Shown here: piece after piece, positions 1 through 64,000 of the stretch
How positions within the stretch are numbered: position 1 is the stretch's first letter
Layout: each line of letters starts with the position of its first letter
Source of the DNA: Azonexus sp.
GTDB lineage: Bacteria > Pseudomonadota > Gammaproteobacteria > Burkholderiales > Rhodocyclaceae
Assembly (NCBI RefSeq): GCF_030824335.1
Contig: NZ_JAVBXX010000010.1
Location: 62,001 to 126,000, forward strand
Direction of reading: 5' to 3'
Length of the DNA: 64,000 bases
Notes under the pieces: generated by a model
The model's database searches: none
Told to the model about the DNA's origin: nothing
The model's input: only the letters and a program-made list of their open reading frames with translations
Made by a program: the position numbers and the translations under genes

Positions 1-963
1 CCGGGCCGTCCGAACCTGCCGGAAGGCAACCTGTGCTGGACCTACATGGTCGACTCGCCGATCGGCAAGTTCGCGCTGTTCGTCGGCCACGTCGAGCAGG
101 AAGGCCATGCCTGGCCGTTCGAAGTCTGGGCCAACGGCCCGGCCGAACCGCGCGGCCTTGGCGCCGTTGCCAAGACGCTGTCGATGGACATGCGCGCCAA
201 CGACCACGCCTGGCTGGAAATGAAGCTCGAAGCCCTGTCCAAGACCCCGGGCGATGCCTTCGAAATGCACATGCCGCCGCATGGCGAAAAGAAGCGCATG
301 CCATCCGTCGTCTCGGCCATGGCCCAGGTCATCAGCTGGCGCGTCGAACAGCTCGGCGCCCTCTCGCACGACGGCCCGACCCCGGTCAAGGACGCCCTGT
401 TCAGCACCAAGGAGCCGAAGACCGGCACCGACGGCACGCTGTCCTGGACGGTGGACATCAACAACGCCTCGACCGGCGAAGACTTCGTCCTCGGCCTGAA
501 GGAAATCACGCTGCCCGACGGCGTCACCCGCCCCTACTCGATGTGGCTCGCCGGCAACTACCCGCGTGCCCTCGACGGCCTGTGCAAGCTGCTTTCCCTC
601 GACATGCGCGTCGTCGATCCGGCCTGGATCGGCATGAAGTTGCGCAAGCTGCTCGACTACTCCGAGCCGTTCGGCGACTTCATGGCCTTCGTCCCGGGTT
701 CGCGCAAGCAGCAGACCTACCCGTCGACGGTCGCCTACATCGCCCAGCTGATCATCCACCGCTACGCCATGCTCGGCATCCTCGACGAAGCCGGCTTCCC
801 GCTGCAGCAGATGGGCATCCTCGAAGCGCCGGAAGATACCACCAGCAACAAGGTGCTGCCGACCCAAGGTAAGTTATGCCCGGAATGCGGCAACCATACG
901 ATGATTCGCAAGGATGGTTGCGACTTCTGCACCGCCTGCGGCGCCGTGGGAACCTGCGGCTGA
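1..963 (+). CDS. nrdJ: C-terminal part of adenosylcobalamin-dependent (class II) ribonucleotide reductase, cut by the left edge
   Basis: The frame is open to the first base of the window, so the N-terminus is missing. The visible 320 residues contain two similar blocks (roughly residues 16-115 and 165-265 of the fragment, each with a GxFxLFVGH- or AGNYPRALDG-like segment followed by a (L)SLDMR run). They end in a zinc-ribbon-like tail, CPECG-N8-GCDFCTACG, which is typical of the C-terminus of class II reductases. Family knowledge: these enzymes make deoxyribonucleotides with vitamin B12 and work with or without oxygen; in Pseudomonas the reductase is split and this part is NrdJb. Whether it is split or fused here cannot be told. 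A clear terminator follows 50 bp downstream. Confidence 0.75.
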   Translation, partial: PGRPNLPEGNLCWTYMVDSPIGKFALFVGHVEQEGHAWPFEVWANGPAEPRGLGAVAKTLSMDMRANDHAWLEMKLEALSKTPGDAFEMHMPPHGEKKRMPSVVSAMAQVISWRVEQLGALSHDGPTPVKDALFSTKEPKTGTDGTLSWTVDINNASTGEDFVLGLKEITLPDGVTRPYSMWLAGNYPRALDGLCKLLSLDMRVVDPAWIGMKLRKLLDYSEPFGDFMAFVPGSRKQQTYPSTVAYIAQLIIHRYAMLGILDEAGFPLQQMGILEAPEDTTSNKVLPTQGKLCPECGNHTMIRKDGCDFCTACGAVGTCG

Positions 964-1014
964 TCCCGACTAAGCCACCAAGCCCAAACTGATCGGCGCA
1001 AATAGCCGATACAA

Positions 1015-1047
1015 GCCCGCCAACTGAACGGTTGGCGGGCTTTCATT
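1015..1047 (+). terminator. Rho-independent terminator after the reductase gene
   Basis: A perfect 10-bp stem, GCCCGCCAAC against GTTGGCGGGC with a 6-base loop, is followed by a T-rich run (TTTCATTTAT). It lies 51 bases after the reductase stop codon. Confidence 0.8.
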
Positions 1048-1200
1048 TATGCTAAAAGCCAAGACTGGAAAACATCACACTCTGGCTTGTGGAGCCCGCA
1101 TCAGCCCAAGAAGCTTGGTTCTCAATGCTGGTAAGACCACCTCATTCTGCTAGAATGCTGGATACGCAAGGTCGCATCGCCCATAAATGCAGAGTAAAAA

Positions 1201-1500
1201 ATGACAACTCAAGAATCGACCACATTCATCATTATCGGCGTTACCAAGGAAGGTAAAAAATTTCGCCCCAGCGACTGGGCCGAACGCCTCTGTGGCGTCA
1301 TGTCGGCCTTTGGTGCCGAACGCAAGATGAAATATTCGCCATACGTCGGGCCTGGCGACCACAACGGTGACAAGGCGGTATTCGTCGATGGCCGTCTCGG
1401 AGAAATTGAACCGATGGCCTATCGTTTCATGCTCAACTTCGCTCAAGACAATGATCTGCAGATCATTGATGGCGTCTGCCTGCTGGAAGACAAGAAATAA
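1201..1500 (+). CDS. DUF3579 family protein
   Basis: A 99-residue protein with no signal peptide or membrane segment. The FIIIGVTKEGKKFRPSDWAE opening, the central KYSPYVGPG and the closing FMLNFAQDNDLQIIDG match the DUF3579 family, a small cytoplasmic family found mainly in Betaproteobacteria and without an assigned function. It is monocistronic: a terminator precedes it, and it converges on rpsT through a shared terminator. A TAGAAT hexamer at 1151-1156 could be a -10 box, but no good -35 box accompanies it. One copy of the GCGGTCGAC word lies 10 bases after the stop. Confidence 0.85.
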   Translation: MTTQESTTFIIIGVTKEGKKFRPSDWAERLCGVMSAFGAERKMKYSPYVGPGDHNGDKAVFVDGRLGEIEPMAYRFMLNFAQDNDLQIIDGVCLLEDKK

Positions 1501-1508
1501 GCAAATTC

Positions 1509-1519
1509 TGCGGTCGACC
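1509..1519. repeat. Copy of the dispersed GCGGTCGAC word, intergenic
   Basis: TTCTGCGGTCGACC lies just after the DUF3579 stop codon, before the shared terminator. It is one of 18 copies of the 9-base core in the window (see findings). Confidence 0.6.
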
Positions 1520-1570
1520 CTAGCACCAGCATTTTTTCCGGGATCAAAGCAGCAACACAAAAAGCATAAA

Positions 1571-1600
1571 ACAAAAAAGGCGCCCGCAGGCGCCATTTTT
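1571..1600. terminator. Bidirectional terminator between DUF3579 and rpsT
   Basis: The stem GGCGCC-CGCA-GGCGCC is flanked by AAAAAA on the left and TTTTT on the right, so it can end transcription from either side. It sits between two convergent genes. Confidence 0.8.
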
Positions 1601-1620
1601 ACGGGTTGATGCCTGCCAGC

Positions 1621-1896
1621 TTAGGCGGCAGCAACACCCAGTGCCTTGATCTGGGCAGACAGACGGCTCTTGGTACGAGCCACAGCATTCTTGTGTACGA
1701 TCTTCTTGTCAGCGATACGGTCGATCACTGCAACGGAGGTCTGAAACACGCTCTGTGCGGCGGCTTTGTCACCGGCGACGATTGCTTTGCGAACGCTCTT
1801 GATTGCGGTACGCAGGGTCGAACGCAGGCTTGCGTTATGGGCACGCTGTCCGTCAGCTTGACGGGCGCGCTTGCGGGCTTGTGCACTGTTGGCCAT
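1621..1896 (-). CDS. rpsT: 30S ribosomal protein S20
   Basis: A 91-residue, very basic, helical protein beginning [13 protein letters not shown], the classic S20 opening. S20 binds 16S rRNA early in 30S assembly. The length is normal (E. coli 87). It has its own promoter (1934-1963) and a terminator, and lies just downstream of ispH on the same strand. In E. coli rpsT is also next to the ribF-ileS-lspA-fkpB-ispH operon, but divergent from it rather than downstream. Confidence 0.97.
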
Positions 1897-1933
1897 TAAA
1901 TACTCTCAGAAAATGTTCTTACGGAAGCGCAGG

Positions 1934-1963
1934 ATTCTACACCAGAACCAAGCTGGCAATCAA
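1934..1963 (-). promoter_or_regulatory. Probable sigma-70 promoter of rpsT
   Basis: Reading the minus strand, TTGATT (1958-1963) and TAGAAT (1934-1939) are separated by 18 bases. The -10 box is about 38 bases before the rpsT start codon, and both boxes lie in the gap between ispH and rpsT. Confidence 0.6.
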
Positions 1964-1981
1964 CAATACTTTACGCAAAAA

Positions 1982-2905
1982 TCAGTTAACCAGCTCCTTG
2001 GGCAAGGCAAACGAAACCCCTTCCTCAACGCCCTGAAGCTGACCAACCTCGGCACCAGAAGACGCCTTCAGACGGTCAACCACCCGCCGCACCAGAATCT
2101 CCGGCGCCGACGCACCGGCCGTTACGCCAATACGCGCCTTGTCAGTCAGCCAGGCTTCCCGGATTTCATCGGCACTATCGATCAAATAAGCCTCGATACC
2201 CAAGCCAGCGGCCACTTCCTTGAGGCGACGGGAATTGGAGCTGTTGGGGCTACCGACCACAATCACCAGATCACATTGCCCGGCCAACGCCTTGACGGCA
2301 TCCTGACGATTCTGCGTGGCATAGCAAATATCATCTTTCTTGGGGCCCTGTATCTCCGGAAAACGCACTCTGAGTGCGTCAATCACCACAGTCGCATCGT
2401 CCACCGACAGCGTGGTTTGGGTCACAAAGGAAAGTTGACCGGGGAATTTCACCTCGAGACTGGCAACATCGGCGACAGTCTCAACCAGATACATTCCGCC
2501 CTCGCTCTGCCCCATCGTTCCTTCGACCTCCGGATGCCCTTTGTGGCCGATCATGACGACTTCACGCGTCTGTTTGCGCATCTTGTCGACTTCGACATGC
2601 ACCTTGGTGACCAGCGGACAAGTTGCATCGAAGACTTTCAGGCCACGCTGCTCGGCTTCCGTACGAACGGCTTTCGATACGCCATGCGCACTGAAAATCA
2701 CCGTGCTGCCGGCCGGCACATCAGCCAGCTCCTCGATGAAAATCGCCCCCTTGGCCCGCAGATCATCACAGACAAACTTGTTGTGTACCACTTCGTGGCG
2801 CACGTAAATCGGCGCGCCAAACTTCTCCAGGGCGCGCTCGACAATCGTGATGGCGCGCTCGACGCCGGCGCAGAAACCACGCGGGTTGGCGAGAAGGATT
2901 TCCAT
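1982..2905 (-). CDS. ispH: 4-hydroxy-3-methylbut-2-enyl diphosphate reductase (LytB)
   Basis: A 307-residue enzyme of the last MEP-pathway step, making IPP and DMAPP. It carries the three conserved cysteines that hold the Fe-S cluster: PRGFCAGV near residue 12, DATCPLV near 96 and the CYATQNRQ block near 193. Also visible are the substrate-binding histidines ([16 protein letters not shown]) and the [11 protein letters not shown] motif. It is the last gene of the ribF operon, and its ATG overlaps the fkpB stop by one base (TAATG). It links to ispA and dxs further along the window, so three isoprenoid genes are present. Confidence 0.97.
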
Positions 2906-3336
2906 TACATGATTCCGATGATTTTGACTTCAAACCGGATGGTCTTGCCGGCCATCGGATGATTGAAGTCGAACAAGGCGTGTGTGGCATCCAGTTCGCG
3001 CAGGAAACCGGCAAAGGTGCCGCCATTCGGCGCAGTGAATTCCACCACGGAGTTTTCCTTGAGTTCCATCTCGGCTGGCAAGCCGGCCCGGGCAATACGT
3101 TCGACCAGGCGTTCGTTATGCATGCCGAAGGCCTGCGCCGGCTCCAGTTCGAAGACGAAATGCTCCATCGCCGGCAAGCCGACCAGAACGCTTTCCAGAT
3201 TTTCCGCCAGCTGACCACTACCCATCTGCAGGGTGGCCGGACTCATGTCGAAAGTCGACAGGAACTCCTCGCCATCCAGCGTGGAAATTCGGTAATGCAG
3301 GGTCAGATAACTGTCGGGGCGAACCGTCGTGCTCAT
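2905..3336 (-). CDS. fkpB: FKBP-type peptidyl-prolyl cis-trans isomerase, SlpA/FkpB type
   Basis: A 143-residue protein with a short FKBP domain ([17 protein letters not shown] opening) interrupted by an insert-in-flap region containing the H-N-E-R-L-V-E-R-I stretch, as in SlyD/FkpB. The metal-binding His-rich tail of SlyD is missing, so FkpB is the better name. The role is a folding helper in the cytosol. I chose the ATG at 3336 because it overlaps the lspA stop (ATGA) and matches the family start; the frame stays open further upstream, but only through lspA coding sequence. It sits between lspA and ispH, the conserved operon position. Confidence 0.93.
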
Positions 3337-3851
3337 GCTTGATCTTCTTTCGTGTTTTTTGCGGTCAACGAGGCAAAAATCAGTAAAACCGCGCCAATGC
3401 TGATGGCCGAATCGGCGATATTGAAGGCTGGCCAGTAAAACCCGGCGGCATGCCACTGGATGAAATCGACAACCGCGCCAAAGCGCACGCGATCGATCAC
3501 GTTACCCAGCGCGCCGCCCATGACCAGCGTCAGAGCCAGCGACATCAGTTTTTGTTCCGGATGTTTTTTCAATTCCAGCGCGATCCAGCCGGAAACACCC
3601 AGCGCCAGCACGCTGAAGAACCAGCGCTGCCAGCCCGGCTGATCGGCCAGAAAACTGAATGCGGCGCCTGGATTGAAGGTCAGCACCCAGTTCCAGAACG
3701 GCGCGACATAAATCACCTCGCCGTAAGCGATGTTCTGCAACACCACCCACTTGCTCAACTGATCGAGAACGATGACCAGCGCCGCCAGCGCATACCACTG
3801 CCGCGGCTGCAAATGGCGCTCAGGCACAGGTGCGCGCCTCGCCGGCGCCAT
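3333..3851 (-). CDS. lspA: Lipoprotein signal peptidase (signal peptidase II)
   Basis: A 172-residue inner-membrane aspartyl protease that removes signal peptides from prolipoproteins. Four hydrophobic segments are visible. The two catalytic aspartates lie in [10 protein letters not shown] (near residue 121) and FNIADSAIS (near 148), and NPGAAFSFL is also conserved. The assigned start overlaps the end of ileS by 32 bases; a GTG seven codons downstream would shorten the overlap to 11 bases. It is the third gene of the ribF operon. Confidence 0.96.
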
Positions 3852-6618
3852 GCAGGTTGCTCACACAACGACCGCACAGGCCCGGATGTTCAGCATGCGC
3901 ACCAACGTCCTCGCGCACATGCCAGCAACGTTCGCACTTGGCGTGAGCGAGCGGCGTCGCAACGACCTGCTCGGTTTCATTGCTGATGAGTGCGGTCGAC
4001 GAACAAATGAAGACAAATTTCAGGTCGTCACCCAAGGAAGCCAGCGCGTCGTATTTCTCGCCGGCGCAATGAATTTCCACTGTGGCCTGCAGTGCCGAAC
4101 CGATTTTCCCGGCTTCGCGCTGTTCTTCCAGCGCCTTGGTGACATCGGCCCGCGCCGTGCGCACCAGCGCCCATTTGGCGAGCAAGGCCGACTCATCGGC
4201 CGGCTTCGGCAGTTCATGCCATTGCTGGAACATGATCGAATCGTCAGCATTGCCACTGAGTACCGCCCAAACCTCTTCCGCCGTAAAGGCGGTGATCGGC
4301 GCCAGCAGGCGGACGAAACTTTGCGTGATGTGCCACAACGCCGATTGCGCTGAACGACGGGCCACCGACTGCGGTGCCGTGGTGTACAGACGGTCCTTCA
4401 GGATATCGAGGTAGAAACCGCCGAGGTCTTCCGAGCAGAAGGTCTGCAGCGCCTGGACGACGCGGTGGAATTCGTACTTGTCGAAATCGGCACGACAGCC
4501 TTCCTGCAACTCGCGGGTCAGCGCCAGCGCGTAGCGGTCGATTTCCAGCCAGTCTTCCACCGGCAACATTGCGGTCGACGCGTCGAAATCGGAAATATTG
4601 GCCAACAGGAAACGCAGGGTATTGCGGATGCGGCGATAGCCTTCGACCACGCGCTTGAGGATTTCGTCAGAAATGGTCAGCTCACCCGAGTAATCGGTCG
4701 ATGCCGTCCACAGGCGCAGGATATCGGCGCCCATCTTGTCGGAAACCTGTTGCGGCGCGATGACGTTGCCCTTCGACTTCGACATCTTGTGGCCCTTGCC
4801 ATCGACCACGAAGCCATGCGTCAGCAGCGCCTTGTACGGGGCGCGGCCGTCGATGGCACAACCGGACAGCAGGGAGGACTGGAACCAGCCGCGGTGCTGG
4901 TCGGAGCCTTCCAGATACAGATCGGCCGGGTAAGCCGAAACTTCGGCGTGCGAACCGCGCAGCACGTGCCAGTGCGTCGTCCCGGAATCGAACCAGACAT
5001 CCAGCGTGTCTTTCATCTTGACGTACTGTTCGGCCTCGGCACCGAGCAACTCGGCGGCATCCAGGCTGAACCAGGCTTCGATACCGGCCTTTTCAACACG
5101 CTGGGCGACCAGTTCGACCAATTCGGCGGTACGCGGATGCGGCTGGCCGGTTTCCTTGTGCAGGAAAAACGGAATCGGCACGCCCCAGTTGCGCTGGCGC
5201 GAGACGCACCAGTCCGGCCGGGTCTTCATCATGCCTTCCAGACGGGCACGGCCCCAAGCCGGGAAAAATTGCGTTTCGTCGACCGCACGCTCGGCGATCC
5301 AGCGCAGCGTCGGCTCACTCTCGGACTTGCGATTCTCCATGCCAATGAACCACTGCGTCGTTGCGCGGAAGATGATCGGCGTCTTGTGCCGCCAGCAATG
5401 CGGGTAGCTGTGGCGGATTTTCTCTTCGAAAAGCAGTCGACCGCGCGCGGCCAGTTCGGCCAGCACCAGCGGATTGGCTTCCCACACGCTCTTGCCGGCC
5501 AGTTCTCCGGTCGACAGCGCGGGAACGGTAGAAATGAACTTGCCGTCGTTACCGACCGGGTTGTTCACCGGCAGGCCATACTGGCGGCCGACGTTGTAGT
5601 CATCCACACCATGCGCCGGCGCGGTATGCACCAGGCCGGTACCGGCTTCGGTCGTCACATGCTTGCCGCAGATGATCGCCACATCGCGCGGCTGGAACGG
5701 GTGTTTGAGCAGGATCTGGTCGAGCTTGTCGCCAGTCGTCGAGGCAACCACCGTGCCGGTCAGTTCATAGCGCTTGAGCGCAGCTTCGGCCAGTTCGCGA
5801 ACCAGGATCAGCGCGCCCTTTTCGGTTTCGATCAGGTCGTAAGTCAGTTCCGGATGCACGCTGACCGCCTCGTTGGCTGGCAGCGTCCATGGCGTGGTCG
5901 TCCAGATCACGGCAAAGGCCGGGCCGCGCAGATGGGTCAGACCGAAAGCGTGCGCCAGTTTCTCGGCGTGGTTTTCATGGACTTCGAAAGCCACATCGAT
6001 GGCCGGCGACGTCTTGTCCTCGTATTCAACCTCGGCTTCAGCCAGTGCCGAGCCGCAATCCAGACACCAGTTCACCGGCTTCAGCCCCTGGTACAGGTAG
6101 CCTTGCTCAAGGATTTTGCCCAGCGCGCGAATTTCTTCGGCCTCGGCCTTGAAATTCATCGTCAGGTAAGGATTGTCCCAATCGCCCAGCACGCCCAGGC
6201 GGATGAAATCCTTCTTCTGGCGTTCGACCTGCTCGGCGGCGTAGGCACGGCACAGTTCGCGGACCTTGTCGGCCGGGATGTTCTTGCCGTGCAGCTTCTC
6301 GATCTGGTGCTCGATCGGCAGGCCATGACAGTCCCAACCCGGCACGTAGGGCGCATCGAAACCGGACAGCGTCTTCGAGCGGACGATAATGTCCTTCAAA
6401 ACCTTGTTGACCGCATGACCGATGTGGATGTCGCCGTTGGCATACGGCGGGCCGTCATGCAGCACAAAGCGCGGGCGGCCGGCGCTGATTTCGCGAATCT
6501 TCTGATAGAGCTTTTTCTGCTGCCACTGACCGACCCATTGCGGCTCGCGCTTGGGCAGGTCGCCGCGCATCGGAAAAGCGGTATCGGGAAGATTCAGCGT
6601 GTCTTTGTAATCAGCCAT
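3820..6618 (-). CDS. ileS: Isoleucyl-tRNA synthetase
   Basis: A 932-residue class I synthetase, the usual bacterial length (E. coli 938). HIGH is at residues 65-68 ([10 protein letters not shown]), the KMSKS loop near residue 610 ([10 protein letters not shown]), and the editing domain lies between them ([12 protein letters not shown]). The C-terminus has the zinc-binding cysteines CERCWH and CGRC, as in the E. coli type that is sensitive to mupirocin. Its ATG overlaps the end of ribF by 8 bases and its tail overlaps lspA, so translation is probably coupled. Confidence 0.98.
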
Positions 6619-7543
6619 TTTGCGTGCTCACGAAGAAGGCCCGCGCCGCCGCGGCATCGGCCGCGATCTGCGCCTTGAGGGCGTCGAAATTGGGAAAACG
6701 TTGCTCATCGCGCAATTTATGCACGAAGCGCACCGAGATATGTGCACCGTAAATGTCGCGATCGAAATCGAACAGATGCACTTCAAGCAGCGGCCGCGTG
6801 CCGCCGACGGTTGGCCGGATACCGAGATTCGCTACGCCGGGCAAAGGCTTGTCAGCCAATCCGGCAACCTCGACGGCAAACACACCGGCCATCGGCAAGG
6901 GATTGTGCTTGATGCGCAGATTGGCCGTGGCAAAGCCCAACTGACGGCCCAGTTTCTGGCCATGCGACACCTGGCCATCAATCATGTAGGGACGCCCCAG
7001 CAGACGGGCGGCAAGTTCCATATCACCAACAGCCAGCGCTCGCCGCACCCCGGAACTGGATACCCGCTCACCGTCGACCGTAACACTGCCCATCGCTTCG
7101 ACAACGAAACCGTGACGTTTGCCGGCATCCTGCAACAACGCAAAATCACCCACCCGCCCTTGGCCAAAACGAAAATCATCGCCAATGACCAGATGACGAA
7201 CCTGCAGTGCGCGGACCAGCACCCGTTCAACAAATTGCTCTGCCGTCAGCGCAGCAAATGCCTGATTGAACGGACAAATCATCGCCTGCGTGACGCCGCT
7301 ATCAGACAGCAATTCGAGCTTTTCCCGCAGGGTACTCAAGCGGGCCGGCGCCGAAGCGGGCTTGAAGAATTCGCGCGGATGCGGCTCGAAACTCAGCACG
7401 GCAGGCGTCAGTCCATGCTGCCGTGCAACATCGGTCAATCGACCAATCAGCGCAGCATGCCCCAGATGCACGCCATCGAAATTACCAATGGCCAACGCAA
7501 CCGGAGCAGGAACTGAACGAGAATAACCGCGAAAGACGCGCAT
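6611..7543 (-). CDS. ribF: Bifunctional riboflavin kinase / FAD synthetase
   Basis: A 310-residue enzyme turning riboflavin into FMN and then FAD. The N-terminal nucleotidyltransferase domain carries [14 protein letters not shown] (the HxGH-like motif) and the C-terminal kinase domain carries [15 protein letters not shown] (the PTAN-like region). The ATG at 7543 is preferred over a TTG five codons upstream because it sits right after the -10 box and matches family starts (MRVFRG). It is the first gene of the five-gene operon to ispH. Confidence 0.96.
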
Positions 7544-7567
7544 GAAACGGAGCCGCAAAAAAGCGCG

Positions 7568-7573
7568 ATTATA
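7568..7573 (-). promoter_or_regulatory. -10 box (TATAAT) of the ribF operon
   Basis: Minus-strand CGGTATAATCGCG ends about 25 bases before the ribF ATG. The hexamer is perfect, but I see no convincing -35 box at 16-18 bases, so the promoter is only partly supported. Confidence 0.5.
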
Positions 7574-7630
7574 CCGAGGCCAATCGACATAACGGCGACA
7601 TCACGGGCAAATCCACACAAAAACAGCCTC

Positions 7631-7656
7631 TTGCCACGCTGACCTGTCGTTATAAT
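7631..7656 (+). promoter_or_regulatory. Possible promoter of the diguanylate cyclase gene
   Basis: A perfect TATAAT (7651-7656) stands 32 bases before the start codon. The nearest -35-like word, TTGCCA (7631-7636), is only 14 bases away, which is short, so the -35 assignment is weak. Confidence 0.4.
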
Positions 7657-7687
7657 CGCAGGGTTATCCGACAGACTCTGGAAGCCA

Positions 7688-8731
7688 ATGCTTGACCTGA
7701 TCAACCATGTCGTCAGAATTTCGGCGCGGCGCGACCGTACCGAAATCAATGCGGCCATGGTCGATGCACTGATGGATCTTTTTGCCCCGCAAAAGCTGAC
7801 GATCTACCGTTGCTACGCAGGCAAGCGAAAAACCGTTATTTTCCCGTGTGCCGGCTATGGCCCTCAAGGGAAATTCCTGCGTAATGCCTATCTGCCGGAA
7901 CAACGCCTGTGCAAGCCTCTTGATCGCGATCCATTGCTCAAGCGCAGCCAGAAAGAACTCAGCGCCGTTATCGAATGCCATGAGGATGGCTCACACCGAA
8001 TCGCCTTCCCGGTACTGCGCCGGGACGAAACAATTTATTTCATTGATCTGGAACTGTCGGATGAGTTTTCCCCCGACAAACGCATCGCGCTCACCGGCCT
8101 GATCGAGTATTTCGGCAATCACATCACGCTACTCGATTATGGCGAAACGGACACCCTGACCGGACTGCTTAGCCGTAAAACCTTCGACAAACATCTGTTC
8201 GAACTGCTAGGCCAAGCAAGCACCGACGATACGGCAAGCCAGAATCCACAATTCGCCCGGCGCACACTATCCCCCAACGGCAATCACTGGCTTGCCGTTT
8301 GCGACGTAGACCACTTCAAGCAGATCAATGACAATTTCGGCCACCTGATTGGCGACGAAGTACTGATCATGCTATCCCAAGTCATGCGGCACTCTTTCCG
8401 CTTCGACGATCAGCTATTCCGTTTTGGCGGCGAGGAGTTTGTTGCCTTGCTGCAACCAACGAGTCGCGAACGAGCCCTGGCCACATTGGAACGTTTCCGT
8501 AGCGACGTCGAAGCCACCACCTTCAGCCGTGTCGGCCACGTCACGGTCAGTATCGGGTTCAGTCAATTGCTGAGCAACGACACACCGACTGATGTCATCG
8601 ACCGGGCGGACGAAGCACTGTATTACGCCAAACGCAGCGGCCGGAACCGGGTGGAAAACTACGAACAGCTAATTGCCGACCAGAAACTGACGGCCAGGGA
8701 AATCGCCAAGGGCGAAGTTGAGCTATTTTGA
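7688..8731 (+). CDS. Diguanylate cyclase with GAF-like N-terminal domain
   Basis: A 347-residue cytosolic protein with no membrane segment. Residues 1-150 look like a GAF-type sensor domain. The GGDEF domain starts at DTLTGLLSRKTF (near 154). The active site is GGEEF (247-251), a functional variant, and an RFDD sequence (238-241) five residues before it matches the RxxD inhibitory site, so product feedback is likely. Reaction: two GTP to cyclic di-GMP. A variable stretch near residues 180-205 separates the first helix from the AVCDVDHFKQIND metal-binding block. It is transcribed away from ribF; no effector gene lies next to it. Confidence 0.93.
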   Translation: MLDLINHVVRISARRDRTEINAAMVDALMDLFAPQKLTIYRCYAGKRKTVIFPCAGYGPQGKFLRNAYLPEQRLCKPLDRDPLLKRSQKELSAVIECHEDGSHRIAFPVLRRDETIYFIDLELSDEFSPDKRIALTGLIEYFGNHITLLDYGETDTLTGLLSRKTFDKHLFELLGQASTDDTASQNPQFARRTLSPNGNHWLAVCDVDHFKQINDNFGHLIGDEVLIMLSQVMRHSFRFDDQLFRFGGEEFVALLQPTSRERALATLERFRSDVEATTFSRVGHVTVSIGFSQLLSNDTPTDVIDRADEALYYAKRSGRNRVENYEQLIADQKLTAREIAKGEVELF

Positions 8732-8842
8732 GGAAAGGTACTGAGCGATCAAGCCAGATGCCTGATCAATAAAGCAAATCAAGACCGACGGGCGGCAGCC
8801 CTGATTTGCCTCAAGCATGCAATGTACCGAACAACGTAGTGG

Positions 8843-9049
8843 CTAAGTACTGGCCACACCTGACTGAACAGGCATCAACGAACGGGCGGAAACGATGAGC
8901 CTTCTGCTGATGCCCGGACCGATTTTTCGTTCAACCTCCCACATCGGCAATCCTTTGACCACAGCTACCTGCTGAACCGCAGTGACCACGTCGCCGAACT
9001 TGGTACACAAATATTCAGCACCATGCTTAATCGAAGTCGTTACTTTCAT
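8843..9049 (-). CDS. Small protein of unknown function (68 residues)
   Basis: I do not recognise this family. The start is well supported: a strong Shine-Dalgarno sequence AGGAGG lies 9 bases before the ATG. The product is a basic, soluble-looking 68-residue protein (MKVTTSIKHGAEYLCTKFGD...) with no signal peptide, one cysteine, and an SRRLIVSARSL stretch. It lies alone between the diguanylate cyclase (convergent) and amiC (same strand, about 150 bp upstream). The upstream gap is AT-rich. Confidence 0.6.
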   Translation of the reverse strand: MKVTTSIKHGAEYLCTKFGDVVTAVQQVAVVKGLPMWEVERKIGPGISRRLIVSARSLMPVQSGVAST

Positions 9050-9203
9050 TTGCCAAAGCCTCCTGTGGTGTCAGCCGAAAGCTCATCCTACAGAAATATT
9101 TCAATACATCACACAAACATAGCTGATGTATTTATTCGATTAAACCGAAGTTTTCTGAACCTGCGCTACGACACACAAACCAGGATTCTGTTGAATTCAC
9201 CGA

Positions 9204-10535
9204 TCAGCCCAGGCGGGCCATCCGTGCTTTCGGCCCCGGCGGGTGCTTGGTGAAGAACTGGCGGATACCACGCATCATGGCGTCGGCCAACTGATCCTGA
9301 TAGGCCTCGTCCTTCAGACGCAATTCCTCTTCCGGATTGGAAATGAAGGCAGTCTCGATCAAGGCCGAAGGGATATCCGGTGCTTTCAGCACGGCGAACC
9401 CAGCCTGTTCAACGTTGGCCTTGTGCAAACGATTGATCGTCCCAAGCTCACCCAACAAATACTTACCCAGTTTCAGGCTGTCGTTGATCGTTGCAGTCTG
9501 CGATAGGTCAAGCAGCGTACGCGCCAGAAACATATCCTTGGTAGCGCTGATATTCACCCCGCCGATCAAGTCGGCATCATTCTCTTTCTGGGCCAGCAAA
9601 CGGGCCTGCGTGCTACTCGCCCCTTTTTCCGACAAGACGAACACCGACGAGCCACGCGCATCCGGCTTGATCCACGCATCGGCGTGGATCGACAGGAACA
9701 AGTCGGCCTGGATACGCCGGGCTTTCTGGACGCGTACATTCAGCGGTACGAAGAAATCGCCATCGCGGGTCATCACGGCCCGCATGTTCGGCTCGGCATC
9801 AATCCGTGCCTTCAGGCGGCGTGCCACACCCAGCGTGACATCCTTCTCGTAAGTCCCGCGTTTGCCGACAGCGCCAGGATCTTCGCCGCCATGACCGGCA
9901 TCGAGCATGATGGTCACCAGGCGATCGACAATCGCCTTGCCCGGACGCCGGGCAATTTGTTGTTCCTGGGGCTGAGAGTGTGGCTGGGGCTGCGGTTTCT
10001 TTTCGCTTGCCGCCGCTTCCGGTTCGGTTTTCAGCGGCTCGACTGCATCCTGACGACCTTCAAGCAGCGCCATCAGCGGATCGACCGGATTTTGCGGATA
10101 AACGTCCAGCACCAGTCGATGTCCGTATTCCGCCACCGGGGCCAGCGAAAACACCTGGGGTACGACACGGGTCTTCAGTTCCATGACCAGACGCACAACT
10201 CCCGGCTTGAAGCGACCGGCACGGACGAGTTTGATATAGGGATCGTTATCGGCCACCTTGCCGGCCAGACTGTCGAGTACGCCGTTGAATTCGACGCCTT
10301 CGATATCGACCACCAGCCGATCCGGATTTTCCACCGTGAAATGTTTGAATTTCAGGGGGATGTTGTGCTCCAGCGTCACCCGGGTGTAATCCTCGGCCGG
10401 CCAGATACGGACCGCCAGAATAGCCGGTGCGCTGGCCGCCAGACCCGCCAGCGGCGTGACCGAGAGAACTAGGGTCGACCCGGCGTAGCGCAGGAAATGC
10501 CGGCGCCGATGGTCGAGGTGAGTGTCTTTATGCAT
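9204..10535 (-). CDS. amiC: N-acetylmuramoyl-L-alanine amidase with AMIN domain
   Basis: A 443-residue cell-separation amidase that cuts peptide stems from peptidoglycan. The N-terminus has a twin-arginine-like signal (DHRRRHFLRYAG plus a hydrophobic stretch), followed by an AMIN domain (about 40-150), a Pro/Gln-rich linker (about 165-200), and an Amidase_3 domain. Zinc ligands are visible in DAGHGGEDPG (His near 215), the E of TYEKDV, and SIHAD (His near 284). The first 67 bases overlap the end of tsaE in another frame. In many Proteobacteria tsaE and amiC/amiB are adjacent, so the pairing is expected, but an overlap this long is not. Confidence 0.95.
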   Translation of the reverse strand: MHKDTHLDHRRRHFLRYAGSTLVLSVTPLAGLAASAPAILAVRIWPAEDYTRVTLEHNIPLKFKHFTVENPDRLVVDIEGVEFNGVLDSLAGKVADNDPYIKLVRAGRFKPGVVRLVMELKTRVVPQVFSLAPVAEYGHRLVLDVYPQNPVDPLMALLEGRQDAVEPLKTEPEAAASEKKPQPQPHSQPQEQQIARRPGKAIVDRLVTIMLDAGHGGEDPGAVGKRGTYEKDVTLGVARRLKARIDAEPNMRAVMTRDGDFFVPLNVRVQKARRIQADLFLSIHADAWIKPDARGSSVFVLSEKGASSTQARLLAQKENDADLIGGVNISATKDMFLARTLLDLSQTATINDSLKLGKYLLGELGTINRLHKANVEQAGFAVLKAPDIPSALIETAFISNPEEELRLKDEAYQDQLADAMMRGIRQFFTKHPPGPKARMARLG

Positions 10536-10984
10536 GACGCCCCCCTTTCAGAAGAAGCCAGGAGTTCCGCGACACGTGCGGCGCCTGAGTGCTGCAAGTG
10601 CACACGGAGATCCGGCAAAGGGACGCAGCCAGCCGCCTTCTCCGGCCACTCGACCAGACAGACGGACGCATCGTTGAAGTATTCGCCAAACCCCGCATCG
10701 AGGAACTCCTCTGGTGACTCGAAGCGATAAAAATCAAAGTGATACAAGTATAAACTCGAAACTACGTAAACTTCAACCAAAGCATAGGTCGGACTTTTCA
10801 CCGGACCGTTGTGACCGAGTGCGCGAATCAGTGCCCGTGCCAGCGTCGTCTTGCCGGCGCCGAGATCGCCGTCGAGAAAAATCACCAACCCCGGCTGCAG
10901 GGCAGTTGCCAGTTTTTCGCCCAGGCGCTGGGTAGCGGCCTCATCGGGCAAATCAAAAACAGCGGTAACATCCGGGCTATGCAT
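10469..10984 (-). CDS. tsaE: tRNA threonylcarbamoyladenosine biosynthesis protein TsaE (YjeE)
   Basis: A 171-residue P-loop ATPase that helps TsaD/TsaB make the t6A37 base of ANN-decoding tRNAs. The Walker A motif GDLGAGKTT is at 39-47; SPTYALVEVY and HFDFYRFESPEEF are the other family landmarks. The ATG at 10984 has a GGAG sequence about 10 bases upstream. The protein is a little longer than usual (about 150-160) because its tail runs 67 bases into amiC. The start lies inside ATGCAT, which also contains a possible queG start on the other strand. Confidence 0.94.
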   Translation of the reverse strand: MHSPDVTAVFDLPDEAATQRLGEKLATALQPGLVIFLDGDLGAGKTTLARALIRALGHNGPVKSPTYALVEVYVVSSLYLYHFDFYRFESPEEFLDAGFGEYFNDASVCLVEWPEKAAGCVPLPDLRVHLQHSGAARVAELLASSERGASCIKTLTSTIGAGISCATPGRP

Positions 10985-10999
10985 GATGATGACTCCACG

Positions 11000-12028
11000 A
11001 TGAACGGTGCGGCACTCAAGGCGAGCATCCGCGAGATTGGCCGCACACTGGGCTTTGCCGAAATCGGCGTCGCCCGCGCCGAACCGGGCGCTGCCGTCGC
11101 CGGCCTGCGTGCATGGCTGGCCGAGGGCATGCACGGGGAGATGGATTATATGGCGCGCCACGCCGAACTGCGCGCCCAACCGCAGCAACTCCAGCCGGGC
11201 ACCATCACCGTCATCTCTGCTGCGGTCGACTACCTGCCACACGACAAAACCGACGATACGCCAGCGCAAGCTGCGATTTCCCGCTATGCCCAGGGACGCG
11301 ATTACCACAAGATCGTGCGCACCCGGCTGCAGAAACTGGCCGATGCAATCAGCGAACTGGCCGGGCCTTTCGGCTACCGCGTTTTTTCCGATTCGGCCCC
11401 GGTCATGGAAGTCGAGTTCGCCAGCCAGGCCGGCCTGGGCTGGCGCGGCAAACATACGCTACTGCTGTCGAAGCAAGGTTCCTGGCGCTTTCTCGGCGAA
11501 ATTTACTGCGACCTGCCGCTGCCGCCCGATACGCCAAGCGAGCCGCATTGCGGCACCTGTACCGCCTGCATAACCGCCTGCCCGACCGCCGCCATCGTCG
11601 CGCCATACAAGGTCGATGCAAGGCGCTGCATTTCCTACCTGACCATCGAACTGGCCGGCGCCATCCCTGAGGAGTTCCGGCCACTAATCGGCAACCGGAT
11701 ATACGGCTGCGACGACTGCCAGTTGTGCTGCCCGTGGAACCGCTTTGCCCGTATCGGCGACCCGGCATTTGCACCGCGCCAGGGACTGGACTCAGCCAGT
11801 CTGGTCGAATTGTTTGCATGGAGCGAACAGCAGTTCAATGACCGACTGGCCGGCAGCCCGATCCGGCGCATCGGTCACGAACGCTGGCTGAGAAATATCG
11901 CCGTCGCGCTAGGCAACGGCCCGACCACGACAGAATCGCGAGCCGCACTGGAAAACCGGGCCGGCGATTCATCCCCGCTGGTCCGCGAACATGTGGCCTG
12001 GGCGCTGGCTACCCATCGGGCAGAATGA
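11000..12028 (+). CDS. queG: Epoxyqueuosine reductase
   Basis: A 342-residue enzyme for the last step of queuosine synthesis in tRNA, using cobalamin and two 4Fe-4S clusters. Cysteine motifs are CGTCTACITACP (from residue 184) and CDDCQLCCPW (from 237), with a HEAT-like C-terminal end. Two starts are possible: ATG at 11000 (MNGAALKASIRE, best family match) or ATG at 10979, which would share ATGCAT with the tsaE start. Neither has a strong Shine-Dalgarno sequence. Its promoter must lie inside tsaE. Confidence 0.94.
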   Translation: MNGAALKASIREIGRTLGFAEIGVARAEPGAAVAGLRAWLAEGMHGEMDYMARHAELRAQPQQLQPGTITVISAAVDYLPHDKTDDTPAQAAISRYAQGRDYHKIVRTRLQKLADAISELAGPFGYRVFSDSAPVMEVEFASQAGLGWRGKHTLLLSKQGSWRFLGEIYCDLPLPPDTPSEPHCGTCTACITACPTAAIVAPYKVDARRCISYLTIELAGAIPEEFRPLIGNRIYGCDDCQLCCPWNRFARIGDPAFAPRQGLDSASLVELFAWSEQQFNDRLAGSPIRRIGHERWLRNIAVALGNGPTTTESRAALENRAGDSSPLVREHVAWALATHRAE

Positions 12029-12070
12029 CCACGTACCATCGCTCGGAACTTTCGGATCAAGCTGCCGGAA

Positions 12071-12916
12071 TCAATAAGTAATCATCGGCCGCTGCGGATC
12101 GGCACACCACTCGCTCCACGAGCCGCCGTACAGACGCGATCCCGGCAGGCCGGCGATTTCCATGGCCAGAATGTTGTGGCAGGCCGAAACACCGGAACCG
12201 CAGTAATGCACTACCTGCTCGGCCGAATTACCGGCCAGCACGCCTTGCCACTCGGCCGACAAATCACGCGCCGGCTTGAAGCGGCCGTCGGCCTGCAGGT
12301 TGTCGCGAAAGAAACGGTTGGTCGCCCCGGGAATATGGCCACCGACCGGATCGATGGTTTCATTTTCGCCACGGAAACGATCTTCGGCCCGTCCGTCGAT
12401 CAGGCGCATGGCCGGCGATTTGAGCATTTTCCCGACAAAAAGCGCGTCGACCGCAAAAGAACGCTGAACAGGCGTGAAACTGCCAGTACGAACCATCGGC
12501 AGTTCATTTGACACATCCCCGCCTGCCTCGCACCAGGCTTGCCAGCCACCGTCGAGCACGGCCACCCGATCATGCCCCAACCAACGCAACAGCCACCACA
12601 AGCGGCCGGCAATCATGCCCTGCGCATCGTCGTAGACCACGACTTGAGTTGCTGGTTTATTGACACCGATTTCGACCAGCCGCCCGGCCAGACGCTGCGG
12701 ATCAGGCAACGGATGGCGGCCATTGCTACCGGTCAGCGGACCGGACAGATCGCGGTCGCAATGCAGAAAATGCGCGCCGGGAATGTGCGCTTCGGCATAC
12801 GCGCGTTCGCCATAACCGACATCGGCCAGCTGGTGGCGGACATCGATCACCACACAGTCCGGATCGCCGAGATGCGCTTGCAACAAGCCGGCGTCAATGA
12901 GTGTCGTGAAATTCAA
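12071..12916 (-). CDS. Thiosulfate/3-mercaptopyruvate sulfurtransferase (two rhodanese domains)
   Basis: A 281-residue cytosolic protein with an inactive N-terminal rhodanese domain (VVIDVRHQLADVGYGERAY) and an active C-terminal one. The catalytic loop CGSGVSACHN (Cys near 239) is of the CGSGVTA type typical of mercaptopyruvate sulfurtransferases rather than plain thiosulfate rhodaneses. Its ATG overlaps the stop of the upstream SpoIIAA-like gene (ATGA), so the two are co-translated. The physiological sulfur donor cannot be told from sequence. Confidence 0.92.
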   Translation of the reverse strand: MNFTTLIDAGLLQAHLGDPDCVVIDVRHQLADVGYGERAYAEAHIPGAHFLHCDRDLSGPLTGSNGRHPLPDPQRLAGRLVEIGVNKPATQVVVYDDAQGMIAGRLWWLLRWLGHDRVAVLDGGWQAWCEAGGDVSNELPMVRTGSFTPVQRSFAVDALFVGKMLKSPAMRLIDGRAEDRFRGENETIDPVGGHIPGATNRFFRDNLQADGRFKPARDLSAEWQGVLAGNSAEQVVHYCGSGVSACHNILAMEIAGLPGSRLYGGSWSEWCADPQRPMITY

Positions 12917-13263
12917 GCCGCCGCCTCCAGCCAGCCTTTTGCCTCAAGCGCATCGTCGAAAACTTCGACATCGGCATTGACGAAAGTCTGCGAAACCCAG
13001 GCACTCCAAGTCACCCATTGGCTGTCGGTGACCACGGCAACCCGATTGAAATCGTTGGCGTGGGCACGGGAGAACTTCACTTCCTCCCAAGCCACATCGA
13101 GTGTCAGGCCAGCCATTTGCGACAAGTCGAAGAACAGGTTAACCGGCCCTTCAAACTTGACCTTGTAATTGACGACTTCCTCGAACTCCTTGTAATCCGC
13201 CAGCGTAAATTCACCGAAAACAGACACATTGACGCGATTGGGTTGGTGGTCGATGACAATCAT
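12913..13263 (-). CDS. SpoIIAA-like (STAS-fold) protein
   Basis: A 116-residue soluble protein. The alternating strand/helix pattern, the opening MIVIDHQPNRVNVSVFGEFT, the FFDLSQMAGLTLDVAWEEVK centre and the VEVFDDALEAKGWLEA end match the SpoIIAA-like family (PF11964), whose members have a STAS/CRAL-TRIO-type fold and mostly unknown roles. It lies immediately upstream of the sulfurtransferase with a 4-base overlap, suggesting a joint function. A good AGGAGAAAAG-type ribosome site precedes the ATG. Confidence 0.8.
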   Translation of the reverse strand: MIVIDHQPNRVNVSVFGEFTLADYKEFEEVVNYKVKFEGPVNLFFDLSQMAGLTLDVAWEEVKFSRAHANDFNRVAVVTDSQWVTWSAWVSQTFVNADVEVFDDALEAKGWLEAAA

Positions 13264-13293
13264 GACTTTTCTCCTTTGTTATTTATTGCCAGT

Positions 13294-14145
13294 TTAATCC
13301 TGCTCTACCGGGCTGGCACGCGAAAAGTGCGTGGCCACAATGCCCGACAGGATGATCAGCCCGATCGCCATCCAGGCCGATGCACTAAGCACCTCGCCCC
13401 AGAACAACATGCCGAACAGGCTGGAAAAAATCACCGTGCTGTAGGCCAGTGATGCCGACATCAAGGTTTTACCCCGCGTAAATGCACGAGTCATGGCGAG
13501 CTGGGCCAAGGTGGCAAAACCGCCGACGCCGAACAAAATCAGGCCGCTTTCGCGGTCGACCGGATGAATTTCACCAAAACCCAGCCAGAGCAGCGAACAG
13601 ACGGTAGCGACCAGGGAAAAATAGAAAACGGTCCGGGTTTCGGACTCGCCACGCGCCCCCAACTCCCGCACGCTGAAATAAGCCATGCCAGCCATCGCGC
13701 CGGAGCCGAGGCCGATCAAGCCGGGCAGCAATTGATCCGCCTGCAGGCTGGGCTTGAGCAACAGCGCGACGCCAGCCAGACCAATGCACAGCGCACCCAG
13801 CATGCCGATGCGCAAGCGCCAGCCAGCCAAAGCCAGGTACAAGGCAAGAAATATCGCCGAGGTGTAATTGAGCGTGACGGCAGTCGCCAGCGGCAACAGG
13901 GTAATTGCATAAAAATAAGCAAACAGGGCGGAAAAACCGACCACGCCGCGGGTGATCTGCCACTGCCAATGCGCGGTTTTCAGGCTGACGCCGCGCAGGC
14001 GTACCAGACCGAACATCAGAATCAAGGCAATGAAGCTGCGATAGAAGGTGATTTCAACCGCCGAGTGCGTCGCGGCAGCCAGCTTGACGCAGACGCCCAT
14101 GCAGGCAAAAAGAAAGCTGGCGGCGATCATCCACAAGGATTGCAT
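13294..14145 (-). CDS. EamA/DMT-family transporter
   Basis: A 283-residue inner-membrane protein with ten predicted membrane segments in two EamA repeats (about 1-135 and 145-275). The first repeat shows the usual Phe/Tyr-R-S-F motif (EITFYRSFIALILM). Family members export small metabolites such as amino acids, purines or sugars; the substrate cannot be inferred. I chose the ATG at 14145 because the hydrophobic N-terminus begins there; the frame upstream runs into the Rieske gene on the same strand. Confidence 0.88.
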   Translation of the reverse strand: MQSLWMIAASFLFACMGVCVKLAAATHSAVEITFYRSFIALILMFGLVRLRGVSLKTAHWQWQITRGVVGFSALFAYFYAITLLPLATAVTLNYTSAIFLALYLALAGWRLRIGMLGALCIGLAGVALLLKPSLQADQLLPGLIGLGSGAMAGMAYFSVRELGARGESETRTVFYFSLVATVCSLLWLGFGEIHPVDRESGLILFGVGGFATLAQLAMTRAFTRGKTLMSASLAYSTVIFSSLFGMLFWGEVLSASAWMAIGLIILSGIVATHFSRASPVEQD

Positions 14146-14198
14146 GCAGGGCTCAAGAAGGAAAAAACAAAGGGCGGCGGATTTTACCCCGACGCCCC

Positions 14199-14209
14199 GG
14201 TCGACCGCA
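14199..14209. repeat. Copy of the dispersed GCGGTCGAC word, intergenic
   Basis: GGTCGACCGCAGAAA, the reverse complement of TTTCTGCGGTCGACC, lies in the gap between the Rieske gene and the EamA gene. Confidence 0.6.
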
Positions 14210-14227
14210 GAAATTGGCCAAAAACGC

Positions 14228-15364
14228 TCAGCGCGCCTCAATATCCTTCTGCATGATCCGGCGGTAGAACTCGTGGAAGTGCTGCATGCCGTCTTCCATC
14301 GGGCTCTGGTACGGGCCGACCTCGTTCTTGCCTTCGGCCAGCAGCGCCTTGCGGCCGCGGTCCATGCGTTCGCCGATATCGTCGTCCTCAATCGCCGTTT
14401 CCATGTAGGCCGCGCGCTCGGCCTCAATGAATTCGCGCTCGAAATCGACAATCTCCTCGGGGTAGTAGAACTCGACGACATTCATCGTCTTGTCCGGCCC
14501 TTGCGGAATCAGCGTCGACACGACCAGCACGTGCGGATACCACTCAACCATGATGTTCGGGTAGTAGGTCAGCCAGATCGCGCCTTGCGGCGGCGTCTGC
14601 CCGCGATCACCGTAGTACTCGCGGACGACCTTCTGCCAGCGGTTGTAGGTGGCAGAGGAGGATTCCTTCATCAGCGAAGTGATGCCGACCTTCTGCACCG
14701 AGTACCAGTCGCCGAACTGCCAGGTCAGGTCGTCACAGGTGACGAAGTTGCCGAGGCCCGGGTGGTAAGGCACAACGTGGTAATCCTCCAGGTAGACCTC
14801 GATGAAGGTCTTCCAGTTGTAATTGCACTCGTGCATCTCGACATGGTCGAGCTTGTAGCCGGTGAAATCGAGATCACGCGCGACGTTCATGCCACCAAGG
14901 TCGCCATTGGCCGAGCGCGGGCCCTTGAAGAGCAGGCCGTTCCAGTTTTCCAGCTTGACCTTGTCGAGATTCAGACAGGGATTCTGCGGGAAGTGCGGCG
15001 CGCCGATCAGCTCACCCGACTGCTCGTAAGTCCACCGATGAATCGGGCAGACCACCGGCCCTTCGAGCTTGCCCGAACCCTGCAGCATGATCGCCTGGCG
15101 ATGCCGGCAGACGTTGGACATCTGCCAGATGCCGGCATTCTTGCCGACGCTGCCGCCGTTGAGCAGCATCTGGCCGTGATCCTTCCATTCCAGCGAACGG
15201 TAATCGCCCGCTTCCGGCACCATCAACTGGTGGCCTACATAGCCCGGACCGGCATCGAAGATGAGTTTCTTCTCCAGCGCATGAATCCGTTCATCGAAAT
15301 ACCAGTCCACAGGCAGTTGGGAAACTGCAGGTGCCAACCGGGACGACGTCGCCATGTCGGACAT
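14228..15364 (-). CDS. Rieske non-haem iron oxygenase, alpha subunit type
   Basis: A 378-residue protein. The Rieske 2Fe-2S motif is Cys86-Arg-His88, 17 residues, then Cys106-Pro-Ile-His109. The catalytic domain shows the mononuclear iron region EVYLEDYHVVPYHPGLGN with its two histidines. Family members hydroxylate or demethylate aromatic rings, carnitine, betaines or similar compounds using electrons from a separate reductase. No reductase, ferredoxin or beta subunit is encoded nearby, so it is an orphan. The ATG at 15364 follows GGAGG at 6 bases, which settles the start. The substrate is unknown. Confidence 0.9.
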   Translation of the reverse strand: MSDMATSSRLAPAVSQLPVDWYFDERIHALEKKLIFDAGPGYVGHQLMVPEAGDYRSLEWKDHGQMLLNGGSVGKNAGIWQMSNVCRHRQAIMLQGSGKLEGPVVCPIHRWTYEQSGELIGAPHFPQNPCLNLDKVKLENWNGLLFKGPRSANGDLGGMNVARDLDFTGYKLDHVEMHECNYNWKTFIEVYLEDYHVVPYHPGLGNFVTCDDLTWQFGDWYSVQKVGITSLMKESSSATYNRWQKVVREYYGDRGQTPPQGAIWLTYYPNIMVEWYPHVLVVSTLIPQGPDKTMNVVEFYYPEEIVDFEREFIEAERAAYMETAIEDDDIGERMDRGRKALLAEGKNEVGPYQSPMEDGMQHFHEFYRRIMQKDIEAR

Positions 15365-15467
15365 TCCAAGCCTCCAGCGGGGGTTAAAAGACCGGGGATT
15401 TTACCCTCAATTTGACCGAAAGACCCCTGATGGAGTATTTTCACGCGTTTCCCCGACCCCGCCTGCC

Positions 15468-15734
15468 ATGGATCCGACGCCAATTGCCGACATGAAATTC
15501 GAGACAGCCTTGGCCGAACTTGAGGCCATTGTTGGCGGCATGGAAAATGGCCAGCTGGAACTAGAGGCATCAATCGCGGCCTACCAGCGCGGTACGGCGC
15601 TGATGCAGCACTGCCAGATGCAGCTCGACAAGGCCGAGGAGCAGATTCGCATCCTCGAAAACGGCGAATTCAAATACGTGGACCGTGCCCTGCAAGAAGC
15701 CCCGCCGATGGGCAAACCTCAGGAGAGTCAGTGA
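15468..15734 (+). CDS. xseB: Exodeoxyribonuclease VII small subunit
   Basis: An 88-residue helical protein (E. coli 80), with the core FETALAELEAIVGGMENGQL and LEASIAAYQRG that defines XseB. It joins XseA to degrade single-stranded DNA from both ends. The ATG at 15468 fits the family start; the frame is open further upstream but that part has no family resemblance. It overlaps ispA by GTGA and so opens the xseB-ispA-dxs-folE2 operon. Its partner xseA is 41 kb away at 56.4 kb. Confidence 0.95.
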   Translation: MDPTPIADMKFETALAELEAIVGGMENGQLELEASIAAYQRGTALMQHCQMQLDKAEEQIRILENGEFKYVDRALQEAPPMGKPQESQ

Positions 15735-16621
15735 GCATTCCCTTTGCCGATTGGATGGCCGCCACGCAAGCTCGCGTCGAAGCCGCCCTCGCCCGCCATC
15801 TACCGGGCAGTGACTGCATTCCCCACCGCCTGCACGATGCAATGCGCTACGCCACGCTGGGCGGCGGCAAGCGCGTCCGTCCGCTGCTCGCCTTCGCCGC
15901 TGGCGAACTGACCGGCGCCAACGCCGAACAACTGGATACGGTCGCCTGCGCGGTCGAACTGATCCACGCTTACTCGCTGGTACACGACGACCTGCCTTGC
16001 ATGGACGACGACGTGCTGCGGCGCGGTCGACCGACCTGTCACGTCGAATACGACGAACCGACTGCATTATTGGTCGGCGACAGCCTGCAGACGCTGGCCT
16101 TCGAACTGCTTGCTGGCCAGCCGCTGGGTGACCCCAGACAACAACTCGAAATGATCACCTTGCTCGCCCACGCCAGCGGTTCGCGCGGCATGGCCGGCGG
16201 TCAGGCCATCGACCTGGCGTCAGTTGGCAAACCACTCGAACAGCTCGAGCTGGAACTGATGCACGCGCTGAAAACCGGCGCACTGATTCGGGCTGCCGTA
16301 TTGCTTGGCGCACTGGCTGGCTCCCCGCTGTCTGCCGAGGAAAGAAGCGGCCTTGACCGTTTCGCCAAGCGCGCCGGTCTGCTTTTTCAAGTAGTCGACG
16401 ACATTCTCGACTGCACCGCCAGCACGGCAACCCTCGGCAAGACGGCCGGCAAGGACGAAGCCGCCGACAAACCGACCTATGTGGCGCTGCTCGGCCTCGA
16501 GGCAGCCCGCGAATACGCCGAAGAATTGCGAACCGATGCCCTCGCGGCGCTGTCCATCTTCGGCCAACGCGCCGGGCGACTGACCCAACTGGCCGATTTC
16601 ATTTGTCACCGGCAATTCTGA
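15731..16621 (+). CDS. ispA: (2E,6E)-farnesyl diphosphate synthase
   Basis: A 296-residue prenyltransferase joining IPP to DMAPP and GPP. Both aspartate-rich motifs are present: DDLPCMDDD (86-94) and DDILD (near 223-227), with GGKRVRP at 45-51. It starts with GTG, sharing GTGA with the xseB stop and preceded by AGGAG. The xseB-ispA-dxs order is conserved in Proteobacteria and places isoprenoid chain building next to its precursor supply. Confidence 0.97.
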
Positions 16622-16623
16622 AA

Positions 16624-18525
16624 ATGAACGCAGTGAAAATGAATGCAGCAAATCCACTCGACCTGCTGGAAAGCATCAACAGCCCCGCTGACTTGCGCGC
16701 CCTGGAACGCAAACAACTGGCCCAACTGGCCAGCGAACTGCGCAGCTTCCTGATTAACTCTGTCTCGCAGACGGGCGGCCACCTGTCGTCCAATCTGGGC
16801 ACCGTCGAACTGACCATCGCGCTGCATTACGTGTTCAACACCCCGGAAGACCGGCTGGTCTGGGACGTTGGCCACCAATGCTATCCGCACAAGGTACTGA
16901 CCGGGCGGCGTGAAGGCATGGACCGCTTGCGCATGCGCGGTGGCATCGCCGGTTTTCCCAAGCGTTGCGAAAGCGAATACGACACCTTTGGCGTCGGCCA
17001 TTCATCGACCTCGATCTCGGCCGCGCTGGGCATGGCCCTGGCTGCCAAGCACAAGGGCGAGGCACGCAAGGCGATTGCGGTGATCGGCGACGGCGCGATG
17101 TCGGCCGGCATGGCTTTCGAAGCCCTGAACAATGCCGGCGTCGCCGATGCCGACATGCTGGTCATCCTGAACGACAACGAGATGTCGATCTCGCCGCCGG
17201 TCGGCGCGCTGAACAACATCCTGACCCGATTGATGTCGGGCAAGACCTTCAACGTGGCCCGCGAAGCCGGCCGGCACATGCTCGGTTTTGCCCCGCCACT
17301 GCTTGAGCTGGCCCGCCGTGCCGAAGAGCACGTCAAGGGCATGATCGCCCCCGGCACCCTGTTCGAGGAATTCGGCTTTCACTATTACGGCCCGATCGAC
17401 GGACACAATCTCGACGCCCTGATCCCGACCCTGGAAAACCTGCGCGGCCTGAAAGGCCCGAAGTTTCTCCACGTCATTACCAAGAAGGGCCAGGGTTACA
17501 AGCTGGCCGAAGCCGACCCCATTCTTTACCACGGCGTCGCTAAATTCGCCCCCGGTGAAGGCATCCTGGCAGCCAAGGGGCCGGGCAAGCTGACTTACAC
17601 GCAGGTCTTTGGCGACTGGCTATGCGACATGGCCAAAGCGGATGATCGGCTGATCGGGATTACCCCGGCCATGCGCGAAGGCTCCGGCATGGTCCGCTTT
17701 GCCAACGAACACGCCGACCGCTACTACGATGTCGGCATCGCCGAACAACACGCCGTGACCTTTGCCGCGGGCCTTGCCTGCGAAGGCCTGAAGCCGGTGG
17801 TCGCGATCTACTCGACCTTCCTGCAGCGCGCCTACGATCAGCTGATCCACGACGTCGCGCTGCAGAATTTACCGGTGATTTTTGCGGTCGACCGCGGCGG
17901 TCTGGTCGGCGCCGACGGTCCGACGCATCACGGCACCTTTGACCTGTCGTTTACCGCCTGCATCCCGAACATGGTGGTCATGGCACCGGCCGACGAAGCC
18001 GAATGCCGGCGCATGCTGTCCACCGCTTACAGCCTGGATGGTCCAAGCATGGTGCGCTACCCGCGCGGCGGCGGCAACGGTGTAATCCCGAATACGCAAC
18101 TCGATACCCTGCCGGTCGGCAAGGCAGAAATCCGCCGGCGTGGGCAGGGCGTCGCACTGCTGGCTTTCGGCAGTCTGGTCGCAGCCGCCGAGGCGGCCGG
18201 CAATGAACTGGATGCAAGCGTCGTCAACATGCGCTTCATCAAACCGCTGGATGTCGACCTGATAATTGAACTTGCCGGGAACCATTCCCTGCTGGTCAGC
18301 ATCGAAGAGAATGCCGTGATTGGCGGTGCCGGCTCGGAAATCGAGCGGGTGCTGGCCGAACGCGGGTTGAACGTGGCCGTGCTGCGTCTCGGCCTGCCGG
18401 ATCGCTTTGTCGATCACGGAGAACAGGGGCAGCTCCTCGCCGAGCTTGGCCTAGACAAGGATGGTATCGTGCGCAGCGTACGTGAACGCCTCGCTAACCA
18501 AATAACACGACAGAACAGCCAATGA
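16624..18525 (+). CDS. dxs: 1-deoxy-D-xylulose-5-phosphate synthase
   Basis: A thiamine-dependent enzyme of about 633 residues that opens the MEP pathway by joining pyruvate and glyceraldehyde 3-phosphate. The thiamine motif is [15 protein letters not shown] to NDN (from about residue 155); the catalytic Glu region is [16 protein letters not shown]; the C-terminal transketolase domain follows. Two starts are close together, ATG 16624 and ATG 16639, because the first 15 bases are nearly duplicated (AAAATGAACGCAG and AAAATGAATGCAG). It begins 2 bases after the ispA stop and shares ATGA with folE2. Confidence 0.97.
17884..17895. repeat. Full 12-base palindrome GCGGTCGACCGC inside dxs
   Basis: This copy codes for the A-V-D-R part of the dxs protein, so the word is tolerated or used within a conserved coding sequence. 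One of three complete palindromic copies in the window. Confidence 0.6.
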
Positions 18526-19319
18526 CAGCCACAACCCCCATCGCCGACGTCCAGAGCTCGGCCGACACCCGCCAGATCGCCATCAACAAGGTCGGCATCA
18601 AATCCATTCGCCACCCGATCAAGGTGCAGGACAAATCGACCGGCGTGCAGCACACGGTCGCCATGTTCAACATGTACGTCGGCCTGCCGCACAACTTCAA
18701 GGGCACGCACATGTCCCGCTTCGTGGAGATACTGAACAGCCACGAACGTGAAATTTCCGTCGAAAACTTTCCGGTCATGTTGCGCGACATGCTGGTCAAG
18801 CTCGAAGCCGAAACCGGCCACATCGAGATGAACTTTCCGTATTTCATCAACAAAACGGCCCCGGTCTCCGGCGTGCAGAGCCTGATGGATTACGACGTCA
18901 CCCTGATCGGTGACATCAGCAACGGCGAAATCGTCACCGCTACCAAAGTGGTCGTCCCGGTCACCAGCCTGTGCCCCTGCTCAAAGAAGATTTCCGAACG
19001 CGGCGCCCACAACCAGCGCTCACACGTCACCGTGACGGCCCGCACCAACGACTTCATGTGGATCGAAGAACTGGTGCAACTGGTCGAAGCCGAGGCTTCC
19101 TGCGAGTTGTTCGGCCTCTTGAAACGCCCGGACGAAAAATACGTCACCGAACGCGCCTACGACAATCCGAAATTCGTCGAAGACATGGTGCGCGACGTCG
19201 CTGCCCGCCTCAATGCCGAAGCACGCATCGATGCTTACGTTGTCGAATCCGAGAACTTCGAGTCCATCCACAACCATTCAGCCTATGCGCTGATTGAACG
19301 GGACAAGAAAAACGGCTGA
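18522..19319 (+). CDS. folE2: GTP cyclohydrolase FolE2 (type IB)
   Basis: A 265-residue enzyme making dihydroneopterin triphosphate from GTP for folate (and possibly queuosine) synthesis. The metal-binding cysteine region is [19 protein letters not shown] (near residue 150), and HNHSAYA lies near the end. FolE2 is unrelated in sequence to FolE and can work with metals other than zinc. Its ATG overlaps the dxs stop (ATGA). A terminator closes the operon. Confidence 0.96.
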
Positions 19320-19324
19320 TTATT

Positions 19325-19333
19325 GCGGTCGAC
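19325..19333. repeat. Copy of the dispersed GCGGTCGAC word, intergenic
   Basis: TATTGCGGTCGACGCTGG begins two bases after the folE2 stop codon and precedes the terminator. Confidence 0.6.
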
Positions 19334-19346
19334 GCTGGAATTCATC

Positions 19347-19377
19347 AAAAAGAGGCTGCGGCCTCTTTTTTATTTTT
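19347..19377 (+). terminator. Terminator of the xseB-folE2 operon
   Basis: The stem AAAAGAGGC-TGCG-GCCTCTTTT is followed by TTATTTTT, 28 bases after the folE2 stop. Confidence 0.85.
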
Positions 19378-19396
19378 ACCAAATTTTTTAGGCGCA

Positions 19397-19422
19397 AAAA
19401 AAGGGGCCGAAGCCCCTTTTCA
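19397..19422 (-). terminator. Terminator of the rpsP-rplS operon
   Basis: On the minus strand, AAAAGGGGC-TTCG-GCCCCTTTTTTT has a stable UUCG tetraloop followed by a T-run. It lies about 20 bases after the rplS stop. Confidence 0.88.
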
Positions 19423-19443
19423 TGCACCGCAAGAAACTGCTGA

Positions 19444-19815
19444 TCAGGCAGCAGTCTTCTTGGCTGGCAGCTTTTCCTTGATGCGTGCCGACTTGCCTGA
19501 ACGTTCGCGCAGGTAGTACAGCTTGGCACGACGCACATCACCGCGACGCTTGACTTCGATCGAAACCACCAGCGGGGAATAGGTCTGGAACGTACGCTCG
19601 ACGCCTTCACCGGAAGAAATCTTGCGGACGGTGAAACCGGAGTTCAGACCACGGTTACGCTTGGCGATAACGACGCCTTCGTAAGCCTGCAGACGCTCGC
19701 GATTACCTTCCTTGACCTTGACCTGAACGACAATGGTGTCGCCCGGTGCGAAGTCGGGAATGGTCTTGCCCAGACGGGCAATTTCTTCTTGTTCCAGCTG
19801 TTGAATCAGGTTCAT
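19444..19815 (-). CDS. rplS: 50S ribosomal protein L19
   Basis: A 123-residue protein with the L19 signature ([55 protein letters not shown]). L19 sits at the 30S-50S interface. The length is normal. It is the last gene of the rpsP-rimM-trmD-rplS operon, 22 bases after trmD. Confidence 0.98.
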
Positions 19816-19837
19816 GTGAGATCCTTTTTATAAAACA

Positions 19838-20632
19838 TTACTCACCGCATTGCTCCTCTCCGGAAATTTCCGTGAGGAGTTGCGCTTCTTCCGCGGTCAA
19901 CCCGCGGTGCGCCAGCAAATCCGGCCGGCGCTTCCGGGTTCGTGCCAACGACTGTTTCAGCCGCCAGCGACGAATTCTTTTATGGTCACCGGACAACAAC
20001 ACATCCGGCACTGCCACCCCCGCGTAAACCTCGGGTCGCGTGTAGTGCGGACAATCCAGCAAACCACCGACAAACGAATCTTCTACTGCCGAGGCGGCAT
20101 CACCAAGCACGCCCGGCAACTGGCGGACAACGGCATCAATCAAGGCCATCGCCGGCAACTCGCCACCGGACAGAACAAAATCACCGATCGAAATTTCTTC
20201 ATCGACACAGCGCTCGATCAAACGCTCGTCAATTCCTTCATAGCGACCACAGAGCAGGATCAATCCTACCTCCCCTGTCGCCAACTGCATGACCCGCTCA
20301 TGGGTCAATGGCGCGCCTTGCGGCGAAAGGTAAATCACCCGAGTCGCCAGCATGCCGGCTTCGCGCTGCCCGGCCTTTGCCAAAGCGATCGCCTTTTCCA
20401 GCGGCCCCGGCTGCATCACCATGCCAGGTCCGCCGCCAAACGGTCGATCATCAACTCGCCGCCAGGCATTCTCGGCGAAATCACGGGGATTCCAGCCCTG
20501 CCAAGCCCAGCGCCCCTCTTCCAAGGCTCGACGGGTAATACCGCATTGCGTGACAGCGGCAAACATCTCGGGGAAGAGGGTTATGCAGTCAAACCGGATC
20601 ACCGGCCGCTGCCCCTGCAACTCACCAGTCAC
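19838..20632 (-). CDS. trmD: tRNA (guanine-N1)-methyltransferase
   Basis: A 264-residue SPOUT methyltransferase that makes m1G37 in tRNAs and prevents +1 frameshifts. The trefoil-knot SAM-binding loops are visible: [24 protein letters not shown] and [14 protein letters not shown]. The first in-frame start is a GTG at 20632, which overlaps the end of rimM by 11 bases; the family core begins at [13 protein letters not shown], twelve residues in. Confidence 0.97.
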
Positions 20633-21140
20633 TCTCCCACGCCACGCGAATCACACCGGCGTCTTTGTCAACTGCCAGAACAACCGCATCGACAAAAGGC
20701 AGAAGGCGTTCAACCCCATCGTCGGCCACAACGCGCAAAACGTCGTTGGCACCGGTTTCGATCAGGCTCGCCACCACACCGAGTTTTTCCTCAGTGCCAT
20801 TGACGACAGCAAGGCCGATCAGATCGCCCCAATAAAATTCATCGTCGTCGGTCGCCGGCAACATGTCATGCGGCGCACCGACCAACATCCCTTTGAGCGA
20901 CTCGGCAGCAGTCCGATCGGCAACGCCATCAAGCAGCATAACGACACCGTTACCATGAGTTTTCAAGCCTTTCAGCTTGATTTCACGCCACGGACCACCT
21001 TCCTGACAGATCCACCAAGTAGGCATTTCAGCCCAAGCCAAGGGATCGTCCCCGTAAGGACGAAGCTTGATCCAGCCTTGTATCCCGTAAGGGTCGGTTA
21101 ACCGACCCAAAACAACGATATCGTTAGCGGTCAAAGCCAA
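20622..21140 (-). CDS. rimM: 16S rRNA processing protein RimM
   Basis: About 172 residues, binding S19 and aiding 30S head maturation. The N-terminal RimM domain starts at [18 protein letters not shown], followed by the PRC-barrel domain ([11 protein letters not shown]). No ATG or GTG lies near the conserved start. The best candidates are TTG at 21140 or TTG at 21134, both just after the rpsP stop. A start further upstream would run through rpsP coding sequence and has no family support. Confidence 0.93.
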
Positions 21141-21147
21141 AAACGAC

Positions 21148-21402
21148 TCAAGCGGCTTGCTGGGCAGCGTGCTGCTTGACCAGGCGAGCAACGGTCGGGG
21201 ACATCTGAGCACCATTCTGCTGCCAGTAGGTCAGACGATCCACGGAAACACGCAGGGCTTCGGCATTGCCGGAGGCAACCGGATTGTAGAAACCGATGCG
21301 CTCAACGAAACGGCCGTCACGACGGTTACGGGAATCGGTAACAACCATGTTGTAGAACGGACGCTTCTTGGCGCCACCACGGGCAAGACGGATAACAACC
21401 AT
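21148..21402 (-). CDS. rpsP: 30S ribosomal protein S16
   Basis: An 84-residue protein beginning [20 protein letters not shown], the canonical S16 start. It is the first gene of the rpsP-rimM-trmD-rplS operon, preceded by a strong promoter at 21438-21465. Confidence 0.98.
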
Positions 21403-21437
21403 TGGGATACTTTCGTTAGCTGGGAAAAAGACGCAAG

Positions 21438-21465
21438 ATTATATCGTTAAAACGATAAAAAACAA
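21438..21465 (-). promoter_or_regulatory. Sigma-70 promoter of the rpsP operon
   Basis: Minus-strand TTGTTT (21460-21465), a 16-base spacer and a perfect TATAAT (21438-21443) lie 36 bases upstream of rpsP. The spacer contains the inverted repeat TATCGTTTTAACGATA, which could serve as an operator or be chance AT-rich sequence. Confidence 0.7.
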
Positions 21466-21554
21466 GCCACTTACCACGGCTAAATTATCCCCCCACGGGC
21501 CTTGATGCCCCGACAATAGGGAGGAAGGCTTTTTTTTGCTATGCTTTCCAGACT

Positions 21555-23072
21555 ATGGTCAAAACTCCGCAACACGACACCCCACAAGCTCCGGAAGGTG
21601 GCATCAAAGGAATTCTTGAGTGGCTGGCCTTGGCACATGGACGGACAACACCAGAAGACGCCGAGGAACTATTGCGGAATGCTCTCTATTTGAGAGACGC
21701 ACCGGTTTCAACTGCACAACGCATCAAACTTCTTGACCTGCTCTACGTCCACACGGAAGGCATTGTCCGCCTCGAACTGCAGCAGCTAAAAGAACTATCA
21801 CTACCCATTCCCCGTAAAACCCGACAGCGCATGAAGCGCCTGCTGGAATTACTGGAAACACTGACCCAAGATTATTTCAACACACTGGCCATCCTGTTCG
21901 ACCCGGACGACACAACAGCCACGCACACACCGCAAACCGCGCTCCGGCGGGCAATCTTGTCGATTGCTTGGCAAATACGAATTTATCACCTGATTTCAGC
22001 CCCGCCGCGCCAAGGGTTATGGCAGCAACTCCATGCCGCATTTCGGACGGCACGCCGACTTGAAATAGATCAACAAGCCGGCCCTCGCGACACGCCCAGC
22101 ATCCAGCGCCTTTACACAAACACGCTGTTGATTGGCATTGCCCAGCCAGCTTCCTTTTCTTCAGGCGAACTGGAGTTCATCAACACACTGGTTGAGCAAT
22201 CAAATTGCGAGATATCGCCCGACAAGCAGGTCATTGAACCAGTTGGCAGCACTTTCTGGATTGACCCGGATCGTGACTTTCCCGCGCACGCACTAGTCAG
22301 GCGCACACCCGGCAACGATATCGAGCCGCTTTACTTCTCCTGCGCCGAGATGGCGCAACATGTCGCCACTGTTCGGCAGACACTCGGCAGCGGAAAGTCA
22401 CCGGAAGTATTAGCACTACCGAACTTTGCCAGCACCCCAAGCGGGCAAGGCGTACTTCGGCGACTGGAAAAACTATGGGGACAACCCGCGAAACGAAAAT
22501 TCCCCCGCCGACGGCAATCTCATCGCACCCGCCTTTGCTCCGGACTGGATACACTACACCGCCTGCTAGGCGACGGGGAATGCACAGAAGAATTCAGCGA
22601 ATGGATGGTTACCAACGAGAGCCCTGATGGATTTGCCTTGATGCACATGACAGGCAACACCACCCAACTGAAAGTTGGCGATCTCGTCGCAATGCAGATA
22701 CTGGACGAACAAAACCAGCGCAACGATGCCTGGCTTTTGTGCATGCTACGCTGGGCAATTTCGGAAAATCCGGAACATGTAGAGATCGGACTTCAATTAT
22801 TGGCATCCAGGGCCATTCCAACCAAAATCGCCTATTCGGACAATCCGGCAGCTGGCGCCGCAGACGCCCTGATCTTGCCCGAAACCCCTCCCTTGCGAAC
22901 TACGCAATCTCTGGTCGCCCCGCCCGGTTTTCTCAAAGAAAACACACGCGGAATCGTTGCACTCGTCGAACAGGGCAATTTGTCGATACGCGAAATCCAG
23001 ACCTCTCAACTGGATGAGCAGACGGGCTCACTCGAGATTTTCTCCATTCGTCCAGAAAACGAGGACGAATAG
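21555..23072 (+). CDS. Unrecognised 505-residue protein with PilZ-like motifs
   Basis: I do not recognise the family. The N-terminal 300 residues are helical and leucine-rich (LLDLLYVHTEGIVRLELQQL...), with no signal peptide or membrane segment. Near residues 313-323 there is a basic cluster RKFPRRRQSHR, and near 352-358 TNESPDG followed by FALMHMTG and LKVGDLVAM. This spacing resembles the RxxxR and (D/N)xSxxG motifs of PilZ domains that bind cyclic di-GMP, and a beta-rich region follows. No pili or flagella genes are nearby. It is transcribed divergently from rpsP and followed by wrbA. An extended -10-like TGCTATGCT lies about 14 bases before the ATG. Confidence 0.6.
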   Translation: MVKTPQHDTPQAPEGGIKGILEWLALAHGRTTPEDAEELLRNALYLRDAPVSTAQRIKLLDLLYVHTEGIVRLELQQLKELSLPIPRKTRQRMKRLLELLETLTQDYFNTLAILFDPDDTTATHTPQTALRRAILSIAWQIRIYHLISAPPRQGLWQQLHAAFRTARRLEIDQQAGPRDTPSIQRLYTNTLLIGIAQPASFSSGELEFINTLVEQSNCEISPDKQVIEPVGSTFWIDPDRDFPAHALVRRTPGNDIEPLYFSCAEMAQHVATVRQTLGSGKSPEVLALPNFASTPSGQGVLRRLEKLWGQPAKRKFPRRRQSHRTRLCSGLDTLHRLLGDGECTEEFSEWMVTNESPDGFALMHMTGNTTQLKVGDLVAMQILDEQNQRNDAWLLCMLRWAISENPEHVEIGLQLLASRAIPTKIAYSDNPAAGAADALILPETPPLRTTQSLVAPPGFLKENTRGIVALVEQGNLSIREIQTSQLDEQTGSLEIFSIRPENEDE

Positions 23073-23081
23073 CCAGAGAGT

Positions 23082-23102
23082 GGCAGGACGTATAATCCTG
23101 CC
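23082..23102 (+). promoter_or_regulatory. Inverted repeat over the -10 box of wrbA
   Basis: GGCAGGA (23082-23088) and TCCTGCC (23096-23102) form a perfect 7-bp inverted repeat around TATAAT (23091-23096), ending 2 bases before the wrbA ATG. A repressor bound here would block the promoter. The -35 region is weak. Confidence 0.45.
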
Positions 23103-23104
23103 CC

Positions 23105-23701
23105 ATGCAAGAAATACTCATTCTGTACTACAGTCACCGCGGCTCCGTCCGAGCACTGGCGGAACGCATGGCGCGTGGCGTCGAGTCGATCCATGGCGTC
23201 CAAGCCAAGCTGCGCACCGTGCCACGCGTATCCACAATTTGCGAAGCAACGGAAGCCGACATCCCCGAGGCTGGCGCCCCTTACGTCGAAGCGTCAGACA
23301 TTGACTCATGCTCAGGTTTGGCACTAGGCAGCCCCGTACGCTTTGGCAACATGGCAGCACCGATGAAATATTTTTGGGACGGCACCATTGCGGCTTGGCA
23401 AAATGGCACACTCGCTGGCAAACCTGCCTGCGTCTTCACCTCCAGCAGCAGCCAGCATGGTGGCAACGAAACCACGCTGATCAGCATGATGTTGCCACTA
23501 CTACATCATGGCATGTTACTGATGGGGCTACCTTATACGGAACATGAACTTTCCACCACGACGAGTGGTGGCACACCTTACGGAGCCAGCCATATCGCTG
23601 GCGCATCCGGCAATCCACTGCTCTCCGACGCAGAAAATCGCCTAGCATTTGCGCAGGGTCAGCGCTTAGCAAATATCGTACAAAAACTGGGGCGACCGTG
23701 A
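23105..23701 (+). CDS. wrbA: NAD(P)H:quinone oxidoreductase, WrbA flavodoxin family
   Basis: A 198-residue FMN protein reducing quinones by two electrons, protecting from oxidative stress. The phosphate-binding loop YYSHRGSVRALAERMARG is at the N-terminus. GSPVRFGNMAAPMKYFWDG and SSSSQHGGNETTL are WrbA landmarks, as is YGASHIAG near the end. The transcript would be almost leaderless if the -10 box at 23091 is right. Its stop overlaps the GTG of the next gene (GTGA). Confidence 0.94.
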   Translation: MQEILILYYSHRGSVRALAERMARGVESIHGVQAKLRTVPRVSTICEATEADIPEAGAPYVEASDIDSCSGLALGSPVRFGNMAAPMKYFWDGTIAAWQNGTLAGKPACVFTSSSSQHGGNETTLISMMLPLLHHGMLLMGLPYTEHELSTTTSGGTPYGASHIAGASGNPLLSDAENRLAFAQGQRLANIVQKLGRP

Positions 23702-24063
23702 ACACGCGCTTATTTCAGAATCTCACCAGCACGGCGTTGATTGCCTTGATCTTTTTGTGTCTTGCCTGGGAGGCATGGCTGGCCCCGCTACGCCCCGGCG
23801 GCTCATGGATGACCCTGAAAGCCGTTTTTCTGCTGGCACCACTATTTGGCATTCTGCGTGGCAAGCGCTACACCTACAAGTGGTTATCGCTATTCATCCA
23901 GTTTTACCTGCTGGAAGGACTTACCCGCGCCACCAGTGACCAAGGCCTCTCGCAATGGCTGGCTACCGGAGAAACCATTCTCGCCTTACTCGTTTTCATT
24001 GGAACAGTCCTGTTTCTGCGGTCGACACGCGTGTCGGCCATAAAAAAACCCGCGTCGGATTGA
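23698..24063 (+). CDS. DUF2069 family membrane protein
   Basis: A 121-residue inner-membrane protein with four hydrophobic segments, matching the DUF2069 family that commonly sits next to wrbA in Proteobacteria. The start is GTG, coupled to the wrbA stop. Its last codons overlap the left arm of the terminator, so the terminator is partly coding. Confidence 0.85.
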   Translation: MNTRLFQNLTSTALIALIFLCLAWEAWLAPLRPGGSWMTLKAVFLLAPLFGILRGKRYTYKWLSLFIQFYLLEGLTRATSDQGLSQWLATGETILALLVFIGTVLFLRSTRVSAIKKPASD

Positions 24064-24076
24064 CGCGGTTTTTTTA
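24041..24076. terminator. Bidirectional terminator between wrbA-DUF2069 and leuA
   Basis: AAAAAAACCCGCGTC-GGATT-GACGCGGTTTTTTT forms a stem with one bulged C, flanked by an A-run and a T-run. It serves convergent operons and overlaps the end of the DUF2069 gene. Confidence 0.85.
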
Positions 24077-24094
24077 TGCAACCAACTGCCGTAA

Positions 24095-25636
24095 TCAGAT
24101 ATCGCCTTGAGCGCGAACCTTTTCCAGCGTGGAATGCAGCTTGTTCAGCGCATTCAAATAGGAACGGGCTGAGGCAATCACGATATCGGTATCCGCCCCG
24201 TTACCATTGACAATACGCCCGCCCTTGGTCAAGCGCGTCGTCACCTCTCCCTGGGCATCAGTCCCCGTCGTGATCGCATTGACCGAGTAGAGCAGCAGTT
24301 CCGCCCCACTACCGACGATGCTTTCGATTGCCTTGAAAGTTGCATCTACAGGACCACCACCATTGGCTTCGGCTTTATGCTCCACACCGCCCACATTCAG
24401 AATGACCGATGCCCGTGGCATCTCACCAGTTTCCGAACAAACACGTGAGTACACCAGTTTGTAATGCTCATGCTCGGGTGTAACCAGTTCATCGGAGACC
24501 AACGCGTGCAGGTCTTCGTCAAAAATCTCATGCTTTTTGTCTGCCAGTTCTTTGAAGCGGGCAAAAGCGGCATTCAACGATTCGTCGCTATCAAGTTCAA
24601 TCCCCAGCTCCTGCAAACGGCTCTTGAAGGCATTGCGTCCGGAATGCTTGCCAAGGACCAGCTTGTTCTGCGACCAACCCACATCCTGGGCACGCATGAT
24701 CTCGTAGGTCTCGCGATGCTTGAGCACGCCGTCCTGATGGATACCAGACTCATGAGCAAAAGCGTTGGCACCAACCACTGCCTTGTTCGGCTGTACCGGA
24801 TACCCGGTAATCTGCGAGACCAGCTTCGACGCTGAAACGATCTGCGTCGTATCGATGCGCGTCTCAACCGGAAAAACGTCGGCACGCGTGCGTACGGCCA
24901 TGACGATTTCCTCAAGCGCGGCATTGCCAGCTCGCTCACCAAGACCATTGATCGTGCACTCGACTTGACGCGCACCGGCAAGTACCGCTGCCAGTGAATT
25001 GGAGACAGCCAAACCGAGGTCGTTATGGCAATGTACCGACCAGATGACCTTGTCTGAATTCGGCACGCGCTCAATCAACTGGCGCATGGTTTCCGCATAC
25101 TGTGACGGAATGTTATAGCCGACAGTATCAGGAACGTTGATAGTCTTTGCACCAGCCTTGATCACGGCCTCGAAAATCCGGCAAAGGAAATCAATTTCCG
25201 AGCGTCCGGCATCTTCGGCCGAAAACTCGACATCATCGGTGTACTGCCGCGCCCAGCCAATCGCTTTGACCGCCTGCTCGACGACCTGATCGGGCGTCAT
25301 ACGCAACTTCTTCTCCATGTGAATCGGGCTGGTCGCAATAAAAGTGTGAATCCGCCCTGATTTGGCCGGACGGATCGCCTCGCCGGAACGGGCGATATCG
25401 TTCTCGCTAGCGCGCGCCAGCGAACAAACGGTGGAGTCCTTGATAGCCTGTGCAATAGCATTGATCGAGTCGAAATCGCCAGGAGAAGCAGCAGCAAAAC
25501 CTGCTTCAATCACGTCTACCCGCATTTTTTCCAGTTGTCGGGCAACGCGAATTTTTTCTTCTTTAGTCATCGATGCGCCAGGACTCTGCTCTCCATCGCG
25601 CAAGGTGGTATCAAAAATAACCAGATGATCTTTCAT
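24095..25636 (-). CDS. leuA: 2-isopropylmalate synthase
   Basis: A 513-residue enzyme of leucine synthesis, joining acetyl-CoA to 2-oxoisovalerate. The [12 protein letters not shown] catalytic motif is at 9-20, [14 protein letters not shown] and HESGIHQDG lie further on, and the C-terminal leucine-feedback domain is complete. The ATG at 25636 has GGAG 7 bases upstream; an in-frame TTG four codons earlier is less likely. Last gene of the ilvI-ilvH-ilvC-pssA-leuA operon. Confidence 0.97.
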
Positions 25637-25653
25637 GTTTTGCTCCAAAAATA

Positions 25654-26403
25654 CTAGGCCCGGCGCTTGATCAGCGCGACAGTTGCCAGCACATAACCCG
25701 ATAAGCCGTAGAGGACAAAAAAGCCGAAGAGTGCAATTTCCGGACTATAGGCGACCAGTGCAAAACCCAGGGCAATCGCCGCAATGGCAAAGAAAGGCAC
25801 GCTTTTCTTCAGGTTAACGTCCTTGAAACTGTAATACCGAATATTCGACACCATCGTCACACCGGCAAAGATGGTCAATACACAAGCCAGCCAGGGAACA
25901 TCGCTACCGGGAACACCTGCCACAATCATCACCCAGACCAAGCCAGCAACCAGTGCAGCAGCGGCAGGGGAAGGCAAGCCTTGGAAAAAGCGCTTGTCGG
26001 TCACTTCAAGGGTTGTATTGAACCGGGCCAGCCGCAATGCTGCGCCGGCACAATAGATAAAAGCTGCAATCCACCCCAGGCGACCGAGATCCTGCAAAGC
26101 CCACTCGTACATCACCAAGGCAGGTGCAGCACCGAAACTGACCATATCGGACAAGGAATCGTACTCTGCACCAAAAGCCGACTGAGTATTGGTCAGACGA
26201 GCCACTCGACCATCCAGCCCGTCCAGCACCATCGCAATAAAAATCGCCATCGCCGCACGCTCGAAATCCCCCTGCATCGCCTGAACGATGGCAAAAAATC
26301 CGGCAAACAATGCTGCTGTGGTAAATAAATTAGGTAACAAATAAATACCACGCCGTTTCAATTCGGGATTGAAAAGGGCTTTACGAGGCTTGAGTTCGGT
26401 CAT
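25654..26403 (-). CDS. pssA: CDP-diacylglycerol-serine O-phosphatidyltransferase
   Basis: A 249-residue inner-membrane enzyme making phosphatidylserine. The CDP-alcohol motif DG-x2-AR-x8-G-x3-D-x3-D is complete (Asp64 to Asp86). Seven or so hydrophobic segments are visible. It is the membrane-embedded PssA type, not the E. coli peripheral type. It lies between ilvC and leuA, a conserved Betaproteobacterial arrangement that places a phospholipid gene in an amino-acid operon. I chose the ATG at 26403 ([10 protein letters not shown]); the upstream extension has no family support. Confidence 0.95.
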
Positions 26404-26454
26404 GAGTCGCAATGAAATAGGTAACCGGAAAAGGATACACCCGGCACCAGCAAA

Positions 26455-26495
26455 ATCCACAAACAACAAGGGCGGTGCAGTTTCCTACACCGCCC
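26455..26495 (-). terminator. Possible terminator or attenuating hairpin after ilvC
   Basis: On the minus strand GGGCGGTG and CACCGCCC pair with a 10-base loop, followed by CTTGTTGTTTG. The T-tract is interrupted, so it may end only part of the transcripts before pssA. Confidence 0.45.
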
Positions 26496-26573
26496 GAAGC
26501 GAAGGTAACGCTAGCTGATCTTGCACCAGCAGAGTGCAGACAAGCACGCATTACCGAGCCAACGAAGCACCAA

Positions 26574-27614
<1,041 letters not shown>

Positions 27615-28106
27615 TTAAACTTTAAGAATACGATCACCGCGACCGATGCCACAAACGCCGGTGCGAACGGTTTCCAGAATCAGGCCCGCATCAAGTGCGG
27701 CAATAAAGGAGTCGAGCTTTGAACTTGCGCCGGTCAACTCGATTACATAGGTCGATTCCGTCACGTCGATGATACGGCCACGGAAAATATCGGCCATCCG
27801 CTTCATCTCTTCACGATCCTTGCCGGTCGCCCGAACCTTGATCAACATCAGTTCGCGCTCAACATGCGCAGCCTCGGAGAGATCGACCACCTTGACCACA
27901 TCAACCAGCTTGTTGAGCTGCTTGGTGATCTGCTCGAGCACGTCGTCCGAGCCCGAGGTCAGGATGGTCATCCGGGACAACGAGGGATCTTCCGTCGGTG
28001 CCACGGTCAGCGATTCAATATTGTAGCCACGCGCGGAAAACAGGCCGGCTACACGGGACAAGGCACCCGATTCGTTTTCGATCAGGATGGAAATGATATG
28101 TCGCAT
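27615..28106 (-). CDS. ilvH: Acetolactate synthase small (regulatory) subunit
   Basis: A 163-residue protein with an N-terminal ACT domain (ISILIENESGALSRVAGLFS) and a C-terminal regulatory domain. Its length equals E. coli IlvH, not the short IlvN, so the IlvH name fits. It gives valine feedback to the large subunit. Confidence 0.96.
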   Translation of the reverse strand: MRHIISILIENESGALSRVAGLFSARGYNIESLTVAPTEDPSLSRMTILTSGSDDVLEQITKQLNKLVDVVKVVDLSEAAHVERELMLIKVRATGKDREEMKRMADIFRGRIIDVTESTYVIELTGASSKLDSFIAALDAGLILETVRTGVCGIGRGDRILKV

Positions 28107-28124
28107 AGTATTTTCCTTCCCCGC

Positions 28125-29825
28125 TTACAGTTCTTCAGCGAGGATCATTTCGGTCAGGCCCTTGCCTGCCGCCACCATCGGAAAGACATTGGCACCCGGG
28201 TCAATGATGAAGTCCATGAAGACCAGATCATCCTTGTGCTCGGTGAAGGCCTTGCGTAATGCTGGCTCAACATCTTCAGGCTTTTCGATACGCATGCCGA
28301 CGTGACCATAAGCCTCCGCCAATTTGACAAAATCGGGCAGCGAGGTGACATAAGACTGCGAGTAGCGCTTGGAGTAGAACATCTCCTGCCACTGACGCAC
28401 CATGCCGAGCATACCGTTGTTCAGGTTGATGATCTTGATCGGCAGGCCGTACTGTTTGCAGGTCGACATTTCCTGGATGCACATCTGGATAGAGCCTTCG
28501 CCAGTCACACAGGCAACCTGCGCCCCGGGGTTAGCCATCAATACACCCATCCCATAGGGGAGACCAACACCCATCGTGCCCAAACCGCCGGAATTGATCC
28601 AGCGACGCGGCTTGTCGAACTTGTAGTACTGCGCAGCAAACATCTGGTGCTGGCCGACATCGGAAGTAATGAAGGCATCACCGCCAGTCACTTCATAGAG
28701 CTTTTCGACGACAAACTGCGGCATGATGTGGTCGCTCTGGCGATAGGCCAGCGACTTGCGGCCACGCCACTCATCGATCTGCTTCCACCAGTCGGCAACT
28801 TCCGGATCGGTAGTGAAACCACCGTCTAGCAGTTTGAGCATTTCATCAATGACATCAAGGACATTGCCAACAATCGGCACATCAACCTTGACGCGTTTGG
28901 AAATCGACGATGGGTCGATATCGATATGAATAACGCGACGCTTCTCGCTACTGAAATGCTCCGGATTGCCGATTACCCGGTCATCAAAGCGCGCACCAAC
29001 GGCCAAAATCACATCGGCATAGTGCATCGCGTTATTGGCTTCGAAGGTACCGTGCATACCGAGCATGCCGACGGACTGAGCATCAGTTGCCGGATAGCCA
29101 CCCAAGCCCATCAGGGTATTGGTTACCGGGAAATTGAGCTTACGCGCCAATTCGGTAAGCTTCTCGGCCGCGTCCGACAAGATCACGCCACCACCGGCGT
29201 AAATAATCGGGCGCTTGGCTTCCTGAAGTATCTGCACGGCCTTCTTGATTTGTCCAAGATGTCCCTTGACTACAGGATTGTACGAACGCATCTGGATCGA
29301 CTTTGGATAGTCGAACTCGCACATTTGTGCGGTTATGTCCTTCGGGATATCAACCACAACCGGGCCTGGGCGGCCGGTCGCTGCAATATGGAAGGCTTTT
29401 TTGATTGTCAGGGCAAGATCCTTGACATCCTTGACCAGGAAATTGTGTTTGACACAGGGCCGGGTAATGCCGACCGTATCACACTCCTGGAATGCGTCCT
29501 GACCGATATATTGGGTTGGCACCTGCCCAGTCAGCACGACCATGGGGATGGAATCCATATACGCCGTTGCAATACCCGTCACCGTATTGGTCACGCCAGG
29601 CCCCGAAGTCACAAGTGCCACGCCGACCCGCTGCGAAGAACGGGAATAAGCATCCGCTGCATGCACAGCAGCCTGCTCATGGCGGACCAGAATGTGCTTT
29701 ACCTGATCCTGCTTGAAAAGGGCATCGTAAATGTGCAATACGGAACCGCCGGGGTATCCGAACACACAATCGACCTTTTCTTCTTGCAGACACCTGATTA
29801 CAATTTCCGCACCGCTGATCATCAT
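28125..29825 (-). CDS. ilvI: Acetolactate synthase large (catalytic) subunit, IlvI type
   Basis: A 566-residue thiamine-dependent enzyme. FGYPGGSVLHIYD, the catalytic Glu in HEQAAVHAADAY, and the thiamine/Mg motif GEGSIQMCIQEM to NLNNGMLGMV are visible. The FAD-binding domain is in the middle. It is the first gene of the operon and pairs with ilvH. Two ATG codons in tandem open the gene. I see no leader peptide with repeated Leu/Val/Ile codons upstream, so classical attenuation is unlikely. Confidence 0.97.
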   Translation of the reverse strand: MMISGAEIVIRCLQEEKVDCVFGYPGGSVLHIYDALFKQDQVKHILVRHEQAAVHAADAYSRSSQRVGVALVTSGPGVTNTVTGIATAYMDSIPMVVLTGQVPTQYIGQDAFQECDTVGITRPCVKHNFLVKDVKDLALTIKKAFHIAATGRPGPVVVDIPKDITAQMCEFDYPKSIQMRSYNPVVKGHLGQIKKAVQILQEAKRPIIYAGGGVILSDAAEKLTELARKLNFPVTNTLMGLGGYPATDAQSVGMLGMHGTFEANNAMHYADVILAVGARFDDRVIGNPEHFSSEKRRVIHIDIDPSSISKRVKVDVPIVGNVLDVIDEMLKLLDGGFTTDPEVADWWKQIDEWRGRKSLAYRQSDHIMPQFVVEKLYEVTGGDAFITSDVGQHQMFAAQYYKFDKPRRWINSGGLGTMGVGLPYGMGVLMANPGAQVACVTGEGSIQMCIQEMSTCKQYGLPIKIINLNNGMLGMVRQWQEMFYSKRYSQSYVTSLPDFVKLAEAYGHVGMRIEKPEDVEPALRKAFTEHKDDLVFMDFIIDPGANVFPMVAAGKGLTEMILAEEL

Positions 29826-29914
29826 ACTCGAGCCTAAAAAGCTGTTAGCCTAAAGGGCGTAACCTTAATCGACACCATCGGAGCGGTCAAGGTTTCTACG
29901 CGCAAAACGCAATT

Positions 29915-29924
29915 GACTCGAGTC
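29915..29924. promoter_or_regulatory. 10-base palindrome between ilvI and the sigma factor gene
   Basis: GACTCGAGTC is a perfect palindrome in the short divergent gap; a second CTCGAG occurs near the ilvI start (29827-29832). It could be an operator for either direction; no known regulator is assigned. Confidence 0.3.
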
Positions 29925-29943
29925 TCAAGCTGAAAGAATTATC

Positions 29944-30501
29944 CTGTCCTCGCCGCGTCAGCTCTCCACATTTCTCGAAAACGTCGAACGCCGTGCCTTC
30001 AAGCAGGCCATGTATGCAGTACGCGACGAAGATGCTGCACTTGATATCGTTCAGGACTCGATGATGAAACTCGCCGAGAAATACGGCGATCGTCCGGAAG
30101 AAGAATTTCCGATGCTATTCCAACGCATCCTGCAAAACACCATCCGTGACTACTATCGACGCAGCAAGGTACGTTCAATGTGGACAACGCTGCTCTCGGC
30201 ATTTTCCTCAGAGGAAGATCAGGACCCGCTGGAAATGCTGCAGTCCTTGCAAACACACGAAGGCTCCAGCGCGCCCGAGAGCGAACTTCAGACCAGCCAG
30301 ACGCTAACAATCATCGAGAACGAAATAAAAAAACTCCCCGCACGTCAACGGGAAGCTTTCATCATGCGTTATTGGGAAGATATGGATGTCGCTGAAACCG
30401 CAAACGCTATGGGCTGCTCCGAAGGAAGCGTAAAAACGCATTGTTCTCGCGCAACGCACACACTGGCATCCGCGCTTTTGGCCAAAGGAATTTCGCTATG
30501 A
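29944..30501 (+). CDS. ECF-like RNA polymerase sigma factor
   Basis: About 185 residues. Region 2 is visible in FLENVERRAFKQAMYAVRDE, DIVQDSMMKLAEKYG and the RILQNTIRDYYRR core, and region 4 in KKLPARQREAFIMRYWEDM, VAETANAMGCSEGSVKTHCSRA. The first ATG (30010) lies inside region 2 and would remove conserved residues. The frame is open from 29917 with no ATG, GTG or TTG; CTG at 29944 or ATT at 29938 are the only plausible starts, so the start is uncertain. It is coupled to the DUF3619 gene by ATGA and opens a four-gene cluster. The target promoters are unknown. Confidence 0.85.
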   Translation: MSSPRQLSTFLENVERRAFKQAMYAVRDEDAALDIVQDSMMKLAEKYGDRPEEEFPMLFQRILQNTIRDYYRRSKVRSMWTTLLSAFSSEEDQDPLEMLQSLQTHEGSSAPESELQTSQTLTIIENEIKKLPARQREAFIMRYWEDMDVAETANAMGCSEGSVKTHCSRATHTLASALLAKGISL

Positions 30502-30899
30502 ACGAAGAAAGACAAGCGTATCGAATCCGGCAATTGCTCAATTACGGCCTGCAAGATATATCCAGGACCTCAATACGCCGCATGGAAGCCGCGCGCCACA
30601 TGGCTCTCTCGCGCCAGAAGGCACCGACAGCCATACTGAGCATCGCCGGATTTGGCAGCATGGAGACCCAGATAATCTCGCGGGGAAGCAACGGCAAGCA
30701 GAATTCTGGATTCAAACAAATACTGGCCATTTGCGCCCTGCTTTTTGGCATGTGGCTATCCTTCAATTGGCACAGCGACCAATATGTTGCCGAAGTAGAA
30801 GCCGTCGATAGCGCATTGCTGACCGACGACCTGCCACCCGATGTTTTTCTGGATACCGAATTTCTCGAATGGCTAAAAGACGACACATCGGAGGAGTAG
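30498..30899 (+). CDS. DUF3619 family single-pass membrane protein
   Basis: A 133-residue protein with a helical cytosolic N-terminus (RQAYRIRQLLNYGLQDIS...), one membrane segment (ILAICALLFGMWLSFNW, about residues 76-92) and a periplasmic acidic tail ending DTEFLEWLKDD. This matches DUF3619, whose role is unassigned. Its ATG overlaps the sigma factor stop. The topology (cytosolic N-terminus, one membrane pass) and position are what one expects of an anti-sigma factor, but this is inference; no zinc-type anti-sigma motif is present. Confidence 0.8.
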   Translation: MNEERQAYRIRQLLNYGLQDISRTSIRRMEAARHMALSRQKAPTAILSIAGFGSMETQIISRGSNGKQNSGFKQILAICALLFGMWLSFNWHSDQYVAEVEAVDSALLTDDLPPDVFLDTEFLEWLKDDTSEE

Positions 30900-31381
30900 C
30901 AATCGTATTGGTACTGGCCTGCGCAATCACTGCACAAGCCACACCGCCTACCACCGCAATTCTGGGAACACCACCCCAACCGGAGTGGACCGCATTATCT
31001 GCAAGCCAGAAAAAAACACTGGCACCGCTCGCCAAAGACTGGAACGGCATGGAAAACATTCGCCGAAAACAGTGGCTCAGTACCGCCGAACGCTATCCAG
31101 CAATGAGCGAAACCGAAAAAGAACGGGTGCAAAAGCGCATGCAAGACTGGGCAAAACTCAGCCCGGAACAACGCGCAAAAGCACGCGACAACTATCGCAA
31201 CATCAACCAACTCCCCAATGACCAAAAAGATTTGATCAAGAAAAAGTGGTCGGCTTACGCAAATTTGCCAGAAGAAGAAAAGCAAGGGGTTCGGGAAAAG
31301 CACAAATCAGCTATTCTTCTCGCCCCGCCACCCTCGCCGGAAGAATCGACGAACGAAGCGCCAAGCTCCGTCAATCAGTAA
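30869..31381 (+). CDS. DUF3106 family exported protein
   Basis: A 170-residue protein with a signal peptide (MAKRRHIGGVAIVLVLACAITAQA) and a helical, charged mature part. It carries repeated short units of the form L-(S/P)-x-(D/E)-(Q/E)-x3 followed by R/K: LSASQKKTL, MSETEKERV, LSPEQRAKA, LPNDQKDLI, LPEEEKQGV. DUF3106 proteins have this character. The pattern recalls the helical periplasmic sensors CnrX, CpxP and Spy, though sequence alone does not prove relatedness. It overlaps the DUF3619 gene by 31 bases. The proline-rich C-terminal tail is likely disordered. Confidence 0.82.
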   Translation: MAKRRHIGGVAIVLVLACAITAQATPPTTAILGTPPQPEWTALSASQKKTLAPLAKDWNGMENIRRKQWLSTAERYPAMSETEKERVQKRMQDWAKLSPEQRAKARDNYRNINQLPNDQKDLIKKKWSAYANLPEEEKQGVREKHKSAILLAPPPSPEESTNEAPSSVNQ

Positions 31382-31397
31382 ACCGGCAATAAAACTC

Positions 31398-31856
31398 ATG
31401 ATTCACGACCCGTCCAGCATTGGTCGCCGCTTAGGCGCCATGCTCTATGAAAGCCTTGTTGTTTTCGCCATCCTGCTTGTCGGATTCATGTTTCCACAAA
31501 TCGTCCTTTCCGGCTTTGGCATGAGCCTGAGCGGGAAAGCCATGTGGCTTCACTTGTTTGTCGTGCTCATGGCCTATTTTGTCTGGTTTTGGTTACACGG
31601 CGGCCAAACGCTCCCGATGAAAACATGGAAACTGAAACTAGTCGATCAAAGCGGGTTGCCACCACGTCCAATGCAAGCCATATTGCGTTATTTTGCAGCA
31701 TGGCCAAGCACACTGCTCTTCGGCGTCGGCATCTTCTGGGCGCTATTTGATCGTGACGGCCAATTTCTGCACGACAGAATTGCCGGCACAAGGATTATCA
31801 CGGAGCTCGCTTCACCGCCGCTCAACCCACCAGATCATGACACCGGCCGCCAATAA
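31398..31856 (+). CDS. RDD family membrane protein
   Basis: A 152-residue protein with the RDD pattern: an Arg-rich N-terminal motif (SIGRRLGAMLYESLVV), three to four hydrophobic segments, and an Asp-containing C-terminal motif (LFDRDGQFLHDRIAGTRII). RDD proteins are poorly understood; some are linked to ion transport. It follows the DUF3106 gene by 16 bases. Its last 45 bases overlap lptG on the other strand. Confidence 0.85.
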   Translation: MIHDPSSIGRRLGAMLYESLVVFAILLVGFMFPQIVLSGFGMSLSGKAMWLHLFVVLMAYFVWFWLHGGQTLPMKTWKLKLVDQSGLPPRPMQAILRYFAAWPSTLLFGVGIFWALFDRDGQFLHDRIAGTRIITELASPPLNPPDHDTGRQ

Positions 31857-32897
31857 AAATAACGCCGAGGGGGCCGCAGCACTAGCCAGAGGCGGCCAAG
31901 CATTGATCACCCCAAGATTGGAAAACAAGCCGTTGAGTGCATAAAATGCAATACCCAACATGACACCGGCAAAAATCTTCAAGCTCACTCCACCGACTCT
32001 GTCGTGGGAGTAACCGAACGGTAAGGCAAGCGTCACCATGACCAGGGAAGCCATGGGATAAAGGATCTTCTTCCAGATCGCGATTTCGTAGCGTTCTGTA
32101 TTTTGCCGGTTATCCGAAAGGTGCTTGGTGTAGCCGAACAAATCATAAAGCGACATTCTCTCCGGGGAAACCATGAGCGCAGAAAGCAAATCCGGGGTAA
32201 TGGAAGATTGCCAGACATCCCCATCAAGATGGGTGACACGGGCCTCTTCACCGAGCAAATTTGTTCTCTGTACATCGCGCATCAACCACCCTTGCGGCGC
32301 CGCAAAGGATGCACTCGCCGCCTCAGTCACCGAACGCAGCGCATTCGCAGAATCGAAGCTGTAAATCCGCACACCTTCCAGGTAACTGTCACTGACTGCA
32401 TTACGGATATTGATAAAATCCCTGCCATCCTTGACCCAGATACCACTCAGAAAGCCTTGCTGAGCAAATGACTTGTTCATTGCTTCAGCCTTGACCTCTT
32501 GGGCCAGACGATCCGAAACAGGCACCAGAACCTCCCCTAGCACAAAGGTTGCAATCGCCAGCATTGCCGCTACCCGATATAGCGTCATCAATAACTGCCC
32601 AGTCGCCAAACCCGATGCACGCAACACGGTAATTTCAGAATGACGCGCCAGTGTCGCGAGAGCGTAAAGCGTGCCAATCAAAGCAGCCACCGGAATCAAT
32701 TCGTAGACCAAACCAGGCAGACTGAGCAATACCACTACGAATGCATAGCCCGCACTATAATTTTCCTGCCCAACCCGGCGCATTTCATCGACAAAGTCGA
32801 AGAAACTGAACAAAGCAATAAATGCCAGCAGGACGAGCAGTACCGCAGCCAGTGTTTCGCGCACCAGATAACGCTGATACACCATTTTAAGCCGCAT
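31812..32897 (-). CDS. lptG: LPS export ABC transporter permease LptG
   Basis: A 361-residue inner-membrane subunit of the LptB2FG complex that pulls LPS from the membrane into the periplasmic bridge. Three membrane segments at each end flank a large periplasmic beta-jellyroll domain (about 130-270). The opening YLVRETLAAVLLVLLAF and the LATLARHSEITVLRASGL coupling helix are typical. Its ATG shares one base with the lptF stop (TGATG). The 3' end overlaps the RDD gene by 45 bases in convergent orientation. Confidence 0.95.
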   Translation of the reverse strand: MRLKMVYQRYLVRETLAAVLLVLLAFIALFSFFDFVDEMRRVGQENYSAGYAFVVVLLSLPGLVYELIPVAALIGTLYALATLARHSEITVLRASGLATGQLLMTLYRVAAMLAIATFVLGEVLVPVSDRLAQEVKAEAMNKSFAQQGFLSGIWVKDGRDFINIRNAVSDSYLEGVRIYSFDSANALRSVTEAASASFAAPQGWLMRDVQRTNLLGEEARVTHLDGDVWQSSITPDLLSALMVSPERMSLYDLFGYTKHLSDNRQNTERYEIAIWKKILYPMASLVMVTLALPFGYSHDRVGGVSLKIFAGVMLGIAFYALNGLFSNLGVINAWPPLASAAAPSALFLLAAGVMIWWVERR

Positions 32898-33979
32898 CAA
32901 TCACCTCGCCTTTGCCAAATACCAAACACCGACATCCGCTTATGAAACAAAAAAAGCATGGGCAATAGCATTAGCAGGTGTGGCAGAAACAAGCCAAGGC
33001 TGAAATGGATCACGCCACTCGCCACCCAAGCTTGGGCAATGGAAATGAAATTGCTGTAAATCGCATACAAAATAATGGCAATCAACATATTGGCCGATCG
33101 CCCCGCCCGTGGATTGACATAAGAGAGCGGGATGGCAAGCAACGCCAGAACCACAGCCGAAACCGGCATAGCGATCCGCCAGAGCAATTCCGAAAGCATG
33201 TTATTACCCCCTTCGCGCAGCAAATCAACGGTCGACGTCTTGCGCGGCGAGGCTCCACTCTGCTTTACCTCTCCATCCTCGGTACGGACCAGATAGCGCT
33301 CGAACGCCATCACCCGAAAAGCTGCCGTTCCCGGCTCAACCTCGTAACGCCGGCCGTGCTCAAGCACCAGAAAACGGTCGCCGTTCTCCATGGTCTGTTG
33401 ACCACCGGAATCAGACATCACGACACCCAGCTTGCCATCCTGAATTGAAGCGACAAAAACATTGCCGATCTTCCCGGTATCGCCATCCATGCGTTCAATA
33501 AAGTAAACCTGACGCCCCTTTCTTACCTCCTTGAATGCGCCGGGAGAGACAGAGGAAAGCTCGGAACGTGCGGAAAGGGCTGCCTGGAAATTGCTCTGTG
33601 CCTGATTGGCCCACGGGGAAAGAACCAGCGACAACACGCCAACCGCCAGCACAATGGGCAACGCAAACCGCATGACTGGTCGAACCCAGGCGGTCAGCGG
33701 CAGGCCGCTGGAAAGCCAGACGACCATTTCCGAATCGCGGTACATACGAGAAAGTGCCAGCAGAACGGCGACAAACAGCGTCAACGTCAGAAGCATCGGC
33801 AGAAACTTGACAGCGGCAAAGCCTAGTAGCGCTAGCACACCTTCAGGCGCAATTCGACCGCCAGCCGCATCCTTGAGCAGCCGAATCAATTGTATGGAGG
33901 TCAGAATAGCCAGCAGCACAACGCTGATGCCGGCAGCTGCCTGAGCAAATTCGCGCCGGGCGGCGCGCTCGAATATCAT
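32897..33979 (-). CDS. lptF: LPS export ABC transporter permease LptF
   Basis: A 360-residue partner of LptG with the same layout. The N-terminus (MIFERAARREFAQAAAGISV) and the coupling helix LSRMYRDSEMVVWLSSGL identify LptF. A periplasmic domain lies between about residues 125 and 255. It faces pepA divergently across about 70 bases, the conserved arrangement in Proteobacteria. Confidence 0.96.
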   Translation of the reverse strand: MIFERAARREFAQAAAGISVVLLAILTSIQLIRLLKDAAGGRIAPEGVLALLGFAAVKFLPMLLTLTLFVAVLLALSRMYRDSEMVVWLSSGLPLTAWVRPVMRFALPIVLAVGVLSLVLSPWANQAQSNFQAALSARSELSSVSPGAFKEVRKGRQVYFIERMDGDTGKIGNVFVASIQDGKLGVVMSDSGGQQTMENGDRFLVLEHGRRYEVEPGTAAFRVMAFERYLVRTEDGEVKQSGASPRKTSTVDLLREGGNNMLSELLWRIAMPVSAVVLALLAIPLSYVNPRAGRSANMLIAIILYAIYSNFISIAQAWVASGVIHFSLGLFLPHLLMLLPMLFLFHKRMSVFGIWQRRGD

Positions 33980-34050
33980 GCTTTGACGAAACCGAAAAAA
34001 TACGTGGATAATCCACCGGATGCCGATATTTCCTTGTTCAGGAGCAGCGC

Positions 34051-35547
34051 GTGGAATTTAGCATAAAAAGTGGAAGCCCGGAAAAACAGCGTAGTGGTTG
34101 CGTCGTCGTCGGCATATTCGAAAACCGACGCCTGACCCTGCCGGCGGAATTGCTCGACAACGCATCCAGTGGATTTGTCAGCGAAATTGTTCGCCGCGGC
34201 GACATGAACGGAAAATCCGGTACGTCGTTGCTTTTGCACAACGTACCGGGCACCTCATCCGAGCGAGTTCTTTTAGTCGGGCTAGGCAAGGAAAAGGATT
34301 TCCGCGAAAAAGATTTCTGCGCCGCGATCCGTCTTTCCGTCAAGGCACTGGCTGAAACGGGGACGCAGGACGCGACCCTGTTCATCACCGAGCTTGCGGT
34401 ACGTAAACGTGACACCGCCTGGCGCATTCGCCAATCGGCCATTGCTGCCATCGATGCAAGCTATCGCTTCGATCACTACAAGACCAAGCAGGACGAATTG
34501 CGACGCCCCCTGCGCAAACTGACCCTGATCGTCGAGCGGCGCAACGAATTGTCCATCGCAGAAGAAGCCCTGCAGCAAGGTATTGCCATCGCCGAGGGCT
34601 GCACACTGGCGCGCGACTTGGGCAATTTGCCGCCGAACATCTGCCATCCGGAATACCTCGCCCAACAGGCCCGCGAACTGGCAACCGAATTCAAGCTGGA
34701 ATGCGAGATTCTCGAACGCGCCGACATGGAAAAACTGGGCATGAATGCCCTGCTTGCCGTTGCCAGAGGCGCACATCAACCCCCGAAGTTGGTCGTCCTG
34801 CACTACAAGGGCGGAAAAAATTCCGCCAAACCCGTCGTCCTGATCGGCAAAGGCGTCACTTTTGACACCGGTGGCATTTCGCTGAAGCCGGCGGCCGAAA
34901 TGGATGAGATGAAATACGACATGTGTGGCGCTGCCGCAGTGCTAGGTACCATGAAGGCTGTCGCACGCATGGCGCTGCCGATCAATCTGACAATCATTGT
35001 ACCGGCCACTGAAAACATGCCGGATGGTAATGCCACCCGACCTGGAGACATCGTTGAATCAATGTCGGGTCAGACCATTGAAATCCTCAATACCGATGCC
35101 GAAGGGCGATTGATTCTCTGCGATGCGCTGACCTATGCCGAGCGTTTCCAGCCGGAAAGAGTCATTGATGTCGCGACATTGACTGGCGCCTGCGTTGTTG
35201 CACTGGGTCACGTTGCCAGTGGCCTGTTTGCCAACAAGGATGGCTTGGCCCGCGATCTCATCGAAGCAGGCGAGGAGTCAGGCGACCGTGCCTGGCACAT
35301 GCCGCTCTGGGATGAATACCAGGAACTGCTGAAAAGCCCGTTCGCCGACATGGGGAATATCGGGGGACGCTGGGGCGGTGCCATTACGGCAGCCTGTTTC
35401 CTCTCCCGCTTCAGCAAAAAATTCGACTGGGCACACATCGACATTGCCGGAACTGCCTGGAAATCGGGTGCGGACAAAGGTGCAACAGGGCGACCGATCC
35501 CGCTACTAACCCACTATCTGCTGCAACACGCCGGAAAAATAGATTGA
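34051..35547 (+). CDS. pepA: Leucyl aminopeptidase (M17)
   Basis: A 498-residue cytosolic metallopeptidase. The two-metal active site is visible in GKGVTFDTGGISLKP (near 268), the Asp/Lys region and NTDAEGRL (near 347). In E. coli PepA also acts as a DNA-binding protein at cer sites and carAB. The start is GTG at 34051 with AGGAG 7 bases upstream. The pepA-holC-valS order is conserved. The pepA and holC genes overlap as TTGA. Confidence 0.97.
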   Translation: MEFSIKSGSPEKQRSGCVVVGIFENRRLTLPAELLDNASSGFVSEIVRRGDMNGKSGTSLLLHNVPGTSSERVLLVGLGKEKDFREKDFCAAIRLSVKALAETGTQDATLFITELAVRKRDTAWRIRQSAIAAIDASYRFDHYKTKQDELRRPLRKLTLIVERRNELSIAEEALQQGIAIAEGCTLARDLGNLPPNICHPEYLAQQARELATEFKLECEILERADMEKLGMNALLAVARGAHQPPKLVVLHYKGGKNSAKPVVLIGKGVTFDTGGISLKPAAEMDEMKYDMCGAAAVLGTMKAVARMALPINLTIIVPATENMPDGNATRPGDIVESMSGQTIEILNTDAEGRLILCDALTYAERFQPERVIDVATLTGACVVALGHVASGLFANKDGLARDLIEAGEESGDRAWHMPLWDEYQELLKSPFADMGNIGGRWGGAITAACFLSRFSKKFDWAHIDIAGTAWKSGADKGATGRPIPLLTHYLLQHAGKID

Positions 35548-35966
35548 CGCAGGTATTTTTCTACCACGGCGCGTCGGACAAAATTGCTGCCGCCTGCGCC
35601 TTGATCAGCGGCGCGTGGACCAAACGCAAACCCCTATTGGTCTATGCGCCGGAAAAACCGATTGCCGACAGCGTTGACCGCATACTTTGGACCAATGCCC
35701 AACTCAGTTTCATTCCGCATTGTCGCGCCGACTCTCCGTTGGCGGCAGAAACCCCCATTCTGATCGCGGACCGCCTGACAGAAATCACGCAAAGCGAACG
35801 CCTGATGAATCTGTCGAATGAAATCCCTCCCGGCTATTCCCGCTTCCAAAGCCTGATCGAAGTCGTCGGTCAGGCCGAAGATGAGCGACTGGCCGCTCGC
35901 GAGCGCGTCCGCCAGTACAAGGAACAAGGCTGTGACGTGCGCTACTTCGACCTGAACGACCGTTAG
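35544..35966 (+). CDS. holC: DNA polymerase III chi subunit
   Basis: A 140-residue subunit that links the clamp loader to single-strand binding protein. TQVFFYHGASDKIAAACALISGAW and the FIPHC...ILIADRL region match HolC. The start codon is TTG, overlapping the pepA stop (TTGA). Confidence 0.93.
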   Translation: MTQVFFYHGASDKIAAACALISGAWTKRKPLLVYAPEKPIADSVDRILWTNAQLSFIPHCRADSPLAAETPILIADRLTEITQSERLMNLSNEIPPGYSRFQSLIEVVGQAEDERLAARERVRQYKEQGCDVRYFDLNDR

Positions 35967-35976
35967 GAATAGCGCC

Positions 35977-36321
35977 ATGCCCAGCCCGATTCTTGCCCGC
36001 GCCGATGCCTTGATGCAACGACGCCACCTGAGCGGCAACGACCCTGAAGAGGTGCCGGTACTGACAGATGCCATCGACATCGACGATGACATCCCACTGC
36101 TCGTTGACATGGAAATTGCTGATGCAGCAATGCCGCAGGAAAGCATCGCGCCAGCTAATCAGACACCGCCCCCCTCCGCCGAGCTCTCCGAACAATTACT
36201 CAACGAACTGGCGCGTCGAGTCGAACAACGCCTGCAGGCAGAAATCCCGCAAATCATCGCGTCGACCGTACGCGAATTGCTGGCCGAGCGAGAAAACCCG
36301 GCCCGCCTCCCGCCAGACTGA
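35977..36321 (+). CDS. Small acidic protein of unknown function between holC and valS
   Basis: A 114-residue acidic protein, not confidently assigned to a family. It contains EEVPVLTDAIDIDDDIP near the start, a proline-rich middle, and a C-terminal amphipathic helix (ELARRVEQRLQAEIPQIIAS). Proteins with this PVLTD plus C-terminal helix layout occur beside holC in other Betaproteobacteria (compare DUF2486 of Burkholderia; this is from memory and tentative). No membrane segment or signal peptide. Confidence 0.65.
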   Translation: MPSPILARADALMQRRHLSGNDPEEVPVLTDAIDIDDDIPLLVDMEIADAAMPQESIAPANQTPPPSAELSEQLLNELARRVEQRLQAEIPQIIASTVRELLAERENPARLPPD

Positions 36322-36365
36322 GATCACGACTATCCATGGACGGCACGCCGGCATCGGCGCTCCGG

Positions 36366-36371
36366 TATAAT
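36366..36371 (+). promoter_or_regulatory. -10 box (TATAAT) before valS
   Basis: A perfect TATAAT stands 29 bases before the valS ATG and is flanked by CCGG on both sides (CCGG-TATAATTG-CCGG). No good -35 box is visible. Confidence 0.5.
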
Positions 36372-36400
36372 TGCCGGTTTTCCCCTTTTCCGACAAGCCC

Positions 36401-39226
36401 ATGGAACTCGCCAAAGCCTTTGAACCCGCCGACATCGAACGCCGCTGGTATCCCGAGTGGGAAGCGCAAAATTACTTCGCGGCCGGGGTCGACCGCAGCA
36501 AAACGGATAATTTCTGCATCCAGCTGCCGCCGCCCAACGTCACCGGCACGCTGCACATGGGCCACGGTTTCAACCAGACGATCATGGACGCGCTCACCCG
36601 CTATTACCGGATGCGCGGCCACAACACGCTGTGGCAACCGGGCACCGACCACGCTGGCATCGCGACGCAGATCGTCGTCGAGCGCCAGCTCGATGCACAA
36701 GGCATCTCGCGCCACGATTTAGGCCGCGAGAAGTTCCTGGAAAAAGTCTGGGAATGGAAGGAATACTCCGGCAATACCATCACCAAGCAGATGCGCCGCA
36801 TGGGCACCAGCCCGGACTGGACGCGCGAACGCTTCACGATGGATGCCGGCCTCAACAAGGTCGTTACCGAAACCTTCGTCCGCCTGTTCAAGGAAGGCCT
36901 GATTTACCGCGGCAAGCGCCTGGTGAACTGGGATCCGAAGCTACACACGGCTGTTTCCGACCTCGAAGTGGTACAGGAAGAAGAAGACGGCTTCATGTGG
37001 CACATCCGCTACCCGCTGGCCGATGGCAGCGATAGCCTGGTGGTCGCCACGACGCGTCCGGAAACCATGCTTGGCGACACCGCCGTGATGGTCCATCCGG
37101 AAGACGAACGCTACAAGCACATGATCGGCAAGATGGTGAAGCTGCCGCTGACCGGGCGCGAAATCCCGATCATCGCCGACAGCTACGTCGATCTCGAATT
37201 CGGCACCGGCTGCGTCAAGGTCACGCCAGCGCATGACTTCAACGACTATGCGGTCGGCCAGCGCCACAAACTGCCGATGATTTCGATCCTGACGCTGGAT
37301 GCGAAGATCAACGAAAACGCGCCGGAAAAATATCGCGGGCTGGACCGTTTCGACGCACGCAAGGCCGTCGTCGCCGACCTCGAAACCCTCGGCATCCTGG
37401 AAAAAACCGACAAGCACAAACTCAAAGTGCCGCGAGGCGACCGGACCAATGTCGTCATCGAGCCGATGCTCACCGACCAGTGGTTCGTCGCGATGAGCAA
37501 GCCGGGCGACGACGGCAAGTCGATCACGGAAAAGGCGCTCGACGTCGTGCATTCCGGCGAGATCAAGTTCTATCCGGAAAACTGGGTCAATACCTACAAC
37601 CAGTGGCTGAACAACATCCAGGACTGGTGTATTTCCCGTCAGCTATGGTGGGGCCACCAGATTCCAGCCTGGTACGGCGACAACGGCGAAATTTTCGTCG
37701 CCCACAGCGAAGAAGAAGCCAAAGCTGAAGCTGCCAAACAGGGCTACACCGGCGCGCTGAGCCGTGACGAAGATGTCCTCGACACCTGGTTCTCGTCGGC
37801 GCTGTGGCCGTTCTCGACGCTGGACTGGACCGGCGACGAGGCGATTGATGCGGTCAACCCGCTGTTGCAGCAATATTTGCCGTCGTCAGTACTGGTCACC
37901 GGCTTCGACATCATCTTCTTCTGGGTCGCCCGCATGGTCATGATGACCAAGCAGATCACCGGCAAGATTCCGTTCAAGCACGTCTATGTGCACGGCCTGA
38001 TCCGCGACGGCGAAGGCCAGAAGATGTCGAAATCGAAGGGCAACGTACTCGACCCGATCGACCTGATCGACGGCATCGGCCTCGACGCGCTGGTCGAAAA
38101 GCGCACCACCGGCCTGATGAACCCGAAACAGGCGGAAAGCATCGCCAAGAAGACGAAGAAGGAATTCCCGGAAGGCATTGCCGCTTTCGGCACCGACGCG
38201 CTGCGCTTCACCTTCGCCTCGCTCGCTTCGCCCGGCCGCGACATCAAGTTCGACCTGAACCGCTGCGACGGTTACCGCAATTTCTGCAACAAGCTGTGGA
38301 ACGCTACGCGCTTCGTGCTGATGAACGTTGAAGGCCATGACCTGGCGCTCAACCACCAGCAGAACGGCGCAACCTGCGGCGGCTCTGCCCCACTCGAATT
38401 CTCCTTCGCCGACCGCTGGATCGTCAGCCAGTTGCAACGCGTCGAACAGGAAGTCGAGCGCCATTTCACCGACTACCGTTTCGACCTGATCGCCCAGGCC
38501 ATCTACAAGTTCGTCTGGGACGAGTTCTGTGACTGGTATCTGGAAATCGCCAAGGTCGAAATCCAGACCGGTAACGACGCGCAGCAGCGTGGCGCCCGCC
38601 GCACGCTGATCCGCACGCTGGAAGCCATCCTGCGTCTCGCCCATCCGCTGATTCCCTTCGTTACCGAAGAACTGTGGCAGACGGTGGCGCCGATTGCCGG
38701 GCGCAAGACGCACGACTCGATCATGCTCGCTGCCTACCCGCGCGCTGAAGAATTCAAGATCGATGCCGCCAGCGAGGCCAAGGTCGAACGCCTGAAGGCG
38801 CTGGCTTACGCCTGCCGCAACCTGCGCGGCGAAATGAACGTCTCGCCAGCCCTGCGCATGCCGCTGCTGGTCGCTGGCGGTGGTGACGAGATCGCCGAGT
38901 TCGCCCCCATCCTGCAAGCATTGGCCAAACTATCCGAAGTCCAGATCGTTGACGACATGCCGGCCGATGCGATGGCGCCGGTCGCCGTGGTCGGCGAAAC
39001 CCGCCTGATGCTCAAGGTCGAAATCGATGTTGCCGCGGAGAAAATTCGTCTGGCCAAGGAAATCGAAAAACTGGAAAAGCAGATTTCGATTGCCCAGGGC
39101 AAGCTGAACAACGAGGGCTTCGTCGCTCGCGCGCCAGCCGCCGTGATCGACCAGGAAAAACAGCGGGTAGCCGATTTCACGGCAACACTTGAGCAATTGA
39201 AACCGCAACTGGCCAAACTGGGTTAA
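36401..39226 (+). CDS. valS: Valyl-tRNA synthetase
   Basis: A 941-residue class I synthetase (E. coli 951). HMGH is at 52-55 ([13 protein letters not shown]), the KMSKS loop near residue 541 ([10 protein letters not shown]), the editing domain in between ([10 protein letters not shown]), and a C-terminal coiled-coil ([20 protein letters not shown]) that contacts tRNA. I chose the ATG at 36401 over an in-frame TTG ten codons upstream because the latter lies in the -10 box. Confidence 0.98.
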
Positions 39227-39229
39227 ACG

Positions 39230-39730
39230 ATGAACGATCTGAATCAACGCATCTTCTCGTTCATGCGCGTTTTCGGCGGGATGATGTCGTTTTGCATCCT
39301 CGTCTGGATGTGGACCGTCGCCTTCATCATCGGCTGGCCCTATAGCAAAACCGACGTCTGGCAGCCGCACTTCCGACTGATCGCGGTTTGCGCCGAGCAG
39401 CAGCCCTGTGGCATCAATTACGGCGATCTGGCGGCAGCGCGGGCGGCAGGCAAGGCACAACTGCTGAAACCCGACGCCACCGGCGAGAGCGAACTGATGG
39501 AACCCGACACGCTGCTGCGCTGGTCGCTCCGGGACAACGGCGTCATTCAGACGCGCGTATCAAACTGGAGCATGCAGAACACCGTGCGCTACCGCATCGA
39601 AGGCGAAGGGGCCAATGCGGTCCCGGTGCTGCTGGAATACCAGGAAGTCGGTGCGAATCAGTTGTACTACGCGCTGGCGGCCGCGATATTCACCATGATC
39701 GGTTTGTATTTGCGCAAGTTGCGCAAATAA
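39230..39730 (+). CDS. Unrecognised membrane protein with two membrane segments
   Basis: A 166-residue protein I do not recognise. A membrane segment (about residues 14-37, GGMMSFCILVWMWTVAFIIG) is followed by a periplasmic domain of about 95 residues with two cysteines (VCAEQQPCG), then a second segment (about 145-162, ALAAAIFTMIGLYL) and a short basic tail. It starts 3 bases after the valS stop and so is cotranscribed with it. Confidence 0.7.
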   Translation: MNDLNQRIFSFMRVFGGMMSFCILVWMWTVAFIIGWPYSKTDVWQPHFRLIAVCAEQQPCGINYGDLAAARAAGKAQLLKPDATGESELMEPDTLLRWSLRDNGVIQTRVSNWSMQNTVRYRIEGEGANAVPVLLEYQEVGANQLYYALAAAIFTMIGLYLRKLRK

Positions 39731-39818
39731 GACGGCAAACAATGCCAAGTTTTTCAGGGAGCGAGCGTAAGGGTAATGGCTTGCGCCACGGGGCTGGCTT
39801 TGCGCACAGCATGAAGCA

Positions 39819-41162
39819 ATGCCCCGCTTCCTGATTTACTGCATCGTCTTCATCGAGGGTTTCTGCTCGCTCGGCGCAGAAATCATCGCCCTGCGCCGAC
39901 TGCTGCCACACATCGGCAGCTCGATCGTCGTCACTGCCCCGACCATCGCCTTGTTCCTGCTGGCACTGGCGCTGGGCTACGCTTCCGGCGGGCGCGTTGC
40001 AACCAATTACCCGGCCATCGTGGCGCGCAACTTCCTGATCGCCGCCCTGCTCGTTGCCTGCGGCCTGGCCGGCATCACCGTCGACTGGCTGTTCGCCCAT
40101 TTGCAACCGACGCTCATCGCCTACTGCGTATTCATCGGCGGCGTGCTCTGCCCGATTGCCTGGCTGCTCGGCCAGACCGTGCCGATCCTGACCAATCTGA
40201 TGAAACACGAGCGCACCGGGGAAGCGAGTGGCACCGCCCTGTACTGGTCGACACTGGGGTCGTTTCTCGGCTCGATCAGCCTGTCGCTGCTCGTCATGCA
40301 ATGGCTGGGGGTTTCTGCCGCCGTGATGATTTGTGCGCTGGGCTTGCTGCTCGGCACGCTGTTGCTGCACGGCAAAAAACCCTATGCGCTGGCTGGCAGC
40401 CTGGCGGTTGCCGTACTCGGCATCGCAACCAACCTGCAGCATGACGCCGTTGCCGACACCGCTTACGCCGAATACATTGTCGGCCCGGTCGAACTGGCGG
40501 GACAAGACAATCCGCGAGCCTTCTGGGTCAACAAATCGACGGCCTCGCTGATCGACGACAGCGAACCACCGAACTACACCCGTTACATCAAGCATCTGCG
40601 ACGGATTCTGCTCGATGAACTGGACTTTCGCGACAAGGACATCCTGGTGCTCGGCGCCGGCGGCTTCACGTTGTCGCATCGCGAAACACTGAATCGCTAC
40701 ACCTACGTGGACATCGACCCGGCGATTCGCGAGATCGCGGAAAAACATTTCCTGAAAGAAGCAGTTCACAGCGAATTCATCGTCGACGATGCCCGCCGTT
40801 TCGTCGCCAGCACGACACGCCGATTCGATGCCGTGGTGGTCGATGTCTTCAGTTCGCACACCGCCATTCCCGGTCATCTGGTGACCCGCGAATTCTGGAC
40901 CGACACCCGACGCACGCTGAAAGCCGACGGCGTGTTGCTGATCAACCTGATTCTCGATGGTCGCCTGGAAACGCCCTACGCCCGCAACATGCTGGCCAGC
41001 ATCGAGAGCGTCTACGGCCGCTGCGCCATCGAAGTCCTGCACAAGGGCAAGCCGCTGGCCAATGTCGAACTGACCTGCTTCGCCAGCAGCATCGCCGGTC
41101 CGACACAAATCTATCGTGATGAGAAAAATCCGGCCGATCTCGATCTGGCACGCTCGCGCTGA
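39819..41162 (+). CDS. Membrane-bound spermidine synthase-like protein
   Basis: A 447-residue protein. Residues 1-205 contain about six membrane segments (IEGFCSLGAEIIALRRLLPHI...). Residues 215-435 are a spermidine synthase-type Rossmann methyltransferase-like fold: VLGAGGFTLS (near 279), YVDIDPAIREIAEKHF, and FDAVVVDVFSSH in the catalytic position. This is the fused transporter-like/spermidine synthase layout. Whether it makes a polyamine is not certain: the GGGDG glycine motif of true spermidine synthases is GAGGF here. Confidence 0.8.
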   Translation: MPRFLIYCIVFIEGFCSLGAEIIALRRLLPHIGSSIVVTAPTIALFLLALALGYASGGRVATNYPAIVARNFLIAALLVACGLAGITVDWLFAHLQPTLIAYCVFIGGVLCPIAWLLGQTVPILTNLMKHERTGEASGTALYWSTLGSFLGSISLSLLVMQWLGVSAAVMICALGLLLGTLLLHGKKPYALAGSLAVAVLGIATNLQHDAVADTAYAEYIVGPVELAGQDNPRAFWVNKSTASLIDDSEPPNYTRYIKHLRRILLDELDFRDKDILVLGAGGFTLSHRETLNRYTYVDIDPAIREIAEKHFLKEAVHSEFIVDDARRFVASTTRRFDAVVVDVFSSHTAIPGHLVTREFWTDTRRTLKADGVLLINLILDGRLETPYARNMLASIESVYGRCAIEVLHKGKPLANVELTCFASSIAGPTQIYRDEKNPADLDLARSR

Positions 41163-41195
41163 GCGCAGCGTCGACTCGGCTGCTTAAACGACCAA

Positions 41196-42935
41196 TTAAT
41201 CGGTCAATCTGACGGGAATCAAGCCACGCAGCGCATTACCGACGAAAAAACCACCCTGCAGGTCGGTTGACCGCAGAATTGCCTCACGCGCCCGCCCAGT
41301 CTTGATCAACTCGGCGCGCAACACGCCCGGCAAGGCACCGCTGCTCAAGGGCGGCGTCAGCAGGAGTCCGTCGCGCTCGACAAACACGTTGCTGCGTGCG
41401 CCTTCGGCCACTTCCCCACGCTCGTTGAAGAAAACCACATCAAAAACGGCGGGGACGTCAGCCAAGGTTTGCAGCGCCGCATCGTAGATGGCTCTATCCG
41501 TCGTCTTGTGGCCGCGCAGCGGGTGGCGGAAATCGACAGGCGTATCGGCCAGACGCGCCAGACGGTGCGTTGCGGCTTCATCCGACAAGGGAAACGCCTG
41601 CACGACAAACGTGCCGTCATGCGCCAAAGCCAGACGCACGCGCCATAACCCGACCTCTGGTTGAGCCGCCAGCGCAGCCAGTACCGCCGCCTCATCAAGG
41701 GAAAACCCCAGCCAGGCCGCGGAATGGCGCAAACGCGCCAGATGACCGTCCAGCCTTGGATAAGAGCCGTTCTCACGGCGCAAAGTCTCGATCAACTGGA
41801 TGCCGGGATCAGCCTGGGTCAGGAAACGTGCCTTGGCCAGGCATTCCTGCCACTCGTCCGGCCCGCTCGAATCGGCAACCACTCCGCTGCCGATACCCAT
41901 CCGGCCTTGTCCATCCGGCGCAATTTCCAGGGTACGGATCGGCACGTTCAGACGAAAATCGCCATTTGGCGCCAGGTAGCCGAAGGCACCAGTGTACAAA
42001 CCGCGGGCCTGCCCCTCCAGTTCGCCAATGATCTGCATGGCGCGAATTTTTGGCGCACCGGTGATCGAACCGCAGGGAAACAGGGCCGACAATAATTCGC
42101 CGAAACTGCGGCCGGGAACGCGGGCCGACACCTCGGACACCATCTGCCAGACCGTCGGATAATCCTCGATCGCGAACAATCGACCGACTTCAACGCTACC
42201 GGTTTCGCTCACCCGTCCGAGATCGTTGCGCAGCAGATCAACGATCATCAGATTCTCGGCCCGGTCCTTCGCCGATTCGGCCAGCACGGCGGGGGCTAGT
42301 GAGCGCGGTGCGGTGCCCTTCATCGGACGTGTGGTCAGACGATCACCGGAACGCTCGATGAACAGTTCCGGCGACAGGGAAACAATGCCCTGCCGGGTAT
42401 CGCCAACGAAGCCACCGTAACGTACCGGTTGACGCTCACGCAGTCGGAGATAAAGATCCAGCGGCGAGCCGTAACAAGTGAATTCGAGCGGAAAGGTGAA
42501 ATTGACCTGATAGCAATCGCCGGCAGAAATCAGCGTTTTGATGCGGTCGACCGCAGAAAGATAGTCTTTTTCATCGATTGCACTGCGCACGCCACCAATG
42601 CCGGCAATATGCCCGGAAGCTTGCTGCGCCAGCCACGTTTGCGCCTCGTCGGCACTCAGATCAACGCGGGTCGCAAATTGCCAGAAACGCGCCAGCGGGC
42701 GTTCACCAGGCTGCCAGCCGGCAGGCGCCGACTTCGCTTCCAGCAAATAGCCCAATTCATAATCGATGGCAACGACGGTCCACAACGACGCATTCGCCAG
42801 GCGGGCCAGCGCGGCATCCAGACCTGGACGGTCGAATACCGTCAGGCAATCCTGAAAATCCTGAAAATACCAAGCGGCGGGTTCGCCCGGAAGCGCCCGC
42901 CGATCTTCAAAAAAAGCGATGAAATCCGGGTTTAT
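41196..42935 (-). CDS. pabB: Aminodeoxychorismate synthase component I fused to aminodeoxychorismate lyase
   Basis: A fused enzyme of about 579 residues that makes p-aminobenzoate for folate. The N-terminal two thirds are the chorismate-binding PabB domain (PMKGTAPR, CGSITGAPKIRAMQIIGELE, GIGSGVVADS); the C-terminal 200 residues are a PabC-like PLP-lyase (FNERGEVAEGARSNVF, GALPGVLR). The first TTG (42785) would cut about 50 residues that look like a normal PabB N-terminus (PDFIAFFEDRRALPGEP). The frame upstream has no ATG/GTG/TTG; the ATA at 42933-42935 overlaps the TAA stop of the tusA-like gene and is the likely start. The lyase activity would make a separate pabC unnecessary. Confidence 0.9.
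   Translation of the reverse strand: MNPDFIAFFEDRRALPGEPAAWYFQDFQDCLTVFDRPGLDAALARLANASLWTVVAIDYELGYLLEAKSAPAGWQPGERPLARFWQFATRVDLSADEAQTWLAQQASGHIAGIGGVRSAIDEKDYLSAVDRIKTLISAGDCYQVNFTFPLEFTCYGSPLDLYLRLRERQPVRYGGFVGDTRQGIVSLSPELFIERSGDRLTTRPMKGTAPRSLAPAVLAESAKDRAENLMIVDLLRNDLGRVSETGSVEVGRLFAIEDYPTVWQMVSEVSARVPGRSFGELLSALFPCGSITGAPKIRAMQIIGELEGQARGLYTGAFGYLAPNGDFRLNVPIRTLEIAPDGQGRMGIGSGVVADSSGPDEWQECLAKARFLTQADPGIQLIETLRRENGSYPRLDGHLARLRHSAAWLGFSLDEAAVLAALAAQPEVGLWRVRLALAHDGTFVVQAFPLSDEAATHRLARLADTPVDFRHPLRGHKTTDRAIYDAALQTLADVPAVFDVVFFNERGEVAEGARSNVFVERDGLLLTPPLSSGALPGVLRAELIKTGRAREAILRSTDLQGGFFVGNALRGLIPVRLTD
42542..42555. repeat. Full palindrome TGCGGTCGACCGCA inside pabB
   Basis: The complete 14-base palindrome lies in pabB coding sequence and is followed by GAAAG, matching the extended TTTCTGCGGTCGACC form on the minus strand. 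Confidence 0.65.
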
Positions 42936-43159
42936 TTGCGTTTCAGGTAGTACTCGAAAACCTTGTTTTCTTCCTGCTGCTGCAGCAATTCGTTACCGGT
43001 CTGCTTGGCAAATGCGGGGAAGTCCTTCAGGGAGCCCGGATCGGTCGCCTGCACGCGCAGTACTTGGCCAGATTCCATTTCAGCCAGCGTCTTCTTGGTC
43101 CGCAGGATGGGCAACGGGCAATTCAGCCCTTTAACGTCGAGTTCGCGATCAAATTCCAT
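42932..43159 (-). CDS. TusA-family sulfur carrier protein
   Basis: A 75-residue protein with the TusA motif NCPLPILRTKK: Cys in the CPxP position (near residue 14) carries persulfide. Fold: small two-layer alpha/beta. Family roles include tRNA thiolation, molybdenum cofactor and sulfur oxidation. It precedes pabB with overlapping stop and start. The genomic neighbourhood also holds moaC and soxYZ, but no direct link is shown. Confidence 0.9.
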   Translation of the reverse strand: MEFDRELDVKGLNCPLPILRTKKTLAEMESGQVLRVQATDPGSLKDFPAFAKQTGNELLQQQEENKVFEYYLKRK

Positions 43160-43204
43160 GGTCGTTTGGCAATGAAGTCAGGAGTCAAGCCGAGGATTCT
43201 AACC

Positions 43205-44665
43205 TCAATTGCGCCGCTCCTTGAGTTCTTCGAGTCTGAGGAGTTTGAGTTCGCGCAAGCGCGCATCGATAGCAGACATCTCGTAAAAATTGGCATCCCC
43301 CGCTTTTTGCGCCAGCAACAACTGCTCGATGGCCCCCGCTGTCATATTTTGCAAGGCAAAGACTTCGGCCAGCGCACGATGCTGCATCGCCCGCTGCCCC
43401 AAACCAGCGTAGCTTTCTGCACGCATCCGGTGAATGCGCAAATCCTCGGAACGGCTTTGCAACTGCAACTCGGCAAAACGCAAAGCCTCGCCAAACTGGC
43501 GCGCTTCGATCAGCGCACCACCGTAACCGTAGATCAGGGCCAGGTTGAGTGGGTAGCGCAACATGGCATCTTGGTAAATACGCAAACCTGCATCGGTCTT
43601 GCCTTGGACGATCCGGACATCTGCGGCCATGCGATCCAGGATCACCGACGATTGCCCCAAGGTGCGCGCGGCATCGATCTCACGCTGCGCCGCCGGCCAG
43701 TTCCGGTCACGATAATAGGCCTGAGCCAAACCATAACGAATGGCTGCCTCCGAAACGAATTTGCGTTCGTTCAGCAAGGTCGTGAAATCCTTGATGGCCT
43801 CAACCGGTCGTCCCAGCATGGCACGCAATTTGGCCCGTACCAAATGAAACTCCAGGCTGTCAGGCACCTGTTTGTAAGACAAGCCACGTTCGCGATTCTG
43901 CATGTCCGCCATACGCTCACCGCTCAGCGGATGGGTACGCAAATAGGCCGTGGCATTGTTTTCGTATAACCGCACGGCTTGTTGCAGCCGTACGAAAAAC
44001 TTGGCCATGCCGTGCTCGTCAAAGCCCGCCCGCCCGAGCATCTCGAAACCCAATCGATCCGACTCGCGTTCGAAGTCACGCGAATAAGCCAGTTGCGCCG
44101 AAATCGCCCCCGCCTGGGAGGTTGCAATCGCCGCGCTGGCGGCCTGCGGACTCGAGCGCGCGGCCAGCAAGCCCAGCCCCATCGCCACCATCGAAGCAAT
44201 CCCGATGCGCTTCGATTGGAATAACTGACGGGCAATGTGCCGCTGCGTTACATGTGATACCTCATGCGCCAGCACACCAGCCAACTCCGACTCACTCTGA
44301 GCCGCCAGAATGAGCCCGCTATGCACGCCGATATAACCGCCAGGCATCGCAAACGCATTGATACTCGGATCATTGAGCGCAAAAAACTCCAGGCCATAAC
44401 CCGGGTCACTGCTCACACCGCCCAAACGTCCGCCCAACTGATTGAGATAGAATTCGACGTCATAGTCATCGAGATAGCTCGCCTCGCGCTGGCGAATCTG
44501 GCGCATGATCTGCTGGCCGATTTTTTTCTCTGTCGTAATCGAAAAATCGTCGCTCGACACTTCACCGAGTTCCGGCAGATTCTGCGCGGCAACAGGCGGC
44601 GCGGCCAGCAAACAAGCCAGCAGAAGGGCAAGGGAGCGTTGGCTAAAACGTCTGAAAAAAGGCAT
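43205..44665 (-). CDS. bepA: Periplasmic M48 metalloprotease with TPR repeats, BepA type
   Basis: A 486-residue exported protein. The signal peptide (RSLALLLACLLAAPPVAAQ) is followed by an M48 peptidase domain with HEVSH (His near 134) and the third zinc ligand in FERESDRLG, and by a C-terminal TPR region (about 290-470). In E. coli BepA helps assemble or degrade LptD and other outer-membrane beta-barrels. It faces moaC divergently. The window also holds lptF and lptG, but not lptD. Confidence 0.9.
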   Translation of the reverse strand: MPFFRRFSQRSLALLLACLLAAPPVAAQNLPELGEVSSDDFSITTEKKIGQQIMRQIRQREASYLDDYDVEFYLNQLGGRLGGVSSDPGYGLEFFALNDPSINAFAMPGGYIGVHSGLILAAQSESELAGVLAHEVSHVTQRHIARQLFQSKRIGIASMVAMGLGLLAARSSPQAASAAIATSQAGAISAQLAYSRDFERESDRLGFEMLGRAGFDEHGMAKFFVRLQQAVRLYENNATAYLRTHPLSGERMADMQNRERGLSYKQVPDSLEFHLVRAKLRAMLGRPVEAIKDFTTLLNERKFVSEAAIRYGLAQAYYRDRNWPAAQREIDAARTLGQSSVILDRMAADVRIVQGKTDAGLRIYQDAMLRYPLNLALIYGYGGALIEARQFGEALRFAELQLQSRSEDLRIHRMRAESYAGLGQRAMQHRALAEVFALQNMTAGAIEQLLLAQKAGDANFYEMSAIDARLRELKLLRLEELKERRN

Positions 44666-44729
44666 GGTGCTATGATAGCGCAGTCATTTGACCGCCCACC
44701 GGGCACTTCGTAACCAAAAGTTAGCTATC

Positions 44730-45212
44730 GTGACCGACTCCCCCCTGACCCATTTCGATAACGCCGGCCAGGCCCATATGGTCGACGTCGGCGCAAAAAC
44801 CGAAACAGCCCGCATGGCCCGAGCCGCCGGCAGCATTTTCATGCAACCGGAGACCCTTGCCCTGATCTGCGAAGGCTCCTCCAAAAAAGGCGACGTCCTT
44901 GGTATTGCACGTATTGCCGCCATCCAGGCAGCCAAACGGACCGGCGATCTGATCCCGCTCTGCCACCCCATTGCCTTGACCCGCGTCGCGGCCGAATTCA
45001 CCATCGACCAGGCCAATCACGCCGTACATTGCACCGTCACAACGGAATGTTTTGGCCGGACCGGTGTCGAAATGGAAGCATTGACAGCCACCACGACCGG
45101 CCTGCTGACCATTTACGACATGTGCAAGGCTGTAGACCGTGGAATGCGCATTGACAACGTCCGCCTGATCGAAAAAGTGGGCGGAAAATCTGGCCACTGG
45201 CTAGGCCAATAA
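44730..45212 (+). CDS. moaC: Cyclic pyranopterin monophosphate synthase
   Basis: A 160-residue enzyme of molybdenum cofactor synthesis. [18 protein letters not shown], the LCHPIALT substrate loop and [26 protein letters not shown] are family motifs. The GTG at 44730 ([10 protein letters not shown]) is preferred over a TTG 14 codons upstream because the family core starts there. It lies before soxYZ on the same strand, 19 bases away. Confidence 0.95.
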
Positions 45213-45231
45213 ACCGGAACCCCGAACGACA

Positions 45232-45705
45232 ATGATGGAATTTCGCAGAAAACTACTGAAAGGCGGCACCTCACTTGCCCTGCTTGCCCCCCTGCTCGGC
45301 ACAGGACTACTGGCCCCGACCCGCGTTCTTGCCGCAGACTGGAAGCGTGATGCGTTCAGCGCACGCAATGCCAGCGATGCAATGAAACTGGCCGGGATCA
45401 CATCACCAATCGAATCCCGCGACATCGTAATCAATGCCCCGGAAATTGCCGAAAATGGCGCCAAGGTCGAACTGGAAATCACCAGCAACCTGGCCAATAC
45501 GCGCCGTCTCCTTGTATTTGCCGACAAGAATCCGATGCCACTATGCGCCGACCTTGACTTTTCAGGCGCCGCCCTGCCCTACGCCAAAGTACAACTGAAA
45601 ATGGCAGAAACCATGCGCGTTCGCGCCATTGCCAAAACGGCCGACGGCAAATCACATGTTGCCTATCGGGAAATCAAGGTCACCCTTGGCGGGTGCGGAG
45701 GCTGA
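45232..45705 (+). CDS. soxY: Sulfur-compound carrier SoxY
   Basis: A 157-residue exported protein with a twin-arginine-like signal (FRRKLLKGGTSLALLAPLL). The C-terminal carrier motif GGCGG is present, with the swinging cysteine to which thiosulfate is bound. It forms a dimer with SoxZ, encoded just downstream. No soxA, soxX, soxB or soxCD is in the window. Confidence 0.95.
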   Translation: MMEFRRKLLKGGTSLALLAPLLGTGLLAPTRVLAADWKRDAFSARNASDAMKLAGITSPIESRDIVINAPEIAENGAKVELEITSNLANTRRLLVFADKNPMPLCADLDFSGAALPYAKVQLKMAETMRVRAIAKTADGKSHVAYREIKVTLGGCGG

Positions 45706-45706
45706 C

Positions 45707-46018
45707 ATGACTGAAGCAATCAAGATACGCGCACAAATTCAGGGCGAAATTACCGACATACGCATCCTGATGCAGCATCCGATGGAAACCGGACAGCGGC
45801 GGGATGAAAATGGCAAGTCATTGCCGACCCACTTTATTCAGGTATTTACGGTGAAACACAACGGCCAGATCATCGTCGACGGTCAGTTGAACACATCGAT
45901 TTCGCGGAACCCGTTGTTCGCCTTCAAATCGAAAGGCATCCGGCCTGGCGACAAGCTGGCAGTTCATTGGACCGACAACACCGGCGCCCAGCGCCAGGAT
46001 GAAATCACGCTCACCTGA
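45707..46018 (+). CDS. soxZ: Sulfur-compound chelating protein SoxZ
   Basis: A 103-residue partner of SoxY. AIKIRAQIQGEITDIRILMQHPMETG and GDKLAVHWTDN match SoxZ. It has no signal peptide, as expected because it is exported together with SoxY by the Tat system. One base separates it from the soxY stop. A terminator follows. Confidence 0.95.
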   Translation: MTEAIKIRAQIQGEITDIRILMQHPMETGQRRDENGKSLPTHFIQVFTVKHNGQIIVDGQLNTSISRNPLFAFKSKGIRPGDKLAVHWTDNTGAQRQDEITLT

Positions 46019-46054
46019 GTTGCTTTGTCAGCAGGCAGCAGCCTGCTCAGACGT

Positions 46055-46087
46055 AAAAAAGCCCGCCTCATTCAAGGCGGGCTTTTT
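46055..46087. terminator. Bidirectional terminator between soxZ and the cold-shock gene
   Basis: AAAAAGCCCGCCT-CATTCA-AGGCGGGCTTTTT forms a long perfect stem flanked by A and T runs, between convergent genes. A smaller hairpin GCAGGC-AGCA-GCCTGC lies at 46031-46046. Confidence 0.88.
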
Positions 46088-46107
46088 GTCTTTCATCTAT
46101 CCGGGAG

Positions 46108-46311
46108 TCAGGGACGCTGGATATTGGAAGCCTGCTTGCCCTTTGGGCCTTGCACTACGTCGAAGGAGACTTTGTCGCCTTCCTTCAGGGTCTTGAAACC
46201 ACTCATGTTGATGGCGGAAAAATGAGCGAAGAGGTCTTCGCTGCCATCATCGGGCGTAATAAAACCAAAGCCCTTGGAATCATTGAACCACTTGACAGTA
46301 CCTAATGCCAT
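46108..46311 (-). CDS. Cold-shock protein, CspA family
   Basis: A 67-residue single OB-fold protein with both RNA-binding motifs: [10 protein letters not shown] (RNP1) and DLFAHFSAI (RNP2). It binds single-stranded nucleic acids. It has a promoter about 118 bases upstream and hence a long 5' leader, as is common in cspA genes. It is divergent from clpS-clpA, as cspD is in E. coli. Confidence 0.96.
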
Positions 46312-46429
46312 ATTTAATACTTTCTTACAAAAAACTTACAAATTTCCGGGTCTCCCCGAGTCCCTGTTTGAACCCAACGCCCCGGCACGCATTGCGCCAT
46401 CGATGCAATTTAAATCCAAACACAGTGTT

Positions 46430-46458
46430 TTTTTACGCCGGTTGGATTATTGCGTCAA
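46430..46458 (-). promoter_or_regulatory. Sigma-70 promoter of the cold-shock gene
   Basis: Minus-strand TTGACG (46453-46458), a 17-base spacer and TAAAAA (46430-46435). The transcript would have a leader of about 110 bases containing an ATTGC-N9-GCAAT inverted repeat, possibly a temperature-sensing fold. Confidence 0.6.
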
Positions 46459-46540
46459 CAAATTTTAATGACGCACCGCAGCAAGCCGCGGGCAAGAGAA
46501 TTGCTTATCCATGACTTGAGTTTGGCACTTTCTCCCGCAT

Positions 46541-46569
46541 TTGTTGCAGATTGAAACGGACTGTATAGA
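46541..46569 (+). promoter_or_regulatory. Probable promoter of clpS-clpA
   Basis: TTGTTG (46541-46546), a 17-base spacer and TATAGA (46564-46569). The expected transcript start is only a few bases before the clpS ATG, so the mRNA may be leaderless or nearly so; no Shine-Dalgarno sequence is visible. Confidence 0.5.
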
Positions 46570-46578
46570 ATCGAACGC

Positions 46579-46887
46579 ATGGCTACGAAGATTCAGGAAG
46601 ACAGACAGCTTGAGGCGTTACGCAGTAAATTGCAGCCGCCCAGGATGTACAAGGTAATGTTGTTGAACGACGATTACACGCCGATGGAATTCGTCATCAC
46701 CGTTTTGCAACGTTTTTTTTCGTTGGATACTGAACAAGCAACACGAATCATGCTCAAAGTTCACAACGAAGGTCGTGGTGTCTGCGGAATTTTTCCGCGG
46801 GATATCGCGGCAACCAAGGTTGAACAGGTGGGTGCATACGCCCTCCAGCATCAACACCCGCTTGCTTGCATCATGGAGGAAAACTGA
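46579..46887 (+). CDS. clpS: ATP-dependent Clp protease adaptor ClpS
   Basis: A 102-residue adaptor that brings N-degron proteins to Clp[21 protein letters not shown] contains the binding pocket residues, and [23 protein letters not shown] the rest of the fold. A leaderless or short-leader mRNA is likely. Its stop shares a base with the clpA ATG (TGATG). Confidence 0.97.
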
Positions 46888-49145
46888 TGATTGCCCAGGA
46901 ACTCGAAGTCAGCCTGCACATGGCTTTTGTCGAGGCGCGCCAGAAACGCCACGAGTTCATTACCGTCGAGCATTTGCTGCTCGCGTTAATCGACAATCCA
47001 TCGGCCGCTGATGCGCTGCGCGCCTGTGGCGCGAAACCCGATGCGCTGCGCAAGGATCTGACCAATTTCATCAACGAACACACGCCCACGGTATCCGGTG
47101 AAGACGATATCGATACGCAGCCGACTCTGGGCTTCCAGCGCGTCATCCAGCGCGCCATCCTGCATGTCCAGTCTTCCGGCAAAAAAGAAGTGAATGGTGC
47201 CAACGTACTGATCGCAATTTACGGCGAAAAGGACTCGCATGCGGTGTATTTCCTGCAAAAGCAGGGCGTCACCCGACTCGATGTGGTCAATTACATTTCG
47301 CACGGCATCAGCAAGGTGCCACAGCAAAAGGCCACACCGGAAGGCGAAGCTGAAACAGAGGGTGAAAAAGCCGAAGCGGGGCCGCTTGAGCAATACACCA
47401 TCAATCTGAACGCCTTGGCACTGCAGGGAAAAATTGACCCATTGATTGGCCGCGACAAAGAACTGGAGCGTGTCATCCAGACCTTGTGCCGTCGCCGGAA
47501 GAACAATCCGCTATTGGTCGGCGAAGCCGGTGTCGGCAAGACGGCAATAGCCGAAGGTCTGGCGCGCAAGGTCGTTGAAGGCGAAGTGCCGGAAATCTTG
47601 GCCAAAGCCAATGTCTATGCGCTGGATATGGGTTCCTTGCTGGCTGGCACTAAATATCGTGGCGACTTTGAACAACGCCTGAAAGGTGTACTGAAAGCCT
47701 TGCAGGACAACCCGAACGCCATTCTGTTCATCGACGAAATTCATACCTTGATCGGTGCCGGCTCGGCATCGGGCGGCACGCTGGATGCTTCCAATCTGCT
47801 CAAGCCGGCACTCTCTTCCGGCCAGTTGAAGTGCATCGGGGCGACGACTTATACCGAATTCCGCGGCATTTTCGAAAAAGACAGCGCGCTCTCCCGTCGC
47901 TTCCAGAAAATCGACGTGAATGAACCGTCGGTTGCCGAAACCGTAGAAATCCTGAAAGGTCTGAAATCCCGTTTCGAGGCACACCACGGCATCAAGTACT
48001 CAGCCACGGCAATCTCCTCGGCCGTTGAGCTGGCGGTGCGCTACATCACCGACCGTCACCTGCCGGACAAGGCCATTGACGTGATCGACGAAGCGGGTGC
48101 GGCCCAACGCATCCTGCCCAAATCGAAGCAGAAAAAGGTCATCAACAAGACCGACATTGAAGAAATTGTCGCCAAGATTGCCCGCATCCCATCGCAACAC
48201 GTATCGCTCGATGACCGTGGTGCACTGAAAAATCTCGACCGCGACCTGAAAGCCGTGGTCTTTGGTCAGGACAAGGCCATCGATGCATTGGCCCGCGCCA
48301 TCAAGATGGCCCGCTCCGGCCTCGGCAATCCGGGCAAGCCGATTGGCTCCTTCCTGTTCAGCGGCCCGACCGGCGTTGGCAAGACCGAGGTCGCCAAGCA
48401 ACTGGCCTACTGCCTGGGCATCGAACTGCAACGTTTCGACATGTCCGAATACATGGAACGCCACGCCGTTTCACGCCTGATCGGCGCGCCGCCGGGCTAC
48501 GTCGGATTTGACCAAGGCGGCCTGTTGACCGAAGCAATCACCAAGAAGCCGTATTGCGTATTGCTGCTCGATGAAATCGAGAAAGCGCATCCGGATATCT
48601 TCAACATCCTGCTGCAGGTCATGGACCATGGCACGCTGACCGACAACAACGGACGCAAGGCGGATTTCCGCAACGTGATGATCATCATGACGACCAATGC
48701 CGGCGCTGCCGATCTGCAGAAATCCAGCATGGGCTTTACATCGAGCAAGGAAGCCGGCGACGAAATGGCCGAAATCAAGCGCCTGTTCACACCGGAATTC
48801 CGCAACCGCCTTGATGCCACCATTTCCTTCCGGCCGCTCGATCACGAGATCATCCTGCGTGTGGTCGACAAGTTCCTGATCGAACTGGAAGAGCAATTGC
48901 ACGAGAAGAAGGTGGAAGCTCACTTCACTGAAGCGGTCAAGGAAATGCTGGCCAAAAAAGGCTTTGATCCGCTGATGGGCGCGCGTCCGATGGCTCGCCT
49001 GATCCAGGACACGATCCGCTCGGCACTGGCGGATGAACTGCTGTTCGGCAAATTGTCCAGTGGCGGTCATGTCACGGTCGACCTCGATAAAGAGGGCAAA
49101 ATCAGGCTGCTCTTTGAAGAGGAACCCAGCGAAGCAGTCGTCTGA
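46887..49145 (+). CDS. clpA: ATP-dependent Clp protease ATP-binding subunit ClpA
   Basis: A 752-residue AAA+ unfoldase. The N-terminal Clp_N repeats (1-145) receive ClpS; two AAA+ modules carry Walker A motifs GEAGVGKT (near 212) and GPTGVGKT (near 493), and Walker B ILFIDEIH and LLLDEIEK. It works with ClpP, not encoded here. The ATG at 46887 couples to clpS; an upstream in-frame alternative lies inside clpS. Confidence 0.97.
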
Positions 49146-49163
49146 CGATTGCCTTCTCCCCCT

Positions 49164-49193
49164 AAAGCCGTGCAAGATTGCACGGCTTTTTCA
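49164..49193 (+). terminator. Terminator of clpS-clpA
   Basis: AAAGCCGTGCA-AGAT-TGCACGGCTTT followed by TTC, 19 bases after the clpA stop. The pair is followed by a new gene, so it isolates the operon. Confidence 0.8.
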
Positions 49194-49208
49194 TTTTAGG
49201 AACCGAAC

Positions 49209-49700
49209 ATGAGTTTCAAGACCCCTGACCTTTGTGATCAATTCGAAGCCGAACTGGGCAAAACCGTCCGTGTTGTCGCGCCGATGTTCCAGCGCTACGG
49301 CGCCCGTACCGCCTTTTCCGGCGAAATCGTCACGCTGAAGATCTTTGAGGACAACACGCTGGTCCGCGAAATTTTCAACGAAAACGGCCAAGGCAAAGTG
49401 CTGGTCATCGATGGTGGCGGCTCCCTGCGCTGCGCACTGGTCGGCGATCAACTGGCCATCCTGGCGCACAAGAACGGCTGGGAAGGTGTGGTGGTTTATG
49501 GCTGCATCCGCGACTCGGGCGACATCAACGGCATCGACATCGGCGTCCGGGCACTCAATACGCACCCGCAAAAAACTGTCAAGAAAGGCATTGGCGATCG
49601 CCATCTGGCCTTGACCTTCGGCGGCGTCACTTTCGCACCGGGCGAATATCTCTACGCCGATGAAGACGGCGTGCTGGTCTCCAGCAAGCCGCTGGTCTGA
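49209..49700 (+). CDS. RraA-like protein (putative 4-hydroxy-4-methyl-2-oxoglutarate aldolase / RNase E regulator fold)
   Basis: A 163-residue protein with the RraA core: VIDGGGSLRCALVGD, WEGVVVYGCIRD and a GVTFAPGEYLYADEDGVLVSS end. The GCIRD Arg-Asp pair is the metal/oxalo-binding part of class II pyruvate aldolases, so the enzyme could act as an aldolase/decarboxylase; RraA of E. coli instead inhibits RNase E. Sequence cannot decide between them. Confidence 0.88.
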   Translation: MSFKTPDLCDQFEAELGKTVRVVAPMFQRYGARTAFSGEIVTLKIFEDNTLVREIFNENGQGKVLVIDGGGSLRCALVGDQLAILAHKNGWEGVVVYGCIRDSGDINGIDIGVRALNTHPQKTVKKGIGDRHLALTFGGVTFAPGEYLYADEDGVLVSSKPLV

Positions 49701-49709
49701 TCCCGCTTC

Positions 49710-50297
49710 ATGATCGCAAAATCAGGCAGTGTATGGCGAACGTCACCACTCTGCCTGATTCTTCTTGTGTGGCAATTGCCAACACATGGCGAAGTCAGCG
49801 AACAGATCCACTACAAGGATTATCCAGCCGAACATCGTGCCGGACACACGCTACTGAGCGCACTGAATGAAGGCTCACCAATCCGCCAGCAAGGCAATAT
49901 TTTCCATGGTTACACCAGTTGGCGTATCGAATGGCGCTTTCGCTGGTGGGAAGAAAGCGATGGTCGATGCCGGATCACGGAAAACCAGACTCGACTGCGT
50001 GCCGAGATCACGCTGCCCAAGCTCGCGACCAAAGACAGTGACGCAATGGCTGCGTTCACGCACTACCTGAGCGCTCTGCGCGCCCATGAACTGACGCATG
50101 TGAAGATTGCCCGCGACTACGCCGGGCGCATCGACCGGGGCATTCTGAACCTGCCAGAAATGAAATCCTGCCGGACGCTGGAAGATGCGGCAAATCGCCT
50201 GGGGCATCAATTGCTGCAGCAGGCAACCAGCGAAGAGAAAGAGATGGATAAGCTGACCGCTCACGGGCGTACGCAAGGCGCCTTTCTGGCGCGCTAG
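49710..50297 (+). CDS. DUF922 putative secreted zinc protease
   Basis: A 195-residue exported protein (hydrophobic stretch TSPLCLILLVWQLPTHG at the N-terminus). HELTHVKIARDYAG (near residue 130) is an HExxH zinc-protease motif, and the protein matches the DUF922 family of predicted secreted Zn-dependent proteases. No substrate is known. It follows the RraA-like gene by 9 bases, so the two may be co-transcribed. Confidence 0.82.
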   Translation: MIAKSGSVWRTSPLCLILLVWQLPTHGEVSEQIHYKDYPAEHRAGHTLLSALNEGSPIRQQGNIFHGYTSWRIEWRFRWWEESDGRCRITENQTRLRAEITLPKLATKDSDAMAAFTHYLSALRAHELTHVKIARDYAGRIDRGILNLPEMKSCRTLEDAANRLGHQLLQQATSEEKEMDKLTAHGRTQGAFLAR

Positions 50298-50320
50298 CAA
50301 TGCCTTCCTTGCTCTCCCCG

Positions 50321-50366
50321 GTGTAATCCCAAAGGCGTATTGCCAAGGCTTGCCATGGGATGACAC
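50321..50366 (+). promoter_or_regulatory. Long imperfect inverted repeat before the Crp/Fnr gene
   Basis: GTGTAATCCCA (50321-50331) and TGGGATGACAC (50356-50366) match in 10 of 11 positions, with GCC/GGC runs between them. It lies 30 bases before the regulator's start codon and could be an operator or an RNA stem. It does not match the FNR/CRP consensus. Confidence 0.35.
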
Positions 50367-50396
50367 TATGACCAATCCAATCCGGATGAGTCAGCC

Positions 50397-51092
50397 ATGT
50401 CAGCCAGCGCTTCAAATCTCGATATTGCCGCCCTGATCGGCCGCCTGCCTTTGTTCTCCAGCATGTCGCCCGACGAGGTCGCCCGGATCACGCGTGGCAC
50501 ACGGGAAATCCGCGTCAACAAGGGCGATATCCTGTTTCACAAGGGCGATCCCAACCAGGGCTTTCACCTGCTGTTATCCGGCCAGGTCAAGCTTGCCTTT
50601 ACCTCGGCTCAGGGCAACGAGAAAGTCGTCGAAATCGTCGGGCCGGGACAAACCTTCGGCGAAGCCATCATGTTCATGGACACGCCGTACATTGTGTTCG
50701 CCCAGGCACTGAGCGACTCGCAGTTGCTGCACATCTCGAAAGCGGCGCTTTACGAGGAACTGGAGAACGACCCGCGCCTGGCGCGCAAGATGCTGGCCAG
50801 CATGGCCATGCGCCTGCATCAGTTGATGCATGACATGGAGGGCTACTCGCTGCACTCCGGCAAAGAGCGCATCACTGATTACCTGCTGCGCGAATTGCCG
50901 GAAAACACCGTCAGCGGTCCAGCCACTGTTTCGCTGACTACCACCAAAGGCATCATCGCCTCGCGCCTCAATCTCACCCAGGAACACTTCTCGCGCATCC
51001 TGCACGAACTGGTCGAGGACAAGCTGATCATCGTCAAAGGACGCGATATCGAGATTCCGGATGTCGCCCGTTTACGCCAGCAACGCGGTTAA
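50397..51092 (+). CDS. Crp/Fnr-family transcriptional regulator without Fe-S cysteines
   Basis: A 231-residue protein: N-terminal cyclic-nucleotide-binding-type beta barrel (NKGDILFHKGDPNQGFHLLLSG), long dimer helix, and C-terminal helix-turn-helix (TTKGIIASRLNLTQEHFSRILHEL). The four N-terminal cysteines of FNR are missing, so it does not carry an oxygen-sensing cluster. It belongs with Dnr/Crp-like regulators that sense NO, CO or other signals. The effector cannot be inferred. Confidence 0.9.
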   Translation: MSASASNLDIAALIGRLPLFSSMSPDEVARITRGTREIRVNKGDILFHKGDPNQGFHLLLSGQVKLAFTSAQGNEKVVEIVGPGQTFGEAIMFMDTPYIVFAQALSDSQLLHISKAALYEELENDPRLARKMLASMAMRLHQLMHDMEGYSLHSGKERITDYLLRELPENTVSGPATVSLTTTKGIIASRLNLTQEHFSRILHELVEDKLIIVKGRDIEIPDVARLRQQRG

Positions 51093-51115
51093 ACCCAGGG
51101 GAAAATAAGGTTTTT

Positions 51116-51131
51116 TTGCGGTCGACCGCAA
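51116..51131. repeat. Largest copy of the dispersed palindrome: TTGCGGTCGACCGCAA
   Basis: A perfect 16-base palindrome in the short gap between the convergent Crp/Fnr gene and phosphofructokinase, ending one base before the phosphofructokinase stop codon. It is preceded by TTTTTTT on the plus strand; since the T-run is on the wrong side for both directions, it is not a standard terminator. Confidence 0.75.
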
Positions 51132-52403
51132 TTACAGCGAAAAACCCGGCAGTTTTTTCTCAACCCGCCGATTTTGCAGATGCACGTAATCGGGCAAACC
51201 ATTGCGGTACGGCGGCGGATCCTCTCCTTCGATCAGCGGCTGCAGGTAGGCGCGGCAAGCCTCGGTAATGTGAAAGCCGCCGGGAGAAATGAACTCGGCC
51301 GGCATCCGGCGCGTCGCGCCGGCCACGCTATCCAGCGGCACACTACCAATGTCCCAGCAATAAGGCCGGTCGGACAAGCGCCGCAAGGTCAACATGATAT
51401 TGTTTTCGCCGGCCAGCGCCCGGTTAACTGCCGCTACCCCCAAGGCGTGCGCCTGCATGACATCGGTTGCCGACGCCAGATGACGCGCTGCCCGCTGTAA
51501 ATAATCGGCCAGCGCCAGATGGTATTTGTAACCCAGCCGGGTATGAATCAACTCGGCAATGAAACGCCCGACTCCCACACTCAAGGAACCGCTCAGCGCA
51601 CGATCCAGGCTGGCATCGCCCAGGTTGCAATGATCGTCGGCACACAAACCTTCGGCCACGGCAATGGCACAGTAACCATGCTGCTCGACGCACTCAGCCA
51701 CCCGGGCAAGAAACGCTTCGTGATCGAAAGGCACTTCGGGAAATAACAGAATATGCGGCGGATCGCCCTCACGTTCAGCCGCCAGGCCGCAGGCAGCGGC
51801 AATCCAGCCGGCGTGGCGCCCCATCGCTTCGAGGATGAAGACTCGTGTAGACGTTCTTGCCATTGAGGCCACGTCAAAACTCGCCTCGCGCATCGAGGTG
51901 GCCACATATTTGGCCACCGAACCGAAGCCCGGACAAGTATCGGTCAGCGCCAGATCGTTATCCACCGTCTTGGGAATGCCGATGACGGTCAACGAGTGAC
52001 CCAGTGCAGCAAAAATCTGCGCCAGATGCCAGGCCGCCCCCATCGAACCATCGCCGCCATTGATGAAAAAATAGCCGATATCGTGGGCTCGAAATACTTC
52101 AACCAGACGCTCGAACTGCGCCCGGTGCGTCTCCAGCGTACCGAGACGGTAACGACTCGAACCAAAAGCGCCGCCTGGGCTATAACGCAAACGGGCAATA
52201 TCGGCATCGGATTCGAGGCTGGTATCGATCAGGTCTTCGGTCAACGCGCCGATGATGCCATCGTGACCGGCATAAACCTTGCCGATGCGTTCCGGATGCA
52301 GCAAATGCAAACGGCGTGCTTCCTGAATCAGGCCGCACGCCGTGGCGTTGATCACGGCGGTAACGCCTCCCGACTGCGCGTAGAAGGCATTTTTCGCCGT
52401 CAT
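51132..52403 (-). CDS. 6-phosphofructokinase of the PPi-PFK-like clade
   Basis: A 423-residue enzyme. INGGDGS (near 115) and PKTVDNDL about 25 residues later are the nucleotide-site motifs; the F6P-binding EAMGRHAGW follows. The combination is Gly in GGDGS (E. coli position 104) with Lys in PKTVDND (position 124). PPi-dependent enzymes usually have Asp and Lys, ATP enzymes Gly and Gly, so the phosphate donor is uncertain. It follows adk by 5 bases, suggesting a link to adenylate and energy balance. Confidence 0.88.
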   Translation of the reverse strand: MTAKNAFYAQSGGVTAVINATACGLIQEARRLHLLHPERIGKVYAGHDGIIGALTEDLIDTSLESDADIARLRYSPGGAFGSSRYRLGTLETHRAQFERLVEVFRAHDIGYFFINGGDGSMGAAWHLAQIFAALGHSLTVIGIPKTVDNDLALTDTCPGFGSVAKYVATSMREASFDVASMARTSTRVFILEAMGRHAGWIAAACGLAAEREGDPPHILLFPEVPFDHEAFLARVAECVEQHGYCAIAVAEGLCADDHCNLGDASLDRALSGSLSVGVGRFIAELIHTRLGYKYHLALADYLQRAARHLASATDVMQAHALGVAAVNRALAGENNIMLTLRRLSDRPYCWDIGSVPLDSVAGATRRMPAEFISPGGFHITEACRAYLQPLIEGEDPPPYRNGLPDYVHLQNRRVEKKLPGFSL

Positions 52404-52408
52404 GAAGC

Positions 52409-53077
<669 letters not shown>

Positions 53078-53165
53078 TTATAAATGAAAATTCTTGTTGT
53101 CGGCTTATCCAAGTATCCAGGCGCCGCTCTTTAAGTTCCGGAAGCTCTGGAAATTACCTGCTAAT

Positions 53166-53936
53166 TCAGGCCGGGTCAAACAGTTTGCGCATCCGCTCGA
53201 AGTCTTCCGGGGTATCGACCCCGGCGGCTGGTGCGGCGTCGATCAAGGTCACGCTGATCCGGTAACCATGCCACAGCGCACGCAATTGTTCGAGCGCTTC
53301 AAAGTTTTCCGTCGGTGCTGCGGTCAACCCGGCATAAGCCTTCAAAAAGCCGGCCCGGTAGGCGTAAAGCCCGACATGCCGATAGGCGGGAAAGTTCTCC
53401 GGCAGGCTATTGCCACCGGCTTCCCGGGCAAAATGATCGCGCGCATAGGGAATCGGTGCACGGGAAAAATACGCCGCATCGCCATCCGCCCGACAAACCA
53501 CCTTGACCACATTCGGATTGAAGAAATCGGCCGGATCGACAATCGGATGCGCCACCGTGGCGATATCGGCGCCGCTGACCGCCAGTTGGCGCGCCGTCTG
53601 CATGATCAGGGCTGGCTCGATCAAGGGTTCGTCGCCCTGTACATTGACCACGATGGTGTCGTTGCTCCAGCCGCGCTGCTCGACCACCTCGGCCAGCCGG
53701 TCCGTCCCGGTGGCGTGATCGGTACGTGTCATCAAGGCAGCAAATTCATGCGCCATGCAAGCAGCGTGCACGCCTTCGTGATCGGTCGCCACCCAGATTT
53801 CCTCGGCGCCGGACAAATAAGCCTGCTCAGCCACCCGGACGACCATCGGCTTGCCTCCCAAGTCAAGCAGCGGCTTGCCCGGCAAGCGGGTCGACGCGTA
53901 ACGCGCCGGAATGACAACCTTGAACGCCGGGGTCAT
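53166..53936 (-). CDS. kdsB: 3-deoxy-manno-octulosonate cytidylyltransferase
   Basis: A 256-residue enzyme activating Kdo as CMP-Kdo for LPS inner core. The N-terminal [15 protein letters not shown] nucleotide loop, [11 protein letters not shown] and the metal-binding Asp residues are visible. The ATG at 53936 shares one base with the stop of the Trm112-like gene (TGATG). It follows lpxK in the LPS operon. Confidence 0.97.
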
Positions 53937-54112
53937 CAAGCTTCGTCGGCGCCAAGCTGGCGCGCTTCGTCTTCCAGCATCACAGGAATGTCGTCGCGAA
54001 TCGGAAAAGCCAGCTTGCACGGCTTGCACACCAGTTCCTGTGCGCTTTTCTTGTGTTCGAGGGGTCCCTTGCAAATCGGGCAAACGAGAATTTCAAGCAA
54101 CCTGGCGTCCAC
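53936..54112 (-). CDS. Trm112-family small zinc-ribbon protein (YcaR type)
   Basis: A 58-residue protein with CPICKGPL and [18 protein letters not shown], the Trm112/YcaR layout between lpxK and kdsB in many Proteobacteria. The start is most likely GTG at 54112 ([16 protein letters not shown]). Its 5' end overlaps lpxK by 20 bases. Trm112 proteins partner methyltransferases in other organisms, but the bacterial role is not settled. Confidence 0.88.
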
Positions 54113-55100
54113 GGAGTTTCTCCACAATCAAATCAATCAGTGCCGGCGACAACTCGGCCTCAACGGGCAGCACCCAAGCTTCCCTTGTCGTCAGAGCTGC
54201 GCATTTTACTGCATCCTTCTCCGTCATCAGCAGCACACTACCGTCACTGAACGCCAAATCATCTGCCTGATAGGCATGGTGATCGGGAAACGGATGCGCC
54301 ACAAAGTCCAGGCCCAGCGCCTGAAGGGTACGGAAAAATCGCGACGGATCGCCAATCCCGGCCAAGGCATGCAGGGATTTCCCCCGCAGGGCATCGGCAT
54401 TGCAACGTATCGATGCATCGTCCAGCCGATAGAAAACGCCCGGCAGCAAACGCATGGCAAAACCCGGAGTTGTACCCGGTAATTGTTGAGTCGGGAAATC
54501 GTTGCCAATGACTGCGTCGACCGCGGCAAGCCGCGCCGGCGACTCGCGTAGCGGCCCCAGCGGCAGACGCCAGCCGTTACCCATGCCACGCCGGTCGAAC
54601 ACCGCCAGTTCGACATCGCGTGCCAGCCGGACATGTTGCAGGCCATCGTCGCACAGCAAAACATCCACCGCTGGATGCGCTGCCAGCAAAGCCGCGCCAA
54701 CCGCCGCCCGGTCACGCCCCACCCACACCGGCAAAGCACTGTGCCGGACGAGCAATAAAGGCTCGTCACCGACCTCCTGCGCCAACGAGTCGGCCCGTAC
54801 CGGGCGCGCTGCCAGACCTGCAGCGCCATAACCACGACTCACAATCCCCGGCTGCCAACCCCGCGCGACGAGTTGTTGGGCCAGCCATAGCGTCAGCGGC
54901 GTCTTGCCGGCACCGCCGACAGTGATATTGCCCACCACCACAACCGGCACGGGCAAATGCACCGGCTTGACCGTGCGCCGACGCCAGCCGGAAATAGCAA
55001 TGAAAAGCAGGTTGACCGGAAGCAGCAGCGGCAACAAAAGCCACAACGCCGGCGTCAGCCGGCGTTGGAACCATTGTCGCTGTAACCAGCGGGAAAACAT
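54093..55100 (-). CDS. lpxK: Tetraacyldisaccharide 4'-kinase
   Basis: A 335-residue membrane-associated enzyme adding the 4'-phosphate of lipid A. An N-terminal hydrophobic helix ([20 protein letters not shown]) precedes the P-loop-like [20 protein letters not shown], with DDGLQH near the middle. The ATG at 55100 shares TGATG with exbD; the TTG one codon earlier is not needed. Confidence 0.96.
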
Positions 55101-55516
55101 CAATTGACTGACTGGGTGGCGAAGGAGATATGCGGGTAACCAGCCGACTGGGCCGCTTGCATGACATCGACCACGCGCTGGTGCGTCGCCTTTGCATCGG
55201 CATTGATCACGATGACCGGATCAGCCCGTCCACCTGCCGCCCGCCGCAAGGCTTCGGAGATCGCGGTCCCATCGCCGCTGGCCAGCGGCGATTTATTGAC
55301 CAGGATGTCGCCAGCAGCGGTCACCGCCACGTCAATCTCGTTCGGCTGATCGTTCTGCTTGCTCGAATCGGCCGTCGGCAAATTGATTTCCAGACCGGAG
55401 AACTTGGCGTAGGTCGTCGTCAGCATCAGGAAGATGATGATCACCAGCAACACGTCGATCATCGGAATCAAATTGATTTCCGGCTCTTCACGGTAGCGTC
55501 CGCGCTGAAATTTCAT
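55100..55516 (-). CDS. exbD: ExbD/TolR family biopolymer transport protein
   Basis: A 138-residue protein with one N-terminal membrane helix (LIPMIDVLLVIIIFLMLTTT, about 16-35) carrying the proton-path Asp, and a periplasmic domain. It pairs with the ExbB-like protein upstream to use the proton motive force. Because it lies before lpxK and kdsB rather than tonB, the energised partner is unknown. Confidence 0.93.
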   Translation of the reverse strand: MKFQRGRYREEPEINLIPMIDVLLVIIIFLMLTTTYAKFSGLEINLPTADSSKQNDQPNEIDVAVTAAGDILVNKSPLASGDGTAISEALRRAAGGRADPVIVINADAKATHQRVVDVMQAAQSAGYPHISFATQSVN

Positions 55517-55519
55517 CGC

Positions 55520-56125
55520 TTACTTCCGATCGCCGTGCATGTATTCGACCAGACGCACCGCCTGCTGCTCCATGCCCACCACGTAGCCGTCGACCAAGGC
55601 CCGGAAATGGCGCCAGAAAATCATGCTCGGAATGGCGATGAAGATGCCGAAACCGGTGTTGTACAAGGCAATCGAAATACCGTGGGCCAACTGTTGCGGA
55701 TTGCCGGTGCCCGGCGTCTGCGAACCAAAAATTTCGATCATCCCGATCACCGTACCGAACAAGCCCATCAACGGACTGATCGAAGCAATCGTGCCGAGCG
55801 TCGTCAGGTAACGATTCAACTCATGCGACACCGCCGATCCAGCCTCCTCGATCGACTCTTTCATGACCTCACGCGGATTATTGACATTGCGCAAACCCGC
55901 CGACAACACCCGGCCCAACGGCGAGTGACGCTCCAGATCATCGAGCAGCTTGCTGTTATCGGCACCACGCCGAAACTCGCCGACCGCCCGCTGGAGCAGT
56001 CCGGGCGGGAGAATTTTGACCCGGCGCAAAGCCACCAGACGCTCGATGATCAGTGCGACCGAAATGACTGAAGCCAACAACAAGGGCCAGATGGGCCAAC
56101 CGGCCGCTTTGACGATTTCAAACAC
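55520..56125 (-). CDS. exbB: MotA/TolQ/ExbB proton channel family protein
   Basis: A 201-residue inner-membrane protein with three membrane segments and the conserved cytosolic loop. GTIASISPLMGLFGTVIGMI and the LYNTGFGIFIAIPSMIFW helices are the signature. The start is GTG at 56125, with AAGGA 9 bases upstream. It leads the exbB-exbD-lpxK-(Trm112)-kdsB operon. Confidence 0.93.
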   Translation of the reverse strand: MFEIVKAAGWPIWPLLLASVISVALIIERLVALRRVKILPPGLLQRAVGEFRRGADNSKLLDDLERHSPLGRVLSAGLRNVNNPREVMKESIEEAGSAVSHELNRYLTTLGTIASISPLMGLFGTVIGMIEIFGSQTPGTGNPQQLAHGISIALYNTGFGIFIAIPSMIFWRHFRALVDGYVVGMEQQAVRLVEYMHGDRK

Positions 56126-56217
56126 GTGACAATGTCCTTAGAGGGAATTCAGTCCGCAATTCTGCCTCCCCCCAGCCGTAGGGGCAAGTGCGACGATTTT
56201 ATGCGCTCGCCGGAGCT

Positions 56218-56362
56218 TATCCCCAAAAGCTGTGGATAAGTCTGTGGATGAACTGTAGGCAGTTAGCGCAAACCCGCAAGAAACAAGGATTTTCCTTACC
56301 CTGCCAAAAAACGAGGCACAAAATTAAAATCCATACAAATCAATATTTTAAGTTTATCCATG
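56218..56362. promoter_or_regulatory. Cluster of DnaA-box-like sequences in an AT-rich gap upstream of xseA
   Basis: The 285-base gap between exbB and xseA holds TTATCCCCA (56218-56226), TGTGGATAA (56231-56239, an exact match to TTATCCACA on the other strand), TGTGGATGA (56243-56251) and TTATCCATG (56354-56362). An AT-rich stretch (about 56300-56360) lies between the third and fourth. No dnaA or dnaN is in the window, so this is not obviously oriC. Confidence 0.5.
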
Positions 56363-56410
56363 GATGTCAAGCCGCTATCGCCATGAACGAACGCCAGTTA
56401 GAATTCAACG

Positions 56411-57634
56411 ATGCAATCCTCCGTTCGCCCTGTCGATAATTCCGTCCTGAGCGTCAGCGCACTGAACCGTCTGGTGCGTGACTGCCTCGAATCCGCCTTC
56501 CCGCTCAGTTGGGTTGGGGGAGAAATTTCCAACCTGACCTATGCCACTTCAGGCCATGTCTATTTTTCGCTAAAGGATGCTGGCGCCCAGGTCCGCTGCG
56601 TCATGTGGCGCAGCCGGGCGCAAACGCTCGGCTGGCGGCTGGAAAACGGGCAGAAGATCGAAGCCCGTGCGCTGGTTTCGTTTTACGAACCGCGCGGTGA
56701 ATTCCAGCTCAACATCGAAAGTATCCGGCGTGCCGGCCAGGGCGATCTGTTCGAACGTTTCATGCGGCTCAAGGCGCAACTGGAAAATGAGGGGCTTTTT
56801 GCCGTTGACCGCAAGCGGGCAATTCCACCCATGCCACGCCACCTGGCCATCGTTACCAGCCCGCAGGCCGCCGCACTGCGCGATGTGCTGAGCACGCTGC
56901 ACCGCCGTGCGCCGCACGTTGCCATCACGCTGTACCCGACCCCGGTTCAGGGCGACGGCGCCGGTCTGCGTATCGCTGAAGCACTAGAGGCGGCCGGGCG
57001 GGGCGATTGCGATGCGATCATTTTGTGTCGCGGTGGCGGCAGTATCGAAGACCTCTGGGCCTTCAATGAAGAATGTGTCGCCCGCGCCATCGTCGCCAGC
57101 CGGCTGCCGGTGATCAGCGGCGTCGGGCACGAAACCGACTTCACGATTGCCGACTTCGCCGCCGACCTGCGCGCCCCGACACCAACAGCGGCCGCCGAAC
57201 AAGCGGCCCCTGACCGCAACACCCTGCTCAACCGACTCAATGCCTTGCAGGACCGCCTGACCCGCCAGACCAGCCGGCGTCTGGCCGACCGACAACAAGC
57301 GCTCGACTGGTGGCGCAGCCGCCTGGTCCACCCGGCCGAACGAATTTCCCGCCAGCGTACCGGGCTCGATCAACTGGCCCGACACCTGAATCAGGCAAGC
57401 ACCTGGCAACGATCGCGCTGGCAGATGAAACTAAATACACTTGCCGGCAGTCTGAAACATCTCGACCCGCTTGCCGTATTATCACGCGGCTACGCACTGG
57501 TCATCGGGCCGGATGGTCGGGCGTTGCGCAGCAATCTTGCGGTCAACACCGGTGACCGGCTCAAAATCACGCTGACCCAAGGCAGCCTGGACGCCTCGGT
57601 GCTGCCTGTTGTCGCACCGCCGGATGCTGAATAG
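56411..57634 (+). CDS. xseA: Exodeoxyribonuclease VII large subunit
   Basis: A 407-residue nuclease subunit. The N-terminal OB fold (WVGGEISNLTYATSGHVYFSLKD) is followed by the catalytic region IILCRGGGSIEDLWAFNEE and SGVGHETDFTIADFAADLRAPTPTAAAE, then a coiled-coil. It works with XseB, encoded 41 kb away at 15.5 kb. Confidence 0.97.
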   Translation: MQSSVRPVDNSVLSVSALNRLVRDCLESAFPLSWVGGEISNLTYATSGHVYFSLKDAGAQVRCVMWRSRAQTLGWRLENGQKIEARALVSFYEPRGEFQLNIESIRRAGQGDLFERFMRLKAQLENEGLFAVDRKRAIPPMPRHLAIVTSPQAAALRDVLSTLHRRAPHVAITLYPTPVQGDGAGLRIAEALEAAGRGDCDAIILCRGGGSIEDLWAFNEECVARAIVASRLPVISGVGHETDFTIADFAADLRAPTPTAAAEQAAPDRNTLLNRLNALQDRLTRQTSRRLADRQQALDWWRSRLVHPAERISRQRTGLDQLARHLNQASTWQRSRWQMKLNTLAGSLKHLDPLAVLSRGYALVIGPDGRALRSNLAVNTGDRLKITLTQGSLDASVLPVVAPPDAE

Positions 57635-57704
57635 AATTTTTTGCCTGACTTTGCCCAATCCAGCTTTACCCCGCTTTAACCCTTAATAAACAACGGAGAA
57701 AACA

Positions 57705-58292
57705 ATGGAACATCAACTACCTGCCCTGCCTTTCGCCAAAGATGCCCTAGCCCCGCATATGTCGGCCGAAACCTTTGATTACCACTACAGCAAGCACCAC
57801 AATGCCTACGTGGTTAACCTGAACAACCTGATCAAGGGCACCGAGTTCGAAAACCTCGACCTCGAAGCCATCGTCAAGAAGGCCCCGGCTGGCGGCGTGT
57901 ACAACAACGCCGCCCAGGTCTGGAACCACACTTTCTTCTGGAACTGTCTGACCCCGAATGGTGGTGGCGCCCCGAGCGGTGCTCTGGCTGATGCCATCAA
58001 CGCCAAGTGGGGTTCGCTGGAAGCCTTCAAGAGCGCCTTCCAGACCTCCGCCGTAGGCAACTTCGGTTCCGGCTGGACCTGGCTGGTCAAGAAGGCCGAC
58101 GGTTCGCTCGACATCGTCAACATGGGCGCCGCCGGCACCCCGCTGACCACCGGCGACAAGGCCCTGCTCTGCGTCGACGTTTGGGAACACGCCTACTACA
58201 TCGACTACCGCAACCTGCGTCCGAAGTTCGTCGAAACCTTCCTGAACAGCTTGGTCAACTGGTCGTTCGCCGAAGCCAACTTCGCCGCTTGA
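57705..58292 (+). CDS. sodB: Superoxide dismutase, iron type
   Basis: A 195-residue cytosolic enzyme. The metal ligands are His27, the His in NHTFFWN (near 74), and the Asp and His of [11 protein letters not shown] (near 157 and 161). [12 protein letters not shown] and the residues around it fit the iron rather than the manganese group. GGAG before the ATG is a good ribosome site. The gene is monocistronic, with a terminator after it. Confidence 0.97.
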
Positions 58293-58311
58293 GTCGTAAA
58301 AATCGTGCCGT

Positions 58312-58340
58312 AAAAACGGGAGCCAAGGCTCCCGTTTTTT
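58312..58340 (+). terminator. Terminator after sodB
   Basis: AAAAACGGGAGCC-AA-GGCTCCCGTTTTTT forms a long stem with an A-run and T-run, 20 bases after the sodB stop. It is symmetrical, so it could work in both directions. Confidence 0.85.
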
Positions 58341-58482
58341 ATGGAAAACTCGCGCAGACGCAGTCGCCCTAGCACAAAACTTCTCATCGGTTTTTTCAAC
58401 ATATCGCTTCCGAGTATCCGATTAATCCAATTTTTATTTTCGGCTTACCATCGATGCATCACGCAACACGGAAAGCATTTCC

Positions 58483-59448
58483 ATGGACATCTCCACCGAC
58501 ACTTTTGCCACTGGCCCCATGTGGGCGGGCTTCATTGCCTTTGTGGTCGCCATGCTGGCACTCGACCTGTTCGTTTTCGGCGGCCGCAAATCGCACCGGG
58601 TTTCCGTCAAGGAAGCATTGATCTGGGTGATCGCCTGGGCCTGTCTGGCGCTGGCCTTTGCCGGCCTGTTGTGGTGGTATCTGAACGATACGCAAGGCGC
58701 CGAGATTGCGCAGCGCAAGACGCTCGAATTCCTCGCCGGCTACCTGATCGAGCAATCGCTCTCCGTCGACAACATGTTCGTCTTCGTGATGATCTTCGGC
58801 TACTTCGCCGTACCGCCCGAATTGCAACGCCGCGTGCTGCTCTACGGTGTTCTCGGCGCCATCGTCATGCGCGCCGGCATGATCCTCGGCGGCGTCTGGC
58901 TGGTTTCCCAGTTTTCCTGGCTGCTCTACGTTTTCGGCGCCTTTCTCGTCGTCACCGGCATCAAGATGATCGTTTTTGCCGAAGCCGAGCCCGATCTTGA
59001 ACAAAACCCGCTGTTGCGCTGGCTACGCAGCCATTTGCGCATCACGCAGAACTTCCAGGGCGAAGCCTTTTTCGTCCGCCAGAACGGCATTCTTTGGGCC
59101 ACCCCGATGTTCCTGGTGCTGATCCTGATCGAAGCCAGCGACGTGGTTTTTGCGGTCGACAGCATTCCGGCCATTTTTGCCGTCACCACTGACCCATTCA
59201 TCGTCTTTACCTCCAACATCTTCGCCATCATGGGCTTGCGGGCACTCTATTTCCTGCTCGCCGACATGGCGGATCGCTTTCATCTGCTCAAATACGGCCT
59301 GGCCATCGTGCTCGTCTTCATTGGTGGAAAAATGCTGGCCGCGCCGTGGTTCCACATGCCGATCCAGTGGTCACTCGCCATTGTCGGCGCCATCATCCTG
59401 GGATCGGTCGCCCTGAGTCTGATCATGTCGCGCAAAGAAAGCGCTTGA
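58483..59448 (+). CDS. TerC/Alx family integral membrane protein
   Basis: A 321-residue inner-membrane protein with about eight or nine hydrophobic segments. EQSLSVDNMFVFVMIFGYF and LILIEASDVVFAVDSIPAIFA carry the acidic residues that define TerC proteins. The family is linked to manganese export and metal supply to secreted proteins, but the exact role varies. I see no Mn riboswitch in the 140 bases upstream. Confidence 0.9.
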   Translation: MDISTDTFATGPMWAGFIAFVVAMLALDLFVFGGRKSHRVSVKEALIWVIAWACLALAFAGLLWWYLNDTQGAEIAQRKTLEFLAGYLIEQSLSVDNMFVFVMIFGYFAVPPELQRRVLLYGVLGAIVMRAGMILGGVWLVSQFSWLLYVFGAFLVVTGIKMIVFAEAEPDLEQNPLLRWLRSHLRITQNFQGEAFFVRQNGILWATPMFLVLILIEASDVVFAVDSIPAIFAVTTDPFIVFTSNIFAIMGLRALYFLLADMADRFHLLKYGLAIVLVFIGGKMLAAPWFHMPIQWSLAIVGAIILGSVALSLIMSRKESA

Positions 59449-59459
59449 GGGAGAAAATC

Positions 59460-59972
59460 ATGAATGCAACGCAAATTTCAACGATGCCCCCAGCCAGCGC
59501 CAGCTATCGCGATGCCGACGGACGACTGACCGGATTGCGCATCGAATCGAATCCGCCACCGGCCGCTCCGGCCAAAAACAGCTGGTTACTGGCCATCGAT
59601 GGATCGAAACATGCCCAGCAAGCGATTGATGAAGCGCTGCGCCTGGCCGATGACATGAAGACGTTCAGCATCGAACTGGTCCACGTCGAACACTGGCTGA
59701 GCAAGGAAGCCGCCGAGACAGAACTGGCCGAGCGCGGCTGGGCCATCACCGACGAAGCAAGGCGGACGCTCGATGCCGCGGGCCATCCCTGGTGCCTGCA
59801 CCTCGTCATGGGTGAATGCGCCGAATCCATTGTCAGGATTGCCGAAGAACGCGCTTGCCGGGGCATCATCATGGGCAGCCGCGGCCTCGGTGCTACAGAA
59901 AACCTGCTGCTCGGCTCGGTGGCGCATAAAGTCATTCACCTGAGCCCGATCCCGGTGTTGATCGCCGGGTAA
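59460..59972 (+). CDS. Universal stress protein family
   Basis: A 170-residue protein. The Usp domain starts at SWLLAIDGSKHAQQAIDEAL; the ATP-binding GSRGLGATENLLLGSVAHKV at the end follows the G-2x-G-9x-G(S/T) pattern, so it probably binds ATP. An unusual Pro/Ala-rich N-terminal tail of about 38 residues precedes the domain. The ATG at 59460 lies 11 bases after terC, with a GGGAG Shine-Dalgarno sequence. Confidence 0.9.
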   Translation: MNATQISTMPPASASYRDADGRLTGLRIESNPPPAAPAKNSWLLAIDGSKHAQQAIDEALRLADDMKTFSIELVHVEHWLSKEAAETELAERGWAITDEARRTLDAAGHPWCLHLVMGECAESIVRIAEERACRGIIMGSRGLGATENLLLGSVAHKVIHLSPIPVLIAG

Positions 59973-60088
59973 TCCCGCAGACAAGCCGGGAATGACTTGC
60001 AGCGACAAGATTCCCACGATAAAAACCCCGTCTCCTCACACGCCTGCCTGACTCGCTCAGCCCATTGCGGCCAAAGGATGAATCTGTA

Positions 60089-60116
60089 AGCCAACTGAAA
60101 GTATTGTCAGTTGGCT
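60089..60116. promoter_or_regulatory. Perfect 10-bp inverted repeat upstream of the symporter operon
   Basis: AGCCAACTGA (60089-60098) and TCAGTTGGCT (60107-60116) with an 8-base spacer. No T-run follows, so it is not a standard terminator. It is about 85 bases upstream of the small symporter subunit gene and could be an operator. Confidence 0.45.
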
Positions 60117-60200
60117 GTAAGTTTCCCTGACCACACTGGACAACGTGGCGGTGCTGTATTGCGCAGCCCGTCCCTTTAATTTTCACAGGAGGAGATAACA

Positions 60201-60455
60201 ATGGAAGATCAAGGCAAAGCCTATTGGTCAGCCACGCTCGGCCTGCTAGGGAAGATCCTGGCAGTCTGGTTCGTGTTCTCGTTCGGCACAGGCATCCTGT
60301 TTGTCGAAGCGATGAATGGCATTTCACTCGGGGGCTACCCGCTGGGCTTCTGGTTTGCCCATCAGGGCGCGATCTACATCTTCATTGCTTTGATTTTTTA
60401 CTACGGTAAAGCAATGGGCGATCTCGACCGCAAGTTCGACGTTCACGAAGACTAA
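60201..60455 (+). CDS. DUF4212 small membrane subunit of a sodium/solute symporter
   Basis: An 84-residue protein with two membrane segments (LGKILAVWFVFSFGTGILFV and WFAHQGAIYIFIALIFYYG) and a charged tail (DLDRKFDV). It matches DUF4212, which occurs upstream of ActP-like symporters. A strong ribosome site (GGAGGAG) precedes the ATG. It is 9 bases from the symporter gene. Confidence 0.9.
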   Translation: MEDQGKAYWSATLGLLGKILAVWFVFSFGTGILFVEAMNGISLGGYPLGFWFAHQGAIYIFIALIFYYGKAMGDLDRKFDVHED

Positions 60456-60464
60456 GGAGCCAGC

Positions 60465-62321
60465 ATGGATCTGCAAACTATTACTTACCTGATGGTCGGC
60501 GCATCTTTTGCGCTGTACATCGGGATCGCGATCTGGGCACGTGCTGGTAGCACGTCCGAGTTCTACGCTGCCGGCGGCAACATTCACCCAGTCACCAACG
60601 GCATGGCAACCGCCGCCGACTGGATGTCCGCAGCTTCTTTCATCTCCATGGCCGGCTTGATCGCCAACATGGGGTACGGTGGTGGCCTGTTCCTGATGGG
60701 CTGGACAGGTGGCTATGTGCTGCTGGCGATGCTGCTGGCACCGTACCTGCGCAAGTTCGGCAAGTTCACCGTACCGCAATTCATCGGTGACCGCTTCTAC
60801 TCGCAAGGCGCTTCCACTGTCGCGGTCATCTGCCTGCTGACTGCCTCCATCACGTACATCATCGGTCAGATGACCGGCGTTGGCGTGGCCTTCTCTCGCT
60901 TCCTGGGCGTTTCCAGCGACACCGGTATCTACATGGGTATGGGTATCGTGTTCGCCTACGCTGTGTTCGGCGGCATGAAGGGCATCACCTACACCCAGGT
61001 TGCACAGTACATCGTGCTGATCCTAGCTTACACGGTGCCGGCCATCTTCATCTCCCTGCAACTGACCGGCAACGCCATCCCGCAACTGGGTCTGGGTTCC
61101 GACATCAGCGGCACCGACATGGCGCTGCTGACCAAGCTGGACCAGGTCGTTACCGACCTCGGTTTCGGTCAATACACGACGACCACGGCCGGCTCCAAGC
61201 TGAACATGTTCGTCTACACGATGTCGCTGATGATCGGTACCGCCGGTCTGCCGCACGTCATCATGCGCTTCTTCACGGTGGCCAAGGTGTCTGACGCCCG
61301 CTCCTCCGCTGGTTGGGCACTGGTCTTCATCGCATTGCTGTACACGACCGCTCCGGCTGTCGGCGCCATGGCCAAGCTGAACCTGCATGGTACGGTCAAC
61401 TCCGCTGTCGGCCTGGAAACGGCTGCCGACGGCTCCATGAAGGTCAATCCGGAAACCGTCAAGGCCCGTGCAGACGTCTATGCGACCGAAGCCAGCCTGG
61501 TTTACGAAAAACGTCCGGACTGGATGAAGCGCTGGGAAAAGACCGGCCTTTTGAAGTTTGAAGACAAGAATGGCGACGGTCGTATCCAGTACTACAACGA
61601 CAAGACCAAGAACGCCGATGCCAAGGCCAAGGCCGATGCTGCTGGCTGGAAGGGTAACGAGCTGACGGTCAACGCCGACATCATCGTGCTGGCCAATCCG
61701 GAAATCGCGCTGCTGCCGAACTGGGTTATCGCCCTGGTCGCTGCTGGTGGTCTGGCTGCCGCTCTGTCGACCGCTGCCGGTCTGCTGATGGCCATCTCCT
61801 CCGCCGTGTCACATGACTTGGTGAAGGGTGTGTTCAATCCGGGCATCAGCGAAAAGAACGAGCTGCTGGCTGGCAAGATCTCCATGGCTGTCGCCATCGT
61901 GATTGCCGGCTACCTCGGTCTGAACCCCCCGGGCTTCGCTGCCGGCACGGTTGCGCTGGCCTTCGGTATTGCCGCCTCCTCCCTGTTCCCCGCCATCATG
62001 ATGGGTATCTTCTCCAAGAAGATGAACAAGGAAGGCGCCATGGCCGGCATGCTGGCTGGTCTGTTCATCACCCTGTTCTACGTGTTCGCACACAAGGGCA
62101 TCTTCTTCATCAAGGGTACCGACTTCGTCAATCTGATCGGCGGCCCGAATGCCTTCTTCGGCATCACGCCGGAAGCCTTCGGTGCCATCGGCGCGCTGGT
62201 CAACTTCATCGTTGCCTTCGCAGTCGACAAGGTCACCAAGGAACCGCCTGAGCACATCCAGCACATGGTTGAAGCAGTACGTATCCCGCGCGGCGCCAAG
62301 GCTGTTGATGGCGCACACTAA
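60465..62321 (+). CDS. Sodium/solute symporter, ActP-like, with a calcium-loop-like insert
   Basis: A 618-residue inner-membrane transporter with about 13 membrane segments, matching the acetate/solute symporter family paired with DUF4212. TAADWMSAASFISMAGLIA and SITYIIGQMTGVGVAFSRFL are core motifs. Between segments near residues 325-400 is a soluble insert containing DKNGDGRIQYYN (about 367-378), an EF-hand-like loop (Asp, Asn, Asp, Gly, Ile in the right places, but Asn at position 12 instead of Glu). It probably imports acetate or another monocarboxylate with Na+, but the substrate is not certain. Confidence 0.88.
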   Translation: MDLQTITYLMVGASFALYIGIAIWARAGSTSEFYAAGGNIHPVTNGMATAADWMSAASFISMAGLIANMGYGGGLFLMGWTGGYVLLAMLLAPYLRKFGKFTVPQFIGDRFYSQGASTVAVICLLTASITYIIGQMTGVGVAFSRFLGVSSDTGIYMGMGIVFAYAVFGGMKGITYTQVAQYIVLILAYTVPAIFISLQLTGNAIPQLGLGSDISGTDMALLTKLDQVVTDLGFGQYTTTTAGSKLNMFVYTMSLMIGTAGLPHVIMRFFTVAKVSDARSSAGWALVFIALLYTTAPAVGAMAKLNLHGTVNSAVGLETAADGSMKVNPETVKARADVYATEASLVYEKRPDWMKRWEKTGLLKFEDKNGDGRIQYYNDKTKNADAKAKADAAGWKGNELTVNADIIVLANPEIALLPNWVIALVAAGGLAAALSTAAGLLMAISSAVSHDLVKGVFNPGISEKNELLAGKISMAVAIVIAGYLGLNPPGFAAGTVALAFGIAASSLFPAIMMGIFSKKMNKEGAMAGMLAGLFITLFYVFAHKGIFFIKGTDFVNLIGGPNAFFGITPEAFGAIGALVNFIVAFAVDKVTKEPPEHIQHMVEAVRIPRGAKAVDGAH

Positions 62322-62372
62322 GTAAGCGCTCTTGAGGTAAGCTTCCCCGTCCGGACATCGGGCGGGGATTCG

Positions 62373-62408
62373 AAAACCCCGTTGGCGATGTCGACGGGGT
62401 TTTTTTAT
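62373..62408 (+). terminator. Terminator after the symporter gene
   Basis: AAAACCCCGT and ACGGGGTTTT with an 11-base loop, then TTTTATTT. A second GC-rich hairpin, CCCCGTCCG with CGGGCGGGG, lies just upstream at 62344-62367. Read-through to the next gene is possible. Confidence 0.8.
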
Positions 62409-62454
62409 TTAGCGAAGGGCATCTTGCCCTGCTGCAGAAGCACCGAGGTCTAGT

Positions 62455-62856
62455 ATGGTTTTCAATGTCCATGTCGCGCTCACCTGGATTCTGTTCCTGG
62501 CGCTGTTTCCCATGGCGTTTTTCTGGCTGCGCCGTGCCTGGCGTATTGCGATCAACAAGGATTTTTCCGAAGTCGCCATCAAGTACGGCGAGTCGCCCCC
62601 CAACCCGGAAAAATACGCGCCTTACGAGGCGGTCATCAATCTCGTCGCCGGCAGCATTGCGCTAGCCGTCATTGCCGGCGTTCTGGCCGGCGAACTCGAT
62701 TACGACACCTGGATGGCCATTGCCGGCAGTACCATCTGGTGCAAGTTCTTCCTCAGCTTTGCCCTGAGCCGCCAGGCACACCCGATGAATCTACCCAGTT
62801 TCCTGCAGCGCAAGTCCCAGGACCCCAAAGCTCCGCCGGAAGCTGAAGTCAAATAA
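62455..62856 (+). CDS. Unrecognised membrane protein following the symporter operon
   Basis: A 133-residue protein I do not recognise. Membrane segments are at about 5-24 (VHVALTWILFLALFPMAFFW) and 60-80 (VINLVAGSIALAVIAGVLAG), with a third weaker one near 85-105. The C-terminal tail is charged. GAGG 6 bases before the ATG supports the start. It ends 1 base before ubiC on the other strand. Confidence 0.7.
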   Translation: MVFNVHVALTWILFLALFPMAFFWLRRAWRIAINKDFSEVAIKYGESPPNPEKYAPYEAVINLVAGSIALAVIAGVLAGELDYDTWMAIAGSTIWCKFFLSFALSRQAHPMNLPSFLQRKSQDPKAPPEAEVK

Positions 62857-62857
62857 G

Positions 62858-63439
62858 TTATTGCTGGCTGTCGAACGCTTCGAGCATCTCGATTGTCGGC
62901 AAAAATACCTCGGTCACCAGAACACTGCTCTGACCGAGGTGATGGCGGGAACGCCTCGCCCAAATCACGGGTTCGACCTCGGTTCGAGGCTTCTTCGCAA
63001 TGACAGCGCAGGCAAGCAGACGCCGATACAAAGGGTGCCGTTGAGGCAAACGCAAGAACTCAATCTTCGCCCGGCGAAAGCCGGCGTGGGTAAACAACAG
63101 CGATCCCAGAGACTGACTCCCCAGACGGGAAAACCAACGCCCCAGCCGACCGCTTCTTGCGGTCGACAGCACGCTGTGGGCAAAAATCACCGGCACACCA
63201 TCGCATTCAAGCAGCACTTCGCGCACCGGCAAACGCCGCCGCCCCGGCCCGTCATCCAGCGGCGTTAGCCTGCCCTGGCGCAACACCCGCACGCGGAAAT
63301 CACGACAATGTTGCTGGCAGCGCAAGGTTAACGAACCGGTCTCGCACAGCCAACTACGCAATCGATCTTCGGGACGGCGCCCGACCAGTTGCGACCGCCA
63401 ACCGGCGACGTCAGCGCGAGTAGTTGCGCGAAGGTTCAT
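62858..63439 (-). CDS. ubiC: Chorismate--pyruvate lyase
   Basis: A 193-residue enzyme making 4-hydroxybenzoate from chorismate, the first step of ubiquinone synthesis. The LPVREVLLECDGVPVIFAHS core and the SLGSLLFTH segment match UbiC. Arg-rich regions fit product binding. Its ATG shares a base with the DUF192 stop (TGATG). Confidence 0.9.
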   Translation of the reverse strand: MNLRATTRADVAGWRSQLVGRRPEDRLRSWLCETGSLTLRCQQHCRDFRVRVLRQGRLTPLDDGPGRRRLPVREVLLECDGVPVIFAHSVLSTARSGRLGRWFSRLGSQSLGSLLFTHAGFRRAKIEFLRLPQRHPLYRRLLACAVIAKKPRTEVEPVIWARRSRHHLGQSSVLVTEVFLPTIEMLEAFDSQQ

Positions 63440-63903
63440 CAGCGCGCTTGCGGGGCGCGTTCCAGACCACGCAGTTTGGTCCCGGCGCCAATGCCCCGCT
63501 GGGCAAACCAGCCGCGATTCATTTCCAGCGCATAACGCGCCGGCTGCCGGGCGCAGTGATTCTCTTCACTGTGCGGCTGCATATCTGCGATATTGATGAT
63601 CCGCCCCTCTTTATCCATGAAAGCAACGGAAAGCGGGATCAGCGTATTGCGCATCCACATACAGTGGGTGTTGGCCTGCGGGAAGACGAAAAGCATGCCG
63701 CGCTGGACCGGCATGCTTGGCCGGTTCATCAGGCCAACCTGCCGATGACTATCCTGCGCGGCCACTTCGGCTTCAATCCGATGGAATCCTGCGGTCAACT
63801 CGATTGTCGGCATCGATTCCTGCGCCACGACGGCGCTTGCCAGGCATACCCCGAACATGCCGCCCAGAATTGTCCCCGCCAACTGCCTAAGCCCGTAAAT
63901 CAT
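63439..63903 (-). CDS. DUF192 family exported protein
   Basis: A 154-residue protein with a signal peptide (LAGTILGGMFGVCLASAVVAQ) and a DUF192 domain: RQVGLMNRPSMPVQRGMLFVF, CMWMRNTLIPLSVAFMD, and YALEMNRGWFAQRGIGAG. The role is unknown. I chose the ATG at 63903; upstream extension overlaps the pseudouridine synthase. Confidence 0.88.
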   Translation of the reverse strand: MIYGLRQLAGTILGGMFGVCLASAVVAQESMPTIELTAGFHRIEAEVAAQDSHRQVGLMNRPSMPVQRGMLFVFPQANTHCMWMRNTLIPLSVAFMDKEGRIINIADMQPHSEENHCARQPARYALEMNRGWFAQRGIGAGTKLRGLERAPQAR

Positions 63904-64000
63904 CAAAACTCCCTTCGATCTGTCGCCATTCACCCAAACCCAGGCCGGCGACCGAAATGCCGCCAACGGCCGCCCGGATCAGGCGCAATACAGGATAACC
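63887..64000 (-). CDS. C-terminal end of a 23S rRNA pseudouridine synthase (RluE/RsuA type), cut by the right edge
   Basis: Only 37 residues are visible. GYPVLRLIRAAVGGISVAGL and GLGEWRQIEG match the C-terminal end of RluE/RsuB-type enzymes, where LRLxRxxIG precedes the GEWR end. Its last bases overlap the DUF192 start by 17. The full gene lies to the right, so its exact type is not certain. Confidence 0.75.
   Translation of the reverse strand, partial: GYPVLRLIRAAVGGISVAGLGLGEWRQIEGSFDDLRA

Follow-up and report, generated by a model that had tools for sequence, protein, structure and literature searches.

A putative ECF sigma/anti-sigma module of DUF3619 and DUF3106 proteins whose sigma gene appears to start at a conserved CTG

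The window, a 64,000-nucleotide stretch of an Azonexus sp. genome assembled in 44 contigs, carries four consecutive forward-strand genes encoding an ECF sigma factor (29944..30501), a DUF3619 membrane protein (30498..30899), a DUF3106 exported protein (30869..31381) and an RDD membrane protein (31398..31856). The sigma and DUF3619 frames overlap by 4 bases (ATGA), DUF3619 and DUF3106 overlap by 31 bases and a gap of 16 bases separates DUF3106 from RDD, with positions and tight packing agreeing with those of the earlier note. The family identities also stand, each protein scoring above the cut-off of its curated model. The sigma factor, 185 amino acids counted from the CTG at 29944, matches NF006550/PRK09047 with 276 bits (cut-off 173) and contains Sigma70_r4_2 (57 bits) and Sigma70_r2 (24.2 bits, cut-off 24), so that it consists of sigma2 and sigma4 only, which defines an ECF factor; the closest sigma factors found are from Dechloromonas/Azonexus, with 81% identity to L084. 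The gathering cut-offs are exceeded by DUF3619 (PF12279, 87.2 bits against 22.2), DUF3106 (PF11304, 108.8 against 24.3) and RDD (PF06271, 74.4 against 24.1).

The single-pass DUF3619 protein, the proposed anti-sigma factor, has a transmembrane segment placed approximately at 30714..30767 by eye and from the alignment, followed by a conserved tail (30807..30881), predicted to be periplasmic, in which D104, L108, P113 and D119 are invariant among 23 sequences and which closes on an F..WL end. DUF3106, a helical protein and the proposed periplasmic partner of DUF3619, begins with a likely signal peptide (30869..30940) recognized by eye, and most loci of the order have the RDD gene in fourth place. 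Two sigma cysteines, C158 and C167 (GCSEGSVKTHC, in the region of the DNA-binding helix), are invariant in 14 aligned sequences, the second being replaced by Leu in L186 and by Tyr in the A. baumannii sigma factor; redox sensing by sigma itself is possible.

The divergent neighbor of the sigma gene is ilvB in 76 of the 78 named loci whose upstream sequence is long enough to tell, and lptG is found downstream in 40 of the 71 that extend far enough on that side. A sigma70-type promoter read by eye on the minus strand (29862..29890), comprising TTGACC (29885-29890), a 17-nt spacer and TAAGGT (29862-29867), faces ilvB and belongs to the context outside the module; it is conserved and lies within the 118-base intergenic gap upstream of sigma. 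In the Rhodocyclaceae a conserved GGTCAAGG motif forms the -35 element of this promoter on the other strand. Also by eye, sigma70-like -10 elements precede the sigma gene in several families, with TTTGCTAGCAT in the Burkholderiaceae and TATAAT in some Dechloromonas relatives, and no shared ECF promoter, as in ECF-type autoregulation, was seen before sigma.

A survey of 120 genomes drawn from the order (Burkholderiales) gave matches to the sigma factor above its cut-off in 88, to DUF3619 in 85 and to DUF3106 in 87. The sigma factor is present in all 85 genomes with DUF3619, and in 84 of them the two genes lie within 1 kb of each other, which puts the arrangement far beyond chance; the lone genome in which they are not adjacent has its sigma gene divided between two contigs. 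DUF3619 adjoins DUF3106 in 84 of 84 genomes having both, and one genome (G122) has DUF3619 with no DUF3106 match. Three genomes have sigma with no PF12279 hit; a local profile recovers divergent DUF3619 proteins in L167 and L168 and a weak match in L166. All four genes are found in 68 of 80 named loci and only RDD is missing in 9, several of the RDD absences falling at contig ends; of the remainder, two are without DUF3619 and DUF3106, and L146 stops shortly past sigma. The module is therefore seldom broken up within the order. Three genomes of one family (G083, G129 and G173) each have one in-frame stop inside the DUF3619 match, which may reflect decay or a frame effect.

Across the class (Gammaproteobacteria in the GTDB sense) PF12279 matches 23 of 274 genomes, mostly through its N-terminal part, and 21 of the 23 lie outside the order. 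The locus was fetched for 20 of these 21, and sigma, a DUF3619-like gene and DUF3106 follow each other in this order in 19, with L193 as the exception. DUF3106 itself matches 74 of the 274 genomes. In a hand-picked, non-random set of 20 DUF3106 loci with no PF12279 match, the same order with an ECF sigma gene upstream is seen in 18, and L213 and L215 have no such gene within the fetched stretch. The DUF3619-like proteins outside the order share an N-terminal LD..LD..T..RL..AR..A pattern, a transmembrane segment and an acidic tail, and 26 of 31 have an FY.WL-like ending. An alignment of 30 such proteins to 23 DUF3619 proteins with no shared rows gave a whole-length hhalign match with an E value of 3.7e-17, by which the two groups are homologs over their length. 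Outside the order, 21 of 30 loci also have the 4-base overlap with the sigma stop. This shared anatomy points to a class-wide module of ECF sigma factor, anti-sigma factor and periplasmic partner, in which the three roles would be those argued for below.

DUF3619 and DUF3106 are fused into a single open frame in two genomes (G123 and G166, loci L164 and L165) belonging to two species of one genus. The fused protein runs from the N-terminal module through the transmembrane segment and the tail into DUF3106, and because DUF3106 is thus fused behind the transmembrane segment it would lie across the membrane from the N-terminal module, in agreement with the likely signal peptide that the window protein carries. 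The two proteins are also lost together: in L086 and L093 both are gone after sigma, with sigma and RDD retained and an apparent remnant of the DUF3619 start visible in L086. Both loci are contigs of metagenome-assembled genomes, and the loss may reflect faulty assembly.

Correlated evolution was assessed by a mirror-tree comparison of pairwise distances, with species history corrected using ilvB, over 59 loci and over 27 after thinning. The partial r for sigma-DUF3619 is 0.56 in both sets, followed by DUF3619-DUF3106 (0.35, and 0.43 after thinning) and sigma-DUF3106 (0.23 and 0.30). The RDD pairs lie lower, with 0.12 for sigma-RDD (p 0.025) and at most 0.08 for the remaining pairs over 59 loci, and 0.09-0.15 with no p below 0.08 over the thinned set. 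This ranking is the one that a relay would give. A specific link predicted between the DUF3619 tail and DUF3106 is not seen, the tail correlating at 0.15-0.16 with DUF3106 versus 0.35-0.37 with sigma, and the DUF3619 N terminus correlates similarly with sigma (0.47-0.49) and DUF3106 (0.37-0.48). Adjacency in 84 of 85 genomes, fusion, joint loss and correlated evolution together support the anti-sigma position proposed earlier for DUF3619, a periplasmic DUF3106 and a stable module. The RDD protein finds no support as a core part: it has the weakest correlation, and a search of 20 PF12279 stretches outside the order found one weak partial match (L195) and otherwise none. It is best read as an accessory gene added in the order.

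The start of the sigma gene is unusual. Its frame offers no ATG, GTG or TTG before 30010, and the codon at 29944..29946 is CTG, which aligns with the ATG of the Burkholderiaceae/Oxalobacteraceae orthologs. From 163 loci with sigma, 152 have the anchor motif and 60 nt upstream, and the 130 distinct genes kept have aligned start codons of CTG in 83, ATG in 42, TTG in 5 and GTG in none (CTG 61, ATG 13 and TTG 5 when counted by clusters of about 85% identity). CTG needs 6 changes on the tree of these 130 rows compared with 38.9 in shuffles, and the ATG starts form two tree groups, one of 38 rows of the Burkholderiaceae/Oxalobacteraceae type and one of 4 rows (L042, L048, L055 and L163). A strict Shine-Dalgarno core is present 4-11 nt upstream of 56 of the 83 CTG starts, 1 of the 5 TTG starts and none of the 42 ATG starts; as a control, it precedes 104 of 951 other in-frame CTGs within the sigma genes. 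Judged by duplex energy, the CTG is the candidate with the best Shine-Dalgarno pairing in 77 of the 83 CTG genes, and for the 42 ATG genes the ATG is best in 25 and a CTG in 7. For 20 further ECF sigma genes of the order a CTG is best in 2, and for 35 loci outside it in 18, 5 of the 40 there being omitted as having no sigma match of 100 bits. The Shine-Dalgarno sequence of the window's own sigma gene, GAAAGA, is weak. Taken together, these patterns make it look as if sigma is translated from an evolutionarily kept CUG.

The conserved leucine might instead be internal, with translation beginning further upstream or at the in-frame ATT (29938) or ATC (29941) just 5' of the window CTG. This is very unlikely: an ATG, GTG or TTG does occur between the upstream stop and the CTG in 32 of the 83 CTG genes (none in the other 51), but a stop codon stands immediately 5' of the CTG in L044 and L051, the Shine-Dalgarno cores are mostly placed 6-9 nt 5' of the CTG, and wherever the site holds no ATG it holds CTG or TTG (88 of 88) and no other leucine codon. 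With initiation at the CUG, annotations of these sigma genes may often have the wrong 5' end.

DUF3619 is initiated differently. An aaagga sequence (30484..30489) within the Lys-Gly codons of sigma lies 8 nt 5' of its ATG at 30498, and a Shine-Dalgarno core is found at 111 of 127 DUF3619 starts; these are ATG in 115, GTG in 10 and TTG in 2, CTG not being among the choices offered. The 4-base overlap with the sigma stop is found at 72 of 80 CTG loci, 40 of 42 ATG loci and 2 of 5 TTG loci. As sigma appears weakly initiated and DUF3619 has a Shine-Dalgarno sequence, sigma would be scarce relative to its inhibitor. The kept CUG, together with a Shine-Dalgarno core whose presence or absence follows the start codon, offers an unusual and testable case of weak initiation under selection, and no mention of a CUG or CTG start was found among the literature matches listed, which is not proof of its being unpublished. 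One might go further and regard the CUG as a regulatory device that ties sigma synthesis to the fidelity of initiation (IF3, ribosome state), with translational stress and an envelope signal jointly setting the sigma/anti-sigma ratio in a class-wide module; this is an improbable extension.

The reading preferred for the module, to which we give a probability of about three in four, is an ECF sigma/anti-sigma relay with DUF3619 as anti-sigma factor, DUF3106 as its partner in the periplasm, sigma sparingly made and RDD accessory. From the families, gene order, fusion, joint loss, correlated evolution and start-codon pattern, we infer its binding, inhibition, signal and stoichiometry as follows. 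The N-terminal helices of DUF3619 would bind sigma at the membrane and prevent it from reaching RNA polymerase, and the short acidic tail together with DUF3106 would report on the periplasm, DUF3106 acting as a co-inhibitor that guards DUF3619 or else as the sensor. An envelope signal would free sigma, the best guess, from relatives only, being copper or thiol/disulfide stress. Sigma would start at CUG, mostly with a Shine-Dalgarno sequence, or in two other groups at AUG with none, and DUF3619 would start mostly by the 4-base overlap with a Shine-Dalgarno sequence, so that the inhibitor should stay in excess.

Several observations count against the relay. An AlphaFold model of sigma and DUF3619, computed on a joined frame (the L163 read-through) with 47 unpaired rows, is confident in sigma2 but gives pLDDT of about 34-69 for DUF3619 and a pTM of 0.41; at this confidence no sigma contact is predicted, and the model neither shows nor excludes one. 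A DUF3619 profile found nothing in the PDB below an E value of 0.9, and DUF3619 and seven scanned relatives match no Pfam anti-sigma domain, be it of the RseA, class I (ASDI) or zinc type. The tail of DUF3619 has no specific correlation with DUF3106, the RDD-sigma correlation (0.12) is weak yet not nil, the middle protein of the A. baumannii locus described below is only weakly similar, and sigma survives in L086 and L093 with DUF3619 gone.

The part played by DUF3106 divides the possibilities further. It may be a co-anti-sigma factor that shields DUF3619 from proteolysis as RseB does for RseA, with another protein bringing the signal, and this branch of the relay reading is tenable at somewhat less than even odds: joint loss, fusion and correlated evolution favor it, as does the reported anti-SigAb activity of AabB, whereas a DUF3106 correlation no stronger for the DUF3619 tail speaks against it. 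A metal sensor of the CnrYXH kind, in which a metal-binding DUF3106 like CnrX makes the membrane protein release sigma, has the same three-part logic and fits both the copper response reported for the A. baumannii relative and the link of C. metallidurans RpoQ and RpoR with the homeostasis of copper and thiols. It is nevertheless unlikely, and the likeness to CnrX, CpxP and Spy sensors suggested earlier finds no support. The predicted model of the window DUF3106 is confident, with 103 of 170 residues at a pLDDT of at least 90 and five main helices of about 16 residues each, but against the PDB Foldseek returned no match below an E value of 3 and a second look none above a Z score of 3.9, a null result for a predicted model that is proof neither of a new fold nor of unlikeness to CnrX. 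The invariant and nearly invariant DUF3106 residues in 46 sequences include no Cys or His, and the gene order, cnrYXH in the known system, differs from that of the window. Least likely of all, DUF3619 and DUF3106 could be envelope proteins that serve some other function and only accompany the sigma gene, no regulon being known and the promoters seen by eye before sigma being sigma70-like rather than ECF. Against this stand the conservation of the trio throughout the class and a rate correlation that is far lower for RDD, a gene lying just as near.

Compared with known systems, the proposed relay resembles RpoE-RseA-RseB, where a single-pass anti-sigma factor has a periplasmic co-inhibitor, and differs in that DUF3619 and the seven relatives match neither the RseA nor any other anti-sigma Pfam model. 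CnrH-CnrY-CnrX likewise combines a sigma factor, a minimal membrane anti-sigma factor and a helical partner in the periplasm; CnrH is a weak hit of the sigma profile (E 3e-4), and no similarity of DUF3619 or DUF3106 to solved proteins was found. For the start codon the comparison is with infC and pcnB, which also have evolutionarily kept non-AUG starts, AUU there as opposed to the CUG of an alternative sigma gene here. In C. metallidurans, RpoR may be an ortholog of the window sigma, as its ilv neighbors would suggest, and RpoR and RpoQ-RsqA share with it the character of betaproteobacterial ECF sigma factors. RpoQ and RpoR are reported to act in thiol and copper homeostasis. RpoR is Rmet_0910 in a table of PMC11647585, where rpoR has an antisense signal (664) exceeding the sense signal (378), unlike the other ECF sigma genes in the part of the table covered here. 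The parts consulted of PMC7406223, PMC2864759, PMC2194791, PMC8103513 and PMC3384475 contain nothing on this locus. A literature search found no mention of DUF3619 or DUF3106.

A trio with overlapping genes in the same order is present in A. baumannii CP040041.1 (L244), where the sigma gene, scoring 126 bits against the sigma profile of the order, is followed by genes for a 106-amino acid membrane protein and DUF3106. It was met in a plasmid scan that served only for finding named relatives; the 561-kb record is labeled a plasmid, and tolB and pal, the neighbors of the trio, look chromosomal. The middle protein shows weak similarity to L204 (28% over 74 amino acids) with no PF12279 hit, and matches the DUF3619-type A6 profile with an E value of 2e-6 in a search of 3 proteins. 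We take this trio to be SigAb-AabA-AabB, the middle gene presumably being aabA and the DUF3106 gene aabB. SigAb was reportedly named in mBio in 2024, with anti-SigAb activity for aabA and aabB and copper stress as an inducer, and is said to be Acinetobacter-specific. With this trio reportedly published already and RpoR a possible ortholog, the word undescribed used in the earlier note is too strong. The A. baumannii locus has the ECF sigma factor, small membrane protein and DUF3106 of the window in the same order; it differs in a middle protein too divergent for PF12279, in a sigma gene whose start candidates with a Shine-Dalgarno sequence are ATG and in having no ilv or RDD gene seen within 8.5 kb. 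The trio in many genomes of the class contradicts the Acinetobacter-specific label, so that the comparison widens that system and suggests a likely job, as anti-sigma factor and periplasmic partner, for two unnamed families in many genomes of one large class.
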